Below are positions 1 to 64,000 of a stretch of 64,000 bases of DNA, piece by piece. Made by a program: the position numbers and the translations under genes. Source of the DNA: Hyphomicrobium sp. (GTDB lineage: Bacteria > Pseudomonadota > Alphaproteobacteria > Rhizobiales > Hyphomicrobiaceae); the NCBI GenBank assembly GCA_002928515.1, contig PERI01000004.1, forward strand, positions 124,001 through 188,000. The letters run 5' to 3'. Positions within the stretch are counted from its first letter, which is position 1; each line of letters starts with the position of its first letter. The notes beneath the pieces are model-generated. The model was given only the letters and a program-made list of their open reading frames with translations, was not told the DNA's origin and ran no database searches.

Positions 1-852
1 GCTGGCGGCTTCATCCACCTCGTACAGCGTCATGTCCCGTCCGCCGGTGATGGACAGCAACAATCCTTTTGCGCCTTTCAGCGACACATCATCGAGCAAC
101 GGATTGGCGATCGCTTCTTCTGCGGCGAGGACTGCGCGGCGTTCACCGGTGGCTTCGCCGGTGCCCATCATCGCTGTGCCCATGCCCGTCATGACCGTGC
201 GTACGTCCGCGAAATCGAGGTTGATCAAGCCTTCCTTGAGGACCAAATCCACGATGCAGGCCACGCCGGAATACAGCACTTGGTCGGCCAGCACGAAGGC
301 TTCCACAAACGTCGTGCGTTCGTTGGCGATGCGGAACAAGTTCTGATTAGGAATAACAATCAGCGTATCGACGTGCTGGCGCAGCATCTGGACGCCTGCT
401 TCGGCAATGCGCATACGGCGCATGCCTTCGAATTGGAACGGCTTACAGACGATGCCAACCGTCAGAATGCCGAGTTCGCGAGCAGCACGGGCAATGACCG
501 CTGCCGCACCGGTGCCGGTGCCGCCGCCCATGCCAGCGGCGATAAAGACCATGTGCGACCCGACAATATGCGAGCGCAATTCTTCGAGTGCCTCTTGAGC
601 TGCGGCCTCGCCGATCTCCGGGCGCGATCCGGCACCCAATCCCTCTGTCAGGGTGGTTCCAAGTTGAATGCGATGTTCGGCGCTCGATGCCGCCAGTGAT
701 TGTGCATCGGTATTGGCAACGACGAATTCGACGCCCTGCAAACCTGCTGCAATCATATTGTTGATCGCGTTGCAGCCTGCGCCGCCGACGCCAATGACCG
801 TCAGGCGCGGCTTGATGTCGATCAACTTTGGCACTTGCAGTTTGATGCTCAT
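1..852 (-). CDS. ftsZ: Cell division protein FtsZ (C-terminal part outside the window)
   Basis: FtsZ is the tubulin-like GTPase that polymerises at midcell to form the Z ring. The visible 284 residues are the N-terminal GTPase half: the GGAGCNAI nucleotide loop lies near residues 23-30, the tubulin signature GGGTGTGA at about 110-117, and the ribose-contacting FEG..R segment at 141-146. The start ATG at 852 gives the family N-terminus. The reading frame runs off the left edge, so the C-terminal linker and the FtsA-binding tail are not seen. It is the last gene of the dcw cluster, 100 bases after ftsA. Residue 136 is Cys where most FtsZ proteins have Thr (VVTKPF is usual, IVCKPF here). Identity is certain; the effect of the Cys is unknown. 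Confidence 0.98.
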
Positions 853-952
853 GACGTCCTCGTATGTCGCCGTTGTCGAGGCTGCTGCGCGCTACACGCT
901 TGTCAGTCTCACTTACCAACTCAAAACTGACGCACGTCACGCTTTAGAAAAC

Positions 953-2218
953 TCAAAACCCAGTTTTTAGCCAATCGCTCACGCGACCCAGATAACCTTG
1001 CTGCGTACTCGGTTCGGTATGATACCCACCAAATACGTCACCAGAATGCAGGGCTGCGTAAGCCAATCCCGTTAATGTCGCCAGTTGAGGCCCGCCCATG
1101 GCGACCGGCCAACCAGAAATACCGATCGGACGGCCGAGCCGAACCGGACGTCCGAGTTGATTGGCGGCAAATTCCGCTGCGCCGAGTAGTTGGCTTGATC
1201 CCCCAGTGAGTACGACTTTGTCTCCCGCGTAAGCTCTGCCACCATTTTGAGCCAAGCGCTCTTGCACCAAACTCAAAATTTGCGAGACACGCGGCCTGAT
1301 GATGGCCGTGAGCATCGCTTTGGTAGCTTGATGCGTTGCGCCTTCTTCATCGCCAAGCAGCGGGTAAGAAAACGCTTCGTGTTCGTCAGACTGGGCAGAG
1401 ATGAGTGTGCCATAAAGCGATTTGATTCGCTCGGCCTCAACGAGTGGTGTCTGCAACGCTCGCGCGATGTCGTGGCTGATCCTTTGGCTGCCGACGGGGA
1501 CGACATCGGCACCGATAAATCGGCCTTCGGAGAACAAGGCGTAAGAGGTGGTTTCAGCGCCGAAATCGATGCATGTCACACCGAACTCGCGCTCTTCCGC
1601 GGTTGTTGCTGCGAGAGCGCTGGCGTAAGGCGCGGCAACCAAGCCGTCACACGCTAGATGGCATCGTTCAATGAGCAGCAGAACATTGCGTAAGGGGGCA
1701 TCATCTGCGACCACCGCATGGAGTTGTGCCGACATCTGTCGGGCTGCAAAGCCTTTCGGGTCTTGAATGCTCGCACTGCCGTCCAATTGATATCCAAGCG
1801 GATTGAGATGCAGCAAAGCGCGGCCGTGGCGTTCGACGTAGGCGCGACCACCCGTCATCATTCGCGTGACGTCGTCTTCGGTCACGACACCATTGGCAAT
1901 GTCGGCCTTGGCTGTGAAATGCTGCGACGTTAGCCGACCGCAAGCCACAGAAACCGTTACACCGTCAATCCTAACGCCCGCCTCGCGCTCGGCTTGGGCG
2001 ATGGCTGCGCGCGCGGCCCCTTCCGCCTCATTGATATCGATCAAAACTCCGGCCTTGAGGCCTTTCGATCGTTGCACGCCCATGCCGACGACGCGTGGCA
2101 TGAGACCGGCGCCTTGAGCTTGCGCTTGAGCCACCACGACAGCCGCAGCGATTTTGCTGGTGCCGATATCGAGGATCCCAAAGCTCTGATTATGTTTGCG
2201 CCGCTCGGCCATCAGCAT
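953..2218 (-). CDS. ftsA: Cell division protein FtsA
   Basis: FtsA is an actin-fold ATPase that tethers FtsZ filaments to the inner membrane and recruits later division proteins. The 421-residue product has the phosphate-1 loop DIGTSKIAA near residue 17, the SHS2 (1C) domain in the first third, the IDFGAETTSYA phosphate-2 motif in the middle, and TGGSSQLLG late. The end (GRVSDWLKTGF) fits the membrane-targeting amphipathic helix. The start at 2218 lies 4 bases after the ftsQ stop. A second ATG two codons later (2212) is an equally possible start. No strong ribosome site is seen, which suggests coupling to ftsQ. Confidence 0.97.
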   Translation of the reverse strand: MLMAERRKHNQSFGILDIGTSKIAAAVVVAQAQAQGAGLMPRVVGMGVQRSKGLKAGVLIDINEAEGAARAAIAQAEREAGVRIDGVTVSVACGRLTSQHFTAKADIANGVVTEDDVTRMMTGGRAYVERHGRALLHLNPLGYQLDGSASIQDPKGFAARQMSAQLHAVVADDAPLRNVLLLIERCHLACDGLVAAPYASALAATTAEEREFGVTCIDFGAETTSYALFSEGRFIGADVVPVGSQRISHDIARALQTPLVEAERIKSLYGTLISAQSDEHEAFSYPLLGDEEGATHQATKAMLTAIIRPRVSQILSLVQERLAQNGGRAYAGDKVVLTGGSSQLLGAAEFAANQLGRPVRLGRPIGISGWPVAMGGPQLATLTGLAYAALHSGDVFGGYHTEPSTQQGYLGRVSDWLKTGF

Positions 2219-2222
2219 TCAC

Positions 2223-3236
2223 TCATGGCTGGGGCTTCAAGGAAGCAACTGTGGAAGGCACTGGGCGAACTGCGATCCGCCCGGGCGTTCGCACATCGAT
2301 GATCTTGGGATCGCCCGCAAGGGCAGACCGGAGCGCAGGTGTCGAGGTGACATAATCTAAGCCTTCGACTTCGCGCTCGGCCGCCAACTCGATGATCGAG
2401 CCGTTTTTCAAAACAACGCGCCAGCGCCGTTCGGCGATGCGCTCGTACTTGGTCACGCGCGCGTGCAAATCTTTGTTGCGGCCCATTGCCGTGAGCAGCA
2501 CGCCGATATCGGCGGTCGCGCCTTCTCCTGCCACCACCGGCAAGTTCCAGCTATGGACAGATGGTGCCGCGCCAAGCACGCGCCCGGTCATATCTACGAG
2601 ATAGCGTTTCTCACCCCGTGCCCAAATCGCAGCAGGCAATCGTTCCGTAATGACAATGTCAAGTGCACCGGGAAACAGCCGTGAAATTTGCGCGCGATCA
2701 ACCCACGAGATCCGCTCGATGCGCGCGAGGGCCGCTTCGAGATCGAGTTGCCAGAGAGTTGCGACGTTGGGCAAATCGAGCGCATCAAATACGTCGGCAT
2801 CGTTGGTGTAGCGATGACCGGTGACGCTGACCTGCGTGATGCCGAAACCGAGTGAGATCAGCGCTGTCTTGGTATTGGCCGATACACGCTCAGCCATGTT
2901 TGCAAAAGCATCACGTAAATTGACCTGCGCTTTGCTGAGGGCAATTCCTGTTACGGCTATAACCAGTGAAAGCGCGATGCTCGAAAGAGCAGCACTTTTG
3001 AAACTTGAGCCTGGGCGCCGCCGACGTTTTCTATAGCGGCGCTGGTCGCGCGCAATTTCGAGTGAAAATCCGCGTGTAGCGCTGTGAGCGGTCTGAATGA
3101 AACTCCAGTTTCGGGCTGTGGGACGGGGGACATGATATTCGGTCGTGGTCGGTTCTGACGATGGCGCTTCCTGCGCCCGCCACCAAAACCGCTTCCCCGC
3201 CGCTACCTGTTGCAACTCGCGTCCTCGACCATCCAT
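2223..3236 (-). CDS. ftsQ: Cell division protein FtsQ
   Basis: FtsQ is a bitopic membrane protein linking early and late divisome proteins through FtsL/FtsB. After a long basic cytoplasmic segment there is one membrane span (ending ALSLVIAVTGIAL), then a POTRA domain (FGITQVSVTGHRYTNDADVF...) and the FtsQ beta domain (SRLFPGALDIVITERLPAAI). I chose the ATG at 3236, which gives 337 residues and a 34-base overlap with the ddlB end. The open frame extends upstream to 3332, but that part would be an out-of-frame read of ddlB. A later start is possible because the basic N-terminal region is poorly conserved in FtsQ proteins. Confidence 0.92.
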   Translation of the reverse strand: MDGRGRELQQVAAGKRFWWRAQEAPSSEPTTTEYHVPRPTARNWSFIQTAHSATRGFSLEIARDQRRYRKRRRRPGSSFKSAALSSIALSLVIAVTGIALSKAQVNLRDAFANMAERVSANTKTALISLGFGITQVSVTGHRYTNDADVFDALDLPNVATLWQLDLEAALARIERISWVDRAQISRLFPGALDIVITERLPAAIWARGEKRYLVDMTGRVLGAAPSVHSWNLPVVAGEGATADIGVLLTAMGRNKDLHARVTKYERIAERRWRVVLKNGSIIELAAEREVEGLDYVTSTPALRSALAGDPKIIDVRTPGRIAVRPVPSTVASLKPQP

Positions 3237-4159
3237 CGCACAAGCTCGCCAAACGACCAGCCTGCATGTCCTGCCAATTCCGGCACTAACGACGTTCCCG
3301 TCATGCCGGGTTGGGTATTCACTTCCAGGCAAATCAATTCACCGGTACCGCCAGGCGTATCGTCAAAACGGAAGTCCGCCCGCGACACGCCTCGACAGTC
3401 CAGCGCCTGATGCGCCCTTAACGTTAAGAAACGGACTGATTGGTAAACATCGGGTAAAAGTTGTGCCGGCATCTCGTGCTTTGATCCGCCTGGCGCGTAT
3501 TTCGCCTCATAATCGTAAAACGTGAGGCCTTTGAGCGGCACGATTTCGATGACGTCGGTGACGAAATCGCCGATGACGGCGCAGGTCAGTTCGCGTCCAG
3601 CAATGAAACGTTCGACCATGACGATTTGGTCGAGCGGTCCGCCCGCGGCAATGGAGTTGGGCGGGCGTTCGGCATCAGGGGCAACAATCACAACGCCGAC
3701 GCTTGAGCCTTCGGCGACAGGCTTCACGACGTAGGGTGGCGGCATGACATGTTCTGCCAACGCTTGCTCGCGCGTGACGAGCTTGGCTTGCGCTACGGCA
3801 ACGCCTGCCAGTTGCATGACATCTTTCGCGCGCTCTTTGTGCATGGCCAGAGCTGACGCCAGAACGCCTGAGTGCGTATAGGGAATGGCGAGCAATTCCA
3901 GTAGGCCCTGCACACAGCCGTCCTCACCGAATTGACCGTGTAGCGCGTTAAAACAGACGTCCGGATTTACGTTCGTCAGTTGTTGAGCAAGATCGCGACC
4001 GACATCGATGCCGGTGACCAGATAGCCTTCTCCACGCAATGCTTCGACGACGGCTGCTCCTGATCGCAGGCTCACTTCGCGTTCAGCGGACAAGCCGCCC
4101 ATCAGCACCGCGACGTGCTTATGCGTGCGCGCCGGGGCGCCTCCCAAGTGATCGGTCAT
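3203..4159 (-). CDS. ddlB: D-alanine--D-alanine ligase
   Basis: This cytoplasmic ATP-grasp enzyme joins two D-alanines to make the dipeptide added by MurF. The 318 residues show the N-terminal [20 protein letters not shown] segment, the ATP-grasp loop GSSVGVVIV in the middle, and the metal/substrate segment [17 protein letters not shown] near the end, all typical of DdlB. The length is normal (about 300-320). The start overlaps the murB stop by 4 bases (ATGA), and the end overlaps ftsQ by 34 bases. Its place between murB and ftsQ is standard for alphaproteobacteria. Confidence 0.97.
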
Positions 4160-5112
4160 GGCATCTCCGCAAGCGCTTCACCTTTGGGGCGGCCGGGGCG
4201 CGGCAGTCCTAAGCGAATGATTTCCCAATTGAGTGTGATGCCGGATGCGGCTTTGACGCGCGCGCGCACAGTCTCGCCGAGTTTTTCGACATCCTCACCT
4301 GAGGCCTGCTGATCGTTGATGAGGAAATTGCAATGCATATCGGACACTTTTGCGCCACCGATGCGCAAGCCTCGGCAGCCCGCCGCATCGACCAGTTTCC
4401 AGGCGCTATTGCCCGGAGGATTTTTGAATGTCGAGCCACCGGTGCGTTCTTTGATCGGCTGGTTTTTTTCGCGATAGTCGGCGACCTCGTCCATCTCTTT
4501 GAGAATGTCTGCCGGGTCGCCCGGCGTTCCTTGAAAAACGGCTTCGGTAAAGATCCAGCCTTCAGGAATGGCACAATGGCGATAGGTAAAGCCCATGTCA
4601 GCTAAACTGTATTCGTAAATGTTGCCATCGAGATCGACGGCACGCGCGCTGATCAGACAGTCTTTGGTTTCGCGGCCATGTGCGCCTGCGTTCATGCGCA
4701 GTGCGCCACCGATCGATCCTGGGATGCCGCGATAAAATGCCAGACCTGAAATTCCAGCGTCGGCGGCTGCGCGCGCAACCTTCACATCTGGCACGGCGGT
4801 GCCGACGCGCAGGCGATGTTCGGGCTCAACTTTAATCTCACTAAAGCCACGTCCGAGACGGATCACAATACCTGGAACACCGCCATCTCGCACCAGCAGA
4901 TTCGATCCCAAGCCAATGACGTTGATGGGAACATCGTCAGGCAAGTTCTGTAGAAAGTATGCGAGGTCAGCCTCATCGGCAGGCGTGAACAAGACCTGCG
5001 CGGGGCCACCGACCCGGAACCAGGTGATGTCGGCGAGTGGCGCGTTCGTGATCAAGCGCCCCCGTAAGTCTGGCATCAATGTGCGCAAGTCGGCAGTGAT
5101 ATCTTCAAACAT
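4156..5112 (-). CDS. murB: UDP-N-acetylenolpyruvoylglucosamine reductase MurB
   Basis: MurB is a cytoplasmic FAD enzyme that reduces UDP-GlcNAc-enolpyruvate with NADPH to UDP-MurNAc. The FAD-binding motifs [12 protein letters not shown] and [20 protein letters not shown] are present in the first half. [21 protein letters not shown] carries the catalytic Ser of the type with a short C-terminal domain. The length is 318, usual for the alphaproteobacterial form. The stop overlaps the ddlB start, and the start shares one base with the murC stop (TGATG). Confidence 0.97.
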
Positions 5113-6560
5113 CAGGCAGCATTCCCTGGCACTGCTTTTATGCGCTTGTCATCGTCTGCGAGCCATTGCGGCAACGCGTGCGCCCATTCTGTTGAGAGAC
5201 CCGCGCCGAGGCACACGACTGTGTCACCCGACTGCGCTTGATGTTTCAAGGCTGGAATGAGATCGCCGATTTTATCGAGCGATTCAACGGAATGATGTCC
5301 GCTTTTGAGAATACAGCTGGCCAGTGTGTGATGCGTCACACCGTCGATTGGGCTTTCGCCCGCTGTGTAGAGAGGGGCGACGATGACATGGTCTGCGTCT
5401 TTGAAGCAGGCTGAGAATTCTTCGAACAAATCTCGCACGCGGGTATAGCGATGCGGCTCGACGACGGCGATCACACGGCCTTTGGCGCCGGCGCGCGCGG
5501 CTGCCAACACAGCAGAAATTTCTACAGGGTGGTGGCCATAGTCATCGTAAATCGAAACACCGTTCCATTCGCCGGTATATTGGAATCGGCGCTTGACGCC
5601 TGAGAACCCGGCCATGGCGGCGTGAATTTTGTCATCCTCGATACCCGCTTCGGTCGCAATCGCAATTGCGGCTAGTCCATTTAAAGCATTGTGTGTGCCG
5701 GGGATCGGCACTGACCAATTTTGCAAACGGCGCGCACCGCCTTTGACATTCGCCCCAAGCTGCGCATCAAAGGTCGTCGTATTGCCCGATATGCGCACGT
5801 TTTCAAGAACGATGTCTGCATCGCGCGATACCCCGTACGTCAGCAAGCGACGACCATCGGCACGCAAATTCAGTCGATCTAACATCTCGCGAACCACGGG
5901 ATGGTCAACGCACGCAACGGCGAGCCCGAAGAACGGAATGTTTTTCAGAAATGCTTCGTACTCGCGGTGCATGGCTTCGACCGAGCCGAAATAATCGAGA
6001 TGCTCGGGATCGATATTGGTGACGATGCCCATTTCTGTCGGCAGTCGTGTGAATGTGCCGTCGCTCTCATCGGCTTCTACGATCATCCACTTGCCTTGAC
6101 CCAGGCGTGCATTCGATCCCCACGCATTGATGATGCCGCCGGTGATGACCGTTGGCTCTAGACCCGCTTCGGTCATGATGTGTGAGAGAAGCGATGTCGT
6201 CGTCGTCTTGCCGTGCGTTCCCGTGACGGACACGGTCGAATATAAACGCATCAGTTCGGCCAGAATTTCAGCACGGCGGATGATCGTCAGGTCTTTTTCT
6301 CGCGCGGCTGCAAGTTCGGGGTTCGATGGTTTTACAGCCGTCGAGATGACGACATAGCGCGCGCCTATCAGGTTGACTGGATCATGTCCGACGAAGACCC
6401 GGATGCCCTTGGCGCGCAGACGCTTGACGTTGGCATTTTCCTTTTGATCGCTACCTTGGACCGTATAGCCTTTTGCAACCAAAATTTCGGCAATCGCACT
6501 CATGCCGATGCCGCCGATGCCGATGATGTGGAATGGGCCAATGTCGCGCGGCATTTGCAT
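5112..6560 (-). CDS. murC: UDP-N-acetylmuramate--L-alanine ligase MurC
   Basis: MurC adds L-alanine to UDP-MurNAc using ATP, the first step of stem peptide assembly. The 482-residue protein has the N-terminal nucleotide fold ([17 protein letters not shown]), the ATP P-loop [14 protein letters not shown] near residue 115, and the Mur ligase central and C-terminal domains ([21 protein letters not shown]). These tell MurC apart from its sister ligases MurD, MurE and MurF, which are also in this cluster. The start at 6560 lies 60 bases after the murG stop. Confidence 0.97.
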
Positions 6561-6620
6561 GGATGAGATCGTCCTTGATTGGCAATTCGAGATACATGCA
6601 CGCGAGAGGTCGTCTGCAAA

Positions 6621-7745
6621 CTAGCGTGATTTTGATTCCAACGCGCGGCCTTCTGCGAGTGCGAGAACGAAATCTGCAAGTCGCGCGACCGCGTCCGGAC
6701 GGCCCGCTTTTTTAGCCGCCTCAGCGGCGGCTGCAAGCACGATCGGCGCGGCAACGAGGCGCTCGATCTCATCTGCGAGACGTTCGGCGGTTAGATTTTT
6801 CTGTTCCAGGCACCAGCCACCGCCCGATTCTGCAAGGCGCAAAGCATTGTTGAGCTGATCGTTGTCGAGCGCATGTGGCAATGGCACGAGGATCGCAGGT
6901 CGGCCCATCGCGGTCAGTTCTGCAACGGTAGAGGCCCCTGCACGGCCAATGACCAAATGAGCTTCCGCCATCCGGTCTGGCAGGTCTTTAAAGAATGGCG
7001 CGACATCGGCATCGATTCCCGATCGCTCATAGGCCGTTCGCACTCGATCTAAATCTTCTTCACGCGCCTGCTGAGTGATGACTAAGCGGGCGCGCACGTC
7101 ATCGGGCAGTTCGATCAACGCAGGTGGAACGGCATCGGAAAAATAACGCGCGCCCTGACTGCCGCCAAAAACCAGAATACGAATTGTGCCGCCGGCGACC
7201 GGCGGTTCATACGGGCGTTGTGCGGCGGTGATGACGCTTTTGCGCACCGGATTGCCGGTGAGCGTGGCTTTTGCCGCCGATGCCCCGTCTAAGTATTTTG
7301 TATTTTCGAACGACGTCGCTATGGCTGTCACGCGTTTGGCCAGCATTTTATTGGCGCGACCGAGGACCGAATTCTGTTCGTGCAAGGCTGTGGGAATGCT
7401 GCGCATTCGTGCCGCTACCAGTGGCGGAAAGGTCGGATAGCCGCCAAAGCCAATGACGCAGCGCGGTTTGACTTGTCCCAAAATTGCAAAGGCTGCACGC
7501 GTACCGCGCGCGAGTGCGAGCGTGGTTTTTGCGACATCGCTGGCGGTGCGGCTTGCAAGGGTCGCTGATGGCACTTGATAAACAGTACGTGCGGGAAAGC
7601 CTGAGCCGTAACGATCCCCGCGCATGTCGGTGATCAAATCGACGGCAACGTCGCGACGTTGCAGCTCTTCCGCCAATGCGAATGCCGGGAACAAATGGCC
7701 GCCGGTTCCTCCGGCTGCGAGCATGACAGAGATTGGCTCGCTCAT
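6621..7745 (-). CDS. murG: UDP-GlcNAc--lipid I N-acetylglucosaminyltransferase MurG
   Basis: MurG is a peripheral membrane GT-B glycosyltransferase that adds GlcNAc to lipid I to form lipid II on the inner face of the membrane. The acceptor-side loop AAGGTGGHLFPAFALAEEL is at residues 10-28, the GFGGYPTFPP loop near 100, and the donor site segments VFGGSQGARYFSD and IGRAGASTVAELTAMGRPAILVP follow. The 374-residue length is normal. The start overlaps the ftsW stop by 4 bases. Confidence 0.97.
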   Translation of the reverse strand: MSEPISVMLAAGGTGGHLFPAFALAEELQRRDVAVDLITDMRGDRYGSGFPARTVYQVPSATLASRTASDVAKTTLALARGTRAAFAILGQVKPRCVIGFGGYPTFPPLVAARMRSIPTALHEQNSVLGRANKMLAKRVTAIATSFENTKYLDGASAAKATLTGNPVRKSVITAAQRPYEPPVAGGTIRILVFGGSQGARYFSDAVPPALIELPDDVRARLVITQQAREEDLDRVRTAYERSGIDADVAPFFKDLPDRMAEAHLVIGRAGASTVAELTAMGRPAILVPLPHALDNDQLNNALRLAESGGGWCLEQKNLTAERLADEIERLVAAPIVLAAAAEAAKKAGRPDAVARLADFVLALAEGRALESKSR

Positions 7746-8923
7746 GGTGTGTCGGTCCGCGCTTTTGGTTGCATGGCGTCGATGGTCGGCACCAATCGCG
7801 GCTTTTTAAGGCGTTGCGGATCGATCCGACGCCGCGTCAAAGCGACCAACATGCCGGCTGTCATAGCAAGTGCGAGCATTGATGATCCGCCCGCAGAAAT
7901 GAAAGGCAAAGTCATACCCTTGGCTGGCAGTAGCCCGATGTTCACACCCATGTTGATGAGCGCTTGCAGTCCAAAGACGGTCGCGAGCCCTTGAATTGCG
8001 AGGCGGTCACGGGCGATGGGTTCGTGCGATGCACTCAGCAGTGCTCTCAGCACAATGAAAGCGAAAAGCAGCACGAGTATGAGACACGCGACGACACCAT
8101 ATTCCTCGCCAATAACTGCGAATATGAAATCCGTATGTGCATCGGGCAGCACTGATTTGATCGTGCCTTCGCCAGGCCCTCGTCCGAAAAGCCCCCCCTC
8201 TGCAAACGACTGCATCGCACGATCGACTTGAAAATTTTCAAACGGCAAAGGATTGAAAAATCTGTCGAGGCGCTGCTCAACATGCGGCAATGTCAAATAA
8301 GCGATCCACAAACCGATGCTGCCACATGCTACCAGCGCTGCCGCGCCCATCAGCGGCAGACCAGCCAAAACATACAGCGCTCCGGCTGTCAGACTGATCA
8401 GCACTGTTTGCCCAACATCGGGTTGCGCAACGAGCAAACCAGCGACTACGATCCAGAGCAGAAAAGCGATAGGCGCGGCTGGCATATCGCGGCGGGTCGA
8501 TGCTTCGGCGAACAACCATGCCATGACGACCACAAACGCAGGCTTGGCAAATTCCGATGGTTGCAGCGAATAGCCGCCAATCGACAGCCAGCGCTGCGCG
8601 CCATTGATTTCTTGGCCAGAAGCCAACACCAAAACAAGACCTGCAAATGACGCCAGTAAAAGTGCCAGCGCAAATCTTCGCACCGCTGCGGGAGTGAAGA
8701 ACGAAATTGCAACGACTAACGCGGCGCTCACGACCGCAAAAACGGCATGACGCTCGACGAAGTGATAGGTCGAAAGCCCCTTCTTCATCGCCACCGCTGG
8801 GGAGGCGGCGAGCGACAACACAACGCCCAATGCAATGAGCGCGAAGATGGCCGTTAGCAGGCCATGATCGACGGTAAACGACCAATCGGAAAAGCGGCTG
8901 CGATCGGTGCGGCTCACGCTCAT
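7742..8923 (-). CDS. ftsW: Lipid II polymerase FtsW (SEDS family)
   Basis: FtsW is the divisome SEDS glycosyltransferase that polymerises lipid II together with FtsI. The 393 residues form about ten hydrophobic spans, with the SEDS signatures GAQRWLSIGGYSLQPSEFAKP, the AQPDVGQT loop holding the conserved Asp, and GLLPAKGMTLPFISAGGSS near the end. Its position between murD and murG is standard and separates it from RodA. It overlaps both neighbours by 4 bases, so it is probably translationally coupled. Confidence 0.97.
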   Translation of the reverse strand: MSVSRTDRSRFSDWSFTVDHGLLTAIFALIALGVVLSLAASPAVAMKKGLSTYHFVERHAVFAVVSAALVVAISFFTPAAVRRFALALLLASFAGLVLVLASGQEINGAQRWLSIGGYSLQPSEFAKPAFVVVMAWLFAEASTRRDMPAAPIAFLLWIVVAGLLVAQPDVGQTVLISLTAGALYVLAGLPLMGAAALVACGSIGLWIAYLTLPHVEQRLDRFFNPLPFENFQVDRAMQSFAEGGLFGRGPGEGTIKSVLPDAHTDFIFAVIGEEYGVVACLILVLLFAFIVLRALLSASHEPIARDRLAIQGLATVFGLQALINMGVNIGLLPAKGMTLPFISAGGSSMLALAMTAGMLVALTRRRIDPQRLKKPRLVPTIDAMQPKARTDTP

Positions 8924-10335
8924 GCGCGGCTCCGCAAAGCAATACCCGGCAACGCAGCTACGAGAGCGCGGAAGGCATCACCGCGGACTTCAAAGTTTTT
9001 GAATTGATCATAGCTTGCGCAGGCTGGTGACAGTAGCACAACGGGTTGCTGAGCCGTGCTTGCTTGTGCATCGCGCGTCGCAGCCTCGACAGCGGATTGC
9101 AATGTTCCGCAACGCATATAGGGCACTTTTGCATCTAAAGTCGCGGCGAAGGCGTCGCTGGATTCGCCGATGAGATAGGCCTTGGCGATTCCAGGGAAGT
9201 ACGGTTGCAGCACGTCTATGCCGCCATCCTTGGCCTTGCCACCGACGATCCAGTACACATCTTGAGGAAACGACAGTAGCGCTTTCTCGGTAGAATCGGC
9301 ATTGGTTGCCTTGCTGTCATTGATAAAAAGAATTTGTCCCAATCGCGCGATTTCTTCCATGCGGTGGGGAAGTCCAGGGAATGAATTCAACGCGCTTTGC
9401 CAATCGATATCTGCGGACATACCCAATTGATGTAAACACTCGCGCACGGCAGCCACAGCCGCCAAGGCATTTTGCGCGTTGTGTTTGCCACGCAGCGTTG
9501 AAATGCCATTAAGCGTTGCGAGTTTCACAGCTAGACCTTCGCGATTGGAACACACCAGCCAACCATCGATCATGCTGTAGCCCGGTGCCAACCCGCGTTC
9601 GGAGCTGAATGCGCAGGCGATACCTGACGCTGTTTTGCGCTTCAATATTTCAAGCGATAGGTCGTCGTCGATGCCGATGCAGGCGATGTCCGCACCTTGA
9701 ACGAGACGCTCCTTGATGGCTGCGTAATTTTCGATGGTCCCGTGCCGGTCGAGGTGATCTGGCGTCACGTTGAGATGCACGCCAATCGTGGGTTTCAGCG
9801 TCGGCGTCAGGTCAATCTGAAACGACGACATTTCGATGACGTGAAAGCGATCTGATGCTGGTGGCTCAAGTGTTAGAATGGCGCGGCCGATGTTACCGCC
9901 CATTTGCACATCATGGCCCGCGAAACGCAGTATGTGGGCAATCAAGGCTGTCGTTGTCGATTTGCCGTTAGTGCCTGTCACGGCAATGAACGGTGCGGGC
10001 GGATCGCTCAGTGCCCGCTCGCGGGCGAACAGTTCAACATCGCCAATAATTTCGACGCGCGCGGCTCGGGCCTTTGTCACAGTCCAATGCGCTTCAGGAT
10101 GGGTGAGAGGGACACCCGGTGCCAGTACGAGGGCTGCAAATCGTGACCAGTTCGCCGTCATCAGATCGACGAGGGGTACACCGACCTGCTGTGCTGCCGT
10201 GCGCCCTGCTTCGTTATCGTCCCAGGCGGCAACGCTTGCGCCGCCTTCCAATAGGGCGCGGACTGTCGCCGTCCCGGACGCGCCAAGTCCGAACACCGCA
10301 ACGGATTTGCCTTGGAACGATGTCGCGCGAATCAT
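8920..10335 (-). CDS. murD: UDP-N-acetylmuramoylalanine--D-glutamate ligase MurD
   Basis: MurD adds D-glutamate to UDP-MurNAc-L-Ala. The N-terminal Rossmann-like domain starts FQGKSVAVFGLGASGTATVRAL. The ATP loop VTGTNGKSTTTALIAHIL is near residue 120, LPHRMEEIA lies in the central part, and INDSKATNADST opens the C-terminal domain, all diagnostic for MurD. The length of 471 is usual. The stop overlaps the ftsW start by 4 bases; mraY ends 43 bases upstream. Confidence 0.97.
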   Translation of the reverse strand: MIRATSFQGKSVAVFGLGASGTATVRALLEGGASVAAWDDNEAGRTAAQQVGVPLVDLMTANWSRFAALVLAPGVPLTHPEAHWTVTKARAARVEIIGDVELFARERALSDPPAPFIAVTGTNGKSTTTALIAHILRFAGHDVQMGGNIGRAILTLEPPASDRFHVIEMSSFQIDLTPTLKPTIGVHLNVTPDHLDRHGTIENYAAIKERLVQGADIACIGIDDDLSLEILKRKTASGIACAFSSERGLAPGYSMIDGWLVCSNREGLAVKLATLNGISTLRGKHNAQNALAAVAAVRECLHQLGMSADIDWQSALNSFPGLPHRMEEIARLGQILFINDSKATNADSTEKALLSFPQDVYWIVGGKAKDGGIDVLQPYFPGIAKAYLIGESSDAFAATLDAKVPYMRCGTLQSAVEAATRDAQASTAQQPVVLLSPACASYDQFKNFEVRGDAFRALVAALPGIALRSRA

Positions 10336-10378
10336 GATTGGAAATTTATCGCAGATCGAAGCCTTTGGCGCGGGCGAG

Positions 10379-11461
10379 TTACCGCAGCTTCAAGGTTGCC
10401 AGTCCGATCAGCGCTAAGATCACCGAAATAATCCAAAAGCGAATGACAACGGTCGATTCCTGCCATCCCTTTTGTTCGTAATGGTGATGTAGCGGCGCCA
10501 TACGGAACACGCGCTTACCGGTCATTTTGAATGAGGCCACCTGAATAATCACCGAAAGCGTCTCCAGCACGAACAGACCACCGACAATGGCCAACACGAT
10601 TTCATGTTTGATGGCCACTGCAATGGTGCCCAGCGCGCCGCCGAGTGCTAGCGATCCGGTATCGCCCATAAAAATCATAGCGGGTGGTGCGTTGAACCAC
10701 AGGAAGCCTAAGCCAGCCCCTATGAGGGCTCCGCATATAACGGCCAATTCACCGGTTCCAGGTACGTGATGGATTTGCAAATAGGTTGCAAATCGCACGT
10801 TGCCGCTGAGATACGCAATCACACCGAAGGTTGCGGCCGCGATCATGACAGGCACAATGGCAAGACCATCGAGGCCGTCGGTGAGGTTCACGGCATTGCC
10901 CGCACCTGCGATCACGAACACCGCAAGCAGCACAAAGAACGGCCCGAGGTCGAGTACCAGATCTTTGAAGAATGGAAACGTCAGGACAGAATTCAAGCCA
11001 TCGGGTCCGAGCTTCATGATCGCGTAGCCCGCCAGTGCTGCGACCACGACTTCCAGGCCCATGCGTGCGCGGCCGCCGAATCCGTGCGATGAGCGCTTGG
11101 TAATTTTCAAAAAGTCGTCATAAAAGCCAATCGCGCCATATGAGAGCGTTACAAAAAGGACAATGAGAATATAGCCGTTCGATAGCTGGCCCCACAGGAG
11201 CGTCGCAACGGTCACGCCAGCCAAGATCATCAGTCCGCCCATCGTCGGCGTGCCGCGCTTCAATAGATGCGATTGCGGCCCGTCTTCGCGAATGGGCTGT
11301 CCTTTGCCCTGTTTGACACGCAAAAGATCGATGATGGCTGGTCCGAACATCATGACGAACAGCAAAGCTGTGAAAATAGCCCCGCCGGTGCGGAAGGTGA
11401 TGTAGCGAAATACGTTCAGGGCGCTGATCTGATCGCTGAAGGCCACGAGTTCGTAGAGCAT
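10379..11461 (-). CDS. mraY: Phospho-N-acetylmuramoyl-pentapeptide-transferase MraY
   Basis: MraY is the inner membrane enzyme that moves phospho-MurNAc-pentapeptide onto undecaprenyl phosphate, forming lipid I. The 360 residues are mostly membrane spans. The family motifs are all visible: [10 protein letters not shown], the catalytic [31 protein letters not shown] and the histidine-rich PLHHHYE loop near the end. The ATG at 11461 gives the family N-terminus. Gaps of 35-43 bases on either side are the loosest part of the inner cluster. Confidence 0.98.
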
Positions 11462-11496
11462 GCGTTAGGCTTTCCCCAGATTGCGCGGCGCTTCAA

Positions 11497-12921
11497 TCAT
11501 TGGCGCGCAGACACATCATTATGAAACTTCGCTTTTAGTGTCGTGACGAGTGGGCCGAGCCGCGTGCCATTCGATCCCTTGACCATAACGACGTCGCCCG
11601 GGCTCAATGCGTTGGCTAGCTTTGCACCTAGTTCTGCTGACGATAGGGCATATCCGCCCTGGATACTCTGAGGCAATGCATCATAGAGATGTTGCATCAG
11701 CGGCCCACAGGCAAAGACCACATTCACGCCTGCCTCGTCCACAGCGGTTTTCAGATCGCGGTGCATGTCAGGTGCGCTCGAACCCAATTCGAGCATATCT
11801 CCCAGTACGGCGATGCGACGCGGAAATTTATCGCGCGGGACCGTTGCGAGCGCGGCCAATGCCGCCCGCATGGAGGCGGGATTCGCGTTGTAGCTTTCAT
11901 CGATCAGCAGTGCTTCGCCGCCGTTGATGGGCAATATCATTCTTGCGCCACGTCCTGTCGGCGGAGCGAGTGTTGCCAGTGCTGCGGCGGCACTTTCAAC
12001 GTCAGCGCCGACCGCATTCATCGCTGCGATCACCGCCAACGCATTTTCAGCAATATGACGGCCTGGCATCGCTAGGCTAACGTTGAGATGACGATCAGCC
12101 AGATTAACCTGCATCATGGTGCCGTCGTCAGAAAAGTGCAGGTTGGTCGCGTGAACATTTGCACGGTCATCCAAGCCGAACGTCACCCCGCGCGCGCCGC
12201 ATCTCGCGGCAGCTTCGATCAAACGCGCTGTGTGTTCGGTGCCATATTTGACGATTGCTGTGCCGCCTTGTGCAAGTCCTTCAAAAATTTCGGCCTTCGC
12301 ATCGGCAATTGCCGATACAGACGCAAAGTGCTCAATGTGCACCGCTGCGACCGTCGTGATGATGGCCGCGTGCGGCCGAACCATTTTCGACAGCGGGCGA
12401 ATTTCATCGGCGTGGTTCATGCCGATTTCAAATACGCCATACTGCGTATCGGCTGGCATGCGCGCCAGGGTCAGCGGCACGCCCCAATGGTTGTTGTAAG
12501 ATTTTTCCGAGGCGTGGACTTTACCGACGCGGGCGAGACAAGCTCGCAGCATTTCTTTAGTGCCGGTTTTCCCAGCGCTGCCCGTGACGGCTACAACGCG
12601 TGCATTGGCTGATAATCTGGCGCGCGCTGCGCGACCGGCAGATTGTAATGCGTGCAATACATCGGCGACACGAATGAGCGCGCCGTCGCCTGATTGACGT
12701 TGATATTCCTGAGCGACGATGGCTGCTGCCGCGCCGGACTTAAATGCAGTCGTGACAAACTCGTGGCCGTCGCGTTGATCTTTTAGGGCCACGAACAGAT
12801 CGCCTGGGGCAAGGCTTCGTGTGTCAATCGACACGCCTATGATTGCCGCTTTCGGTTGTACGTCCGCGATCCCGCCGGTTGCAGCGACCAACTCGGTCCA
12901 GGTCCAAAGCGGAGCGGTCAT
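11497..12921 (-). CDS. murF: UDP-N-acetylmuramoyl-tripeptide--D-alanyl-D-alanine ligase MurF
   Basis: MurF attaches the D-Ala-D-Ala dipeptide made by DdlB, which finishes the pentapeptide precursor. The 474-residue product has the MurF-type N-terminal domain (GVSIDTRSLAPGDLFVAL), the ATP loop VTGSAGKTGTKEMLRACL near residue 113, and DESYNANPASMRAAL in the C-terminal half, which is specific for MurF. The start overlaps the murE stop by 4 bases. Confidence 0.97.
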   Translation of the reverse strand: MTAPLWTWTELVAATGGIADVQPKAAIIGVSIDTRSLAPGDLFVALKDQRDGHEFVTTAFKSGAAAAIVAQEYQRQSGDGALIRVADVLHALQSAGRAARARLSANARVVAVTGSAGKTGTKEMLRACLARVGKVHASEKSYNNHWGVPLTLARMPADTQYGVFEIGMNHADEIRPLSKMVRPHAAIITTVAAVHIEHFASVSAIADAKAEIFEGLAQGGTAIVKYGTEHTARLIEAAARCGARGVTFGLDDRANVHATNLHFSDDGTMMQVNLADRHLNVSLAMPGRHIAENALAVIAAMNAVGADVESAAAALATLAPPTGRGARMILPINGGEALLIDESYNANPASMRAALAALATVPRDKFPRRIAVLGDMLELGSSAPDMHRDLKTAVDEAGVNVVFACGPLMQHLYDALPQSIQGGYALSSAELGAKLANALSPGDVVMVKGSNGTRLGPLVTTLKAKFHNDVSARQ

Positions 12922-14387
12922 GGGATGTTGTGGCTTTCTGAGGCGATGCGAAGAGCGCGAGAGATTTCGTAATGATCGGAAAATGGCACGACCACGTCGC
13001 CGATGATCTGGCCGGTTTCATGGCCTTTTCCGGCTACGAGCACGACATCGCCGGGTCGCATCATTGCGACCGCGGTTGCAATGGCTTGCGCACGGTCACC
13101 GATTTCGCGCGCGCCGGGAGCGGCGGCCAATATCTCTTGGCGGATCGCTTCGGGACGTTCCGAGCGTGGGTTGTCGTCGGTGACAATCGTGATATCGGCG
13201 TTTTCAAAAGAAATACGACCCATGATGGGTCGCTTGCCTTTGTCTCGATCGCCGCCGCAGCCAAATACCGAGATCAGCTTGCCAGTGACGAAAGGACGGC
13301 ATGCGGCAAGCGCGGCTACGAGTGCTTCGGGCTTATGTGCGTAATCGACAATGGCCAAGCCGCCGTTCGCCTCGCCGATAATTTCCAATCTGCCCGGCAC
13401 GCCCTTGAGATGCGCCAAAGCTTCCAGAACGGCGTCGGTTCGCTCTCCGGCCGCTATGGCTAGTCCGGCAGCGACGAGCGCGTTTTCGACTTGATAGGCA
13501 CCGACAAGCGGTAAGCGAATGCGATGCGTTTTACCTTGCGCGACAATATCGAGAATTTGAACAAATCCGTCACGCGACACTTGAGTGAGTGTCAGGGCAG
13601 TACCTTTGTTGCCGACGGTCAAAAGGTCGAGCCCGCGCTTTGTTGCTGCGTTGCTGACGTGAGCTGCAACATCACTATCGGCGTTGATGACGGCTGTCTG
13701 TCCAGGTTGCAGAAGCTGCGTAAACAAACGTAGCTTGGCGTTCAAATACGCCTCGACCGTGGGATGATAATCCATGTGGTCGCGACCGAGATTCGTAAAT
13801 GCGGCGGCGGTGAGTTCCACGCCATCAAGGCGATGCTGATCCAGACCATGCGATGACGCTTCAAAGGCCAGATGCGTGACGCCCTCGTCTGCCAAATTGC
13901 GCAAGGTTTTGTGTAGCGTCACCGGATCGGGAGTCGTCAGCGATCCGTAGATCGCCCCGTCAGGCTTCACGACCCCGATCGTTCCAACGGATGCAGCCTT
14001 GCGTCCGAGATGGGCAAATATCTGGCGTGCGAAATCTGCGACCGATGTTTTGCCGCTTGTACCTGTGACAGCGACCGCAATTTTGGGCTGTGCGCCAGCA
14101 AACTTTGCCGCGATCATAGCGAGCGCGCGGTGTGGATTTTCGACTTCGATCAGCGCTGTGCCATCGGCAACAGTGATGCCATTGCCTGGCTTGACGATCA
14201 CAGCACGTGCACCGCGCGCGATGGCGTCGGGTACATATTGCGCGCCATCGACTTTGCTGCCTGGCAATCCGGCAAAAATAAATCCCGGAATGACGGCATC
14301 GCTCGCCGAGGTGATGCCCGTCACCTCGATTGTGTGTGCGTTTGCGGGTGCCTGAATTTCGGGAGGCAGTACGTCACTCAAGCGCAT
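12918..14387 (-). CDS. murE: UDP-MurNAc-L-Ala-D-Glu--meso-diaminopimelate ligase MurE
   Basis: MurE adds the third stem residue. The ATP loop is TGTSGKTSVADF near residue 110, and GVTHLAFEASSHGLDQHRL is the MurE signature. The C-terminal DNPRSERPE contains the DNPR motif of meso-diaminopimelate-specific enzymes, as expected in a Gram-negative. The length is 489. The stop overlaps murF; the start is 108 bases after the ftsI stop, the largest gap between ftsI and murD, so a local promoter or processing site could lie there. Confidence 0.97.
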   Translation of the reverse strand: MRLSDVLPPEIQAPANAHTIEVTGITSASDAVIPGFIFAGLPGSKVDGAQYVPDAIARGARAVIVKPGNGITVADGTALIEVENPHRALAMIAAKFAGAQPKIAVAVTGTSGKTSVADFARQIFAHLGRKAASVGTIGVVKPDGAIYGSLTTPDPVTLHKTLRNLADEGVTHLAFEASSHGLDQHRLDGVELTAAAFTNLGRDHMDYHPTVEAYLNAKLRLFTQLLQPGQTAVINADSDVAAHVSNAATKRGLDLLTVGNKGTALTLTQVSRDGFVQILDIVAQGKTHRIRLPLVGAYQVENALVAAGLAIAAGERTDAVLEALAHLKGVPGRLEIIGEANGGLAIVDYAHKPEALVAALAACRPFVTGKLISVFGCGGDRDKGKRPIMGRISFENADITIVTDDNPRSERPEAIRQEILAAAPGAREIGDRAQAIATAVAMMRPGDVVLVAGKGHETGQIIGDVVVPFSDHYEISRALRIASESHNIP

Positions 14388-14495
14388 GGCGCCTCGTCGA
14401 AAACGAAATGTTGGTCACGGCGTCTCGCGTGGCCTTATCTGCTCAATAGATTTCCTACCTTCGCGCGTCAAACACTCGATCGCGCAGATTGAAAC

Positions 14496-16223
14496 TTATT
14501 GTGTAGCGGCGATGGTTTGCGGAGTCACACCCAACTGCGGCGCGATCCGAGCAATCAGGTCGGCAGTTACAGGCGCGGCGTTGGTCGACGCCGTGCGCTG
14601 ACCTCCCGTTTCTTGCGTGCCTTGCGGTTCAAACAGCAGCACGAACGTTAGGTAGCGGGGGTTGTCCATCGGAAAAGCGGCCAAAAACGAGGAAATGACG
14701 GCTTTCTCCTGGTAACCGCCACGCGCCGCGAGATCTGCGGTTCCGGTTTTGCCGCCGACCCGATAACCCGGAACATCGGCCCGCTTGCCGGTGCCACTTG
14801 TGTCGGTCACGTTCAATCGAAATAACCGTGCCATTTGCCGCGAAGTCGTTTCGGCGATGACACGTTGCGCTGGCTTTGCACTATCAGAATTTGGCGCAGC
14901 CGACGTGCGCAACATGGTCGGGTTCACGCGGATACCACCATTGAAAAGTGTCGCGACACTTGCTGCAAATTGCAACGGTGCGACCGCCAACCCATGACCG
15001 TAAGACATGGTAATCAGCTCGGCTCGCTCCCAAGCGCGCGGCAATTGTGGAGCGCTCATGGCCCCTGCTTCTGTTTTCATCGGCGTCAATAACTCGAGCT
15101 TGCCGAGAAATGCTTTCATACGCTCAGGGCCTGCCTGCAATGCCAGCATGCCTGTTCCCACATTCGATGAGTGGGTGAAAATTTCCGTTACACTGAGGGG
15201 ACGCCCCGCGCTGTGGAAGTCGGTGATTGTGTGCGCTCCTGCTTGAAGTGGTTCGCGCACATCGAGCATGGTCGATGGCTTCGCGATCCCTTCATCAAGC
15301 GCCATCGCAATGGTGAGCGTTTTGAATACCGAGCCTAACTCATAGGTGCCGCCTGCAATACGATCATGGCGCACTGGGCTAGTCGCCATCTCCGGGCGTG
15401 CGGGATCGACGCTCGGAAAAGACGCGCTGGCGAGAACTTCGCCGGTTTTGATATCAAGCACGACACCTGCCGCGCCGCTGGCTCGATAGCGTCTCTGTCC
15501 GTTCTCGAGCTCATTTTCAAGCGCGTGCTGCACACCGATATCGAGTGACAGGCGCACGGGCGTGCGCGTTGAAAGTGTGGCCGAATGAACTGGATCGGCT
15601 GCGCCAGCGCTATCGATAAATTTCTCGATGCCGCTGATGCCCTTATTATCGACGTTCACGCTGCCGAGCACGTGTCCGGCCAGTTCTCCAGCAGGATAGG
15701 CGCGATGCAGTTCGGTTCTAAATGATAATCCGGGCAATCCGAGATTATGAACTTTCTGAGCGATTGCGGGCGACACACCACGACGTATCCAAACGAAGCG
15801 ACGATTTTTGTCCGATAATTGCGCGCGCAAGTCCGCTTGATTGATGTCTGGTAGAACAGTCGATAATTTTTCGACCAACTCGTCGCGATCGAGCACTATG
15901 GCTGGGTCGGCAAAGAGCGATGGCGCTTCGAGATCGGTTGCAAGCAGGCGACCGTTACGATCGACAATGTCGGGACGACTGAAACTGGTCGCAATCGGTT
16001 CGGCAGCAGCCAGAGATATGGTTGGCTGGCTCGATAAGCCCAGTAAAAGCAATTGGCCTGAAATCGCGCCAAACGCCATCACGACACTTACAATCAATCC
16101 CAGGTGGGCTAATTTTTCTCGCCGCACATAACTCTGGGCAGATGCCATGATTGGTTGCTCTTGCACGCCAGAAACGTCGCGATGGCTCAAATCTGAGTTT
16201 GTATTTGTAGCGCCGTCGCTCAT
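14496..16223 (-). CDS. ftsI: Peptidoglycan transpeptidase FtsI (PBP3)
   Basis: FtsI is the divisome class B penicillin-binding protein that crosslinks septal peptidoglycan made by FtsW. There is a short cytoplasmic tail, one membrane span (LGLIVSVVMAFGAISGQLLLL), a pedestal domain, then the transpeptidase domain with the active-site serine in SVFK, the SSN triad in FTHSSNVGTG and KTG in VGGKTGTAD. I give the ATG at 16223, which is 575 residues and 4 bases past the ftsL stop. An in-frame ATG at 16244, overlapping ftsL by 17 bases and with an AGGA 11 bases before it, is an equal candidate. The open frame reaches 16313, but that part overlaps ftsL out of frame. Confidence 0.95.
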   Translation of the reverse strand: MSDGATNTNSDLSHRDVSGVQEQPIMASAQSYVRREKLAHLGLIVSVVMAFGAISGQLLLLGLSSQPTISLAAAEPIATSFSRPDIVDRNGRLLATDLEAPSLFADPAIVLDRDELVEKLSTVLPDINQADLRAQLSDKNRRFVWIRRGVSPAIAQKVHNLGLPGLSFRTELHRAYPAGELAGHVLGSVNVDNKGISGIEKFIDSAGAADPVHSATLSTRTPVRLSLDIGVQHALENELENGQRRYRASGAAGVVLDIKTGEVLASASFPSVDPARPEMATSPVRHDRIAGGTYELGSVFKTLTIAMALDEGIAKPSTMLDVREPLQAGAHTITDFHSAGRPLSVTEIFTHSSNVGTGMLALQAGPERMKAFLGKLELLTPMKTEAGAMSAPQLPRAWERAELITMSYGHGLAVAPLQFAASVATLFNGGIRVNPTMLRTSAAPNSDSAKPAQRVIAETTSRQMARLFRLNVTDTSGTGKRADVPGYRVGGKTGTADLAARGGYQEKAVISSFLAAFPMDNPRYLTFVLLFEPQGTQETGGQRTASTNAAPVTADLIARIAPQLGVTPQTIAATQ

Positions 16224-16227
16224 CGTA

Positions 16228-16527
16228 TCAACGACCTGGTGCATGGATGGCTGGGTCCTGCAAATCGGCGAGTGATTCCGATGTTGGCAATTGCTCAATC
16301 GTCGGAGGGGCAAGGCCGAGGCGACGCGCTAGCGGGTCGATGCGTTCTGGACGAGAGAGGTGTCCGCGTTCGGCTTTTAAAACAGAAATATCGCTGCGGG
16401 CTTTTTGCACGGCGCGTTCGTGCGCCATGACATCGGCCTCCAGACGTCGCGTTTCATAATTCAAGCCGTATAGAAAAAGGGCGCTCGTGATGACGAAGCA
16501 AAATGCGGCGAGGTTCAAAAGGCGCAT
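16228..16527 (-). CDS. ftsL: Cell division protein FtsL
   Basis: FtsL is a small bitopic protein that forms a complex with FtsB and FtsQ and helps activate FtsWI. The 99-residue product opens with one membrane span (LLNLAAFCFVITSALFLYGL). A coiled-coil-like segment follows (residues about 25-60), then the PERIDPLARRLGLAPP motif, typical of alphaproteobacterial FtsL. Sequence conservation in this family is low; the call rests on topology, the end motif and the position between rsmH and ftsI. Confidence 0.9.
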   Translation of the reverse strand: MRLLNLAAFCFVITSALFLYGLNYETRRLEADVMAHERAVQKARSDISVLKAERGHLSRPERIDPLARRLGLAPPTIEQLPTSESLADLQDPAIHAPGR

Positions 16528-16590
16528 GCCATGCTCTCCTACATCTTCTATCCGGGCCTTCGTAGACCTCGGACATGAGCCTTATGGTCC

Positions 16591-17640
16591 CTACGACTTC
16601 GGTCTGGGCACCTCTAGGTCATCCAAATCGAGGCCGTGCACTGGGGCGTCGGTGCGTATAGCTGCCCTCAATCGTGCCGACCGGGCACGCGGGTTCAGAT
16701 CCAATTCACCTTTAGAAGGTGTTAACGGTCGCGAGTTAATAATTCGGAAACTTGGAGCATCGGATTTTATCAATTGCTCGGGCAAATGACGCGAGCCGCG
16801 CTGCTCTTTGCCGGAGCGTTGCGTCAAAAACCGTTTCACGATGCGGTCTTCGAGGCTGTGAAAGCTGACAACAACGAGGCGACCACCGGGTTTCAATATT
16901 TTTTCGGCGGCCGATAACGCTTGAGCCAATTCGCCCAGTTCATCGTTGATGTAAATGCGCAGCGCTTGGAAGGTGCGGGTTGCCGGATGCCGTCCGTCGA
17001 TCTTGCGTCCGTGGAAGACGCGCGAGACCACGTCGGCGAGTTCGAGCGTTCGCGACAGAGGTGTTATGGTGCGTGCTCTCACGATCGCGCGGGCGATGGA
17101 ACGGGATTTATGCTCCTCGCCATATGTATAGATCACGTTGGCAATGGTTTCTTCTTCAGCGCTGTTGAGAAAATCGGCGGCACTTTCCCCATCAGCGCTC
17201 ATGCGCATGTCGAGAGGGCCGTCATGCTGGAACGAGAATCCGCGTTCGGGCTGATCGATTTGCATGCTGGATATGCCGATATCGAGCACCACGCCATCGA
17301 CACTCATCGCACTATGATCCTGAGCGACTTCTGCCAGTTGCGAAAATGGCGACAACACCAACTGAAACCGGTCGGCGAATTCTTCGCACATCGGCTTGGC
17401 TGATTCGATGGCCGTGATATCGCGATCAAGGGCCAACACGCGGCAGTTGGCGGCTGCCAAAATGGCGCGCGTATAGCCGCCAGCGCCAAAAGTTCCGTCG
17501 ATATAAAGTTCACCGTCCGTGGGTGCGAGGCTCTCAAGAACTTCCGAGAGCAGCACGGGAATGTGGCGGGTGCGCTGGCCGTCTGACGTTATGTCAGTTG
17601 ACCCGCGCGCGGCGACCCCCGGCGCGCCGTCCCGCGTCAT
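16591..17640 (-). CDS. rsmH: 16S rRNA (cytosine(1402)-N4)-methyltransferase RsmH (MraW)
   Basis: RsmH methylates N4 of C1402 in the 16S rRNA decoding centre using SAM. HIPVLLSEVLESL opens the conserved region at about residue 25, YIDGTFGAGGYTRAIL is the SAM-binding loop near 48, and DGVVLDIGISSMQIDQPERG, RTFQALRIYINDEL and VVVSFHSLEDRIVKRF follow. The ATG at 17640 gives 349 residues and overlaps the mraZ stop by 4 bases. The open frame extends to 17778, but only inside mraZ in another frame, so the shorter start is preferred. Confidence 0.97.
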   Translation of the reverse strand: MTRDGAPGVAARGSTDITSDGQRTRHIPVLLSEVLESLAPTDGELYIDGTFGAGGYTRAILAAANCRVLALDRDITAIESAKPMCEEFADRFQLVLSPFSQLAEVAQDHSAMSVDGVVLDIGISSMQIDQPERGFSFQHDGPLDMRMSADGESAADFLNSAEEETIANVIYTYGEEHKSRSIARAIVRARTITPLSRTLELADVVSRVFHGRKIDGRHPATRTFQALRIYINDELGELAQALSAAEKILKPGGRLVVVSFHSLEDRIVKRFLTQRSGKEQRGSRHLPEQLIKSDAPSFRIINSRPLTPSKGELDLNPRARSARLRAAIRTDAPVHGLDLDDLEVPRPKS

Positions 17641-18143
17641 TCCCGTGCTCCCCCGGTGCCGCCGCCATCGCCTTTGTGAGCGTTGGCGTCGCGGCTCCCC
17701 GCGCCGAAAAGTTTTCTGGTGTTTTGCACTTTGCTGCGAGCTTCCCTGCGACGCTGTTCGAAGCGTCCGGGTTCCCACATTTGAAACTTGTCGCCAAGGC
17801 CGACAAACGTGACTGCGGCGTCAAGACCGGCGTGCGCGCGAAGCGCTTCAGGAAGGACGATGCGACCGTCGCCGTCGATCGAGAGAACCTGGACGTCGCC
17901 ATAGAGTGCGACAGACAGCTCGTCGCGCTCGTCCGAATAGTCCGGCAAGCCGCTGAGAAGCCCGTCGATCTTCTTTGCAAGTCTTTCGCCGCCTGCATCG
18001 AGCGCTGGAGCATCGAGCGAGGGGTAGCAATAGACGCCGCCTGCGTAGCCGTCGCGCTCAAGGACAGCGCGGAACGCGGCTGGAATGGAGACCCTGCCTT
18101 TGGCGTCGATCTTGTTTGTGAATGTCGAGACAAAGCGGTCCAT
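17637..18143 (-). CDS. mraZ: Transcriptional regulator MraZ
   Basis: MraZ is a ring-forming AbrB-fold DNA-binding protein that controls the dcw operon in the bacteria studied. The 168-residue product starts MDRFVSTFTNKIDAKGRVSI, the first of two SpoVT/AbrB-like repeats. The second is DVQVLSIDGDGRIVLPEALR at about residue 85. I used the ATG at 18143 because it matches the family N-terminus; the frame stays open to 18548 but upstream is hairpin-rich leader. A GGAGG lies about 20 bases before the ATG, further than usual, and an AGGG touches it, so initiation is not canonical. The last residues after about 145 are a Gly/Ala-rich tail. Confidence 0.95.
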   Translation of the reverse strand: MDRFVSTFTNKIDAKGRVSIPAAFRAVLERDGYAGGVYCYPSLDAPALDAGGERLAKKIDGLLSGLPDYSDERDELSVALYGDVQVLSIDGDGRIVLPEALRAHAGLDAAVTFVGLGDKFQMWEPGRFEQRRREARSKVQNTRKLFGAGSRDANAHKGDGGGTGGARE

Positions 18144-18185
18144 CCCTGTTTTCGAATTTCGCCTCCACGCAGAACTTTTTGCTTT

Positions 18186-18226
18186 GGCCCTGGCGACTCC
18201 CCTCCGGGGAGCCGGCCGCCAGGGCC
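18186..18226 (-). other. Leader hairpin 1 upstream of mraZ (twin of 18244-18284)
   Basis: A perfect 10-bp outer stem (18186-18195 with 18217-18226), an inner 6-bp stem (18197-18202 with 18206-18211) and a 3-base loop lie 43 bases before the mraZ start. Read on the mraZ strand, the internal loop is GCCGG on the 5' side and a single T on the 3' side. Hairpin 2 has exactly the same layout with different stem sequence. The position makes it part of the untranslated leader if the promoter lies near 18400. Function is unknown. Confidence 0.8.
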
Positions 18227-18243
18227 GGAAGTGAGTCTCGTTT

Positions 18244-18284
18244 GGCGCTTCCGACTCTCGTTCCGAGAGCCGGCCGGAAGCGCC
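18244..18284 (-). other. Leader hairpin 2 upstream of mraZ (twin of 18186-18226)
   Basis: The outer stem is 10 bp (18244-18253 with 18275-18284), the inner stem is 6 bp (18255-18260 with 18264-18269), and the loop is 3 bases. The internal loop is the same as in hairpin 1: GCCGG opposite T on the mraZ strand. Three outer and two inner base pairs differ from hairpin 1, and each difference keeps pairing on both sides. The flanks are also shared: TCCGG overlaps the 5' edge and AAA follows the stem. This argues for a conserved RNA (or cruciform) structure instead of chance. Confidence 0.8.
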
Positions 18285-18315
18285 GGACGATGCCTTCGAC
18301 ACCGGTTTTGGAGGC

Positions 18316-18368
18316 CCGTGGCGGTCGCTGGGTCTGGGCCCTCTTTCCAGACCCGCGCCCAGCCACGG
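18316..18368 (-). other. Leader hairpin 3 upstream of mraZ
   Basis: Nested inverted repeats: CCGTGGC/GCCACGG (18316-18322, 18362-18368) outside GGGTCTGG/CCAGACCC (18330-18337, 18347-18354), with a 9-base loop. The intervening internal loop can partly pair. It is the promoter-proximal member of the three leader hairpins but does not share the twin architecture. Confidence 0.7.
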
Positions 18369-18395
18369 AACTCGACCCGGTGCGGTCGGGCCATC

Positions 18396-18430
18396 ATGGG
18401 ATAACATGGGTTTTGATGGTCGTAAATGGT
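18396..18430 (-). promoter_or_regulatory. Putative MraZ operator and overlapping dcw promoter
   Basis: On the plus strand the block reads ATGGG, ATGGG, ATGGT, ATGGT at an exact 10-base period (TGGK at 18397, 18407, 18417 and 18427). MraZ of enterobacteria and mollicutes is known to bind TGGGN repeats separated by 5 bases, which is this spacing. On the mraZ strand a sigma70-like promoter overlaps it: TTTACG (18421-18426), 17 bases, TATCCC (18398-18403). Overlap of operator and promoter would fit autorepression. The repeats point away from mraZ, opposite to what I recall for other species, and the promoter is a guess from sequence. Confidence 0.5.
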
Positions 18431-18501
18431 TTGTTAATGATATTTGCCGGGGAGCTGTGGATTTCTCGATGAGATGCCAGCCGTTGGCCGATTTCAGACG
18501 C

Positions 18502-18533
18502 AAAAAGCCCGCGAGGACTTCTCCCCGCGGGCT
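18502..18533 (-). terminator. Rho-independent terminator of rnpB
   Basis: On the minus strand an 8-bp GC-rich stem (AGCCCGCG with CGCGGGCT, 18526-18533 and 18506-18513) is followed by a run of T residues (18502-18506). It begins 30 bases past the mature 3' end of RNase P RNA. It separates rnpB transcription from the dcw leader, so the dcw operon should have its own promoter. Confidence 0.85.
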
Positions 18534-18562
18534 AAGCTGCTCTCGCAACTTTTGAATGAATT

Positions 18563-18994
<432 letters not shown>

Positions 18995-19001
18995 ATTCGC
19001 A

Positions 19002-19030
19002 GATAAAGGGTGTCTTTATACGAGGGTCAA
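19002..19030 (-). promoter_or_regulatory. Promoter of rnpB
   Basis: On the minus strand TTGACC (19025-19030) and TTTATC (19002-19007) are separated by exactly 17 bases. The second box ends 7 bases before the predicted 5' end of rnpB. This is a near-consensus housekeeping promoter. Confidence 0.75.
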
Positions 19031-19053
19031 GAGATACTGCTCTTGCTGGTTGA

Positions 19054-19359
19054 TTATCGCCAACCGTTTGCCTGAGCATAACGCTCCATGTCGCGCTCCG
19101 ACACTTCGCCTTCAGCCGCCAAAGCCGTCATGCAGCGCGCCGATAATTTTGCACCCAACGACCGCATACACTGGCGTGTCTCTGGGCTATTGGGGCTGAA
19201 TGCGCGGCAGTGGGCGTAATAATCTTTGGCGCACGCAATCTTGGCGCGCGATGAGACAGCGCCTGCCTCTGCGCTCATCAGTGATACCAGACTGAGTGCC
19301 AAAACCGACAAACTGACGCTCGATACGATCGATGATGTCGTGATGCGTTTGAGCGTCAT
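19054..19359 (-). CDS. Small secreted four-cysteine protein, function unknown
   Basis: A 101-residue protein with a signal peptide (positive MTLKR, hydrophobic stretch, cleavage likely after SAEAGA). A compact domain with four Cys follows (CAKDYYAHCRAFSPNS...CMRSLGAKLSARC), probably two disulfides in the periplasm. The ATG at 19359 has GGAGG 6 bases upstream, which decides it over the longer open frame to 19392. It lies just upstream of rnpB on the same strand; the rnpB promoter sits between them. I recognise no named family with certainty. Confidence 0.75.
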   Translation of the reverse strand: MTLKRITTSSIVSSVSLSVLALSLVSLMSAEAGAVSSRAKIACAKDYYAHCRAFSPNSPETRQCMRSLGAKLSARCMTALAAEGEVSERDMERYAQANGWR

Positions 19360-19636
19360 GATGTCCTCCGGCAGGGCAACGTTGAGAAACACTGCCGCCT
19401 TACGTTATCGATTTCACCGACGCCGAAAACCGCTATCGGTATCTAAATTGAACAGTAAATGATTTGCAGCGCTTAGACAATTTTGATTCTTCAATTCGGA
19501 TAATGAAATTTTGATGCGCGCAAATTTACCTTTCAGGCTTTTGCTGCGAGCTACGTTGACCACCATGTTTGGGATGTGACTGCGTCGATGTTTGGCGCAG
19601 CGGCGTGCCAGACGAAGAGGGTGGCGGCGACTTTGG

Positions 19637-20473
19637 CTACTTCAATATTCGCTCAAGATTGTGAGCCGTCGCGAGCCCTTTTACCGTGTCTAGTCCTTTC
19701 GCGCCAACAAAGTTGGCTCCATCAAGGTCGGCCTCAGAAAAGTCCGCACCTGTGATGTCTGCACCTGAAAAATCCGTGCGCGATAGGTCGGCACCTGACA
19801 GATTTGCGCCCGTCAAATCAGCGCCTGTGAAACGGGAGAACAGCAACACTGCTCTCGTCATGTTTGCGTTGTGCATCCGCGCACCGGAGAAATCGCAAGA
19901 CTTCAAAACGTTCCGCGACAGCGTCATGAGCGTTCCTTGACCGGGTCGTTCTTCGAGAGGCGAGAAGTTTGCATAGGTTAAATTCGCGCCTCGGAAATCG
20001 GCACCAGAAAGTTCGGCCTGAACGCGAACGTTTGTGAGATTGGCTCCTGAAAAACGCGGCGCATCTGACAGCAGCGAGGCCATGTCAGAATAAATGGTTG
20101 GCCGGTAAATAGTGGCACCTGTCAAATTCGCTCCCGATAAATCCGCCCGGATGAGAACGGAACGATCAAGGCGCGTGTGGGATAAATCGGCGCCGGACAA
20201 ATTCGCGCCGGTGAAATCGGTGCCGTAAAAATCTGAGCGCGCGAGTATTGCGCCTTTGAAATTAAGGTCGGACAGATCAAGATAAGTCAGATCGCGCCCC
20301 GAAAAATTCACACGTTCGCCGGGCACCGCTTTGTAAAGTGCATTTGTAATGTGATGGGCTGTGAAATCGGAATCGGGCGATACCGGACCGCTATCTTCAC
20401 TCTGTGCTTGCTGCGTGAAGGTGAATAGCGAAAGCAGCACGATGGCTATGCGCGTTGCGGAAGTTGTCATCAT
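19637..20473 (-). CDS. Secreted pentapeptide-repeat protein
   Basis: The 278-residue product has a signal peptide (AIVLLSLFTFTQQAQS) and then, from about residue 55 onward, pentapeptide repeats of the A(D/N)LXX type (FTGANLSGADLSHTRLD..., LTGANLSGADLSRTDFSGAD). These fold into a right-handed quadrilateral beta helix. A break near residues 115-140 suggests a loop or two stacked helices. Most characterised pentapeptide proteins (MfpA, Qnr) are cytoplasmic gyrase inhibitors; the signal peptide makes that role unlikely here. Start codons at 20473 and 20470 are both possible. 96 bases downstream lies the phosphoethanolamine transferase gene. Confidence 0.85.
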   Translation of the reverse strand: MMTTSATRIAIVLLSLFTFTQQAQSEDSGPVSPDSDFTAHHITNALYKAVPGERVNFSGRDLTYLDLSDLNFKGAILARSDFYGTDFTGANLSGADLSHTRLDRSVLIRADLSGANLTGATIYRPTIYSDMASLLSDAPRFSGANLTNVRVQAELSGADFRGANLTYANFSPLEERPGQGTLMTLSRNVLKSCDFSGARMHNANMTRAVLLFSRFTGADLTGANLSGADLSRTDFSGADITGADFSEADLDGANFVGAKGLDTVKGLATAHNLERILK

Positions 20474-20611
20474 GCCAAATCGTGCTCCAAGCCTCCCGGG
20501 CTTCAGATACGACAATCATGCATGAGTCCCGTTCATCGGGAACATGTTTTCAGGACCACTGGTCATATAAATGGTAGAGCGAACGAAATGTTATCTCATT
20601 CAGCCGATGGC

Positions 20612-22324
20612 TTAGCGCGACTTATGCGCAATTGCAGGCGCGATGTTTCGGCGGCAGCGTAGGTTGATGTCCAAATCGGCGTCGTAAGTTTTGGTGATGA
20701 CGCCAAGTGCTCCCAGCACCGTGTGGAAAAGATTATCGTGGCTGATGGGGTCTTGCGTCGTTTGTGCAAGACAGGCGGTGTCCAAGCCAAGTTGGCTTGC
20801 GAACTTCGGCGCATACCATGCAATCGCCGGAATGCTGACCTGCTCCTTGGGTGCGATCGCATACGGCATTCCATGCAAGTAAATGTTGTTTTCGCCGAGG
20901 CTTTCGCCGTGGTCGGACATGTAGATCATGCCGGTATCGACGTTGTGGTTGTCGGCGTCGCCGAGGATCGCAATTAAACGAGCGAGTACGTGATCGGTGT
21001 ATCGGATGGAATTGTCATAGGCGTTGACGATCATCTCGCGCGTACAGTGACTGACCTGCGTCGTCATGCAAACGGGCCTAAATGTTTCAAATGAGGGCGG
21101 ATATCGCTTCCAATAAGCGGGACCGTGACTGCCCATCATATGCAGCACTATGACGGTATCACGCTCGAGCGCTGCAATCCGTTGCTCCAGACCGTCGATC
21201 AGAATTTCATCGTAATTACCCGAATAGCCTTGCGCTGCTGGTTGCGGACTTCCTGTCAGCACTTCAGTCGTGATGCGATCACACACGCCTTTGCATCCCG
21301 ATTGATTCTCGCGCCAAATCACATCGATGTCGGCACGCTTCAGAATATCCAGCAAGTTTTCGCGAGCACTTGCCTTGTCGATCGAGAATTCCTGGCGATG
21401 GTACCCTGAGAACATGCACGGTACTGAGTGGGCTGTGTCAGTGCCGCACGATGTGGCGTGCGTGTAGTTGACGACATTGGTCGTTTTCGCCAACTCCGGG
21501 GTTGTGTCGCGCTCGTAGTTGTTAAGGCCGAAGTGCGAAGCGCCTGCCGTTTCGCCCACCACAATGACAAAGAGTTTGTGCCGACCGTTGGAGTTTGTGG
21601 AGGGTTCGCGGCGCGCGTCCTCACCGTACCGCGTTACGGGGCGATGTGTGGTTAGCACTGGGGCGCGTGCATACTTCTGGACTGCTTTGGCGATGTTGAA
21701 AGGTGTCAGCGTGAGCAACAGTTCTTTGTGCTCGCGGAACGTCCACATGAACTGACCGAGGTAACCGTAGCCAATGGCGCTGAGAGTCAACACCGAGACC
21801 ACCGTCACGATGGCGCGCGAACGCATATCTGCACGCCAACCGCGCGGCACCCACGGTGTCATCCATATCAACGCTGCTGGCAGCAGACCGAATGCCAACA
21901 CGTGAATCACCAGTCCGATCGTTATCAGGTCGCCAGCTTCGTGGGTGTCGGTTTGAAACATATTCCGCAGCATGGCGACATCGATCACGATGCCGTACTC
22001 GCCCATGAAAAAGCTTGCGGCCGCGGTGATGGGCAAAACGATGGCAAGGATGATGCGAAACATCGGGCGGAATGCGATGAGACTCAGAACCCAATTATTG
22101 ACAACGACGAGACCTGCGAACGTTGCTGCTACGAACAGCCAATCGTTGACGGTCTGCGGTTCAAGTGCGCGATAAAACAGTTGCCAGAACGGGAAATTCA
22201 GAAAGGCCGCAAAGAAAATAGCTATAGCGAGCGTGACCAGTTCTGGCCGTTGAGCAGATGGCACGCGCGTCTCCAATTTTGTTGGTGTCGGCAGACCCAA
22301 TACGCCCATTGGGTCGAAGTTCAA
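20612..22324 (-). CDS. Phosphoethanolamine transferase, EptA/sulfatase-like family
   Basis: This inner membrane enzyme with a periplasmic catalytic domain is expected to move phosphoethanolamine from phosphatidylethanolamine to lipid A or another envelope glycan. About five membrane spans fill the first 200 residues. The sulfatase-fold domain then begins VVGETAGASHFGLNNYERDT, with the nucleophile Thr in GETA. HMMGSHGPAYWKRYP and YMSDHGESLGENNIYLHG hold the metal ligands. The length of 570 is normal. Family members usually read GETARA; here it is GETAGA. It overlaps the amidase stop by 4 bases, so it is the last gene of a three-gene unit. Acceptor and polymyxin-resistance role are inference. 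Confidence 0.9.
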   Translation of the reverse strand: MNFDPMGVLGLPTPTKLETRVPSAQRPELVTLAIAIFFAAFLNFPFWQLFYRALEPQTVNDWLFVAATFAGLVVVNNWVLSLIAFRPMFRIILAIVLPITAAASFFMGEYGIVIDVAMLRNMFQTDTHEAGDLITIGLVIHVLAFGLLPAALIWMTPWVPRGWRADMRSRAIVTVVSVLTLSAIGYGYLGQFMWTFREHKELLLTLTPFNIAKAVQKYARAPVLTTHRPVTRYGEDARREPSTNSNGRHKLFVIVVGETAGASHFGLNNYERDTTPELAKTTNVVNYTHATSCGTDTAHSVPCMFSGYHRQEFSIDKASARENLLDILKRADIDVIWRENQSGCKGVCDRITTEVLTGSPQPAAQGYSGNYDEILIDGLEQRIAALERDTVIVLHMMGSHGPAYWKRYPPSFETFRPVCMTTQVSHCTREMIVNAYDNSIRYTDHVLARLIAILGDADNHNVDTGMIYMSDHGESLGENNIYLHGMPYAIAPKEQVSIPAIAWYAPKFASQLGLDTACLAQTTQDPISHDNLFHTVLGALGVITKTYDADLDINLRCRRNIAPAIAHKSR

Positions 22325-23091
22325 GCGACGATGTTGCGCGCTGAAGCTTGGACGACGCGCTGTAGTGTCGCTTGCGTTGACAGATCAAGGCGACCATCAG
22401 CCCGTTCGGGACGAAAGTGCAATTGGAATGCTCGAATAACCTTGCTTGTCATCACGTCGAGCACACCAGTTTGCGGCGCACGATAACCGAAGGCAGATAA
22501 CATTGCCTGAGCGTGGGCGACGCGCATATCGCAGGCTCCAAGCTCCAAACCGTGATCTTCATCCGATACAGGATCGGGTGGCATCCAAAGACCGACACCT
22601 TCACGCGCTAACAGCGCCCAATTGAATTTTTCTCCTGGATCGATTTTGCGTTCCGGTGCCACGTCCGAATGGGCCAGGACGCCATCTGGCGCAATGTCAT
22701 GACGGGCGATGATGTCCTGACACAGCGATATGACCCCGCGCATCTGTGCATCGGAAAAATCCGGATAGCCATGCTCGTGGCCAGGATTTTGAATTTCTAT
22801 TCCAATTGAATGTGAGTTGATATCCGTTTCGCCACGCCAGAAAGATACGCCAGCATGCCAGGCACGCTGGTGCTCAGGTACGAGCTGCGTGATCGACCCA
22901 AACTCATCGACAACATAGTGGCATGACACTTTGCTTTCCGCGCGCGCCAACCAATCGATGGCTTTTTCCGCCGACGACATCCCTGTGTAATGCAAAATCA
23001 GAAGCGTTGGCTTGATATCGCCACAGCGCGGTTCGCAGTTTATTGCTGTATGCGTGCGTGTGACGAGCGGGCTATCGGCGCGGAACGTCAC
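22321..23091 (-). CDS. N-acetylmuramoyl-L-alanine amidase, AmpD/AmiD type
   Basis: A zinc amidase that cuts the bond between MurNAc and L-Ala in peptidoglycan fragments. Residues 25-150 are the Amidase_2 domain: LILHYTGMSSAEKAIDWL has the first zinc His, HAGVSFWRG and NSHSIGIEIQNPGHE follow, and VLAHSDVAPERKIDPGEKF carries the second His and Asp. A peptidoglycan-binding domain (MLSAFGYRAPQTGVLDV...VIRAFQLHFRP) fills the C-terminus. The GTG start at 23091 overlaps the previous stop as GTGA. No signal peptide is visible, so it may act in the cytoplasm in wall recycling, as AmpD does. Confidence 0.93.
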   Translation of the reverse strand: MTFRADSPLVTRTHTAINCEPRCGDIKPTLLILHYTGMSSAEKAIDWLARAESKVSCHYVVDEFGSITQLVPEHQRAWHAGVSFWRGETDINSHSIGIEIQNPGHEHGYPDFSDAQMRGVISLCQDIIARHDIAPDGVLAHSDVAPERKIDPGEKFNWALLAREGVGLWMPPDPVSDEDHGLELGACDMRVAHAQAMLSAFGYRAPQTGVLDVMTSKVIRAFQLHFRPERADGRLDLSTQATLQRVVQASARNIVA

Positions 23092-23825
23092 GGGCTGCTT
23101 TCGAGCGCACGTTCGGCGCGCTGGCCTCTTTCCATCAGCACGGCATCGTAAGCCGCGGTGATCGCCGCCAAGCGCCGTTCTGCGGCCGCGAGATATTCGC
23201 TGGGCACGCCCTTAGATAACAACGTGTCCGGGTGGTGACTTTTGACGAGTTCACGATATCGCGCTTTGATTTCAGCGTCGTTGGCATCGGGCGCTACATT
23301 TAATATTTCATAGGGGCTGTCGGGATCGACAACGAAGGCGCGTCGCACGCAGCGAAATTCGCGGTCAGAAAGTCCGAGCCGCGTCGCTACCTGTTCCAAG
23401 TATTCATCTTCGGCCGGATGCAGGACACCATCGGCACTGGCGATATGAAACAAGCATTCGAGCACCGAGATTTTCAGTTCTTTGTCGTCGCCGAGTATGC
23501 GATTGATCTGGCCCGCATAGGATTCAAAACCAGCCACGTCTTGGCTGGCAAGCGCGAATAAGCGATTGACGTTTTCACACTCGCCCGGCGGCACTGAGAA
23601 TTGTTGTTTGAAGGCACGGACCTCTATGTCGGAGGCGACGCCATCTGCTTTGCTCATCTTTGCGGCTAGAGCTATCAGCGCGATCGTAAAAGCGACACTC
23701 GACCGCGACGTTTCTGGGTCAGCGTTGGTGTCGAAACCGAGTGTCTCCTTCAATTGATCGAGCGCCCCGCGTAAACCTCCGCCCGCGCTCAGGCCGATTG
23801 CGTTCTTCAAAGCTTGCCAAGGCAT
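23088..23825 (-). CDS. TerB plus J-domain protein (DjlA-like)
   Basis: A 245-residue protein with a TerB-like helical domain (residues about 40-165, MSKADGVASDIEVRAFKQQF and SADGVLHPAEDEYLEQV each with an acidic ADGV motif). A C-terminal J domain follows (SPYEILNVAPDANDAEIKARYRELVKSHHPD) with the HPD tripeptide that activates DnaK. DjlA has this order but with an N-terminal membrane anchor, which I do not see here. The start at 23825 (MPWQAL) is chosen over the longer frame to 23867. It overlaps the amidase by 4 bases, which ties a DnaK co-chaperone to wall recycling and lipid modification genes. Confidence 0.88.
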   Translation of the reverse strand: MPWQALKNAIGLSAGGGLRGALDQLKETLGFDTNADPETSRSSVAFTIALIALAAKMSKADGVASDIEVRAFKQQFSVPPGECENVNRLFALASQDVAGFESYAGQINRILGDDKELKISVLECLFHIASADGVLHPAEDEYLEQVATRLGLSDREFRCVRRAFVVDPDSPYEILNVAPDANDAEIKARYRELVKSHHPDTLLSKGVPSEYLAAAERRLAAITAAYDAVLMERGQRAERALESSP

Positions 23826-23966
23826 AGGCGGTCCGTCGTTTTGTTGCGGCTGAACGTGACAGCCCAAATCACTATGAAAAGATTAGACGAAGGTCGAGCC
23901 GAGATCGCCTAAATAAACGGACAGAAATGCTGAATTGTTATTCAAATGCTGGTTTCAGCTTCAGCT

Positions 23967-24650
23967 TTACTTGCAGATGCGCATCATTCCATCGCGGCCG
24001 TGACGCGCTAAATCCATATGGAAATGGTCATGGTGGTTGGCGTCGAAATTGGGGCCTAACACGGTGGTGAATTCTTGACAGGCCCCGCGATGCACATCGC
24101 GTAGAAACGCGCGTTCGCGTTCAGTGCCGCGCCATCCGCCTTTGACGGTGATGTTTTCACCACTTGCGAGCCTAAAGGCTGAAATATCGAGCGCATTGGC
24201 GTAACCGTGTTCCGATAATCGCCCGCCGATTTTGTGATTCATCGGCCGGCACGCATAAGACGCTGCTACGGTCAGCTCGCTGACGGATTGGCCGAAATGA
24301 TAGCGTGCAGCAGGCTCCACCACTTCGCGCACCCAGCGGTCGACTTGGGGGATCATCGGGCAGCGCAGTAAGGCTGGTGGCTTCATTAGAACGCGACCAC
24401 GATCGGCGGCCGACATTTCATACGGTGCTGACGCCCCACACACGCTGGGGCCATTGAGGGCAGATCTTCCGCGCAGGAATGAGGTTTGTCGAATGGTCCC
24501 TGAAGTGACGCACGAGCGCTCTTCAGCGGCGCGCCATGGCTCTTCTTTAGCGACGAAATCGGGGCCCACAGTGCCGCAACCCCACAGCACGAGGCCGGGG
24601 ACCATCAAAGCAGCAAACAGGGACACAACGCGGATACGACGCAAGACCAT
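23967..24650 (-). CDS. Extensin-like family lipoprotein (putative LD/DD-peptidase fold)
   Basis: The 227-residue product has a lipoprotein signal (hydrophobic stretch ending LVLWGC, a lipobox with Cys). Its C-terminal half is the bacterial extensin-like domain: LTVAASYACRPMNHK, LSEHGYANALDISAF with a probable metal His/Asp pair, and NHHDHFHMDLARHG at the end. The HxxxxxxxD...HxH pattern resembles M15/LAS metallopeptidases, so a peptidoglycan peptidase role is plausible but not proven. Three further Cys pairs may form disulfides. I chose the ATG at 24650, which places the signal peptide at the N-terminus; the frame opens at 24701. Confidence 0.82.
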   Translation of the reverse strand: MVLRRIRVVSLFAALMVPGLVLWGCGTVGPDFVAKEEPWRAAEERSCVTSGTIRQTSFLRGRSALNGPSVCGASAPYEMSAADRGRVLMKPPALLRCPMIPQVDRWVREVVEPAARYHFGQSVSELTVAASYACRPMNHKIGGRLSEHGYANALDISAFRLASGENITVKGGWRGTERERAFLRDVHRGACQEFTTVLGPNFDANHHDHFHMDLARHGRDGMMRICK

Positions 24651-25177
24651 GGCCAAGGACGCTATCCTCGTTAAGCTTAATTTGGCGTTAAGGACCCCCA
24701 TCCCATTTGGAGCCTATGCGCTTGATTTCCGGCTGATTTGCGGTTGCGCTTTGGCGTTGCGGCGGCAAATGCTCGGTTTTTGAGAGCGCGGCGAAAGCAA
24801 GCCAGCGGGGAGCCGACGATCACTTATCCACAGCTTTATCTCCGCTGTCGCATGAGTAAAATTGCGACGTCATACAACACGACTAGTGTCAAAATGCTCT
24901 AGCGTCCTAGAGCTTGGCGTTGATTTGTCTCGCGTTTGCGCCAGTTGTGAATGGCATGTGCGTCCGCATTTATAGCTTGGCCGTCCGTTACCCCCGTCCG
25001 GTTGGGCTCGACTGTTTGTTAGTACCGCGTCAGGCAGTCAAAATGTGTGAGCGCTCTGTGACGACCCCGCACGGTTTGCGGCGCTAGGTTCGACGACATC
25101 CTGCGCGATGGTCATTTTCGAATCTGGAGTGTCGCCTCGTTGCGGGGTCGATCACGCCTTAGTGGCGATCCGCTGGG
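24651..25177. other. Gene-free stretch of 527 bases
   Basis: No convincing ORF on either strand. It contains a perfect DnaA-box sequence (24824-24832), a short palindrome GCTCTAG/CTAGAGC (24896-24902, 24907-24913) and a 10-bp inverted repeat CGACCCCGCA/TGCGGGGTCG (25062-25071, 25141-25150) close to the end of the alpha/beta hydrolase gene. The promoter of the extensin-like gene must lie at the left end. Nothing else is recognised. Confidence 0.6.
24824..24832 (+). other. DnaA-box consensus TTATCCACA
   Basis: This is a perfect match to the strict DnaA box. It is one of three perfect copies in this window (others at 52337 and 58830), all on the plus strand and all in non-coding gaps. There is no cluster of boxes, so this is not an origin. 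Confidence 0.5.
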
Positions 25178-25948
25178 TCAATGCGTGGCGTCTAAAAAAT
25201 CCAATACGGCCTTTTTGAATGCTACGTCGCCCACCGCTTTCATATGCTCGCGACCGGGGATCACAAATGCCCGCGCGCCCGGAATGAGTTTGGCGAGCGC
25301 CTCTGCCGATCCGCCGATGACATCATGCTCACCGACCGCGACCAATACTGGGCAGGCAATCAGACCCACCATCTCTGCCGAAAGTGGCGCGCGCGCCGAT
25401 CTTATGCAGGCGGCCAAAGCCTTGAGATCGCTTTTGGTCTGTTCGGCAAAGGCGCGGAACGTGCGCGCTGTTGGGTTCGTCACATCGTCAATGGAGGGTA
25501 CTTCCAAGGCATGAGCGATCGGTCCGGTGCCGGCCATGCCACGCACCATATTGATACCCAGACCGCCGAAAACGGCTTTGGACACGAGCTTGGGATGCGC
25601 CAGGGCGAGAAACGCCGCTATGCGCGCGCCCATCGAATAGCCAATGACATCAGCGTGCTCGATGCCGAGATGGTCGAGAAGACGACGCGCATCTTCGGCC
25701 ATGAGCGGTGCACCATAATCGGTCAACGCATATAATTTCTCGCTGGCACCATGACCCCGATTGTCGATTGAAACGACACGGCGACCACTGGCGGTTAGCG
25801 CCTCGACCCAACTGGTTGCGACCCAATTGGTGGCCGAATTGGAAGCAAATCCATGGATCAATAAAACCGGTGGCCGATTATCTGCGACCCCCGTATCCAG
25901 GTAGGCAATTGTGACGCCCGCACTATCGAAGGTTTTATAGTCGGTCAT
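25178..25948 (-). CDS. Alpha/beta hydrolase
   Basis: A 256-residue single-domain hydrolase, probably cytoplasmic. LLIHGFASN (residues 29-37) provides the oxyanion-hole HG, and VIGYSMGARIAAFLAL holds the nucleophile Ser. An Asp lies in the VGEHDVIGG strand, and GREHMKAVG supplies the catalytic His near the C-terminus. Substrate cannot be told from sequence. A GGAG precedes the ATG at 25948. It is divergent from the zf-CHCC and monooxygenase pair, with about 116 bases between starts, so the three may share control. Confidence 0.9.
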   Translation of the reverse strand: MTDYKTFDSAGVTIAYLDTGVADNRPPVLLIHGFASNSATNWVATSWVEALTASGRRVVSIDNRGHGASEKLYALTDYGAPLMAEDARRLLDHLGIEHADVIGYSMGARIAAFLALAHPKLVSKAVFGGLGINMVRGMAGTGPIAHALEVPSIDDVTNPTARTFRAFAEQTKSDLKALAACIRSARAPLSAEMVGLIACPVLVAVGEHDVIGGSAEALAKLIPGARAFVIPGREHMKAVGDVAFKKAVLDFLDATH

Positions 25949-26064
25949 CTTGCTCCCGTTTCACAGCCGTGACCTGCGTCGAATGGTTAGGTCTGTCCCC
26001 TATCATCGGCGCGCGTCCGGCGATATCTTTGGAGATCATTCGCCAACTCAGACAGGTCAACACC

Positions 26065-26307
26065 ATGGCAGGCGCTTTTATTCCACATTTCGCCAACGAT
26101 GCAGGCGTTGAGCGCATCTTCGTTGGCGTGAAAGAATTCAAATGTATGGGGGCTCGCGCGCCTTTCGACCATCCCCACGTCTATCTCGACATGGGCCAAG
26201 ACAGTCAAATTTTGTGCCCATACTGCTCGACACTCTATGTGCACGACCCCCGGTTGTCGGCGACTGAAAGCGACCCCAAGGGCAGCCTTGTGAAAGACGC
26301 GGCTTGA
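26065..26307 (+). CDS. Zinc-finger (zf-CHCC) domain protein
   Basis: An 80-residue protein with the zf-CHCC pattern: Cys in KEFKCMG, His in FDHPHVYLDM, then CPYCSTLYVH. This domain is shared with the mitochondrial complex I subunit NDUFS6, and alphaproteobacterial homologues associate with complex I. The ATG at 26065 (MAGAFIPHF) is preferred to the open frame from 25969 because it gives the family length. Only 4 bases separate it from the flavin monooxygenase, so the two are probably cotranslated. Confidence 0.88.
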   Translation: MAGAFIPHFANDAGVERIFVGVKEFKCMGARAPFDHPHVYLDMGQDSQILCPYCSTLYVHDPRLSATESDPKGSLVKDAA

Positions 26308-26311
26308 CCCA

Positions 26312-27505
26312 ATGAAGGCTGCGTCACGGGCCGTCGCAATCGCTGGCGGAGGCATCGGGGGACTAGCCGCAGCCATAGCTCTGGCGAAACGCGGCATTGC
26401 AGTTGACGTCTATGAGCGGCGCGAGACATTTTCCGAAGATGGGGCCGGCATCCAAATAGGTCCCAACGGAACGAAAGTGCTAGCCGAGCTTGGCGTTGGT
26501 GAGCGGCTTATTGAACATGTTGCAACACCCGACGGGATAGTTGTTCATGACGCACTGTCTGGCGCCACGCTCACGCGACTGCCACTTGGGCGGTGGATGG
26601 AGACACACCATGGCGCACCGTACTGGACAGTTCAGCGGCGCCACCTTCATGCCGCGCTTCTCGAACGCGCGAGAAGCATCGATCACATATCGTTGGCAAC
26701 GAATGCTGGCATTGACGGCTTTGTCGATGGCATCGATGGCATAGACATTAAATTCGCCGATGGTCGCCAGTCGAAGGCCAGCGTCTTGCTTGCTGCCGAC
26801 GGATTATGGTCACATCTGCGCCCGCAAATCGCGTCGCACCATCATGATCGACCTATTGTGCCCCGTGCTGTCGGTAAAGCTGCGTATCGAACCCTGGTGC
26901 ATTCCAACACACTAACATCAGAGCTTACTCGCAACGAAGTTCATATCTGGTTATCGCCCGGCTCTCACGTTGTTCATTACCCAGTGAGTGCGGGTCAGGA
27001 AACTGCGCTTATCGTCGTCGCCGATGATGATGCGCTTTCTCAAACGTGGAGCACACCAGCTCAAGCGCGAGACGTTGTTTCGCGCACCCAGCACCTCGCT
27101 GCGCCGCTGGTCCAACTCCTCAGCACTGCAAACGATTGGCGCATGTGGTCACTGCACACACTTGAGCCGTTGCATAGCTTCGCCCATGGCCACGCCGCGC
27201 TCCTGGGCGATGCGGCCCATCCGGTTTTGCCTTTTTTGGCTCAAGGTGGGGTGATGGCACTGGAAGACGCCGTCGTACTTGCCAAATTTCTAGGCAGTTA
27301 TGCTGACCGCCCAAAACAGGCACTGAGACTTTATTCACAAGATCGATGTGAGCGCGTGACACGTGTGATGCGTGCGTCGCAGCGTAACGGTCGCATTTAC
27401 CATCTCGACGGCATCATGGCCTCGGCACGCAATGGTGTGTTGCGCATGAGCCCACCGTCGCTCGTGATGCGACGATTCAACTGGCTCTACGGCTGGTCGG
27501 CGTAG
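26312..27505 (+). CDS. FAD-dependent monooxygenase (class A flavoprotein hydroxylase family)
   Basis: A single-component flavin hydroxylase of the salicylate/3-hydroxybenzoate hydroxylase group, 397 residues. The FAD-binding GGGIGGLAAAIALAKRG is at residues 11-27 and the ADG segment (VLLAADGLWSHLR) is mid-protein. LLGDAAHPVLPFLAQGG with GDAAHP is the second FAD motif near residue 285. The substrate is unknown. Such enzymes also modify quinones, so ubiquinone-related chemistry is another option. There is no clear ribosome site, so translation is probably coupled to the zf-CHCC gene. Confidence 0.9.
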   Translation: MKAASRAVAIAGGGIGGLAAAIALAKRGIAVDVYERRETFSEDGAGIQIGPNGTKVLAELGVGERLIEHVATPDGIVVHDALSGATLTRLPLGRWMETHHGAPYWTVQRRHLHAALLERARSIDHISLATNAGIDGFVDGIDGIDIKFADGRQSKASVLLAADGLWSHLRPQIASHHHDRPIVPRAVGKAAYRTLVHSNTLTSELTRNEVHIWLSPGSHVVHYPVSAGQETALIVVADDDALSQTWSTPAQARDVVSRTQHLAAPLVQLLSTANDWRMWSLHTLEPLHSFAHGHAALLGDAAHPVLPFLAQGGVMALEDAVVLAKFLGSYADRPKQALRLYSQDRCERVTRVMRASQRNGRIYHLDGIMASARNGVLRMSPPSLVMRRFNWLYGWSA

Positions 27506-27735
27506 GTTGGTTAGGCTATTGCGTAGCCTTGAGGTCGGTCCTGACATCGCCCAACGCTCTTAAGTTTATGGTCTTCATCAGGAAACTTTCCAACACTCTG
27601 GGCGTTTGTGTTGCGGTAGGGAACACGCATTAGTCGTGCATTCACTATGGTGACAGTGATGTGAACTGACCTCAACGGCATGTCATATTACAGTGATATC
27701 CGAAATGCGTTTGACGAACTGTGCTGCCGCCTTGG

Positions 27736-28374
27736 ATGCGTTGCCCGGTCACTATCCAAAATCTTGCGTGCGGGAAATTCGTTGTGTCGAGTATCAGCTT
27801 AGTGTCTCAAGATCGTATTCACGCATATGGCCGGTATTTCGGCACCATCGGCGTGTTGGGCATCTCTTGCGTGGCGCTTGCATCAAGCATTGCGAATAGC
27901 ACACTGCCCGAAATTTTAGCTGCCTACAAAACTGAATCCACTGCCCTCTCCCGCGTGGAAAAAAACGCGCTATGGAAGTTTACGGCTGCTGCCAAGCGCA
28001 TGCCGCGCAACCTGCGCGTACATGCGATAAAGGTGCCACAACAGCCCTTGCATGTTTTGGTCTCAAATATGGATCGTGCAGAGCAACGACAGTTTGCACA
28101 TGAAAACTACGTCGCAAAAACTGCTACAACAAACAGTCCAGGTAGCGCTGTATTAGCAGCGTCGTGTGAAATTCCTGATCAATATGTTTATTGTGTCATT
28201 CCAAACGGGACGGCAGGCAATGCAGATGTTTTGCGACTTCCTGCTTCCAGTTCAGTGCGGAACAAATCTTCTCGTGCAACGGCACTTGTGCGTCGACCGC
28301 GCAAAACCAAACCTGTCATTGTCGCTGAAGTGACAGCCGATATTATAATGCGCAATATCAAAGGCCCGAGCTAA
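27736..28374 (+). CDS. Hypothetical membrane-anchored or secreted protein
   Basis: No family recognised. The frame codes for up to 217 residues from a GTG at 27721; I give the ATG at 27736, with GTG at 27784 or 27802 also possible. A single hydrophobic segment (FGTIGVLGISCVALASSIA) would sit near the N-terminus with the latest starts and could be a signal anchor. The rest is basic and Ser/Ala-rich, with two Cys in a CEIPDQYVYC pair and a basic stretch (RRPRKTKP) near the end. The gap before it (27506-27735) shows nothing clear. A strong hairpin follows the stop. Confidence 0.55.
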   Translation: MRCPVTIQNLACGKFVVSSISLVSQDRIHAYGRYFGTIGVLGISCVALASSIANSTLPEILAAYKTESTALSRVEKNALWKFTAAAKRMPRNLRVHAIKVPQQPLHVLVSNMDRAEQRQFAHENYVAKTATTNSPGSAVLAASCEIPDQYVYCVIPNGTAGNADVLRLPASSSVRNKSSRATALVRRPRKTKPVIVAEVTADIIMRNIKGPS

Positions 28375-28390
28375 GCAAATCTCCAATCAA

Positions 28391-28423
28391 TTTCGGCCGC
28401 TGCGCCATGCGCAACGGCCGAAA
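28391..28423. terminator. Hairpin between convergent genes, possible bidirectional terminator
   Basis: Nested perfect stems: TTTCGGCCG/CGGCCGAAA (28391-28399, 28415-28423) around TGCGC/GCGCA (28401-28405, 28409-28413) with a 3-base loop. It lies between two converging genes, which suits a terminator. Only short T runs follow on the plus side, so rho-independent function is uncertain. Confidence 0.55.
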
Positions 28424-28448
28424 CTTTAAAGAAGCTTTTTAGCGCCGA

Positions 28449-28739
28449 TCAGCCCATCATTTTTGATTTGATCAAGCCAAGAACCAGAGCGGTCAAGCCG
28501 CCACTTACACCACCGGTTGCAAATCCAGAGATGATGGTCCCGATGTCTAATCCGGATGCTGCCGTGGCCGTACCAAGACCGAGCAAAGAACCAAGAACTT
28601 GTCCACCAATTCCGCCGCCAAGCGCACCTGCAATGGTGTTGCCCAATGTTCCCAAACTCGACTCTTTCACTGCTGCCCCAGCAGCATTGCCGCCAATGGC
28701 ACCGCTGATAGCTTGAATAAGGAGCGCTGTTAAATCCAT
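28449..28739 (-). CDS. Small glycine-zipper membrane protein, function unknown
   Basis: A 96-residue, very hydrophobic protein rich in Gly and Ala. It has three helical stretches with GxxxG-like spacing (AISGAIGGNAAGAA, IAGALGGGIGGQVLGSLLG, ISGFATGGVSGGLTALVLG) and a short basic end KSKMMG. It is probably an oligomeric inner membrane protein. AAGGTG lies about 7 bases before the ATG at 28739, which decides this start over the GTG at 28748. Similar small proteins occur in other Rhizobiales as far as I recall, without a known role. Confidence 0.75.
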   Translation of the reverse strand: MDLTALLIQAISGAIGGNAAGAAVKESSLGTLGNTIAGALGGGIGGQVLGSLLGLGTATAASGLDIGTIISGFATGGVSGGLTALVLGLIKSKMMG

Positions 28740-29029
28740 GTGGTTCACCTTTGAGAAAATTCAGTTTCCAGTCAGACGACGTCACACACACAACAGCATC
28801 GGCAAGTTAGGAAATTAACGAGACGCACACTCGCCGACGATTCTCGAGACCACAGCTTCATAACTTATTTGTTATCGCAGGTCGCACAGTAATATGCGTA
28901 ACGCGGGACATTTTTATGGGCCAAAACATGGGATTTGGACTTTTCGAACAGTTCTTCATGCCCCCGCCGCATTATTCAGTTATCAATAAGCAGCTCCGAT
29001 ATCAGACTAGAAAATGGAATATAAAAACA

Positions 29030-30844
29030 ATGCATCCCGCGCCCCAGTTTCTAACCTCAGTTTGTCTATTCGCAGTTTTCATATTCTGCACGATCATCTC
29101 ACACCCCGCTCATGCGCAAATCGCAAGCGGAAGCCTGCCGGTTGCCATCCAAGATCGGCTTGGGACAATTTCAGAAACCGTCAGTGAACCTTTAGACGGC
29201 GAGGCCCTGAATACGTTTTATGCCGCGCGCGACTTTCGGCCCGTTTGGGTTGACGAGACCGGTCCGACGAGGGCTGCAACCATGGCGCTGAACACACTGC
29301 GCCAAGCAGGCGACTGGGGTTTGAACGAGACGGACTTTCAGATCGTTGCCAATGCTCAGCCCCTGACTGACGGGCGTTGGTCAATCGCGCAAACGGCAGA
29401 TGCAGAGATTGAAATTTCTTCGCTTGTTTTAAAGTATGCGCGCCATGCGCGCGGCGGGCGGATTGCGAACCCAAGTTTGCAACTGACGACGTACATTGAT
29501 CGGCGACCCGATCTTGCTGATCCGTTGACTGTACTCAACGAGATAACCACGTCTTCTAGTCCCGATGTGTTGATTCTGGGCTATCACCCGCAACACGCGC
29601 AATTCCAAAAGTTGCAGAAACTTTTAGTCGCCATGCGCGGCGAGCAAAATCAAACGCAAAATTTGAAAATTGCTATCAAAGGCCCAACTTTAATGCCGGG
29701 GCAAACTCACCCCGACGTGGCGGCTCTCAATCGTCGTTTCTCGATTACGCCTGTCGCTGGGTCTGAGTTGCTGTACACGCCTGAGCTGGTCGCTGCCATC
29801 AAACGCTTTCAAAAGTCGGTTTCGATGTCGCGCGTTGATGGCATAATCGGGCCAGCCACGCGCAAGGCTCTCAATACTGCGCCAAAAAACAAGTCTGAGA
29901 CGATCATTGCGAATATGGAGCAGTGGCGGTGGATGCCAAAAGACCTTGGTGCCTCACATATCTTCGTCAATGTGCCTGAGGCTTCAATTCATTATATCAA
30001 AGATGGCGCGTCAGCTTTCAAAGAGCGCGTGATTATCGGCAAACGCGATACGCAGACTCCAATATTCTCTGACAGTCTTTCCACGATTGTTCTGCGGCCG
30101 AACTGGCAAATTCCAGATTCGATTAAGCTGAACAAGATCCTATCGGCGGCGCAGAGCGGCCGCACGCTGGAGAGCATGGGGTATGTCGTAAAAAAGGGTA
30201 GCCGCGTTATTCAGAGTTCAAGGATTAATTGGAGCCGAGCAAATCTGAGCGCCTACACGATGTATCAGCCGTCAGGTGGCGGCAATGCGCTTGGCAACGT
30301 GAAATTCTTGTTCCCGAACAAGCATTCCGTTTATTTGCACGACACGCCGTCGAGAAATTTGTTTTCGGCTTCGGAGCGGTTGTTCAGTCATGGCTGCGTG
30401 CGCGTGAAAGATCCGCTGACGTTCGCTCAGACTCTGCTCGACGAAGATCGCGGACAACGCTCACTCGACGTTGCCAAGTTGGTCAAGCGTGGCGCGATGA
30501 ACAACGCCATCACTCTCGACACACAAGTGCCGATCCATATCGGCTACTTCACGGCTTGGGTCGACGATGATGGTACAGCAAGCTATTTGACTGATCCTTA
30601 TGGCCATCAGAAGCGGATCACGCTGGCGCTCGATAGAAAATGGGAGAAGATCGAACGTGGCGTCGATCATCTCGCTTCTGTCGATACGTCCAAATTGCGG
30701 AATATTACCCTGCCCAAAGTTGCGGCCAAGCCGACACCCAATTTCGATAAGCCATGGGGTGTCACCAATTCGTTTTCTCAGACAAGGTATCGGTCTTCAC
30801 GCAATACGGTGGGTGATATGATCCGGGCTGCAATCGGCAATTGA
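29030..30844 (+). CDS. L,D-transpeptidase, YcbB/LdtD type
   Basis: A periplasmic enzyme forming 3-3 crosslinks in peptidoglycan. The start at 29030 gives a signal peptide (LTSVCLFAVFIFCTIISHPAHA) and 604 residues; the frame opens at 28916. The YcbB scaffold (FYAARDFRPVWVDETGPT) comes first, a peptidoglycan-binding helical domain (VAAIKRFQKSVSMSRVDGI) lies in the middle, and the YkuD catalytic domain follows. That domain has HDTPSRNLFS and SHGCVRVKDP, in which the Cys is the nucleophile. This is the only LD-crosslinking enzyme in the window. The preceding 290 bases hold no gene. Confidence 0.93.
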   Translation: MHPAPQFLTSVCLFAVFIFCTIISHPAHAQIASGSLPVAIQDRLGTISETVSEPLDGEALNTFYAARDFRPVWVDETGPTRAATMALNTLRQAGDWGLNETDFQIVANAQPLTDGRWSIAQTADAEIEISSLVLKYARHARGGRIANPSLQLTTYIDRRPDLADPLTVLNEITTSSSPDVLILGYHPQHAQFQKLQKLLVAMRGEQNQTQNLKIAIKGPTLMPGQTHPDVAALNRRFSITPVAGSELLYTPELVAAIKRFQKSVSMSRVDGIIGPATRKALNTAPKNKSETIIANMEQWRWMPKDLGASHIFVNVPEASIHYIKDGASAFKERVIIGKRDTQTPIFSDSLSTIVLRPNWQIPDSIKLNKILSAAQSGRTLESMGYVVKKGSRVIQSSRINWSRANLSAYTMYQPSGGGNALGNVKFLFPNKHSVYLHDTPSRNLFSASERLFSHGCVRVKDPLTFAQTLLDEDRGQRSLDVAKLVKRGAMNNAITLDTQVPIHIGYFTAWVDDDGTASYLTDPYGHQKRITLALDRKWEKIERGVDHLASVDTSKLRNITLPKVAAKPTPNFDKPWGVTNSFSQTRYRSSRNTVGDMIRAAIGN

Positions 30845-30983
30845 GGCGCGTCGTCAAAGTTTGAAATCACGCAACTGACATGACCCAGTCATGGTTTGGT
30901 CTCAAACGGATGATTACAGGATTATGCCTTCAGAAGAATTATAATTTCATAACTGATTGCAGCACGCAGGGAGTGGAACTCAG

Positions 30984-31793
30984 ATGTTAAACCGCATCGT
31001 TTTTATGATGGCTTGCGCCTTAGCGCTTTCCGTTCCTCTCGTCAGCGCAGAAGCGCAACGCGAGCGCGGGCGCGACGATTGGAGACCAGACAATCGTACA
31101 GAGTGGGAGTCGCTCGGCGCTGCCGAGATCGGCACTCGACTTGAGCGCGATGTGATTGAGGTCGGTCGACGCGAAGGTCGCTTTCAGTCTATCGGCTTCA
31201 CCGTCAAAGGCAGCGATGTTCGCATTGAAGATTTGAAGGTCGTTTATGGTGGCGGAGAAGTTGACGAACTGCGTGTTCGAGAAGTTTTAAAGGACGGCAC
31301 ACGGTCGCGTCCGATCGATTTGCAAGGACGTGGTCAGTTCATTCAGCGCATTGAAGTCACTTATCGCTCGCAGGGCCCCGTGAGAATTGAATTTTTCGGT
31401 GAAAAGCGTCGTGATCGCGAGGCGCGATGGGACGAGCTTGGCTGCAAGAGCGTTGGCTTCCTCGACAACAAGGATGTGATCCGCGTCGGTCGTCGCGAAG
31501 GCGCTTTCAGTGCCCTGAAACTCAAAGTCACTGAAGCCAATTTGCGTTTGCTTCGCATGCGGGTTGTCTTCGGAGATGGCACACCACAAATATTCGATGT
31601 GCGCTCTTTGATACCAGCGGGAACTGAAACCCGGGCTATTGATCTTGATGGGCGTCGTCGCACCATCGAGCGTATCGAACTGGACTATTTGCCGTCGATC
31701 AGTTTGAAGCGATCATCACGCGTCTGCGTCTTGGCACAGGAAGGTGGACGACGTGGCGATAGAGACGGCAGATCGGATCGCGACCGGCGCTAA
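30984..31793 (+). CDS. Secreted protein with two copies of one domain, function unknown
   Basis: A 269-residue protein with a signal peptide (MMACALALSVPLVSAEA). About 85 residues are present twice in tandem. Copy 1 starts WESLGAAEIGTRLERDVIEV and copy 2 starts WDELGCKSVGFLDNKDVIRV. Both contain VGRREG, a D(L/R)..R block, and end Q/R-x-IQ/ER-IE-x-Y before a linker. The C-terminus is very basic (GGRRGDRDGRSDRDRR). The repeats look like small beta sandwiches, but I do not know the fold. A GGGAG lies upstream of the ATG at 30984. It precedes another small secreted protein. Confidence 0.8.
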   Translation: MLNRIVFMMACALALSVPLVSAEAQRERGRDDWRPDNRTEWESLGAAEIGTRLERDVIEVGRREGRFQSIGFTVKGSDVRIEDLKVVYGGGEVDELRVREVLKDGTRSRPIDLQGRGQFIQRIEVTYRSQGPVRIEFFGEKRRDREARWDELGCKSVGFLDNKDVIRVGRREGAFSALKLKVTEANLRLLRMRVVFGDGTPQIFDVRSLIPAGTETRAIDLDGRRRTIERIELDYLPSISLKRSSRVCVLAQEGGRRGDRDGRSDRDRR

Positions 31794-31870
31794 TAACTGA
31801 GCGCTAATATAGCCTCGCGCCGGATTCAACTCCGGCGCGTTTTCCCAATCCTCATTGAAGGACATCGCAC

Positions 31871-32128
31871 ATGTTCCATAAGATTGCTGTCGCAGCCCTG
31901 ATCTCCACGACGCTGATTGCCGGTTCAGCGTTTGCCGCCCCTCCTGCAGACCAGGACGCTTGCAATAAGCTCTCCTTCGAACTGGCTGAAAAAGCAGCGG
32001 CGAAAAAGCCAGCCGATGCCGCGAAGGTCGATGAGATGATTGGCAAGCTCGAGGGCCAGTGCACGGATGGCAAATTTGCTGAGGCGGAAGCCACGGCCAA
32101 GGATATCGAAGCAGCCATCGGTCAGTAG
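31871..32128 (+). CDS. Small secreted helical protein, function unknown
   Basis: An 85-residue protein with a signal peptide (HKIAVAALISTTLIAGSAFA, cleavage before APP). The mature part is about 63 residues, helical and charged (LSFELAEKAAAKKPADAAKV), with two Cys that could pair. A GAAGGA lies 8 bases before the ATG at 31871. The stop is 12 bases from the convergent tRNA-Leu gene. No family recognised. Confidence 0.75.
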   Translation: MFHKIAVAALISTTLIAGSAFAAPPADQDACNKLSFELAEKAAAKKPADAAKVDEMIGKLEGQCTDGKFAEAEATAKDIEAAIGQ

Positions 32129-32140
32129 TGGTCGATAAGA

Positions 32141-32226
32141 TGGTGCGGACGGTGGGACTCGAACCCACACGCTCTTTCGAACTCAGGATTTTAAGTCCTG
32201 TGTGTCTACCGTTCCACCACGTCCGC
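32141..32226 (-). tRNA. tRNA-Leu, anticodon TAA, with encoded CCA
   Basis: On the minus strand the acceptor stem GCGGACG (starting at 32226) pairs with CGTCCGC. A CAGGA/TCCTG anticodon stem carries the loop CTTAAAA (anticodon TAA at 32191-32193). There is a long class II variable arm (as expected for Leu), a GTGGG TTCGAGT CCCAC T arm, discriminator A, and CCA encoded at 32141-32143. A weak promoter-like pair (TTGCTC, 17 bases, CATAAG) lies just upstream. Confidence 0.97.
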
Positions 32227-32299
32227 GCCGGGGGTTCTTATGACGCCTTGGGCGCCAGAGAGCAACAAACCATCTGCGTGTTGCTGACAAAACTTAGGT

Positions 32300-33025
32300 T
32301 CATTTTGTCTCACGAAATGTGCCGGGACGCGCTGGCGTTGTGACTGCTGCGCGTAGGAGCAGATAGAGCAGCAGGCCATTCAAAAGATGCCAAAGCGCAT
32401 GTGTGCCGCGAACTTGGCCCAGGATGGAGCTGACCGCGCAGACTTCGATATCCAGACTACGGAACGTCAAAGACGCGACGAACACGCATGTTGCCGAAGT
32501 TAGTATCGACGCCACCGGATTTCGTTTCATCCATAAAACAACAGAGATCGCAGCAAGCGCTACGCAAGCAGGCGCATAGGCGATCGATCCATTGAGACAG
32601 CTTCGCCCCGCAGCAGACGTGATGGGCAGAAGATCTGGGCCACACTCCATCGAGCCCGCCCATCTCAATGAAACAATAAAAACCGCCATCAGCGCGAGGA
32701 CCAAGACCCACGGGGTATTCAAGAAGCGCCGGAGCGCGAAGGCAATGTAGGCGAGCATGAAGATGCCGATGGGCGCGGTGTCGGCGATAGCCGACCATCG
32801 CGTTGCGTAGGTGTGGAATAAGAAACTGCCGATACCAATCACGGCGACGAGCGCAATGAGCGTCAACTCAGCCCAGTTCGACCGTTCGCGTTTCTTGTAG
32901 TCAGCATACGCGAAGGCCGCGGCAAACATAAAAGCTGCGTTGGAGATTGCGTTGAAGGGTTCGGCCCAGAACGCAGGGTTTAGACCGCGTTCGCAGTAAT
33001 TGAAAATTTGGGCTGTCCAATCCAC
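32300..33025 (-). CDS. Ceramidase-family (CREST) membrane protein
   Basis: A 241-residue integral membrane protein with about seven spans and the ceramidase superfamily motifs. These are EPFNAISNAAF near residue 22, SFLFHTYATRWSAIADTAPI (conserved Ser, His and Asp) near 66, and HALWHLLNGLLLYLLL close to the end, giving three His and an Asp that would bind zinc. Eukaryotic relatives hydrolyse ceramide amide bonds; bacterial members mostly lack tests, so the substrate is inferred. The start is a GTG at 33025. It lies upstream of tRNA-Leu on the same strand. Confidence 0.88.
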   Translation of the reverse strand: MDWTAQIFNYCERGLNPAFWAEPFNAISNAAFMFAAAFAYADYKKRERSNWAELTLIALVAVIGIGSFLFHTYATRWSAIADTAPIGIFMLAYIAFALRRFLNTPWVLVLALMAVFIVSLRWAGSMECGPDLLPITSAAGRSCLNGSIAYAPACVALAAISVVLWMKRNPVASILTSATCVFVASLTFRSLDIEVCAVSSILGQVRGTHALWHLLNGLLLYLLLRAAVTTPARPGTFRETK

Positions 33026-33063
33026 GCTTTTCCAGCCCTCAAACGCAGCGCGTCAATTTGCAA

Positions 33064-33579
33064 TTAATTGCTCGTCTTAATTTCATTTCCGTTTGCGTCG
33101 TCTGGTGGTGCCGCCGAACTGCCTGAAGCCTTTAACATGAGATTGCGAAGTTCATCGGGATTATCGACGTCTATTGTGTGCGGAAATTTTGGGTCTTTTC
33201 CCACGTATTGCGTGAGTACGTCGCCCTCAGAATTCAGGAACAAGGTGCGCGGTACGTAGGTGCCATCTGGCGAGAATGCGCCGTTCGCCATTTTGTCCGC
33301 ATCGGCATCTATCAAGATCATGACGAATTTTTTCGAAGCAGCGACAACGCCTGGATCTTTGAAAACTTCGCGATACCTTTTGCAGGCCGTGCACCATGGC
33401 GCATGGAACACCATGATCGCCGTTTTACCGGAATTCGATGCTTCAAAGATTCCCGTTTTGATATCGCGCCACTCGATTTGTGCGCCGTTCCAGACATCGG
33501 CCATGTCGGGCGTGCGCGCGTGTGCAACGAGCGGCACCGCAGTCAAAAGCAATAGGGCGCATGCAAGGCTTCGAAGCAT
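33064..33579 (-). CDS. Periplasmic thioredoxin-like protein
   Basis: A 171-residue protein with a signal peptide (MLRSLACALLLLTAVPLVAHA) and a thioredoxin fold. The redox site is APWCTACKRY near residue 65, and the cis-Pro loop is YVPRTLFLN. The WCTAC active site and the Thioredoxin_7-like build suggest a periplasmic thiol reductase or oxidase, but the partner is unknown. The ATG at 33579 is chosen because it starts the signal peptide; the frame opens at 33645. It ends 38 bases upstream of the ceramidase-like gene start on the same strand. Confidence 0.88.
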   Translation of the reverse strand: MLRSLACALLLLTAVPLVAHARTPDMADVWNGAQIEWRDIKTGIFEASNSGKTAIMVFHAPWCTACKRYREVFKDPGVVAASKKFVMILIDADADKMANGAFSPDGTYVPRTLFLNSEGDVLTQYVGKDPKFPHTIDVDNPDELRNLMLKASGSSAAPPDDANGNEIKTSN

Positions 33580-33698
33580 CTTGTTTTCTCCAGACGAACT
33601 TAGGCTTTTGAAGTGTACGTGGTGCCGGTGAAGCGGATTGTTCAATGCTTAGATTCATGGCATTTTTCTTGGAAAACAAGACAATTTTTAAGGCCAAT

Positions 33699-34625
33699 TC
33701 AATGCCGCGCCTGTCGCGCGTTTTGGTAAACCTGAAGGTGGGTATAGGCGATTTTTAAGCTTGGCGTTGCGATGGATGCGGCATCGGCACGCGCGATCAA
33801 GTCGCCGACGATATGGTCGGCTTCGATGCGGCTATCGCGCTGCATATCGCGGAGCATCGAGGACGATATTGTAGATGTCGAATCGGTCAAAGTTGCGCGA
33901 ATAAGTTCAACCGCCGCCGGCTTTGGCGTGTAGTTGTACGCCTTGGCAATAGCGCAGCATTCATCCAGCATAGCTGAAATTTGCATTGCGCCATTCTGCG
34001 TTGCGACGATCTCTCCGATGGTCGCGCGCATCATACACGTCATGCCAGCGAGCGTCGCAAGCAATACCCACTTTTCCCACATGGCGCCGATGACATTTTC
34101 ACTCAAGCGCGTCTCAAAGCCACCGCTCTGCAATGTGGAGAACAGGCGATTGCATGCTTCTTTCTGATTGGGGTGACGCGCACCGAGGGTGAGCGCATCG
34201 AATGGACTGAAATGTCGGATGATCCCATCTTCGGTCAGGGCCGCACTTATGTGGCACGTGCCGCCCAGAATTTTTTCTGCGCCGAAGGTTTTGTCTAAAG
34301 CGTCGAGCTGACGCATGCCATTGAGCAATGGGAGGACAATCGTCGATGGGCCGACACCTTGCCTGATCGCATCGATGGCAGAAACGAGGTCGTATGCTTT
34401 GCAGCTCAGAATAATGGCGTCGTAGTCCGTACGCAGCGCCTCTTGTGTCACGGTTTTCACAGGCGTTTGCACATTGCCATTCGGACTTTCTATCCTCAGT
34501 CCATTACGCGAAAGGTCAGCTGCTCGCCTTTCACGCACCAGAAACGTGACGTCTCCTCCGGACGCTGCAAGCTTGCCGCCGAAATATCCACCGGTTGCAC
34601 CAGCGCCTAGTATCAAAATTCTCAT
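33699..34625 (-). CDS. 2-dehydropantoate 2-reductase (PanE/ApbA family)
   Basis: An NADPH enzyme of the ketopantoate reductase family, 308 residues. The Rossmann motif ILGAGATGGYFGGKLAASG is at residues 5-23, and ILSCKAYDL and LLNGMRQLDALD are NADPH and substrate contacts. The C-terminal helical domain contains EADHIVGDLIARADAASIATP with the family's catalytic Glu/Asp region. Many genomes hold several paralogues, so true PanE activity in pantothenate synthesis is not certain. The ATG at 34625 (MRILILGAG) is clear. It is divergent from the MFS gene. Confidence 0.9.
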   Translation of the reverse strand: MRILILGAGATGGYFGGKLAASGGDVTFLVRERRAADLSRNGLRIESPNGNVQTPVKTVTQEALRTDYDAIILSCKAYDLVSAIDAIRQGVGPSTIVLPLLNGMRQLDALDKTFGAEKILGGTCHISAALTEDGIIRHFSPFDALTLGARHPNQKEACNRLFSTLQSGGFETRLSENVIGAMWEKWVLLATLAGMTCMMRATIGEIVATQNGAMQISAMLDECCAIAKAYNYTPKPAAVELIRATLTDSTSTISSSMLRDMQRDSRIEADHIVGDLIARADAASIATPSLKIAYTHLQVYQNARQARH

Positions 34626-34757
34626 GTCATTTAGCCCTTCGTCGCGCCGTTTAGGCGATGCGCGCACCGACGCTTCGTTGCACCTTCTTCGGCAATCTCG
34701 ATAGCGTTGGCAACATCGCTCTGATAGCGTCCCGGCGAATAAATTCAGGGGCAAACT

Positions 34758-36053
34758 GTGACATCGGACATCGAGACCACTTCAAGCGCGTGGCAGGCCA
34801 GCGCGTCATCTAAGGTGCGTTGGCGACTGCTGCCGTTTCTTATCCTGTGTTACTTCGCAGCCTATCTCGATCGCGTGAATATCGGATTTGCCGCGCTCAC
34901 GATGAATGCCGATCTGGGCATTGATGCAAAGGCGTTCGGTTTCATCGCTGGCATTTTCTTTCTTGGATATTGCTTGTTTGAAGTTCCCAGCAACGTGCTG
35001 CTTGCACGTTTTGGTGCGCGGGTATGGATTGCGCGCATCATGGTGACATGGGCGCTCGTGTCGGCAGCAACAGCCTTCGCAACTGACGTTTGGAGCTTAT
35101 CGATCTTACGATTTATGCTGGGCGTTGCTGAGGCTGGGTTCTTTCCAGGCATTATTTTTTATCTCACACGATGGGTGCCTGCGTCGGAACGCGCTGCCGT
35201 CGTTGCTATCTTTATGGCCGCTGTGCCGATCTCCAATTTGATTGGAGCTCCTGTTTCGGGCCTTATTCTCGATGGCTTCGATGGCGTAATGGAGTTGAAA
35301 GGCTGGCAATGGCTATTTCTGATCGAAGCTGCGCCGTCCTTGATCCTTGGGATTGCAGCGTATCGCATTTTGGACGACAGCCCTGCTACTGCGGCTTGGC
35401 TTCAACCCGAAGAACGCGCGGCTTTATCGCGAACCATCGCGAAAGAAACTGAAGCTCGCGAACGAGAGCGAAGGACCACTTTGCGTGAAGCGTTGAGTGA
35501 TCCGCGCGTGATCGCCCTTGGATTCGTATATTTTGGCATAGTTGCTGGCATGTATGGGCTGACATTTTGGCTGCCGCAAATCGTCAAAGGCTTTGGCTTG
35601 AGCAATAAGACGACGGGCTTTGTTACAGCGATACCTTATCTCTTCGCTGTCCTTGCGATGGTCGCCTGGGGAGCGCGATCAGATCGACAGAATGAACGTA
35701 TCGTTCATATCGTTCTGCCATGTGCGTGTGGTGCGGTTACGTTGGCAGTGGGCGCGTTCATTTCCACACCAGCACTTGCGTTCATATTCTTGACGCTGAG
35801 CGCTATGTGCATTTTCTCTGCACTACCGACATTCTGGACGTTACCCACTGCGCTGCTGACTGGGGCTGCGGCGGCTGGTGGCATCGCGCTTGTCAATTCG
35901 ATTGGCAATGTCGGTGGGTTTATTGGGCCGTATCTCATCGGGTGGATCAAGGGGCATGGATTGAGCAGCGAGTTAGCTGTTGCTTCGCTTGCCGTTTTTC
36001 TCGTGATATCGGCTGTGCTCGTGCGCTTGGTGGGTTCCGCGCCACGTCAATGA
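34758..36053 (+). CDS. MFS transporter, anion:cation symporter (ACS) family
   Basis: A 431-residue inner membrane carrier with about 12 spans. The ACS signature ILCYFAAYLDRVNIGFAALT opens the protein, followed by GYCLFEVPSNVLLARFGARVW and GVAEAGFFPGIIFYLTRWVP. Relatives carry tartrate, phthalate and other organic anions; the substrate here is unknown. The start is GTG at 34758 with AGGGG 7 bases upstream. It is divergent from the ketopantoate reductase-like gene, which suggests shared control. Confidence 0.92.
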   Translation: MTSDIETTSSAWQASASSKVRWRLLPFLILCYFAAYLDRVNIGFAALTMNADLGIDAKAFGFIAGIFFLGYCLFEVPSNVLLARFGARVWIARIMVTWALVSAATAFATDVWSLSILRFMLGVAEAGFFPGIIFYLTRWVPASERAAVVAIFMAAVPISNLIGAPVSGLILDGFDGVMELKGWQWLFLIEAAPSLILGIAAYRILDDSPATAAWLQPEERAALSRTIAKETEARERERRTTLREALSDPRVIALGFVYFGIVAGMYGLTFWLPQIVKGFGLSNKTTGFVTAIPYLFAVLAMVAWGARSDRQNERIVHIVLPCACGAVTLAVGAFISTPALAFIFLTLSAMCIFSALPTFWTLPTALLTGAAAAGGIALVNSIGNVGGFIGPYLIGWIKGHGLSSELAVASLAVFLVISAVLVRLVGSAPRQ

Positions 36054-36232
36054 AATTGCGCTAAGGTTTAGCGGGGCTATTGCGCTGGATCACATGCTCA
36101 CCAACTCGTGAGGGAACACGCTTTTCTGGTCACGCATACAAGCTTTTCAACCACAGCAACGTGTCTGGCAAAGGCGGGAAGTTATTCCTATCTGTTTGTC
36201 ATCGGCGATGTCACTCATCGACATAGCCACGC

Positions 36233-36248
36233 GCTCTCTAAAGAGAGC
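36233..36248 (+). promoter_or_regulatory. Hairpin directly before the pqqA ribosome site
   Basis: GCTCTCT (36233-36239) and AGAGAGC (36242-36248) form a perfect 7-bp stem that ends 4 bases before the AGGAGG of pqqA. It could affect translation start or leader stability. No competing pairing with the ribosome site is seen. Confidence 0.4.
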
Positions 36249-36265
36249 CTTCAGGAGGATACGCT

Positions 36266-36355
36266 ATGAAAATTTGGACCAAACCAGCGGTTCGCGAACA
36301 GGAAGTCGGTCTTGAAGTGACCAGCTATCTGCCGGCTGAAATCGACATCATCTAA
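36266..36355 (+). CDS. pqqA: PQQ precursor peptide PqqA (orphan copy)
   Basis: A 29-residue peptide that starts MKIWTKPAV and ends EVGLEVTSYLPAEIDII. The GLEVTSY core holds the conserved Glu-x-x-x-Tyr pair that PqqE links and that becomes pyrroloquinoline quinone, and the EVTSYxxAEID pattern matches Methylobacterium PqqA closely. AGGAGG (36253-36258) lies 7 bases before the ATG, a very strong ribosome site. The gene is too short for usual ORF callers. No pqqB, C, D or E lies nearby, so the enzymes must be elsewhere. A hairpin precedes the ribosome site and another follows the stop. Confidence 0.9.
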   Translation: MKIWTKPAVREQEVGLEVTSYLPAEIDII

Positions 36356-36368
36356 CCAGAAAGAAAAT

Positions 36369-36399
36369 TTGGTCGCGCTGCACGGCGGTGCGCGACCAA
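36369..36399 (+). terminator. Inverted repeat after pqqA, terminator or attenuator-like
   Basis: TTGGTCGCGC (36369-36378) and GCGCGACCAA (36390-36399) form a perfect 10-bp stem with an 11-base loop, starting 13 bases after the pqqA stop. No T run follows, so it may stabilise the pqqA transcript or partially stop it ahead of the next gene. Confidence 0.55.
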
Positions 36400-36459
36400 C
36401 GGCTTCGGGCCGCTGAAAGAATCCCCCCAACAAATTGAAATATAGAAAAGGACATCATT

Positions 36460-36762
36460 ATGATCCGCATTATTTCTGCTGCTTCACTCGCTGTAGCAAC
36501 CTTCGCAGGTGCCGCGATTGCTGCTGAGAAGGCTCCAGCAAACGATACATCGGTCGAAACAAGCAAATCGGCTGCCGTAACAACGCGTGCAGGCGAACAG
36601 GAAGCCCGTCAGCATCTTGTGCGCCAAGGCTATACGAACGTCTCCGAACTATCGAAGGATGACGACGGTCGTTGGACAGGTACTGCTATGAAGGATGGCA
36701 AGACCAACTTTGTAGCCATCGATCTTCGCGACGGCGCAGCGAAGGCAGTGACGACAAACTAA
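36460..36762 (+). CDS. Small secreted protein, PepSY-like
   Basis: A 100-residue protein with a signal peptide (IISAASLAVATFAGAAIAA). A single C-terminal domain follows (EARQHLVRQGYTNVSELSKD...WTGTAMKDGKTNFVAIDLRDG) that resembles a PepSY repeat: helix, then three beta strands. PepSY domains often inhibit proteases or bind peptides; this is a similarity of pattern only. AAAGGA lies before the ATG at 36460. It is about 100 bases after pqqA and ends at a strong terminator. Confidence 0.78.
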   Translation: MIRIISAASLAVATFAGAAIAAEKAPANDTSVETSKSAAVTTRAGEQEARQHLVRQGYTNVSELSKDDDGRWTGTAMKDGKTNFVAIDLRDGAAKAVTTN

Positions 36763-36781
36763 ATCTTCATCGCAAAATGAC

Positions 36782-36818
36782 AAAGCGCCCGCTGCGAACA
36801 GCGGGCGCTTTTTTTTTG
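36782..36818 (+). terminator. Rho-independent terminator
   Basis: An 11-bp stem, AGCGCCCGCTG (36784-36794) with CAGCGGGCGCT (36799-36809), a cgaa loop and a run of nine T residues. It closes the pqqA region and sits between convergent genes, 4 bases from the aspS stop. Confidence 0.95.
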
Positions 36819-36821
36819 TAA

Positions 36822-38636
36822 TTATGCTTTCTTCGAATCCGGTTGAACCACACGGATCGAGAGCTCGCGGAGCTGTTTGATCGATACTTCGCTGGGCGCA
36901 CCCATCAATAGATCGTTGGCCTGCTGGTTCATTGGGAATAGCGAAATTTCGCGCAGGTTTTTGGCGCCGACCAGCAACATCACCATGCGGTCGATACCGG
37001 CCGCCATACCGCCGTGGGGCGGAGCGCCATATTGGAATGCGCGGTACAAGCCTCCGAAGCGCGATTCTACATCGGCCTGTGTGAGGCCTGTGATTTCAAA
37101 AGCTTTGACCATCGTCTCCGGCATGTGGTTGCGTACCGATCCTGAGGCAATCTCGAACCCGTTGCAGACGATGTCGTACTGGTAGGCTTTGATCTTGGTG
37201 TAGTCGGCATCGGATTTAGCCGCATCCAAGGCTTCCGCGCCGCCTTGCGGCATCGAGAACGGGTTGTGAGAAAAGTCGATTTTTTTCTCGTCTTCGTTCC
37301 ATTCGTAGAATGGGAAATCGACGATCCAGGCGAGTTCGAAGCGGTTCTCGTCTATCAGCTTGAGTTCTTGACCAGCGCGATCGCGCGCAAGACCAGCGAA
37401 TTTGTAAAACTTCGCAGGATCGCCCGCTGTGAAGAACACCGCATCGCCAACCTTCAAACCCAGTTGATCGCGAATGGCCGACGTGCGTTCCGGTCCAATG
37501 TTTTTGGCAACCGGGCCTGCGCCACCTTCTTCGCCTTCGCGCCAAAACACATACCCAAGACCTGGCTGGCCTTCGCCTTGTGCCCAGGAATTCATGCGAT
37601 CGCAGAAAGCGCGCGATCCGCCGGTGGGTGCGGGGATCGCCCAGACGCGCACCTTGGGATCTTTTTCGATCATGCCTGCGAACACTTTGAAGCCCGAGCC
37701 GCGGAAGTGCTCGGTCACATCCTGCATTTCGATGGGGTTGCGCAGGTCCGGCTTGTCGGAACCGTATTTGGCTATCGCCGTGTCCCAAGGAATGCGGGGC
37801 CAGTTTTTTGTTACCGGCTTGCCGTTAGCAAACTCTTCGAGCACGCCGGTGATGATGGGCTCCATAGTTTGGAACACGTCCTCCTGCTCGACAAAGCTCA
37901 TCTCGACATCGAGTTGGTAGAACTCACCTGGCAAGCGGTCGGCGCGCGGATCTTCATCGCGGAAGCATGGCGCGATCTGGAAATAACGATCGAAGCCGGA
38001 CACCATCAAGAGTTGCTTGTACTGCTGAGGAGCCTGGGGCAGTGCGTAGAATTTTCCCGGATGGATGCGCGAAGGCACAAGAAAGTCGCGCGCGCCTTCC
38101 GGCGATGACGCCGTCAAAATCGGCGTGGAAAATTCGAAGAAGCCCGCTTCGACCATGCGACGACGGATCGAAGCTGTGATCGCCAGCCGCTTCATGATGT
38201 TGGCGTGCAATGTTTCGCGGCGCAGATCGAGGAAGCGATACTGAAGTCGTAAATCTTCCGGGTAGTCCGGCTCGCCAAACACGGGGATCGGCAGTTCCTT
38301 CGCGACTGACAACACTTCAATTTCGGTCGCGTAGATTTCGATATCGCCGCTTGGAAGGTCGGCGTTGGTCGTGCCTGCTGGTCGTTCGCGCACGGCGCCG
38401 TCGATGCGCACGACCCATTCCGAGCGCAGCAGCTCGGCGGATTTAAACGCAGGCGAATCAGGATCAGCGACGATCTGCGTCAAACCGTAGTGGTCGCGCA
38501 GGTCGATAAACAGAACGCCACCATGGTCACGCACGCGGTGGACCCAGCCCGATAAACGAGCGGATTGGCCGACATCGGTTTTGCGCAAGCCGCCGCAGGT
38601 AGTCGAACGGTAACGGTGCAGTTTGGCCTTCGTCAT
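36822..38636 (-). CDS. aspS: Aspartyl-tRNA synthetase (Asp or Asp/Asn)
   Basis: A class II synthetase charging tRNA-Asp, 604 residues. The OB-fold anticodon domain ([23 protein letters not shown]) comes first. Then motif 1 ([20 protein letters not shown]), motif 2 ([19 protein letters not shown]), a bacterial GAD insertion, and motif 3 ([14 protein letters not shown]). Many alphaproteobacterial enzymes also charge tRNA-Asn, with correction by GatCAB; that cannot be settled here. It is transcribed alone, divergent from rnd. Confidence 0.97.
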
Positions 38637-38830
38637 GGCCCCTCGCTTAGATCAGGAAAATCAGGGAAATCGAGGCGGAAAAGCGCATGGCAGCCTTGGA
38701 AAGTCAAGGCGAGCTGGCTTCTGTCACTTCGCCCATTTCTTGATACGCCCAAGGTATTTTAGCGACCGCGACATTGATGTCCGACTGCCTAGGCGACAAG
38801 GCGCAAAGCATGCGCTATAGGCCACCAGCT

Positions 38831-39991
38831 ATGCGCGTCATCACTACGACCTCCGATCTTCACTCGCTGTGTGAAACGCTATCGACCGCTGACTTTGTCA
38901 CCGTCGATACGGAGTTTTTGCGCGAGCAGACATTTTGGCCGCAGCTGTGCTTGATCCAGTTGGCTGGACCCCAAGCTGAAGCCATCGTCGATCCTATGGC
39001 CGACGGGCTCGATCTTGCGCCATTCTATGCGCTGATGGCGAACACGTCCGTGGTCAAAGTATTCCATGCGGCGCGCCAGGACATCGAAATTGTCGTCACG
39101 AAAGCTGGCATTGTGCCAAAGCCGGTATTCGATACGCAGGTCGCGGCGATGGTGTGCGGCTTTGGCGAGAGCATCAGTTACGTCAATCTGGTCAAGAAGA
39201 TTACCGGTGCCGATCTCGATAAGTCATCGCGCTTTACCGATTGGAGCCGCCGACCGCTTTCCGACAAACAACTGACGTATGCGCTTGGTGACGTCACGCA
39301 TCTTCGCGATGTTTATTTGCATCTGAAAGCCGATCTGGCCAAATCGGATCGGATGGCTTGGGTCGATGAAGAGATGTCGATCCTGACAGATCCCGCCACA
39401 TATGACACCGATCCTGAGAAGTCATGGCAGCGGTTAAAATTGCGCGTCAAAGGCCGCAAGTCGTTGGCGGTTCTGATGGCACTTTCGGCATGGCGTGAAC
39501 GCTTGGCGCAATCTCAAGACGTGCCGCGCGGTCGAATTTTGCGTGATGAAGCGCTCTACGATATCGCCAACCAAATTCCGGCGACGACAGAAGCGCTTGG
39601 CCAGTTGCGAACGTTGTCCGATGGTTTTGCTCGTTCTGCGCGTGCGCGCGAAATAATCGATGTGGTGCAGGCCGGGCTTGAGCGCGATCCAAAATCGCTG
39701 CCGAAAGTCGAACGTAACGAGGCGCTTTCGGCTGAGGCGAGTGCTACGCTGGAATTGCTCAAAGTGCTTTTGAAATCGGCTGCTGCCGAGCACGGTGTCG
39801 CCCCGCGTATTATCGCTGACTCTGAAGATCTAGAACTACTCGCCACCAGCCATGAGCCTGACATTCTCGCATTGCAGGGCTGGCGTCGTGCGCTATTTGG
39901 CGAGGCAGCGATGAAGCTCAAGCGCGGTGAATTGGCGTTGACGTTGGTCGGCGGTGAAGTGCGTGCGGTCGCGACACGCATCCCTGACTAA
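38831..39991 (+). CDS. rnd: Ribonuclease D
   Basis: A 3'-to-5' exoribonuclease that trims tRNA and other small RNA ends, 386 residues. The DEDD nuclease motifs are FVTVDTEFLRE (residues 19-29), KVFHAARQDIEIV in the middle and the later Tyr/Asp set TYALGDVTHLRDVYL. HRDC domains follow (ALSAWRERLAQSQDVPRGRIL). I chose ATG 38831 (MRVITTTSDL) to match the family; ATG 38810, with an AAGG before it, is the alternative. The frame opens at 38774. Confidence 0.95.
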   Translation: MRVITTTSDLHSLCETLSTADFVTVDTEFLREQTFWPQLCLIQLAGPQAEAIVDPMADGLDLAPFYALMANTSVVKVFHAARQDIEIVVTKAGIVPKPVFDTQVAAMVCGFGESISYVNLVKKITGADLDKSSRFTDWSRRPLSDKQLTYALGDVTHLRDVYLHLKADLAKSDRMAWVDEEMSILTDPATYDTDPEKSWQRLKLRVKGRKSLAVLMALSAWRERLAQSQDVPRGRILRDEALYDIANQIPATTEALGQLRTLSDGFARSARAREIIDVVQAGLERDPKSLPKVERNEALSAEASATLELLKVLLKSAAAEHGVAPRIIADSEDLELLATSHEPDILALQGWRRALFGEAAMKLKRGELALTLVGGEVRAVATRIPD

Positions 39992-40014
39992 ATCAACTTT
40001 GGGGTCCGCTTGGT

Positions 40015-40929
40015 TTATTTCCGGCCCGGATCGTAGGGATGCTTCTGGCGCCATTCGGAAAAGAAGTACGATAGACTGTCGTCGATCTCGTTCGGCATGA
40101 CAATGCGAACTGTGACAAGCTCATCGCCATGACCGCCCGCTTTTGTGCGGACGCCCTTGCCCTTTAAGCGAAAAATCTTGCCCGAGCTGGTGCCCTTTGG
40201 AATGGTGACGTGTACGCGCCCCGTGGGCGTTGGGACTTCGATGCGACCGCCGAGAACGGCCTCATCAATCGTGATCGGCACATCGACTAAGATGTCGTCG
40301 CCCTGACGCTTGTAATCGGGATGGGGTTTGATTTTGATTTCGACCAGCGCATCGCCATCTTCGATGCCGCCGACGCCGACCGCGCCTTTTCCTTTTAGGC
40401 GCAGCACCTGTCCATCGGTCACGCCTTCAGGCACGGCCAAATCGAGCACGCCGCCATCGGGTAATGTTACGCGCTTTTTGGCGCCCGTGATGGCTTCAAG
40501 AAAATCGACTTCGAGCGAATAGCGCAAATCTTGTCCGCGCGCTGAGCCTGCGAACCCGCGCGATCCGCCACCTGCGCCGCCGAATGCATCTGTGAATATG
40601 CTGGAAAATGAAAAATCGTCGTAGCCGCCGCCTGGCGTGCGCGTGCGCTGGTTTGCTGCACCGGGGCGTGCTGCGCCTTGTCGCGCCCATGCAGGCCTGC
40701 GCGGCTCGCCTTTGGCATCTATCTCGCCTGCATCGTAAGCGCGCCGCTTTTCCGCATCACCGAGAATATCATTGGCGGCGGTAATTTTCTTGAACCGCTC
40801 CATGGCGGCATTATTGCCCGGGTGAAGGTCGGGATGATTAGCTTTGGCCAAGTTTCGGAAGGCACGCCGAATCTCGTCGTCCGAGGCGCGCTTCGACACG
40901 CCAAGAATGTCATATAGATCATCGGCCAT
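40015..40929 (-). CDS. CbpA-type DnaJ co-chaperone
   Basis: A 304-residue protein with an N-terminal J domain (DLYDILGVSKRASDDEIRRA, HPD at about residue 33). A Gly/Phe-rich linker follows (GAGGGSRGFAGSARG), then two DnaJ C-terminal beta domains (VTLPDGGVLDLAVPEGVTDG and VHVTIPKGTSSGKIFRLKGKG). The zinc-finger Cys repeats of true DnaJ are missing, which makes it class B (CbpA/DjlB-like). It is convergent with rnd. Confidence 0.92.
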   Translation of the reverse strand: MADDLYDILGVSKRASDDEIRRAFRNLAKANHPDLHPGNNAAMERFKKITAANDILGDAEKRRAYDAGEIDAKGEPRRPAWARQGAARPGAANQRTRTPGGGYDDFSFSSIFTDAFGGAGGGSRGFAGSARGQDLRYSLEVDFLEAITGAKKRVTLPDGGVLDLAVPEGVTDGQVLRLKGKGAVGVGGIEDGDALVEIKIKPHPDYKRQGDDILVDVPITIDEAVLGGRIEVPTPTGRVHVTIPKGTSSGKIFRLKGKGVRTKAGGHGDELVTVRIVMPNEIDDSLSYFFSEWRQKHPYDPGRK

Positions 40930-41043
40930 TGATGTTGTCTTCGTCCGTCACAAAGCGGGGATTAGCCCCCGTGCATTCGACCTTAGCAGACTTTTTTCCG
41001 CCCCGCCGAGAGGCATATGGGAGACGATCCACTGCGGTCTGAC

Positions 41044-42540
41044 TTATCGCGTTATTCTAACTTCGGGCTTTTTGTCGAGCAAGGCGGCAAGTCCCTCGAA
41101 TCGGCGACGCAGGCGCTCACCATCCAGCCCCGCGTAGGCCTTTGGAATGATGAGGACCAATTTGCCGTTTTCATATTTGAGCGTGGTTTCGTCGATCACG
41201 CCGGGCATGCCGATCGACAGCATATGGGCGGTGCGGATAGCCGAGCCGATGATGCGCGCGCGCCGCTGAACACGGCGGCCCACGAGACTGCGCAATTGTT
41301 CCGCTAGCGCGTCGCTACTTTGTTCGGACGTGTCGTGACGATGGAACACAGCGAGCGCCAAGAATATCCGCCCTGCGTGATCAACGCCGCCGAGACCGGC
41401 TTGGACAATCGTGCTGAGGCTTTGCTCACCGCGATAATCGGGGTGAGCGCGCCAGCCGACATCTGACAGAAGACACGCAGCGTGTCTCAATCGACGCTCG
41501 TCCTGAGTCTCTTCGAGTTCTGGCAGTTCGAAAATCTGATCGGTCCACCGGCACAATTCATGCGCGTGCGGGACGGAGCGCGAGCGTAATGTGGCGTAGT
41601 CTTCACAGAAACTGAGCAGCGGATCGCGGCGTCGTTCCTGTGCCGACAAAAGTCCATATATGTACCCTTCGCGAATTCCATAGACGGAGAAAATGACTTG
41701 TCGAGGTTGCATCTGGCGCAACAAGCGTTCGAGTACGAGCGCCCCGAACGGCACCACTTCGCGACGCGCGCGGGCGATGTGCATCATGCCAGGCAGTTCA
41801 TTCGGCTTTTTCGATTTGCGGATGCTTTCGCAAAAATCTTGAGCATCGCGACATGAGAGTTTGTAGCCGTGCATCACACGTAGCGGGTAGTTGGTGGCTT
41901 CCATGTGCATTTTAGCGACGGCACGCCAGGTGCCGCCAACGGCATAAAATGTTCGACCGACGCCTTGCTTGACCCACGGAAGACTTGCGATCATTTCGTC
42001 AATAATATCGAGGCCCTTTTCCAGCTTGTTGCCGGTAAGGTCGATCAAGCGTAAGCCGCCGAGAGGAAGTGTTGCAGCTTCTTTCAATTTCTCGAAGCTC
42101 AGGTCGATGAGTTCGAGACTGCCACCGCCGAGGTCGCCTGCTATGCCATCGGCATCGACGAACCCCATCATGATGCCTTGCGCTGCGAGCTTGGCTTCCT
42201 TCTCACCTGTTAAAACTTCAATCGCGCACCCGGCTGCTTTTTCGCCGCGCTGAATGAAGTCGCGACCGTTTTTTGCTTCGCGCACAGCGGCGGTCGCTAT
42301 GGCTTTGAGATTTTTGACGCCGAGTACGCGCGCGATGGCTTTGAAGCGCGTGAGTGCCGCAATTGCCCTATCAACAGCTTCGCCGCCTAGGCTGCCCGTC
42401 GAGGCCACAGAGCGGCCAAGTCCGCATAGAACTTTTTCATTGAATAGCGGTGTTGGAGAGCGAACCGCACCTTCATAGACGACAAGTCGAACCGAGTTCG
42501 AGCCAATGTCGATAACACCGATCGGCTCGAATTCGTTCAT
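41044..42540 (-). CDS. ppx: Exopolyphosphatase Ppx/GppA family
   Basis: This enzyme removes terminal phosphate from polyphosphate or converts pppGpp to ppGpp. The actin-like phosphatase fold shows GVIDIGSNSVRLVVYEG near residue 7 and GDLGGGSLELIDLSF near 140. A C-terminal HD-like helical domain follows (LCRWTDQIFELP...LRHAACLLSDVGWRAHPDYR). The ATG at 42540 gives 498 residues. It is 54 bases downstream of ppk on the same strand, so making and breaking of polyphosphate are encoded together. Confidence 0.94.
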   Translation of the reverse strand: MNEFEPIGVIDIGSNSVRLVVYEGAVRSPTPLFNEKVLCGLGRSVASTGSLGGEAVDRAIAALTRFKAIARVLGVKNLKAIATAAVREAKNGRDFIQRGEKAAGCAIEVLTGEKEAKLAAQGIMMGFVDADGIAGDLGGGSLELIDLSFEKLKEAATLPLGGLRLIDLTGNKLEKGLDIIDEMIASLPWVKQGVGRTFYAVGGTWRAVAKMHMEATNYPLRVMHGYKLSCRDAQDFCESIRKSKKPNELPGMMHIARARREVVPFGALVLERLLRQMQPRQVIFSVYGIREGYIYGLLSAQERRRDPLLSFCEDYATLRSRSVPHAHELCRWTDQIFELPELEETQDERRLRHAACLLSDVGWRAHPDYRGEQSLSTIVQAGLGGVDHAGRIFLALAVFHRHDTSEQSSDALAEQLRSLVGRRVQRRARIIGSAIRTAHMLSIGMPGVIDETTLKYENGKLVLIIPKAYAGLDGERLRRRFEGLAALLDKKPEVRITR

Positions 42541-42594
42541 GCGACCGCCGGTCGGGAAAAAACTTCTAATGCGCGTCACAGAAACACCACGACA

Positions 42595-44766
42595 TCAACC
42601 CGTCTCGCCGAAGCGTGGCGGAAAGTCTTCCTTCAGCGATTGTCCACGACCCGATAGAGAGGGATTGGTCATGAAGTACTTGTGCGCGTTGAAAGGTTCT
42701 TCACCGGGTGCCAGCGTCAGCCTTGTCGAGCTGCCATCAGCGTTAATTCGCCAGCTCTGCTGATTGTCTTTGAGATTGGCAACCATGATTTGATTCAATA
42801 CTTGCTCGTGCACGGTTGGGTTCTTGATCGGACACAATGCTTCGACGCGACGGTCGAGATTGCGCGGCATCATGTCGGCGGAGCTGATGTAGACGGCGGC
42901 ATCGGGTGAAGGCAAGGGGGCACCGTGTCCGAAGCAATAGATACGTGCGTGTTCGAGAAAGCGGCCGATTACACTTTTGACGCGGATGTTTTCTGACAGC
43001 CCTGGAATTCCAGGCTTCAGGCAGCATACACCGCGCACAACAAGATCAATAGGCACGCCAGCGCAACTTGCCTCATAGAGCCCTGTAATGATCTGTGAAT
43101 CGACTAATGCGTTCATTTTCATCCAAATACCGGAGGGACGTCCGGCTTTGGCATTATTCATTTCTTCGGCTATGTGCGACATGATGCGATTGCGAATGCC
43201 ATGAGGGCTCGCCGCCATGGATTCGAGTTCCGCAGGCTCCCCATATCCAGTTACGAAATTTAAAATTCGTGTCACGTCGCGGACGATTTCTGGATCTGTC
43301 GTGAACAGTGACAGGTCCGTATAGATGCGTGCAGTTTGCGGATGGTAGTTGCCGGTGCCGATGTGACAGTAGGTTGTCAGTTCGGTGCCTTCGCGGCGAA
43401 CGACGAGGCCGAGCTTGGCGTGGGTTTTGAGTTCGGTGAACCCATACACAACGTGCACACCAGCACTTTCGAGATCGCGCGCCCAGCGAATGTTGGCGGC
43501 TTCATCAAAGCGAGCTTTCAGTTCGACGACAGCAGTCACGGACTTCCCAGCTTCGACAGCCTCTTTCAAAGCTTGGATGATGGGGCTGTCGCGTGAGGTG
43601 CGATAGAGTGTCCATTTGATCGCCATGACGTTGGGATCGGCGACCGCTTGGCGCAGGTACTGCACAACCACGTCGAAGCTCTCATAGGGATGATGAACGA
43701 CGATGTCTTTCTTGCGCACAGCGGCAAAGCAATCGCCGTTGAATTCGCGAATGCGTTCTGGAAAGCGAATGGGGAACGGTTTGAACGTCAGGTCGGGGCG
43801 ATCTTTGACGATCAACTGGGCGGTATCGGCCAGTGCCAACAAGCCTTCTTTGACAAATACGCTTTCGTCACGCACTTCCAGTTCTTCGATGACGAACTTG
43901 CGTAGCCGTTCGGGCATCCTGGCTTCGAGTTCCAAACGGATGACGTTGCCGCGGCGACGACGCTTCAACTGGCTTTCATATGAGCGCACGAGGTCTTCGG
44001 CTTCTTCTTGCAGCTCGATGTCGCTGTCGCGCAAGACGCGGAACGCACCCTGGCTGCTGACTTCAAAGCCGGTGAATAGCTCGGTCAAGAACATGCCGAT
44101 CATACTTTCCAACTGTATGAATCGGATATCGCGCGGGCGTTCGGGATCGGCTTCGAGACGAATAAAGCGTTCCAGCTGACTGGGTATCGGGATCAGGCCC
44201 TTCATGGCTTTTGAGTCGGAACGGCGCACCATTTCGACGACGATGGTCAGACCTTTGTTCAAGATAAAGGGAAATGGATGCGCGGGATCGGCGGCGATCG
44301 GTGTCAGAATTGGGAAGATGTGGGTCATGAAAAGCTTTTCGAGCCAATCACGTTCACGCGGAGTGACATCATCGGGATCAAGGACGAATAAATTCGTTGC
44401 TGCCATCTCGGCCTTGATTTCGCGCCAAGTGGCCTGCTTTTCGGCAACGAGTTTGGCTGCAAATTTATTGATGGCAGCCAATTGCTGCATGGGCGTCGAA
44501 CCGTCCGCCGAGAGCGTCGTGATACCAGCTTTCACTTGTCCGTAAACGCCAGCAGCGCGCACCATATAAAATTCGTCGAGGTTAGACGCCGAGATCGACA
44601 AAAATCGCAAACGCTCTAACAGGGGATGATTCTTGTTGGCAGCTTCTTCCAAGACGCGCTTGTTGAACTGCAACCAAGATAGCTCACGATTGTAGAAGCG
44701 ATCCGGTCCTTGCGGAATTTCGGACACTTGCGTTCTGCCATTGGCTTTGGTTCGCGGGGTCGCCAT
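42595..44766 (-). CDS. ppk: Polyphosphate kinase 1
   Basis: PPK1 reversibly makes polyphosphate from ATP, 723 residues. The N-domain [19 protein letters not shown] and the head domain [18 protein letters not shown] open the protein. [18 protein letters not shown] contains the phosphorylated His, and [20 protein letters not shown] is the second His/Asp domain. The start at 44766 (MATPRTK) is preferred; the frame reaches 44805. It shares an apparent operon with ppx. Confidence 0.97.
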
Positions 44767-44896
44767 TCTTAAATTATCCGTATCGACGGTTGTCGCTGTG
44801 AGCAAAATTCTAAATTACAGTAGATCGTGCTGCTTGGACGAGCCTACATTTTTCTTGGCTTAAGCACCACACGTCTGGCGTGACATACACAAGGCG

Positions 44897-45601
44897 TCAT
44901 TGCGAATTTTCCTCATCGCCCGGCAATGAAAATCCCATGGACGTCAAGGCTGCAGCGGCGACTGCGCGAGTAACTCGGCGCTGCAAAATCAAGGCTTGGC
45001 GATCGATTTCGGCTACCAAGACTTGTGCAGACGCCATCGAGCGTTCCATGCGTAGAAGAACATAGTCAATGATATGCGGCTCGATGGAAAGCTGGCGGTC
45101 GGCAAATAGTTTCACGAGAACTGCGCGCAGGAGAGCCTCATCAGGCGGCGCGATGACCGCGAACGGTAATGCTTTCAAACGCGACGACAAGTCTGGGAGA
45201 TCGAGCAACAAATCGCCAGGCGCTTTAGCCGATGTCAGCAGAATGGCTAGCCGTTGCTCTCGCACAAGATTGAGCAGGTGGAAGAGTGCGGCCTGATCAC
45301 GTGTGCCTTCAATATTTTCCACAAGCAAGGCGCCATAAGCGGCAAGTGTCGGAACGATTGCCTTGTCGAGTTCTGAGGCCTCAATCACATGGGCTTGGGA
45401 TTTTAATCGCCATACGTTGGCCAAGTGACTTTTTCCGCAGCCTTGCGGACCAACGATGATGCCGGCACCAACGGGCCAATCCGGCCAGCGGTCGATTAGG
45501 GCAACGGCTGCATCGTTGGAATCTGATACGAGAAAATCTTCCAGACCCAGCGCGGCGCGGTGGGGCAATTCAAACACGAGTTGTTGCGGCGAGGCTTGCA
45601 T
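44897..45601 (-). CDS. hdaA: HdaA, regulator of DnaA
   Basis: A 234-residue AAA+ protein without a DNA-binding domain. Hda/HdaA stimulates ATP hydrolysis by DnaA when bound to the beta clamp and so limits replication starts. The N-terminal QQLVFELPHR fits a clamp-binding motif, and the Walker A loop is GPQGCGKSHLANVW near residue 51. VENIEGTRDQAALFHLLNLV covers Walker B, and LSSRLKALP the box with the sensor Arg. It follows the PerM-family gene by 15 bases, the order found in other Rhizobiales as far as I recall. Confidence 0.93.
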   Translation of the reverse strand: MQASPQQLVFELPHRAALGLEDFLVSDSNDAAVALIDRWPDWPVGAGIIVGPQGCGKSHLANVWRLKSQAHVIEASELDKAIVPTLAAYGALLVENIEGTRDQAALFHLLNLVREQRLAILLTSAKAPGDLLLDLPDLSSRLKALPFAVIAPPDEALLRAVLVKLFADRQLSIEPHIIDYVLLRMERSMASAQVLVAEIDRQALILQRRVTRAVAAAALTSMGFSLPGDEENSQ

Positions 45602-45616
45602 GATGGCGGCGGCGCC

Positions 45617-46690
45617 TCAGTTAGGAATGCCGTCGCCGCCTTGATAGACAGACGACGTGCGATAAGTTTGCAATGCTGCGCGCACCAACACGCCGATTGC
45701 GGCGGCAACGGGGACTGCAACGAGCAATCCTAGGAAGCCGAACAGATAACTGAACGTGAGCAAAGCAAAGATGAGCCAGACGGGGTGCAAGCCAATTTTT
45801 TGACCGACAATTTGCGGCCCTAGGACTGCTGCATCGAGCGCTTGGCCTGCGAGAAATACAACCGGCACCAGCAGCACAGTTGATACATCGGGCCAGAATT
45901 GAATGATGGCCAAAGCCGTTGCCGTGATCATGCCGAGTGCCCAGCCAGCAAACGGAATGAAGCTCACCAATCCCGTCAGTAAACCTACGAGTAGGCCATA
46001 TTTCAATCCGAGAGCACTCAATGCCACGGCATAGAATACCGCCAGGATCAAACAAACCGTTCCCTGACCGCGGATGAACGCCGACACGCGATCGTTGATC
46101 TCATAGGCAAGTGAGCGAATTTTTGGTGCTTGCTCGCGCGGCAGCCAGCCATCGACCGTTGCGACGATTTTCGGCCAATCGAGCAACGCGTAGAAGAAAA
46201 CCAGCGGGGTCACGAGCATGAGCGTCAGAAAATTGAATGCCGCTGTTCCCTGGTTCCAAAGCGATTGAGCCAAGCTGGTCGCAAAGGCAGGCAAGCTATC
46301 CGACAACCCCGACAGTGTGCGCGACACGGAGGCTTGCACATCGGGAAAACGGTCGCCCAGACGTTCGCGGGCTGCTTGTTCGACGACCGTTTGCAGGCGC
46401 GCAATTTCCGTTGGCAACGCGTCCATTAAACTGGCTGTTTGTTGCGCCAGGACTGGAACGAGAAACACCAAGAGCGCAGTGATAGCCAGAGTGGCGCCTA
46501 ACAAGATCACGAAGGCTGACAGCCATCGCGGAATACGCAGAGCGCTCAACCCATCGACAAGTGGGTTGAAGAAATAGGCCAGCGTCAGGCCTACGACGAA
46601 CGGTAATAGAACCGGCGACAAAGTTTGGATGATGAGTGCACATAGCACCGCGACGACCAACCAAAACAGTGCGTGACGCTCAAATTGCAT
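45617..46690 (-). CDS. AI-2E/PerM family membrane protein
   Basis: A 357-residue inner membrane protein with about eight spans and the family pattern. VLLPFVVGLTLAYFFNPLVD lies near the start, the FIPFAGWALGMITATALAII loop is mid-to-late, and GLHPVWLIFALLTFSYLFGF comes close to the end. Members are annotated as autoinducer-2 exporters or permeases, mostly without tests, so the function is open. The ATG at 46690 begins the first span. It lies between the CDP-alcohol phosphatidyltransferase and hdaA. Confidence 0.88.
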   Translation of the reverse strand: MQFERHALFWLVVAVLCALIIQTLSPVLLPFVVGLTLAYFFNPLVDGLSALRIPRWLSAFVILLGATLAITALLVFLVPVLAQQTASLMDALPTEIARLQTVVEQAARERLGDRFPDVQASVSRTLSGLSDSLPAFATSLAQSLWNQGTAAFNFLTLMLVTPLVFFYALLDWPKIVATVDGWLPREQAPKIRSLAYEINDRVSAFIRGQGTVCLILAVFYAVALSALGLKYGLLVGLLTGLVSFIPFAGWALGMITATALAIIQFWPDVSTVLLVPVVFLAGQALDAAVLGPQIVGQKIGLHPVWLIFALLTFSYLFGFLGLLVAVPVAAAIGVLVRAALQTYRTSSVYQGGDGIPN

Positions 46691-46757
46691 TGCAGCCTTC
46701 CCATCTCTTGAGGACAGACATAACACCGGTGTTTGCCACGCAATAGGGCGATGACGT

Positions 46758-47312
46758 TTAAGGTTTGGAGACTGTGGTTTCCGTGACCGTCATATGCCTG
46801 AGCCAAATGCGCAAGTAGGCAATGAGAGAGGCCAAGGTGAGTGCTGCAGTCAGCCACACCAAAACCAAAACGGGACCCTTGAGCCTGAGCCCGAACGCTT
46901 CGTCTGCGAGCACAACCGATGCCAATACGATCTGGGCGACCGTATTGAGCTTACTGACGGCTAGTGGTTTCATAGGAGTGGGATGGTTTAGCAGCCAGGA
47001 CAAAACAATGGCAATGACGATTAACACGTCGCGCGACACGACAATGATGACGAGCCAAGACGGCAGACGCGCGGTGACGCCAAGGGCGATAAAAATGCAG
47101 ACAATAAGAAGTTTGTCGGCGATGGGATCGAGATAGGCGCCGAGTTCCGTTTCCCATTTGTAGCGCTTTGCGAGATAGCCATCGACGGCATCGGAAATGC
47201 CAGCGATGACGAAAACCAGGAAAGCAGCTTGAAGCTGGCCGGTCACCAGCAACCAGAACACGATAGGGACGAGGATAACGCGGCCGAGCGTAATCAAGTT
47301 TGGAATGCTCAC
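46758..47312 (-). CDS. CDP-alcohol phosphatidyltransferase (PgsA-like)
   Basis: A 184-residue membrane enzyme of phospholipid synthesis. The family signature D-x2-D-G-x2-A-[KR]-x8-G-x3-D-x3-D is intact in DAVDGYLAKRYKWETELGAY followed by LDPIADK. This is close to phosphatidylglycerophosphate synthase, but a cardiolipin synthase of this family is also possible. The GTG start at 47312 (SIPNLITLGR) has an AGGA 8 bases before it and matches relatives; the open frame to 47393 is probably not translated. Confidence 0.88.
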   Translation of the reverse strand: MSIPNLITLGRVILVPIVFWLLVTGQLQAAFLVFVIAGISDAVDGYLAKRYKWETELGAYLDPIADKLLIVCIFIALGVTARLPSWLVIIVVSRDVLIVIAIVLSWLLNHPTPMKPLAVSKLNTVAQIVLASVVLADEAFGLRLKGPVLVLVWLTAALTLASLIAYLRIWLRHMTVTETTVSKP

Positions 47313-47566
47313 ACCGAACGTCCTATGCCAACGCACCTGATTTGCTGCTTTGAGAAGCCGCAAAAGTGACCGATGAACTGTTGTATCGCCCACATCATCG
47401 TACGCGATTACGCGGGGCTCTTACCCGGTCTCATGACCCTACTCTCTCGTTAGTTATGGCGTCGAGAGCATTGGCAATATTTCGTGCAGGAATCTAAACA
47501 GACTGGCGCACAGTTGTGCAATGCACACGTTATGGCACGTGTGCCGACATCAAAACGCTGTTCGAT

Positions 47567-48700
47567 CTAGTAGTTTGACCGCAAGACCCAAGTTTCGCCA
47601 ATGTTGGCGAGCGTGAGGCCTCTGCCACCCACTGCGCGCGCTAAACCCTGCGCGCCTCCAGGATAGCGTAGCGAAACCTCGCTGTTAAAATCTGTCGCGG
47701 ATGCAATTTCGAGATCCTCGACACCAGGCGTATCCAGGAGTTGCGCACGCATTTCATTCCACTGACTTTGGCTGTTGAACTCAACGATCACGCGCACCGC
47801 GTCGCCCGAGGCGCTGCTACCGACAGCAGCCCAAACGGGACGGTCTGATCCATAACCTTGATCAGCCACTGTTGAGGAACTGGATTTTATCGCCTTCCAG
47901 CGTCCTTCGAAAATGCCGAGTGCGACAACGGCTGCTAGTTCCGTGGCATACGCGACATCGCCATCGGAAATGCGATAGGTGCGCTTGAGCAGGAATGGGC
48001 CAACGGCATCTTCGCCAACAAGCGTGACAAGCAATTTTTTATTGCTAGGGTCGGGCTCCAGAATGGCAATTACGATACGCGGAGTTGCGTATTCTTGGGC
48101 GAGTATCCGCATTGCGCTGAAGTCGCCACGATTTAACATCTCGACTGTATCGTTATGTATGACTGGCTTTAACTCGCCGATCGTCACAGGCGTGAGCGAA
48201 TTTTTGAGATCGAGCCCCTGCCACGCTTTGCGCCAACCGCTCGTGTCATTGACCGATACTGGAGGATTGCCTTGGCGCAATACAGGTACAAGCGTTACCG
48301 AGTCTGCTTGCTCATCGACGAATGGAATACTTTCACGCGATAGCAGTGATCGGACGGCGTCGGCTTGGAATGAAAAATCCAAGCTGGCAATATAGTCGGT
48401 TGCAGAATTGCGCTCGGATTGAACCGAAACGCCGGACACCAACGCTTCAGCTTTTGTGCCGGAAACGCGCGAGAGTTGCTTGTAAGCCGTTACCGGAACA
48501 ATACGTTTGAGCAGCGAGCGGAAGGCTGCCTGTTGGCCATCGGCAAGGGCTTTGTCTTTCGCGGCGACCGCGCTATTTGCGCTGGCCTCAACTGGATAAT
48601 TTCCGACAGTGAATACGCGATCGCTCGAAGCCCACGCGCTTGCATAGTTCGCAATGAATAGAAGCGGCGCTAAAAGTACGCGTGTCCGGACTTTTGCCAT
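47567..48700 (-). CDS. DUF2066 domain-containing secreted protein
   Basis: A 377-residue protein with a signal peptide (RVLLAPLLFIANYASAWA). The DUF2066 pattern is VFTVGNYPVEASANSAVAAK, ALADGQQAAFRSLLKRIV and DFSFQADAVRSLL in the first half. Function is unknown for the family. Homologues often lie between hdaA-region genes and purM in alphaproteobacteria, as here. The ATG at 48700 is preferred over GTG 48715. It is divergent from purM, with about 200 bases between. Confidence 0.85.
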   Translation of the reverse strand: MAKVRTRVLLAPLLFIANYASAWASSDRVFTVGNYPVEASANSAVAAKDKALADGQQAAFRSLLKRIVPVTAYKQLSRVSGTKAEALVSGVSVQSERNSATDYIASLDFSFQADAVRSLLSRESIPFVDEQADSVTLVPVLRQGNPPVSVNDTSGWRKAWQGLDLKNSLTPVTIGELKPVIHNDTVEMLNRGDFSAMRILAQEYATPRIVIAILEPDPSNKKLLVTLVGEDAVGPFLLKRTYRISDGDVAYATELAAVVALGIFEGRWKAIKSSSSTVADQGYGSDRPVWAAVGSSASGDAVRVIVEFNSQSQWNEMRAQLLDTPGVEDLEIASATDFNSEVSLRYPGGAQGLARAVGGRGLTLANIGETWVLRSNY

Positions 48701-48907
48701 CACGTCGCACACCACGCGGCTTCCTCCTATACCACTTGCAGATCAGACTTTTTAACGTCTTCGTCGGGCATTGTCGTGTCGAGCGATTGCCGCACAAGTC
48801 CCAAGCTGCTACGACCCCCACTTCGGATTGGCAATGGGGCAAAAGTGAGTTTAAGCCGGGTTATGCGCGGCTCTCAGCGTCTCATCCGCTGCAATACGCG
48901 AGGATAG

Positions 48908-50041
48908 ATGTCGTCTCCTAAACAGCCAATGTCCAAGCCCGTTACGTATCGTGATTCCGGCGTCGATATCGATTCTGGAAATGATCTGGTCAAAGCCATC
49001 AAGCCGCTGGCTAAATCGACGAGCCGGCGCGGCGCCGATGTCGATCTGGGTGGTTTTGGCGGCTTGTTCGATTTAAAGCGCGCCGGTTTTAAAGATCCGA
49101 TCCTCGTTTCAACGAACGACGGAGTGGGCACAAAACTTAAAATCGCGATTGAAACGGGACACCATCAAACAATTGGTATCGATCTCGTCGCGATGTGCGT
49201 CAATGATTTGATCGTGGCAGGGGCCGAACCGCTATTTTTTCTCGACTACTTCTCGACAGGAAAACTTTCTGTGGGCATTGCGAGAGATGTTATCTCCGGC
49301 ATTGCTGAGGGATGTCGCCAAGCTGGATGCGCACTGATCGGCGGCGAGACAGCCGAGATGCCCGGTATGTATCAACCAGGCGATTACGATTTGGCCGGTT
49401 TTTCTGTGGGTGCCGCCGAGCGCGGTGAAATTCTACCGCGCTCAGATTTGGCACCCGGCGATGTGTTGATCGGCCTTGCTTCGTCGGGCGTTCATTCGAA
49501 CGGATATTCTCTTGTCCGTCGGCTTGTGTCGGACGCTAAGCTCGATTGGTCGGAATCCGCGCCATGGGACATGTCAAAGTCCGTTGGCGACGCTTTGCTC
49601 GTGCCAACGCGTATTTACGTCAAGCCGATCCTGGACGCTTTACGAGTAACAGGTGGTGCGGGCGCAGGCGGAGCTATCAAAGCTTTGTCGCACATTACGG
49701 GCGGCGGACTGTCAGAAAATCTGCCTCGGGTTTTGTCAGATGCGGTGGCTGCGCGGATTGATTTAAGCCAATTTCAAGCGCCACCCGTTTTTGGTTGGCT
49801 GGCGCATGCCGGGCACCTTGACGACGAGGAAATGCTGCGCACTTTCAACTGTGGCATCGGCATGGTTTTAGTCGCAGACAAAGAGCGCGCATCTGAAGTG
49901 CTCACTGCGCTCACGGAGGCTGGGGAGAAACCAATGATCATCGGTGAGATCACGCCTCCAGGTGGCGCGCGCACGCAAGCCAAAGGCAAAGGAGACGCGT
50001 GGGCCATCGCCTACTCTGGACACCTGGGCTATCAATCGTGA
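48908..50041 (+). CDS. purM: Phosphoribosylformylglycinamidine cyclo-ligase PurM
   Basis: PurM makes aminoimidazole ribotide from FGAM and ATP, the fifth step of purine synthesis. The 377 residues show [17 protein letters not shown], the ATP-site [40 protein letters not shown] and [13 protein letters not shown], all standard. AGGA precedes the ATG at 48908. The stop overlaps the purN start (GTGA), so both are translated together. Confidence 0.97.
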
Positions 50042-50697
50042 CGGACAAAGCGCGCGTTGGAATTCTGATTTCTGGTCGCGGATCGAATATGCAGTCGCTT
50101 GTCGCAGCGGCTCGAGAAAAAGATTATCCAGCAAAGATCGTCACAGTTATTTCCAATCGGCCGGATGCACCAGGATTAGCTTGGGCAGCGGCCAAAAAAA
50201 TTCCGACCGTGGCGCTCGATCACAAAGCGTTTCGCTCTCGCGACGCATTTGAATCGGAATTGCAGAAGGCGCTCGATGCCGCACACGTTGAGATCATTGC
50301 GCTTGCTGGTTTCATGCGATTGATGACGGCAGGTTTCGTTGCGCGCTGGCAAGATCGCATGATCAACATCCACCCATCGTTATTACCTTCGTTCAAAGGC
50401 TTGCACACCCACGAAAGCGCGTTGGCTGCGGGTGTGCGGATAGCGGGGTGCACGGTGCATTTTGTTCGGCATGAAATGGATGCCGGTCCGATCATTGCTC
50501 AAGCCGCTGTGCCGGTGCTTTCGACAGATACGCCTGTTTCACTCGCCAACCGCGTGCTGGAAGCCGAACACGCCCTTTATCCAGAGGCTTTACGTCTGGT
50601 TGCCGCAGGGCGGGCACGCGTCGAGCACGATAAAGTTGTTATTTCAGAAGACGTTAACCAGAGCGTGCCACTGTTTTCCCCTGCGTTTAACAAATAA
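50038..50697 (+). CDS. purN: Phosphoribosylglycinamide formyltransferase PurN
   Basis: PurN transfers the formyl group of 10-formyl-THF to GAR, the third purine step. [16 protein letters not shown] lies at residues 7-22, [11 protein letters not shown] mid-protein, and [20 protein letters not shown] holds the catalytic His and Asn. The GTG at 50038 shares 4 bases with the purM stop and gives 219 residues; the frame open to 49999 lies inside purM. A stop just before 50700 is followed by 240 bases without a gene. Confidence 0.96.
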
Positions 50698-50938
50698 AGT
50701 AAAAATCAAAGACTTATCGATGCGCTGAGTGCCCGTGGAGGCGGGGCGCCGCATGGACAGGACTTGTTTGGCCCGTATGATGCTGCGTTGATGTAGTTCA
50801 GGGGCTACAGACAATTCTGCAAGACATTGCGGTATGCGGGCCAAAAAGCTGGGCCACAATTCCCTCGCGCTGAACGCAACCGCTGAAGACGACGAACCAC
50901 AGCGATAGGCTCGGGTTCGCATTTGGAGACGAAGTCGA

Positions 50939-52300
50939 ATGGCCACGACCGCCAGCCACGCTCAGGGCCTCGGCGAGGAGAGCAGCATCTGGTTCAAATT
51001 GACGCCGCTGTTGCGCGGTGATCCCGAGAACCCGATGCGCATCCTAATGCAAATGACTGAACGCTATGGACCTGTGCTCCCGGTCAATATGGCCAACCAA
51101 CGCGTCGTGATTATTTCAGATCCAGAATATTTCAAACACGTTCTGGTCACGAAGGCCGACAACTACATCAAATATTTCGATGGACTGAAGCCAATCTTCG
51201 GCAAGTCCATGATTACGAACGATGGTGCGCTTTGGCAAAAAATTCGTATGCCGCAACAGCCCGCGTTCCACCCCGATATGTTCGCGGAATACATTCCGTA
51301 CTTCTTGCAGGCCATTCAGGCCAAAATGGATTTGTGGGCTGATCTTGCCAAGTCTGGCGAGACGTTCGAAATGGTCGAACAGACTTGGACGTTGGCTGCC
51401 GACATGATCTGTAAAGCGCTGTTTGATCGCAATATGCCGTTCAATCCGCATGTCGTGTTCAAGTGCGTGAAAACATACACTGACGTTATGAACCATCGCG
51501 ACATTCGATTGCGCAAGCAATCGGGTGAAGTGTTCGAGATGACCGATGAAGACGCGGCAAAGTCCATGGAAATTTGGGCCAATGTACCGCCAGCTGTCAT
51601 TGCATCAGATCCGCGCGAGATGCGCGAGCGCACACTTTTGAAAATGATCGAAGCCGCCGTTGCCGACGAGAGCGTTCCGGAGTTCGATACTCAACAAGCC
51701 ATCGACGAATTGAAGCAATATTTGTGGGCTGGAACTGAAACGACAGCCCTGACGCTCGCGTGGGCGCTTTATGAAACGTCGCGTCGCCCTGAAGCCGCAG
51801 AGCGTGTTCGTCGCGAAGGCGAACAGGTTTATGGCGACCGCCCGCCGACAGCTGCTGATTATTCAGGTCTGGCATATACGCGCGCTGTCATTCAGGAAAC
51901 GATGCGGCTTTATCCGCCCATCTGGGGCTTGATCCGCGTTGCCGTTGAAGACGACATGATCGGCGGCAAAGAGATCAAAGCGGGCGATCGCGTCACGCTG
52001 TTTGCCTATGGGGCACATCACAATCCGAAATACTGGGAAGACCCGGAAGAATTCCGGCCAGAACGCTGGATGGCTGGCAACGCCAAGAAACAAGTGAAGT
52101 ACAGCTATATTCCCTTCGGTGCCGGCAAGCGCTCGTGCATTGGCGGTGCCATGAGCCAAGTGGAAAACACCTTGGCCTTGTCGCTGCTGTTGCGTCGGTT
52201 CCGGCCTGAATATGTCGGACAAAATCCGGCAGGCATCAGTGCGACCGTGACATTGACACCTAAGGGTGGCTTGCCGTTTCGAATTCGTGAATTGAGCTGA
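50939..52300 (+). CDS. Cytochrome P450
   Basis: A heme monooxygenase of 453 residues without a signal peptide. The I-helix oxygen-binding LWAGTETTALTLAWAL is near residue 263. The K-helix ExxR is in QETMRLYPP near 320, and the heme-ligand loop FGAGKRSCIGGAMS holds the thiolate Cys near 400. Its build is like CYP102/CYP4-class heme domains. No ferredoxin or reductase gene is adjacent, so electrons must come from partners coded elsewhere. The substrate is unknown. GGAG lies 9 bases before the ATG. Confidence 0.93.
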   Translation: MATTASHAQGLGEESSIWFKLTPLLRGDPENPMRILMQMTERYGPVLPVNMANQRVVIISDPEYFKHVLVTKADNYIKYFDGLKPIFGKSMITNDGALWQKIRMPQQPAFHPDMFAEYIPYFLQAIQAKMDLWADLAKSGETFEMVEQTWTLAADMICKALFDRNMPFNPHVVFKCVKTYTDVMNHRDIRLRKQSGEVFEMTDEDAAKSMEIWANVPPAVIASDPREMRERTLLKMIEAAVADESVPEFDTQQAIDELKQYLWAGTETTALTLAWALYETSRRPEAAERVRREGEQVYGDRPPTAADYSGLAYTRAVIQETMRLYPPIWGLIRVAVEDDMIGGKEIKAGDRVTLFAYGAHHNPKYWEDPEEFRPERWMAGNAKKQVKYSYIPFGAGKRSCIGGAMSQVENTLALSLLLRRFRPEYVGQNPAGISATVTLTPKGGLPFRIRELS

Positions 52301-52612
52301 CGAGTGCTGCATGCGGTGCAGCCTCAGTAATTCGGGTTATCCACAACAAGTATCGCAATGCACCAAGGGTGCATCGTCTCCGAATTGCTCGACAATGTCC
52401 TAATCAGGATTTTTGCCCATCGCACGTGCGAAGCGACTGACTCGCTAAATGTTAGATGCACTGTCATATTTTGGCAGCGATAGCGCTCTAGAGCTATCGA
52501 CTATCAGCCCGGCGTAGCGTCATATTTCGTAACACAGACGTCGGTTCTGATATTCAGCCTCAAGTGTTTGGTCGTAGAGGTCTTGCACGTCAACTCCAGG
52601 AGTTCCCCCGTC
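52301..52612. other. Gene-free stretch of 312 bases
   Basis: No convincing ORF. It holds a perfect DnaA-box sequence (52337-52345) and the palindrome GCTCTAGAGC inside an imperfect longer inverted repeat near 52480-52500. The promoter of the small ORF at 52613 would lie at the right end. Confidence 0.5.
52337..52345 (+). other. DnaA-box consensus TTATCCACA
   Basis: Second of three perfect TTATCCACA sequences in non-coding gaps of this window, 37 bases after the P450 stop. Confidence 0.5.
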
Positions 52613-52807
52613 ATGGAGTCGGTCAAAACCATACTGTTCGGCAAATCGGTATTCTTACTTACCGGTGTCAAAACGGCTAACGGCGCAAAAAAAAGAGACA
52701 GAGCGTTCGAAGTCGAGCATCCCGACAAGCTTCTCGAAGCGGCCCGTCGCAATCCTGACGCCGTCGCATTCGGATATGTTTCAGGAAGTTGGGTAGCGGC
52801 TGCCTGA
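52613..52807 (+). CDS. Small hypothetical protein
   Basis: A possible 64-residue protein (starts MESVKTILFGKSVFLLTG, ends AFGYVSGSWVAAA). An AGGAG lies about 10 bases before the ATG at 52613. The composition is protein-like and balanced, but I recognise no family. A 163-codon frame on the opposite strand (to 52995) covers it and cannot be fully excluded. It lies alone between the P450 and the dicarboxylate symporter. Confidence 0.4.
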   Translation: MESVKTILFGKSVFLLTGVKTANGAKKRDRAFEVEHPDKLLEAARRNPDAVAFGYVSGSWVAAA

Positions 52808-53065
52808 CAAGGCCGCATCCTTAGTTTCGTGCGTACAATGGCAACGGCTTGGCCTTCCCTCGGCCTCATGAGCTTGCGATCTTCCTCAATTGCGAGCCGA
52901 CGTTGACCCGCTCTGATTGTTTGGCGCTTCCAAATTGGACGCGCCATTTTTTTTGGCTCTGGCTGACCTGCTTTGACCCTGACATGTCGAAGCAATCACC
53001 CTACAAGTCGCAGACAGGGAGCAATTTCGCCCGTCTCGAAGGCGCGCGGCTGGGGGCACAACACA

Positions 53066-54403
53066 ATGGCGTCTGGAATGCATGAGCTTAGCAAAGAGAG
53101 CGCTGGTAGCTTTGATGCCACGATGCCCCCCGTACCTCGAAAACCCTTCTACGCGCAGCTTTACGTTCAAGTCCTGACGGCGATCACCATCGGGATCGTG
53201 CTTGGCCACATGCAGCCTGACATCGGTGTGGCCATGAAACCGCTCGGCGATGGCTTCATCAAACTTATTAAAATGTTGATCGCGCCGATCATCTTTGTGA
53301 CCGTCGTGCATGGCATTGCGTCGATGCAGGACTTAAAAAAAGTCGGTCGGGTCGGCGTGAAAGCGCTGATTTATTTTGAAATTGTCACGACAATCGCTTT
53401 GGCCATCGGCTTGATTGTCGGCAATCTCGTGCAACCCGGCGCGGGTATGAATATCGATCCGTCGCAAATCGATACCAAATCCATCGAAGGGTTTGTCGAA
53501 AAATCGAAGGACCAAAGCACGATAGGGTTTCTACTCGACATCATCCCTTCGACATTCGTCGGCGCGTTTGCCGACGGCAATATTCTTCAAGTTTTGCTGT
53601 TGGCCATTTTGTTTGCATTCGGATTGCAGGCGCTCGGTGAAAGAGGACAACCTGTTCTTCATCTTATCGAGCAAATCGCCCAAGTGTTGTTCAAAATTGT
53701 CGGATACGTGATGGCGCTGGCCCCGATTGGCGCGTTCGGCGCGATGGCTTTCACGATTGGAAAATATGGTGTCGCTTCGCTGGCAAGCCTCGCGTGGTTG
53801 ATGGCAGCGTTTTATGTGACCTGCCTGATTTTCATTTTTGTCGTGCTTGGATCGATTGCCGCATTCTATGGCTTCTCCATTTTCAAATTCATCGCCTACA
53901 TCAAAGAAGAGCTGTTGATCGTTCTTGGTACGTCGTCGTCGGAAAGCGTGCTGCCGCGGATGATTGCCAAGATGGAAAAATTGGGGTGCGAGGAGAGTGT
54001 CGTCGGACTCGTAATTCCAACCGGGTACTCCTTCAATCTCGATGGCACTTGCATCTATTTGACAATGGCGGCGCTGTTTTTAGCGCAAGCGACAAATACC
54101 GATCTGACGGTATGGCAGCAGCTTGGAATTTTAGGAATTTTGTTGCTGACCTCGAAAGGCGCTGCAGGCGTTACGGGCTCCGGGTTCATCACACTGGCGG
54201 CGACGCTTGCCTCGGTCGGAACCATTCCCGTAGCATCGATCGCGTTGATCCTCGGCATCGACCGCTTCATGTCGGAGGCCCGCGCACTGACCAATCTCAT
54301 CGGAAATGGTATTGCGACTATTGTAATATCGAAATCAGAAAATGCGTTGGATGAGGCAACTTTCGCGCGTGAACTTAACGCACGCTCGCCAGCGGCTAGC
54401 TGA
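53066..54403 (+). CDS. dctA: C4-dicarboxylate:cation symporter DctA
   Basis: A sodium/proton dicarboxylate symporter (DAACS family) for succinate, fumarate and malate, 445 residues. [19 protein letters not shown] and [20 protein letters not shown] form the re-entrant hairpin with the serine-rich motif. [18 protein letters not shown] and [20 protein letters not shown] hold the substrate- and ion-binding residues. I chose ATG 53066 with GGGGG upstream; ATG 53078 is also possible and the frame opens at 52973. Closely related glutamate or other dicarboxylate transport cannot be excluded. A terminator follows. Confidence 0.93.
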
Positions 54404-54408
54404 ATAAG

Positions 54409-54440
54409 AAAAGGCCCCGAGATGGGGGCCTTTAATTTTA
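54409..54440. terminator. Bidirectional rho-independent terminator
   Basis: GGCCCC and GGGGCC arms flanked by AAAA and TTTAATTTT, between the convergent dctA and ndk genes. T runs are present on both strands after the stem, so it can stop both transcripts. Confidence 0.88.
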
Positions 54441-54456
54441 TATATTTTATGATTGC

Positions 54457-54879
54457 TTAGCCGACGATCTCGTCAGCTTGGAAGTTCAAGACAATTTCGC
54501 GAGCGGCGGCTGCCGGGCTATCAGATCCATGGGTCGAATTTTCACCCTTGGATACAGCGAACAATTTGCGCACGGTGCCTTCGGCGGCTTCTTTCGGGTC
54601 AGTCGCGCCCATGACTTCGCGATACTTTGCAATGGCACCTTCGCCCTCCAAAACTTGGATGACAATTGGGGCAGACGTCATGAATTCCACGAGTTCGCCA
54701 TAGAATGGCCGCGCGGCATGCTCTTCATAGAATTTCTCGGCTTGTGCGCGCGTCCACAAAACGCGCCTTTGCGCAACGATGCGAAGGCCAGCGCCTTCAA
54801 TCACAGCGTTGATTTGGCCGGTCAAATTACGCCGTGTCGCGTCTGGCTTGATGATGGAGAACGTGCGCTCGATGGCCAT
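54457..54879 (-). CDS. ndk: Nucleoside diphosphate kinase
   Basis: This enzyme equalises nucleoside triphosphates through a phospho-His intermediate. [19 protein letters not shown] opens the 140-residue protein. [23 protein letters not shown] lies mid-protein, and [10 protein letters not shown] holds the active His near residue 117. Length and all motifs are normal. Confidence 0.97.
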
Positions 54880-55152
54880 GAAAGTGTCTCGCTTTCGAAT
54901 TTTTCGTTTGGATTGCGCGCGTTATAGCTATGGCCCCCTTGGCAAACAAGCGCGCGGTAGCCGCACGCCACAATGGTCGCAGAGTTGTCTATCCCCCGCC
55001 ATATATTTGGGGGAAATTGTTCGCCAATTCCGAGCGATAGCCCGATTGACTGGAACCGACCCTTGTGAACAGTGTGGTGTCAGCGCGGGGGCGCACCGGA
55101 TCATGTGGCCTGCCAGTTTAGGGCTTAACAGTCATGGCGTGTGCTAAGAGCG

Positions 55153-56508
55153 ATGATGAGCGAACAGAATAACGAGACCCAGTGGTACATAGCCCGCGAT
55201 GGCAAGCAGCACGGGCCATTGACCGATGTCGAGATGCGCACGTTCGTTGCGCATAACTATTTGCGCCAGACGGATTTGATCTGGCGTCCGGGTATGGCTG
55301 AGTGGTTGCCAGCACCGACGGTTTTTCCTGCCGTGTTTGGCAGCGAGCCTGTCGAGGCGCCCGCCGCGGAACCACTACATCAAGCAGAGCCCGAGCCTTC
55401 CTATCCGCATCCGATGGCTGCGCCCAATTATAGCGATGCTGCTATTGCGAGTGGGCATGATCTTGACGTCATGGCTGAACCACCGGCTCAGCGCGGCGTG
55501 TTCAAGCGTGCGGCCATGGCGGCTGTCGCAGTATCTATTATTGGAGGCGGCGCATTCGCGGTCGCGATGTTCAGAGAGCCGATCACGCAATATCTGTCGG
55601 CAGAGACCGCACCGCAGACAGTGGACATTTCTGCCCCGGTGGTAGCTGAAGCTCCGGTTAGCGCAGAACCGCCAGTTGTTGCCGCTCCGCAAACGGCAGA
55701 TGCGCCAAGTGAAGCTGCTGCACCCGAGGTTGTCGTGGGTGCGCCTGTGGAAACTGCGCCGTCGCCGACTGTTGAAACGCAAACGGCGAACTTGGCAGCG
55801 CCTGCTGCACCTGAGCCTCCCGCGCAGTCTGTTGCAGTTGCGCCGTCAATCGATGGTTCGCAGATCGACGCCAAGCTACAGAAAATTCCAGCCTGGGCGC
55901 TTATCAAAAAAGACTACCCGGATTGGTATGTCGGTCATATTGCAGCGGCGGAAAAGCTGTCGGCCGAACAGAAGCCCGACAACGAAATATCACTGCATCT
56001 CGCGCAGGGTCTGGTTGCCTTGCGCCGTCAGAATGCGGAGAAAGCGCTGGCTGCAAGCCCGGATAAATTGCGCCGCATAGCAACCGCGTTCCTCGATAAC
56101 TTGAAGGCATTGCGCAGCCAAAGCGTTACGGCTTGCTACGGATTTATTTCGAAGGGCGAAACGAGCCCCGCGGTTGTGCAGCTCGTGGCGGCTCCGGATG
56201 CCGGGGCGCCACTGCATAAACAAATCGCGGCTGTCTTTGAAGCGATTTCGGAAGGTACAAAATCTCCGATCAAGCACGATGCCGCTGTCAAAACCGACTA
56301 CGATTTGTTGATTAAAGAACTCGGCAAGTTGGGTTGGAAGGAAGAAGACTTGCAGGTGTTCTCGAACCCGGCATTGTTGGCCAAGCGCGAGCCTGATCGT
56401 GTGTGCAAGATGGTGCAGGAGTGGTTTGTCGCGCATTTGGCCGTGCAAGATACCGGTGCGCGGGACAGATTGCTTTATGAAACGCTGAAGCCGGTCGTCT
56501 CGGGTTAG
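55153..56508 (+). CDS. GYF_2 domain membrane protein
   Basis: A 451-residue protein in three parts. Residues about 10-60 are a GYF_2 domain (WYIARDGKQHGPLTDVEM, LIWRPGMAEWLPA), a peptide-binding fold. One membrane span follows near residue 130 (MAAVAVSIIGGGAFAVAMF) and then a long Pro/Ala/Glu-rich linker. From about residue 230 a helical domain begins that I do not recognise (KIPAWALIKKDYPDWYVGHI, then CYGFISKGETSP). The order suggests a cytoplasmic ligand domain and a periplasmic C-terminus. ATGs at 55153 and 55156 are both possible. The DUF3147-like gene follows by 4 bases. Confidence 0.82.
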   Translation: MMSEQNNETQWYIARDGKQHGPLTDVEMRTFVAHNYLRQTDLIWRPGMAEWLPAPTVFPAVFGSEPVEAPAAEPLHQAEPEPSYPHPMAAPNYSDAAIASGHDLDVMAEPPAQRGVFKRAAMAAVAVSIIGGGAFAVAMFREPITQYLSAETAPQTVDISAPVVAEAPVSAEPPVVAAPQTADAPSEAAAPEVVVGAPVETAPSPTVETQTANLAAPAAPEPPAQSVAVAPSIDGSQIDAKLQKIPAWALIKKDYPDWYVGHIAAAEKLSAEQKPDNEISLHLAQGLVALRRQNAEKALAASPDKLRRIATAFLDNLKALRSQSVTACYGFISKGETSPAVVQLVAAPDAGAPLHKQIAAVFEAISEGTKSPIKHDAAVKTDYDLLIKELGKLGWKEEDLQVFSNPALLAKREPDRVCKMVQEWFVAHLAVQDTGARDRLLYETLKPVVSG

Positions 56509-56512
56509 TAAC

Positions 56513-56863
56513 GTGGCCTATCTGGCGCTCAAGGTTTTGATTACGGCGCTCTTGGTAGTTGCGATTTCAGAAATCTCGAAGCGTTCGACGGCTTTCGGTG
56601 CCATCGTCGCGTCTTTGCCGCTCACATCGCTGTTGGCATTTATCTGGCTATATACCGAGAGTGGCGATAGCGCGAAGATTGCTCATCTCTCGACCAGCAT
56701 TTTCTGGTACGTGCTCCCATCGCTCGTACTGTTCCTCGCCCTTCCCGCTTTACTCGCAGTTGGCATAAATTTCTGGCCAAGTCTTCTGCTGGCTTCAGCT
56801 ATGACATTCGCTGCGTATCTGGCCATGACGGCTATCCTGTCGCACTTTGGAATACCATTGTAA
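56513..56863 (+). CDS. DUF3147-like small integral membrane protein
   Basis: A 116-residue protein with four hydrophobic spans and no charged domain. The conserved block is LITALLVVAISEISKRSTAF followed by GAIVASLPLTSLLAFIWLY, with a loop rich in small residues (ESGDSAKIAHLST). The start is GTG at 56513, 4 bases after the GYF_2 gene stop. The family has no known function. Confidence 0.78.
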   Translation: MAYLALKVLITALLVVAISEISKRSTAFGAIVASLPLTSLLAFIWLYTESGDSAKIAHLSTSIFWYVLPSLVLFLALPALLAVGINFWPSLLLASAMTFAAYLAMTAILSHFGIPL

Positions 56864-56908
56864 GCGCAGGCGTGACAGCGGCGCTGAGACCCGCTATCGG
56901 CTCATTCT

Positions 56909-58819
56909 ATGCTGCATATCAATGATCTCACCTATCGCATCGAAGGCAAGCTGATCCTCGATCAGGCCACTGTCGCAATTCCAACGGGCCACAAAGTCGG
57001 TCTCGTCGGTCGCAACGGTGCGGGCAAAACGACTTTGCTACGGCTCCTCAAAAGTGAAATCGCACCCGACGATGGATCGATCTCGACGCCGCGCAATGCG
57101 CGCATCGGTCATGTCGCGCAAGAAGCGCCGGGCGGCGATGACAGCCTGATCGATTGGGTCTTATCTGCCGATACGGAACGCGCGAGCCTTCTCGATGAAG
57201 CGGAGCACGCGACCGATCCGACGCGCATTTCCGATATCCAAATTCGCCTGACCGATATCGATGCGCATTCGGCTCCTGCACGCGCGGCGCAGATTTTATC
57301 TGGCTTAGGCTTTGATGACGCTGCACAGCGGCGTGCCTGTCGTGAGTTTTCCGGCGGCTGGCGAATGCGAGTGGCTTTGGCGTCGATCTTGTTTCTCGAA
57401 CCAGAAATTCTTTTACTCGACGAGCCGACCAACTATCTCGATCTGGAAGGCACGTTGTGGCTGGAAAGCCATCTCAAATCGTATCCGCATACCGTTTTAA
57501 TGGTCAGTCACGATCGCGATTTGCTGAATCGGGCAGTGGGCAGCATCCTGCATCTCGATCGAGGTAAGTTGACGCTTTATACCGGCGGCTATGATGATTT
57601 CGAAGAGACGCGGCGTGAAAAGCAACGGCTCGAATTGAAACTCAAGAAAAAGCAAGACGAGCAAAGACGCCACTTACAAACTTTTATCGATCGCTTTAAA
57701 GCGAAGGCCAGCAAGGCGGCGCAGGCGCAAAGCCGGGTGAAAGCTTTGGCGAAAATGCAGCCTATCGCTGCTCAAACGGACGAACGCGTCGTGCCGTTTG
57801 TATTTCCGCAACCGCAGAAAATGATCGCAAGTCCATTGCTGCGCATCGAGAATGCCAGTGTCGGTTATGCGCCGGGGCAAGCGATCTTGAACAATCTGAA
57901 TTTGCGCCTCGATCATGATGATCGCATCGCGCTGCTTGGGCAAAATGGCAACGGAAAATCGACGTTTGCAAAATTGATCGCGGGTCGATTGAAACCTCTC
58001 GCCGGTCACGTCTTTGGTGCGCAGAAGGTTGATGTCGGATATTTCGCGCAGCACCAGCTCGATGATCTCAATCCGTCCGATACGCCCTATGACTACATGG
58101 TCAAATATTTGCCAGACGCGACCGAGGCGCAGCGGCGCACGCGCCTTGGCACGTTTGGCTTCAGCGCACAGAAAGCCGATACCAAATGCAGTCTGCTATC
58201 GGGTGGTGAGAAGGCGCGACTGCTGCTCGCTCTCACGGCCTTTTACGGTCCGCACATTCTGATCCTCGATGAGCCGACAAACCATCTCGACGTCGATAGC
58301 CGCGAGGCGTTGATCCGCGCGTTGATGGAATACGATGGTGCCGTCATACTCATCAGCCATGACCGGCATTTGGTGGAAGCTACCGCCGACCGGTTATGGA
58401 TTGTGCGCGACGGAACGGTTACGTCGTACGACGGCGATATGGAAAGTTATCGCGCGGAGTTGTTGGCCGAGCGCGGGGCTAAGGGGCGCGAAAAATCACA
58501 CAATCGTGAGGGGACGACTGGTGTTCAAAATCGCTCCGATCAGCGCCGGATTGCAGCCGAACGTCGGGCTGAACTTGCGCCACTTCGAAAATCGATGCAG
58601 GCGGCCGAGTCGGCCGTCGAAAAGCTGACGAAGCAGATTGCCGCTCTCGACTCGCTGCTGGGCGATCCAGACTTGTATGCAAAACAACCTGCTAAGGCAC
58701 AGGCCGCATCTCTGCAACGAGGTCAGCTCAGCAAAAAATTAAGCGAGGCTGAGGACGCGTGGCTTGCTGCGAGCGAGGCGTTCGAGGCGGCGACACGGGA
58801 ATCCGCTGAAGCAGGCTAA
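56909..58819 (+). CDS. ABC-F family ATPase (YheS/Uup-like)
   Basis: A soluble protein with two ATPase domains in one chain (636 residues) and no membrane spans. ABC-F proteins act on the ribosome. Domain 1 has VGRNGAGKTTLLRLL, FSGGWRMRVALASILF and LLLDEPTNYLD. Domain 2 has LLGQNGNGKSTFAKLIAGRL, LSGGEKARLLLAL and LILDEPTNHLD. A linker rich in Lys/Gln between them (EKQRLELKLKKKQDEQRRHL) is the P-site tRNA interaction motif region. A coiled-coil tail (residues about 545-635) resembles YheS. Role in translation rescue or resistance is inferred. Confidence 0.93.
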   Translation: MLHINDLTYRIEGKLILDQATVAIPTGHKVGLVGRNGAGKTTLLRLLKSEIAPDDGSISTPRNARIGHVAQEAPGGDDSLIDWVLSADTERASLLDEAEHATDPTRISDIQIRLTDIDAHSAPARAAQILSGLGFDDAAQRRACREFSGGWRMRVALASILFLEPEILLLDEPTNYLDLEGTLWLESHLKSYPHTVLMVSHDRDLLNRAVGSILHLDRGKLTLYTGGYDDFEETRREKQRLELKLKKKQDEQRRHLQTFIDRFKAKASKAAQAQSRVKALAKMQPIAAQTDERVVPFVFPQPQKMIASPLLRIENASVGYAPGQAILNNLNLRLDHDDRIALLGQNGNGKSTFAKLIAGRLKPLAGHVFGAQKVDVGYFAQHQLDDLNPSDTPYDYMVKYLPDATEAQRRTRLGTFGFSAQKADTKCSLLSGGEKARLLLALTAFYGPHILILDEPTNHLDVDSREALIRALMEYDGAVILISHDRHLVEATADRLWIVRDGTVTSYDGDMESYRAELLAERGAKGREKSHNREGTTGVQNRSDQRRIAAERRAELAPLRKSMQAAESAVEKLTKQIAALDSLLGDPDLYAKQPAKAQAASLQRGQLSKKLSEAEDAWLAASEAFEAATRESAEAG

Positions 58820-58829
58820 TTTTCCAAAG

Positions 58830-58838
58830 TTATCCACA
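58830..58838 (+). other. DnaA-box consensus TTATCCACA
   Basis: Third perfect copy in the window, 11 bases after the ABC-F gene stop. It lies in a gap, as do the other two. Confidence 0.5.
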
Positions 58839-59069
58839 GATATTTTGAAGCGAAACAAATTTCGTCATGTGCCTGTCTTCTGCTCGCCAAGTTGGTTAAT
58901 GGATAGGCAAGGGAGCTGGCTAGACCGCGACTTTCGGGGTTAGTTGCGTCAGTCACAGTCGGTGAGGGCCCACTGGAACTGTCTTGTCAGCTCCCTACGA
59001 CACCTAGAACGACGTGAACATCGGTTCGACCTATCTGAGCACAAGGTCCGCACCAGCTCACCGAGGGAA

Positions 59070-59117
59070 GCGCGCCGGATGCCGCGCACGGCATCACCTC
59101 CAGCCCTTCCGGCGCGC
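59070..59117. repeat. Nested inverted repeat (cruciform or RNA hairpin)
   Basis: GCGCGCCGGA (59070-59079) is perfectly complementary to TCCGGCGCGC (59108-59117). Directly inside the left arm there is a second hairpin, TGCCG/CGGCA (59080-59084, 59089-59093). A transcript would form a branched stem. It does not overlap any gene. Confidence 0.6.
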
Positions 59118-59269
59118 ATATCCGTCCATTGATTCACGAGAAACAGTCACGGCAATTTTTTGTCCCTTTGACGCCAGTTTGTCTCAGGCGGAACTAATGT
59201 GTGGATGGCTCGTTAATTGGATGTGCGGTTGCGACTTGTGACCGCCATTCACAAGACGGGTCACGGGAC

Positions 59270-59626
59270 ATGGAACGCACATTCAATTCACACACCATCA
59301 CATCGAATCAAGACTTTGGCGGCAGCCGTCGTGATGATGCTCGCACCGCTGCGATGGTGGATACTGCCACGGAATACTTTGCCTATATCGGCATGATGAG
59401 CGCAGCAGTCGTTGTAGCGGTGGCAGCGTTGGTGTTTTCCGGTCAGACGGCTTTGAAATGGGTTGATGCCATTGCGCGTCCCGCCGAGACAACTATGCAG
59501 TTGAAGCCAACGGTCGCTCCAAGCCCCGTCCCGGCCACTGAGAAAACAGTTCGTGGCACATTCGCGATGTTGCCGTCTTCAATGCCGCTGCGCTTGCGCG
59601 ACGACATCATCGCAACAAACTTCTGA
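59270..59626 (+). CDS. Hypothetical single-span membrane protein
   Basis: A 118-residue protein: a polar N-terminal 35 residues, one membrane span near residues 45-65 (MSAAVVVAVAALVFSGQTAL), and a Pro/Thr-rich tail. ATG 59270 (MERTFNSHTI) is chosen inside a frame opening at 59201. The ribosome site is weak. No family recognised. It is convergent with glyS, with stops 9 bases apart. Confidence 0.6.
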   Translation: MERTFNSHTITSNQDFGGSRRDDARTAAMVDTATEYFAYIGMMSAAVVVAVAALVFSGQTALKWVDAIARPAETTMQLKPTVAPSPVPATEKTVRGTFAMLPSSMPLRLRDDIIATNF

Positions 59627-59634
59627 ATATGAGA

Positions 59635-61770
59635 CTAGCCAGAGATTTTTGAGAAGTCAGCGACGGTCAGAGTTGCTGCGCGAATCTCAGATAGCATGCG
59701 CAAGCGGCTTTCGCGGACCTTTTGGTCGCTGTCGTTGACGAGAATTTTTTCGAAAAATTGATCTACAGGTGCGCGCAGCTCGCTCAATGCGCGCATGGCG
59801 CCTGCGAAATTTTCCACATTGATGGCTGCAACGGTATCTTGCTTCACCGCTTCGATAGCGGCGGCCAACGCTGTTTCTTCTTTTTCTTTGAGCAGTTTGA
59901 CATCGTATGCGCCAGCGTACGATTTTTTGTCCTTCTTTTCCTCGATGGCGAGAATGTTGGCTGCGCGCTTGACGCCGGCGAGCAGGTTTGTGCCATCGTC
60001 GGTTTTCAAGAATGCGTCGAGCGCTTCGACGCGTTTGACGATGAGCGCCAAATCATCCTGGCCGCCAAGCGCAAATACCGCGTCGATCAGATCGTGTCGC
60101 TTGCCCTGGTCGCGCAAAAAGACTTTGAGGCGGTCGGCGAAGAATTCGATCAAGCCACGATTCGCTGAATAAATTCTCTTTTGCAAACCGTCGATTGAGT
60201 TATGTTTTTCTGTAATGAAATTCGGCCACTTCTCTTGCTTGCGATACTCGGCTTGTGCATCACCTAACGCAGTTTCGAGCGTTACCCTAAGATCATTCTC
60301 CAGAACGATCCGGATCACGCCGAGCGCTGCGCGGCGGAGCTGATAGGGATCACCGGAGCCCGTCGGCTTTTCATCAATGGCCCAGAAGCCAACCAGCGTG
60401 TCGAGTTTGTCGGCGAGCGCGACGGCAATCGCAACCGCGTCGCCTTGGTCTTCGCGCGGGACGATATCGGTTGGACCCTTCGGCTTGTAGTGCAGTTCGA
60501 TGGCGCGGGCGATTTCAGGTTTGATGCCGCCGTGTTCAGCGTAATAACGACCCATCAAGCCTTGTAATTCGGGAAACTCTCCGACCATGCCGGACACGAG
60601 ATCGGCTTTCGCAAGCTGGGCTGCGCGGCGCGCGTCTTCCGGGTCGGCATCGACCGCACCGGCGATTTGGAATGACAATTCGGCTATGCGCTCCACACGG
60701 TCTTTCTGGCTGCCAAGTTTTTCGTGAAATGTGATGCCGCGCAGGGCGCTCGCCATTTCGTCGAGCGGCTTTTTCAAGTCCTGATCCCAGAAGAACTTGG
60801 CGTCCGACAACCGCGCACGGATGACTTTTTCGTTGCCTGCTGTAATCGCGGCACCGCCGTCGCTGGCGATGAGGTTTGAGACGAGCAGGAATTTGTTGGC
60901 GAGCTTTTTGGTTTTCGGGTCGCGCAACGAGAAGCACTTCTGATGGGTTTTCATCGACGTGGCGAGGACTTCGCCCGGCACGTCTAGAAAGTCTTTGTCG
61001 AACGTTCCCATCAGTACGACTGGCCATTCGGCGAGCCCGGCGTTCTCGTTCAACAACGCCTCATCCTCGACGAGTTCAAGTTTGGCGGATTTGGCGAGCG
61101 CCTGCGCCTGGTCGGCAATCGACTTCACGCGCTGTGCGGGATCGAGCAGCACATGATGCTTTTCGAGCTTGGCCTGATAGTCGGTAAAGTTTGTAACTGT
61201 GAAGCTGTCGGCCCCCAGGAAGCGATGACCGCGCGTCTCCGAGCCCGACGCAACCCCTGCGATTTCAAATGGCACGACTGCGCCATCGAGCACACACAGC
61301 ACAGATTGCAATGGGCGCACCCATTGGAACGACGATGCGCCCCAGCGCATTGACTTGGGCCAGGGAAATTTACCGGCCACTTCGACGATGGTTTCAGCGA
61401 TGATTTCGCGGGCCGGGCGACCCGGCTTATCGATCTTGGCGACGTAGTAGTCGCCTTTCTTTTCGTCTTTGACGATGGTGGCTTCGCTCAGCGACGCAAG
61501 ACCTGCGGATTTCAAGAACCCTTGCACGGCTTGATCGGGCGCGCCGACGCGAGGTCCTTTTTTTTCCTCAGAAATGGCGGGCGATTGTTTCGGGACGCCG
61601 TCGATGACAAGCGTCAAACGTCGGGGCGTTGAAAAACTTTGCGCTGAGCCGACGGCTAAGCCCCGCGATTTCAAACCTTCAACGACGAGGCGGTTTAAAT
61701 CTTCGGCGGCGCGCACTTGCATGCGGGCCGGAATTTCTTCCGAGAAAAGCTCAAGTAAAAGTTCGGACAT
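59635..61770 (-). CDS. glyS: Glycyl-tRNA synthetase beta subunit
   Basis: The beta subunit of the alpha2beta2 bacterial GlyRS, needed for tRNA binding and stability. The 711 residues show LLLELFSEEIPARMQ at the start, KSMRWGASSFQWVRPLQSVL, and an HD-like domain in the middle. An anticodon-binding region is near the end (ALSELRAPVDQFFEKILVND). ATG 61770 is used; the frame also has an in-frame TTG one codon upstream. A small gene and a hairpin separate it from glyQ. Confidence 0.97.
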   Translation of the reverse strand: MSELLLELFSEEIPARMQVRAAEDLNRLVVEGLKSRGLAVGSAQSFSTPRRLTLVIDGVPKQSPAISEEKKGPRVGAPDQAVQGFLKSAGLASLSEATIVKDEKKGDYYVAKIDKPGRPAREIIAETIVEVAGKFPWPKSMRWGASSFQWVRPLQSVLCVLDGAVVPFEIAGVASGSETRGHRFLGADSFTVTNFTDYQAKLEKHHVLLDPAQRVKSIADQAQALAKSAKLELVEDEALLNENAGLAEWPVVLMGTFDKDFLDVPGEVLATSMKTHQKCFSLRDPKTKKLANKFLLVSNLIASDGGAAITAGNEKVIRARLSDAKFFWDQDLKKPLDEMASALRGITFHEKLGSQKDRVERIAELSFQIAGAVDADPEDARRAAQLAKADLVSGMVGEFPELQGLMGRYYAEHGGIKPEIARAIELHYKPKGPTDIVPREDQGDAVAIAVALADKLDTLVGFWAIDEKPTGSGDPYQLRRAALGVIRIVLENDLRVTLETALGDAQAEYRKQEKWPNFITEKHNSIDGLQKRIYSANRGLIEFFADRLKVFLRDQGKRHDLIDAVFALGGQDDLALIVKRVEALDAFLKTDDGTNLLAGVKRAANILAIEEKKDKKSYAGAYDVKLLKEKEETALAAAIEAVKQDTVAAINVENFAGAMRALSELRAPVDQFFEKILVNDSDQKVRESRLRMLSEIRAATLTVADFSKISG

Positions 61771-61802
61771 CAAAACCTAGGATCTTCAATTGGGTCGGCG
61801 GT

Positions 61803-61830
61803 CCCTCTCCCCGCGTGAACGGGGAGAGGG
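61803..61830. repeat. GC-rich hairpin between glyS and its neighbour
   Basis: CCCTCTCCCC (61803-61812) and GGGGAGAGGG (61821-61830) form a perfect 10-bp stem with an 8-base loop, 10 bases after the end of the small gene at 61841. It could be a dispersed repeat or an attenuator before glyS. There is no T run on the minus strand. Confidence 0.6.
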
Positions 61831-61840
61831 CTTCGTCGCG

Positions 61841-62242
61841 TTATGGTGTGACTGGTGCTGGTGCATCAGCAGGCGCATCGGCCGGAGCGTCCGCTGGAGC
61901 ATCTGCTGGAGCGTCGGCAGGTGCATCAGACGGAGCTGGCTCTGGAGCAGGCTCTGGTGCTGGTGCCGGTTCTGGCTCTGGCGCTGCAGCCGGGGCCGGT
62001 GCTTCGACAGGTGCCGCCACAGGTTCAGGGGTTGGCGTGGTCGAAGACGACGGCGAAATTGTATTCATGACTTGAGCGCCGATATCGGTGATCGCTCCGG
62101 TGGTCGTCAGATAGCCAAGGCCCAACAAAATCATGGCCACAACCATCGTGAAAATCGCTGCCTGACGGCGTAGCAACAAATAAGCAATGAGCAAAAGCGG
62201 AATGCCGGTTGCGGCAAGCCCCACCATTAAGTCTTCTGACAT
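61841..62242 (-). CDS. Small membrane protein with a Pro/Ala/Asp repeat tail
   Basis: A 133-residue protein inserted between glyQ and glyS. Two hydrophobic spans ([37 protein letters not shown]) fill the first half. The second half is low complexity: PEP/PAP repeats, then six consecutive DAPA units, ending PVTP. GGAGG lies 7 bases before ATG 62242, which is a strong site. The start overlaps the end of glyQ by 16 bases, so it is translated with glyQ. I recognise no family. Confidence 0.75.
61863..61934 (+). repeat. Six tandem 12-base units encoding DAPA repeats
   Basis: Six 12-base units (consensus GCATCNGCNGGH on the plus strand) run from 61863 to 61934 inside the gene at 61841-62242. Read on the minus strand they encode Asp-Ala-Pro-Ala each time while third bases vary, so selection seems to act on the peptide. 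Confidence 0.8.
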
Positions 62243-63183
62243 GTGCGTCCTCCTTCTGTTTTTAGCCACGCGGCGCAACAGGCTTTTGCCAGTTCGCGGA
62301 CGCGCAGGATATAACTTTGGCGCTCCGTGACCGAGATCACGCCGCGCGCGTCGAGCAAGTTGAACACATGGCTTGCCTTGATGCATTGGTCGTAGGCAGG
62401 CAGAGCCATGAGATGACCATCGCCGCTCTCCCCTTTAGCGAGCAGCGATGTGCATTCGGTTTCGGCATCTTTGAAGTGTGCCAGCAGCATGTCAGTGTTG
62501 GCATGTTCAAAGTTATAGCGCGAATATTCGCGTTCGGCTTGCAGGAACACGTCGCCGTAATTGAGACGCCGGTCGTCACTGCGGCCGTTGAAGTTCAGGT
62601 CATAGACGCGATCGACGCCCTGCACGTACATGGCGAGGCGCTCCAGGCCATAGGTGATTTCGCCAGCCACGGGATTGCAGTCAAAGCCGCCGACCTGCTG
62701 GAAGTAGGTGAATTGCGAAACTTCCATGCCATTGCACCAGACTTCCCAGCCTAGACCCCAAGCGCCGAGCGTCGGGCTTTCCCAATCGTCTTCGACGAAG
62801 CGAATGTCGTTCACTGAGGTGTCTATGCCGATGGCCTCCAAACTCGCCAGATAGAGCTCTTGGATGTTGGCTGGCGACGGCTTCATGATGACTTGGAACT
62901 GATAATAGTGCTGGAGCCGATTGGGGTTTTCCCCATAGCGCCCGTCTTTGGGTCGGCGCGAGGGCTGAACATAGGCTGCTGACCATGGTTTGGGGCCCAA
63001 TGCCCGCAACGTAGTAGCTGGGTGGAAGGTGCCCGCACCCACTTCCATGTCATAGGGTTGCAGCAGCGCGCAGCCTTGAGCACCCCAGAAGCTTTGCAGC
63101 GTCAGGATGAGATCCTGGAATGCTTCTTTTGGGCGAAGCGATGGGGACCCGGCTTTCGGCGCTGCGGCCACCTTCGTTGCCAT
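62227..63183 (-). CDS. glyQ: Glycyl-tRNA synthetase alpha subunit
   Basis: This is the catalytic class II subunit of Gly[62 protein letters not shown] and the later [13 protein letters not shown] motif 3 are standard. The length is 318. Upstream genes do not overlap; the start at 63183 is clear. The 3' end overlaps the small repeat-protein gene by 16 bases. Confidence 0.97.
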
Positions 63184-63348
63184 GTCTCAGAAGCTCGCTA
63201 GGGGTTGGAATGCGGCGCACTATACGCGTTCGAAAACCCTTGTCACGCGCCGAGAAGGGGCGTTTTCTGGCAGTTCAGGCGCGATCGTATCTCGCCTGAG
63301 CTAAGGTATGAAAAAGTCATATGAAACCCGCGTAACAGGGAGGCCACA

Positions 63349-63555
63349 ATGGCCGTGAATAAAGTCATCGAGCTGATGTCGGAATCGAACAAAAGCTGGG
63401 AGGACGCAGCACAAAAGGCCGTTGAGAAGGCCTCCAAAAGCATCAAGGGCATACGTTCGGTGTGGATTCAGGATATGTCCGCGACCGTCAACGGTAAGGG
63501 CAAGCTCGAGACGTTTCGGGTGACGTGCAAGCTTTCGTTTGAGGTGAAAGGCTGA
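63349..63555 (+). CDS. Dodecin family flavin-binding protein
   Basis: Dodecin forms a hollow 12-mer that stores flavins in the cytoplasm. The 68-residue product starts KVIELMSESNKSWEDAAQKA and carries the Trp of GIRSVWIQDM, which stacks on flavin in the family. The end (ETFRVTCKLSFEVKG) completes the beta sheet. GGGAGG lies 6 bases before the ATG. Confidence 0.93.
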   Translation: MAVNKVIELMSESNKSWEDAAQKAVEKASKSIKGIRSVWIQDMSATVNGKGKLETFRVTCKLSFEVKG

Positions 63556-63571
63556 CCTTAAGCGCTCGCAC

Positions 63572-63805
63572 TCAGCTATTGGGCGCGTTGCGTGGACGAT
63601 AAACGCCAGATTTCTGGTCGAGTTCGAGTTCGCCCAAGTTGCGTGTGCCTGCGGCTTTGCGTTCGGCCGCGGCATGAGCTTCGCGGCGAATACGTTCCGT
63701 TTCACTGTGACTCGGCGTTTGTGCCTGTTCGATCAGTTTGGAAAATAGCTTATAGCCCGCGTAGCACCCTGCTCCAGCGAGCGCGAGAAAGATGAGCGGT
63801 GGCAT
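63572..63805 (-). CDS. Small membrane-anchored protein, function unknown
   Basis: A 77-residue protein with one N-terminal membrane span (LIFLALAGAGCYAGYKLFSK) and a charged tail with helical tendency (ETERIRREAHAAAERKAAGT), then LELDQKSGVYRP. GGAGGG lies about 9 bases before ATG 63805, which decides it over the larger open frame to 63988. That larger frame is an out-of-frame read of the upstream gene. It is probably cotranscribed with the partial gene at 63849. Confidence 0.78.
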   Translation of the reverse strand: MPPLIFLALAGAGCYAGYKLFSKLIEQAQTPSHSETERIRREAHAAAERKAAGTRNLGELELDQKSGVYRPRNAPNS

Positions 63806-63848
63806 AAGCGTTAGCCCTCCTTCGGGCTGTGGTTCGAATGGCGTCGGT

Positions 63849-64000
63849 TTAGAGCCCGAAACGTGACCACAGCGCCCGAGTTTCGACAGCGGACACCAGA
63901 TCATCGGCGAAAGCAAGGCCATCGCTTGAGGTTGCGTGCGTCGAGAGGCGACGAACGCGGCCGAGCAATCCAGGCTTTTCGGGTTCAACGACTTTCAATT
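63849..64000 (-). CDS. C-terminal end of a protein, possibly an S49-family peptidase
   Basis: An open frame enters from the right edge and ends with TAA at 63849-63851. The visible 49 residues (KPGLLGRVRRLSTHATSSDG through VETRALWSRFGL) are protein-like. The WSRFGL end resembles what I remember of alphaproteobacterial S49 (SppA/SohB-like) peptidases. The identity is therefore tentative. It lies 43 bases upstream of the small membrane protein gene. Confidence 0.5.
   Translation of the reverse strand, partial: LKVVEPEKPGLLGRVRRLSTHATSSDGLAFADDLVSAVETRALWSRFGL

Follow-up and report, generated by a model that had tools for sequence, protein, structure and literature searches.

Twin hairpins upstream of mraZ in Hyphomicrobium: probable copies of a dispersed palindromic repeat, beside a predicted dcw leader RNA

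Two neighbouring hairpins in the leader of the dcw operon of Hyphomicrobium sp. are very probably a pair of copies of a palindromic DNA repeat that is dispersed, non-autonomous and found in Hyphomicrobium as well as other Hyphomicrobiaceae. Copies of the repeat are dispersed and of patchy occurrence, vary in number and orientation, and lie in frame within protein genes, in a genome that encodes no RAYT. The best reading of the family is a new palindromic repeat resembling the Rickettsia palindromic elements (RPE) and the REPs. Just upstream of the hairpins in the leader lies a separate structured element, not of the repeat family, that is probably a true leader RNA. The hairpins and their surroundings within the window, which is the whole stretch of 64,000 nucleotides that was analysed, are listed in Table 1.

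Table 1. Features of the mraZ leader region, in window positions.
Feature	Position	Strand	Details
mraZ, first gene of dcw operon	17640-18143	-	start codon at 18143; contig 141640-142143
palindromic repeat copy A	18186-18226	.	outer arms 18186-18195 / 18217-18226; inner arms 18197-18202 / 18206-18211; loop 18203-18205
palindromic repeat copy B	18244-18284	.	outer arms 18244-18253 / 18275-18284; inner arms 18255-18260 / 18264-18269; loop 18261-18263
conserved structured leader RNA candidate	18312-18391	-	models R2/R3; not of repeat family
promoter-like TTTACG + ATCCC block	18398-18426	-	overlaps CCCAT repeats
intrinsic-terminator-like site after rnpB	18506-18533	-	upstream boundary of leader region
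rnpB, RNase P RNA class A	18560-18993	-	RF00010, 297 bits; upstream neighbour, same strand as mraZ

The initial annotation of this DNA described two hairpins of 41 nt, separated by 17 nt, built to one plan and differing by five matched pair changes; its coordinates and anatomy are exact. On the + strand, hairpin A reads GGCCCTGGCG-A-CTCCCC-TCC-GGGGAG-CCGGC-CGCCAGGGCC and hairpin B reads GGCGCTTCCG-A-CTCTCG-TTC-CGAGAG-CCGGC-CGGAAGCGCC. The common plan consists of an outer stem of 10 bp, an inner stem of 6 bp and a loop of 3 nt; on the mraZ strand, GCCGG faces a T. A and B differ at three pairs of the outer stem and two of the inner, and 5/5 remain Watson-Crick. The sequence shared by the two copies, 47 nt at 77 % identity, is longer than had been stated, and includes TTT before the hairpin and GGA after it. 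Folding of the twin region on the mraZ strand gives -68.9 kcal/mol (z -4.5, with 0 of 200 dinucleotide shuffles as good), and the + strand is equally foldable (z -5.1). As an intrinsic terminator the twin hairpins lack a T-run directly 3' of the stem on the gene strand; the sole - strand site returned by the terminator scan is the one after rnpB.

A 23-nt core of the repeat, with 14 fixed bases, has 10 zero-mismatch sites in the 2.92-Mb genome from which the window comes, above chance. Only close matches count, as a scan of the same genome with two mismatches allowed gives 27 sites against 32 for a reversed-pattern control. Within the window, a scan for the core that tolerates up to three mismatches gives 10 sites, against 10.4 in shuffles; this is no excess, and only the two perfect matches count there. 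Copies from this genome, 11 in all, were used to construct a covariance model, R1, against which copy A scores 78.5 bits and copy B 68.4 bits, both being among the model's own sequences. A search of the genome with R1 returned 15 matches; these include the 11 sequences from which R1 was built, and the three at the bottom of the list score weakly, at 43 to 29 bits. Two of these matches are at mraZ and the other 13 lie elsewhere, and a BLAST search agrees. Copies away from mraZ had been named in the initial annotation as a test of a leader-specific element, an idea that loses its footing with 13/15 matches elsewhere; the reading as a REP-like mobile palindrome, offered there among others, gains support from the same scatter.

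The conserved repeat unit is about 55 bp long and consists of the 41-nt hairpin and its flanks; flank base counts over 74 copies reveal a T-tract to one side of the hairpin and a GGA-like sequence to the other. The sequence of the outer stem is free, while the A / CCGGC internal loop is almost fixed. CGACTC and AGCCGGCCG are invariant in 11/11 aligned copies from the genome, copies that were found through that core. A triple array of the repeat stands between rplL and rpoB, and a further copy between rpmD and rplO (genes named by eye). All six leader and spacer copies of this genome (mraZ, rplO, rpoB) have one orientation relative to the genes. One copy each lies in frame within ileS, a terminase gene (TerL) and a portal gene, and the latter two look gene-transfer-agent-like (GTA), a label given by eye. 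In a permuted tmRNA gene (locus L006, 1385-1763), a repeat copy at 1491-1531 falls in the segment that is removed, with the acceptor end on one side of it and the coding piece on the other.

The palindrome is open in both directions and reads GDSPxxSRPP or GGRLxxGESP, depending on orientation. In IleRS the insert of this genome sits at the position of a 21-residue gap in a solved IleRS, and a recognisable copy is present at this loop in 12 of the 22 Hyphomicrobium genomes, this one included (the 23 ileS loci gave 13 matches, but that of L252 is elsewhere in the locus and not at the loop). The IleRS loop is an insertion-tolerant site, because other coding repeats occupy the same loop in other species: HPSPLPASGERG-like repeats, SPWGEAGAAGAGEG and RGNDASEG arrays are seen there among ileS loci L233-L256. 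Further Hyphomicrobium loci carry copies in frame in genes for MazG, UvrA, UvrB, TerL and portal proteins. GTA-like terminase and portal genes contain in-frame copies in this genome and in another Hyphomicrobium (L003, L011 and L167, with L116 assigned by eye), and one terminase gene of L167 has three. An ORF filter, which is rough and includes spurious frames, places 33 of 84 copies within a coding-like ORF; the claims for coding inserts rest on 10 inspected ORFs, two of which (L124, L169) matched no family.

Matches to the repeat were found in all 22 Hyphomicrobium genomes, from one to at least 96 each, the high counts being lower bounds; the single match of genome G003 is weak and does not pass the stricter limit of E 1e-6. 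Outside the genus, 6 of 14 other genomes of the family have the repeat, and 0 of 24 genomes of other families. In a larger draw, at E 1e-6, it was identified in 55 of 103 Hyphomicrobiaceae genomes, representing 15 of 25 genera, with 48 genomes returning no match at that limit. Plasmid and phage records gave no match to the hairpin pair at E 1e-5. In an exact-pattern scan of named genomes, 46 of the 80 matches listed are titled Hyphomicrobium, and a few occur in unrelated phyla, as chance would give. The RAYT family (PF01797) was found in one of the 22 genomes of the genus and is absent from the genome under study, in a search that was positive in 5 of 14 control genomes. Our literature search, judged by titles and the beginnings of abstracts, turned up no description of the repeat for Hyphomicrobium.

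Every one of the 22 genomes has mraZ, and 17 of the 22 mraZ leaders carry the repeat, with 37 copies in total and 0 to 5 per leader. Twenty-one copies point in the sense of mraZ and 16 against it (p 0.51), and the spacer before the mraZ start codon lengthens with copy number (rho 0.73). Occupancy of 17/22 leaders is far above what would be seen if tens of copies were scattered evenly over 3-5 Mb, although shared ancestry contributes a caveat to this comparison. With copies in 17/22 leaders, 0 to 5 in number and 21:16 in orientation, the mraZ leader is therefore a frequent landing place in which number, place and strand are not conserved. The twin hairpins accordingly have neither the fixed gene context nor the fixed strand or number by which a cis-regulatory leader RNA is recognised. 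A hot spot for the repeat, or some use of it, at mraZ leaders may yet exist.

The matched changes in the two arms had been taken to mean that selection has kept structure. The 46 Hyphomicrobium loci of the exact-pattern scan were run through the repeat model, yielding 84 copies, of which the 10 with fewer than 11 of 16 pairs were left out of pair counts. The 74 remaining copies contain 1095 Watson-Crick pairs, 15 G:T pairs and 74 other mismatches. G:T thus makes up 15 of 89 non-Watson-Crick pairs, matching the 2 in 12 expected if all mismatches were equal; in the model-fitted repeat alignment, G·U accounts for 24 of 99 non-Watson-Crick cells, slightly above chance. In RNA structures, G·U pairs are common as intermediates. 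Because G·U is no commoner here than other mismatches, the palindrome is kept or generated at the DNA level. Across the 84 copies there are 270 two-sided against 17 one-sided changes, a result for cells reached by 0 of 500 shuffles; compensated pairs number 12, a count reached by 37 of 500 shuffles. Pure decay does not explain this very strong covariation between copies; it calls for copying or templating of some kind, or else for a constraint on the palindrome.

In genomes about 92 % identical to one another, an element is usually found at the same sites; some sites are empty and some hold a different palindrome (by eye). Turnover of the repeat is slow, because most placed sites in three near relatives are still occupied. 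We saw no transposition that left a clean target duplication, and from the differences seen in presence and absence we infer that copies move. Orthologous sites numbered 17, of which three could not be placed and one, near 97822 and with several copies, was dropped; the start points of two were moved by hand. Thirteen sites entered the comparison, and four passed a filter requiring at least 12 of 16 pairs in both genomes, on the same strand. Intact orthologous copies show nine one-arm and three two-arm changes among 96 pairs, a small sample. Their hairpins are identical at 226 of 246 positions and the flanks at 1092 of 1238 (six genome pairs, four sites), and so diverge about alike; an early impression that hairpins are hyperdivergent at orthologous sites was gone once identities were counted. 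To infer RNA selection from matched arms is not justified here, because G:T is not favoured and one-arm changes outnumber two-arm changes among near relatives; that selection has kept structure is not shown. As separate observations, a copy nested inside another occurs in genome G001 near position 296240, partial tandem units are seen also, and at L053 1501-1582 a repeat copy has its inner stem-loop swapped for an unrelated palindrome.

Three other explanations of the hairpins were weighed against this evidence. The initial annotation had suggested a tandem riboswitch-like element or a protein-binding leader, and the location of the hairpins within the inferred mRNA leader, their very stable fold and the presence of at least one copy in 17/22 leaders of the genus (with shared ancestry again to be borne in mind) are what a cis-acting dcw leader element would predict. 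This explanation is nonetheless highly improbable: 13 of 15 copies in the genome are elsewhere, three of them in frame in protein genes, and the same hairpins occur in unrelated genes; 5 of 22 leaders have no copy, and number, position and orientation vary in the rest; reversing a copy swaps its internal loop; and no terminator-like site was found on the mraZ strand of the leader. It is also quite unlikely that a host protein of chromosome organisation, replication or recombination uses the palindromes as DNA sites, which have been kept where they are useful. Pairing kept at the DNA level, the many genomes with copies, and the invariant CGACTC and AGCCGGCCG motifs, subject to the way in which those copies were found, would suit such sites, but copy number ranges from 0 to 96 between genomes, 48 of 103 family genomes have no match at the limit used, the outer stem is free in sequence, insertion within the ileS, uvrA and uvrB frames is hard to explain, and intact copies in near relatives diverge at about the rate of their flanks.

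Quasipalindrome correction is template switching during replication, and a process of this kind could produce matched changes in both arms of copies that were seeded once and have little true mobility. It would account for the almost exclusively two-sided changes among copies, without G:T excess, and for nested and partial tandem units. Copies in unrelated genes across genera require spread, however, and the excess of one-arm over two-arm changes in near relatives, 9 to 3, runs against it, so that we regard this explanation as unlikely.

For the preferred reading, a dispersed palindromic repeat, we propose the following model. The unit has a T-rich tract on one side of a 41-bp imperfect palindrome (10 + 6 bp) and a short GGA-like tail on the other. 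Copies would be gained, lost, replaced and added in tandem wherever some 50 extra bases are tolerated, namely in operon-internal spacers, 5' leaders, gene ends, the removed segment of tmRNA, and protein loops, where they would be read through in frame on either strand. The mobiliser may be a trans-acting enzyme or a replication-linked copying process. The two copies in the mraZ leader would occupy and lengthen the spacer between the conserved leader RNA and the start codon, and would have no strand-specific regulatory role beyond forming very stable RNA hairpins.

The block just upstream of the twin hairpins behaves differently from the repeat. It is present in 22/22 leaders of the genus, and its model finds one match each in 79 of the 103 family genomes, in 20 of 25 genera. 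In all 53 loci inspected, out of the 79 matching genomes, mraZ is downstream of the match; these loci are the 22 genus leaders, which were fetched by mraZ, plus four, seven and twenty others. The candidate RNA consists of a 5-bp hairpin with a CCGCA loop followed by a long interrupted hairpin with an apical GAGGGC; these two loops show almost no variation, nor does a GGCGC/GCGACCGCC internal loop. Its structure was predicted from a MAFFT alignment of 20 genus sequences, in which compensation is seen at six pairs, a number reached in 1 of 500 shuffles, while the number of further pair types is not above shuffles (130/500). Three alignments were used: A4, with 20 of the 22 genus leaders after removal of two near-duplicates; A6, with 18 of these plus four from the family; and A8, with 49 of the 53 loci. 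In the alignment of 49 sequences, which is fitted to the model, standard pairs fill 96.3 % of pair cells, and two-sided changes are found at 15 of 25 pairs, in 105 cells; 0 of 500 shuffles reach any of these measures. G·U accounts for 62 of 107 non-Watson-Crick cells, unlike in the repeat. One copy, the same gene downstream and a covarying structure are the marks of a cis-regulatory leader, and 18312-18391 has all three. It is probably a real dcw leader RNA, as predicted from comparison of sequences, and the initial suggestion of a structured RNA in the dcw leader is probably right for this block, while it is not supported for 18186-18284.

Searches beyond the family found no match in sets of 199 and 397 genomes of the order, under strict filters and with only 23 and 11 candidates per genome scored, by which weak relatives could be missed. 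When 27 leaders of other families were searched without filters, there was one correctly placed match (L397, 24.9 bits, E 0.022) and two weaker ones, and the leader of L396 appears similar by eye. A diverged form may therefore exist in sister families. Rfam 15 returned no family at gathering score for the leader, and at low stringency only matches far below gathering scores. The papers listed for mraZ together with leaders, structured RNA, UpsM/dcw or Hyphomicrobium gave no description of the candidate.

The promoter-like block lies immediately upstream. The pattern TT[GT]AC[GT], 16-18 nt, NATCCC is found in 25 of 26 mraZ leaders scanned; a sigma-70 consensus scan of 18100-18600 identified no promoter-like site. 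The transcript would start near 18390-18400. The CCCAT repeats resemble an MraZ box. A TTAA-N7-TT(A/G/T)(A/C) sequence at 18423-18437 (- strand), which resembles a CtrA box, overlaps the promoter-like block in 24 of 26 leaders. The gene rnpB is directly upstream of mraZ on the same strand (18506-18993 region), and a table of PMC2704228 has RNase P RNA adjoining mraZ in Pelagibacter too.

Taken together, we lean somewhat towards a model in which an undescribed cis-regulatory RNA, 18312-18391 on the - strand, stands at the head of the dcw operon in Hyphomicrobiaceae. This two-hairpin RNA, aptamer-like or protein-binding-like, would stand just downstream of a MraZ-box promoter and set the expression of the whole division and cell-wall cluster, while mobile palindromes would vary the free spacer to the ribosome-binding site and leave the RNA itself intact; sister families may have diverged forms of it. 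The block is a candidate structured RNA at the head of one of the best conserved operons of bacteria. The twin hairpins themselves carry a caution for those who hunt RNAs, as very strong compensatory change between neighbouring hairpins can stem from a repeat family.

Among known leaders, the mraW RNA motif heads the dcw operon in Actinobacteria, and is likewise a dcw leader; the initial annotation saw no evident relation to it, and no Rfam family reaches its gathering score in the leader. The nearest published leader to 18312-18391 is UpsM, an sRNA in the dcw 5' leader of Rhodobacteraceae (PMC5089854). UpsM stops at an intrinsic terminator that lies 84 nt before mraZ. Its authors regard leaders of this kind as exclusive to Rhodobacteraceae, and mention that the leader of Sinorhizobium meliloti is 170 nt long. 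Compared by description, both are extended structured leaders before mraZ that start near the promoter; the terminator of UpsM was not found in the leader studied here.

The repeat shares with REPs of the CGTC and GTAG types its short palindromes, many copies and copies within genes. CGTC REPs, as set out in PMC3733652, have a CGTC (or TGTC/CCTC) end tag, a stem of 8-9 bp and a loop of 4-5 nt; most of their families are alphaproteobacterial, intragenic copies occur, and the type has no dedicated transposase. Hyphomicrobium is not mentioned in the text consulted. The present repeat differs in having stems of 10 + 6 bp, a 1 x 5 internal loop and a 3-nt loop in place of a single stem of 8-9 bp. 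Membership of the CGTC type was rejected, as its end tag is absent from the flank counts and stem and loop sizes differ, and so was that of the GTAG REP/RAYT type, with no GTAG end tag in the flanks of 74 copies and RAYT confined to one of 22 genomes, not the one under study.

Insertion of an RPE in tmRNA has reportedly been seen as well. Hyphomicrobium are free-living bacteria, with genomes of 2.4-4.8 Mb in the present set, and the spread of the repeat can be tested in cultivable species of the genus. According to PMC10969869, RPEs are about 150 bp long, and nearly half lie in frame in unrelated genes. Compared by that description, the repeat differs from RPEs in its unit of about 55 bp, its own core and its host family, Hyphomicrobiaceae. 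Both are alphaproteobacterial palindromic repeats, and insertion in frame in unrelated genes is met here in those for IleRS, TerL, portal protein, MazG, UvrA and UvrB. RPE-like decoration of housekeeping proteins (IleRS, UvrA, UvrB, MazG) and of tmRNA thus occurs in Hyphomicrobium too, mostly without RAYT.
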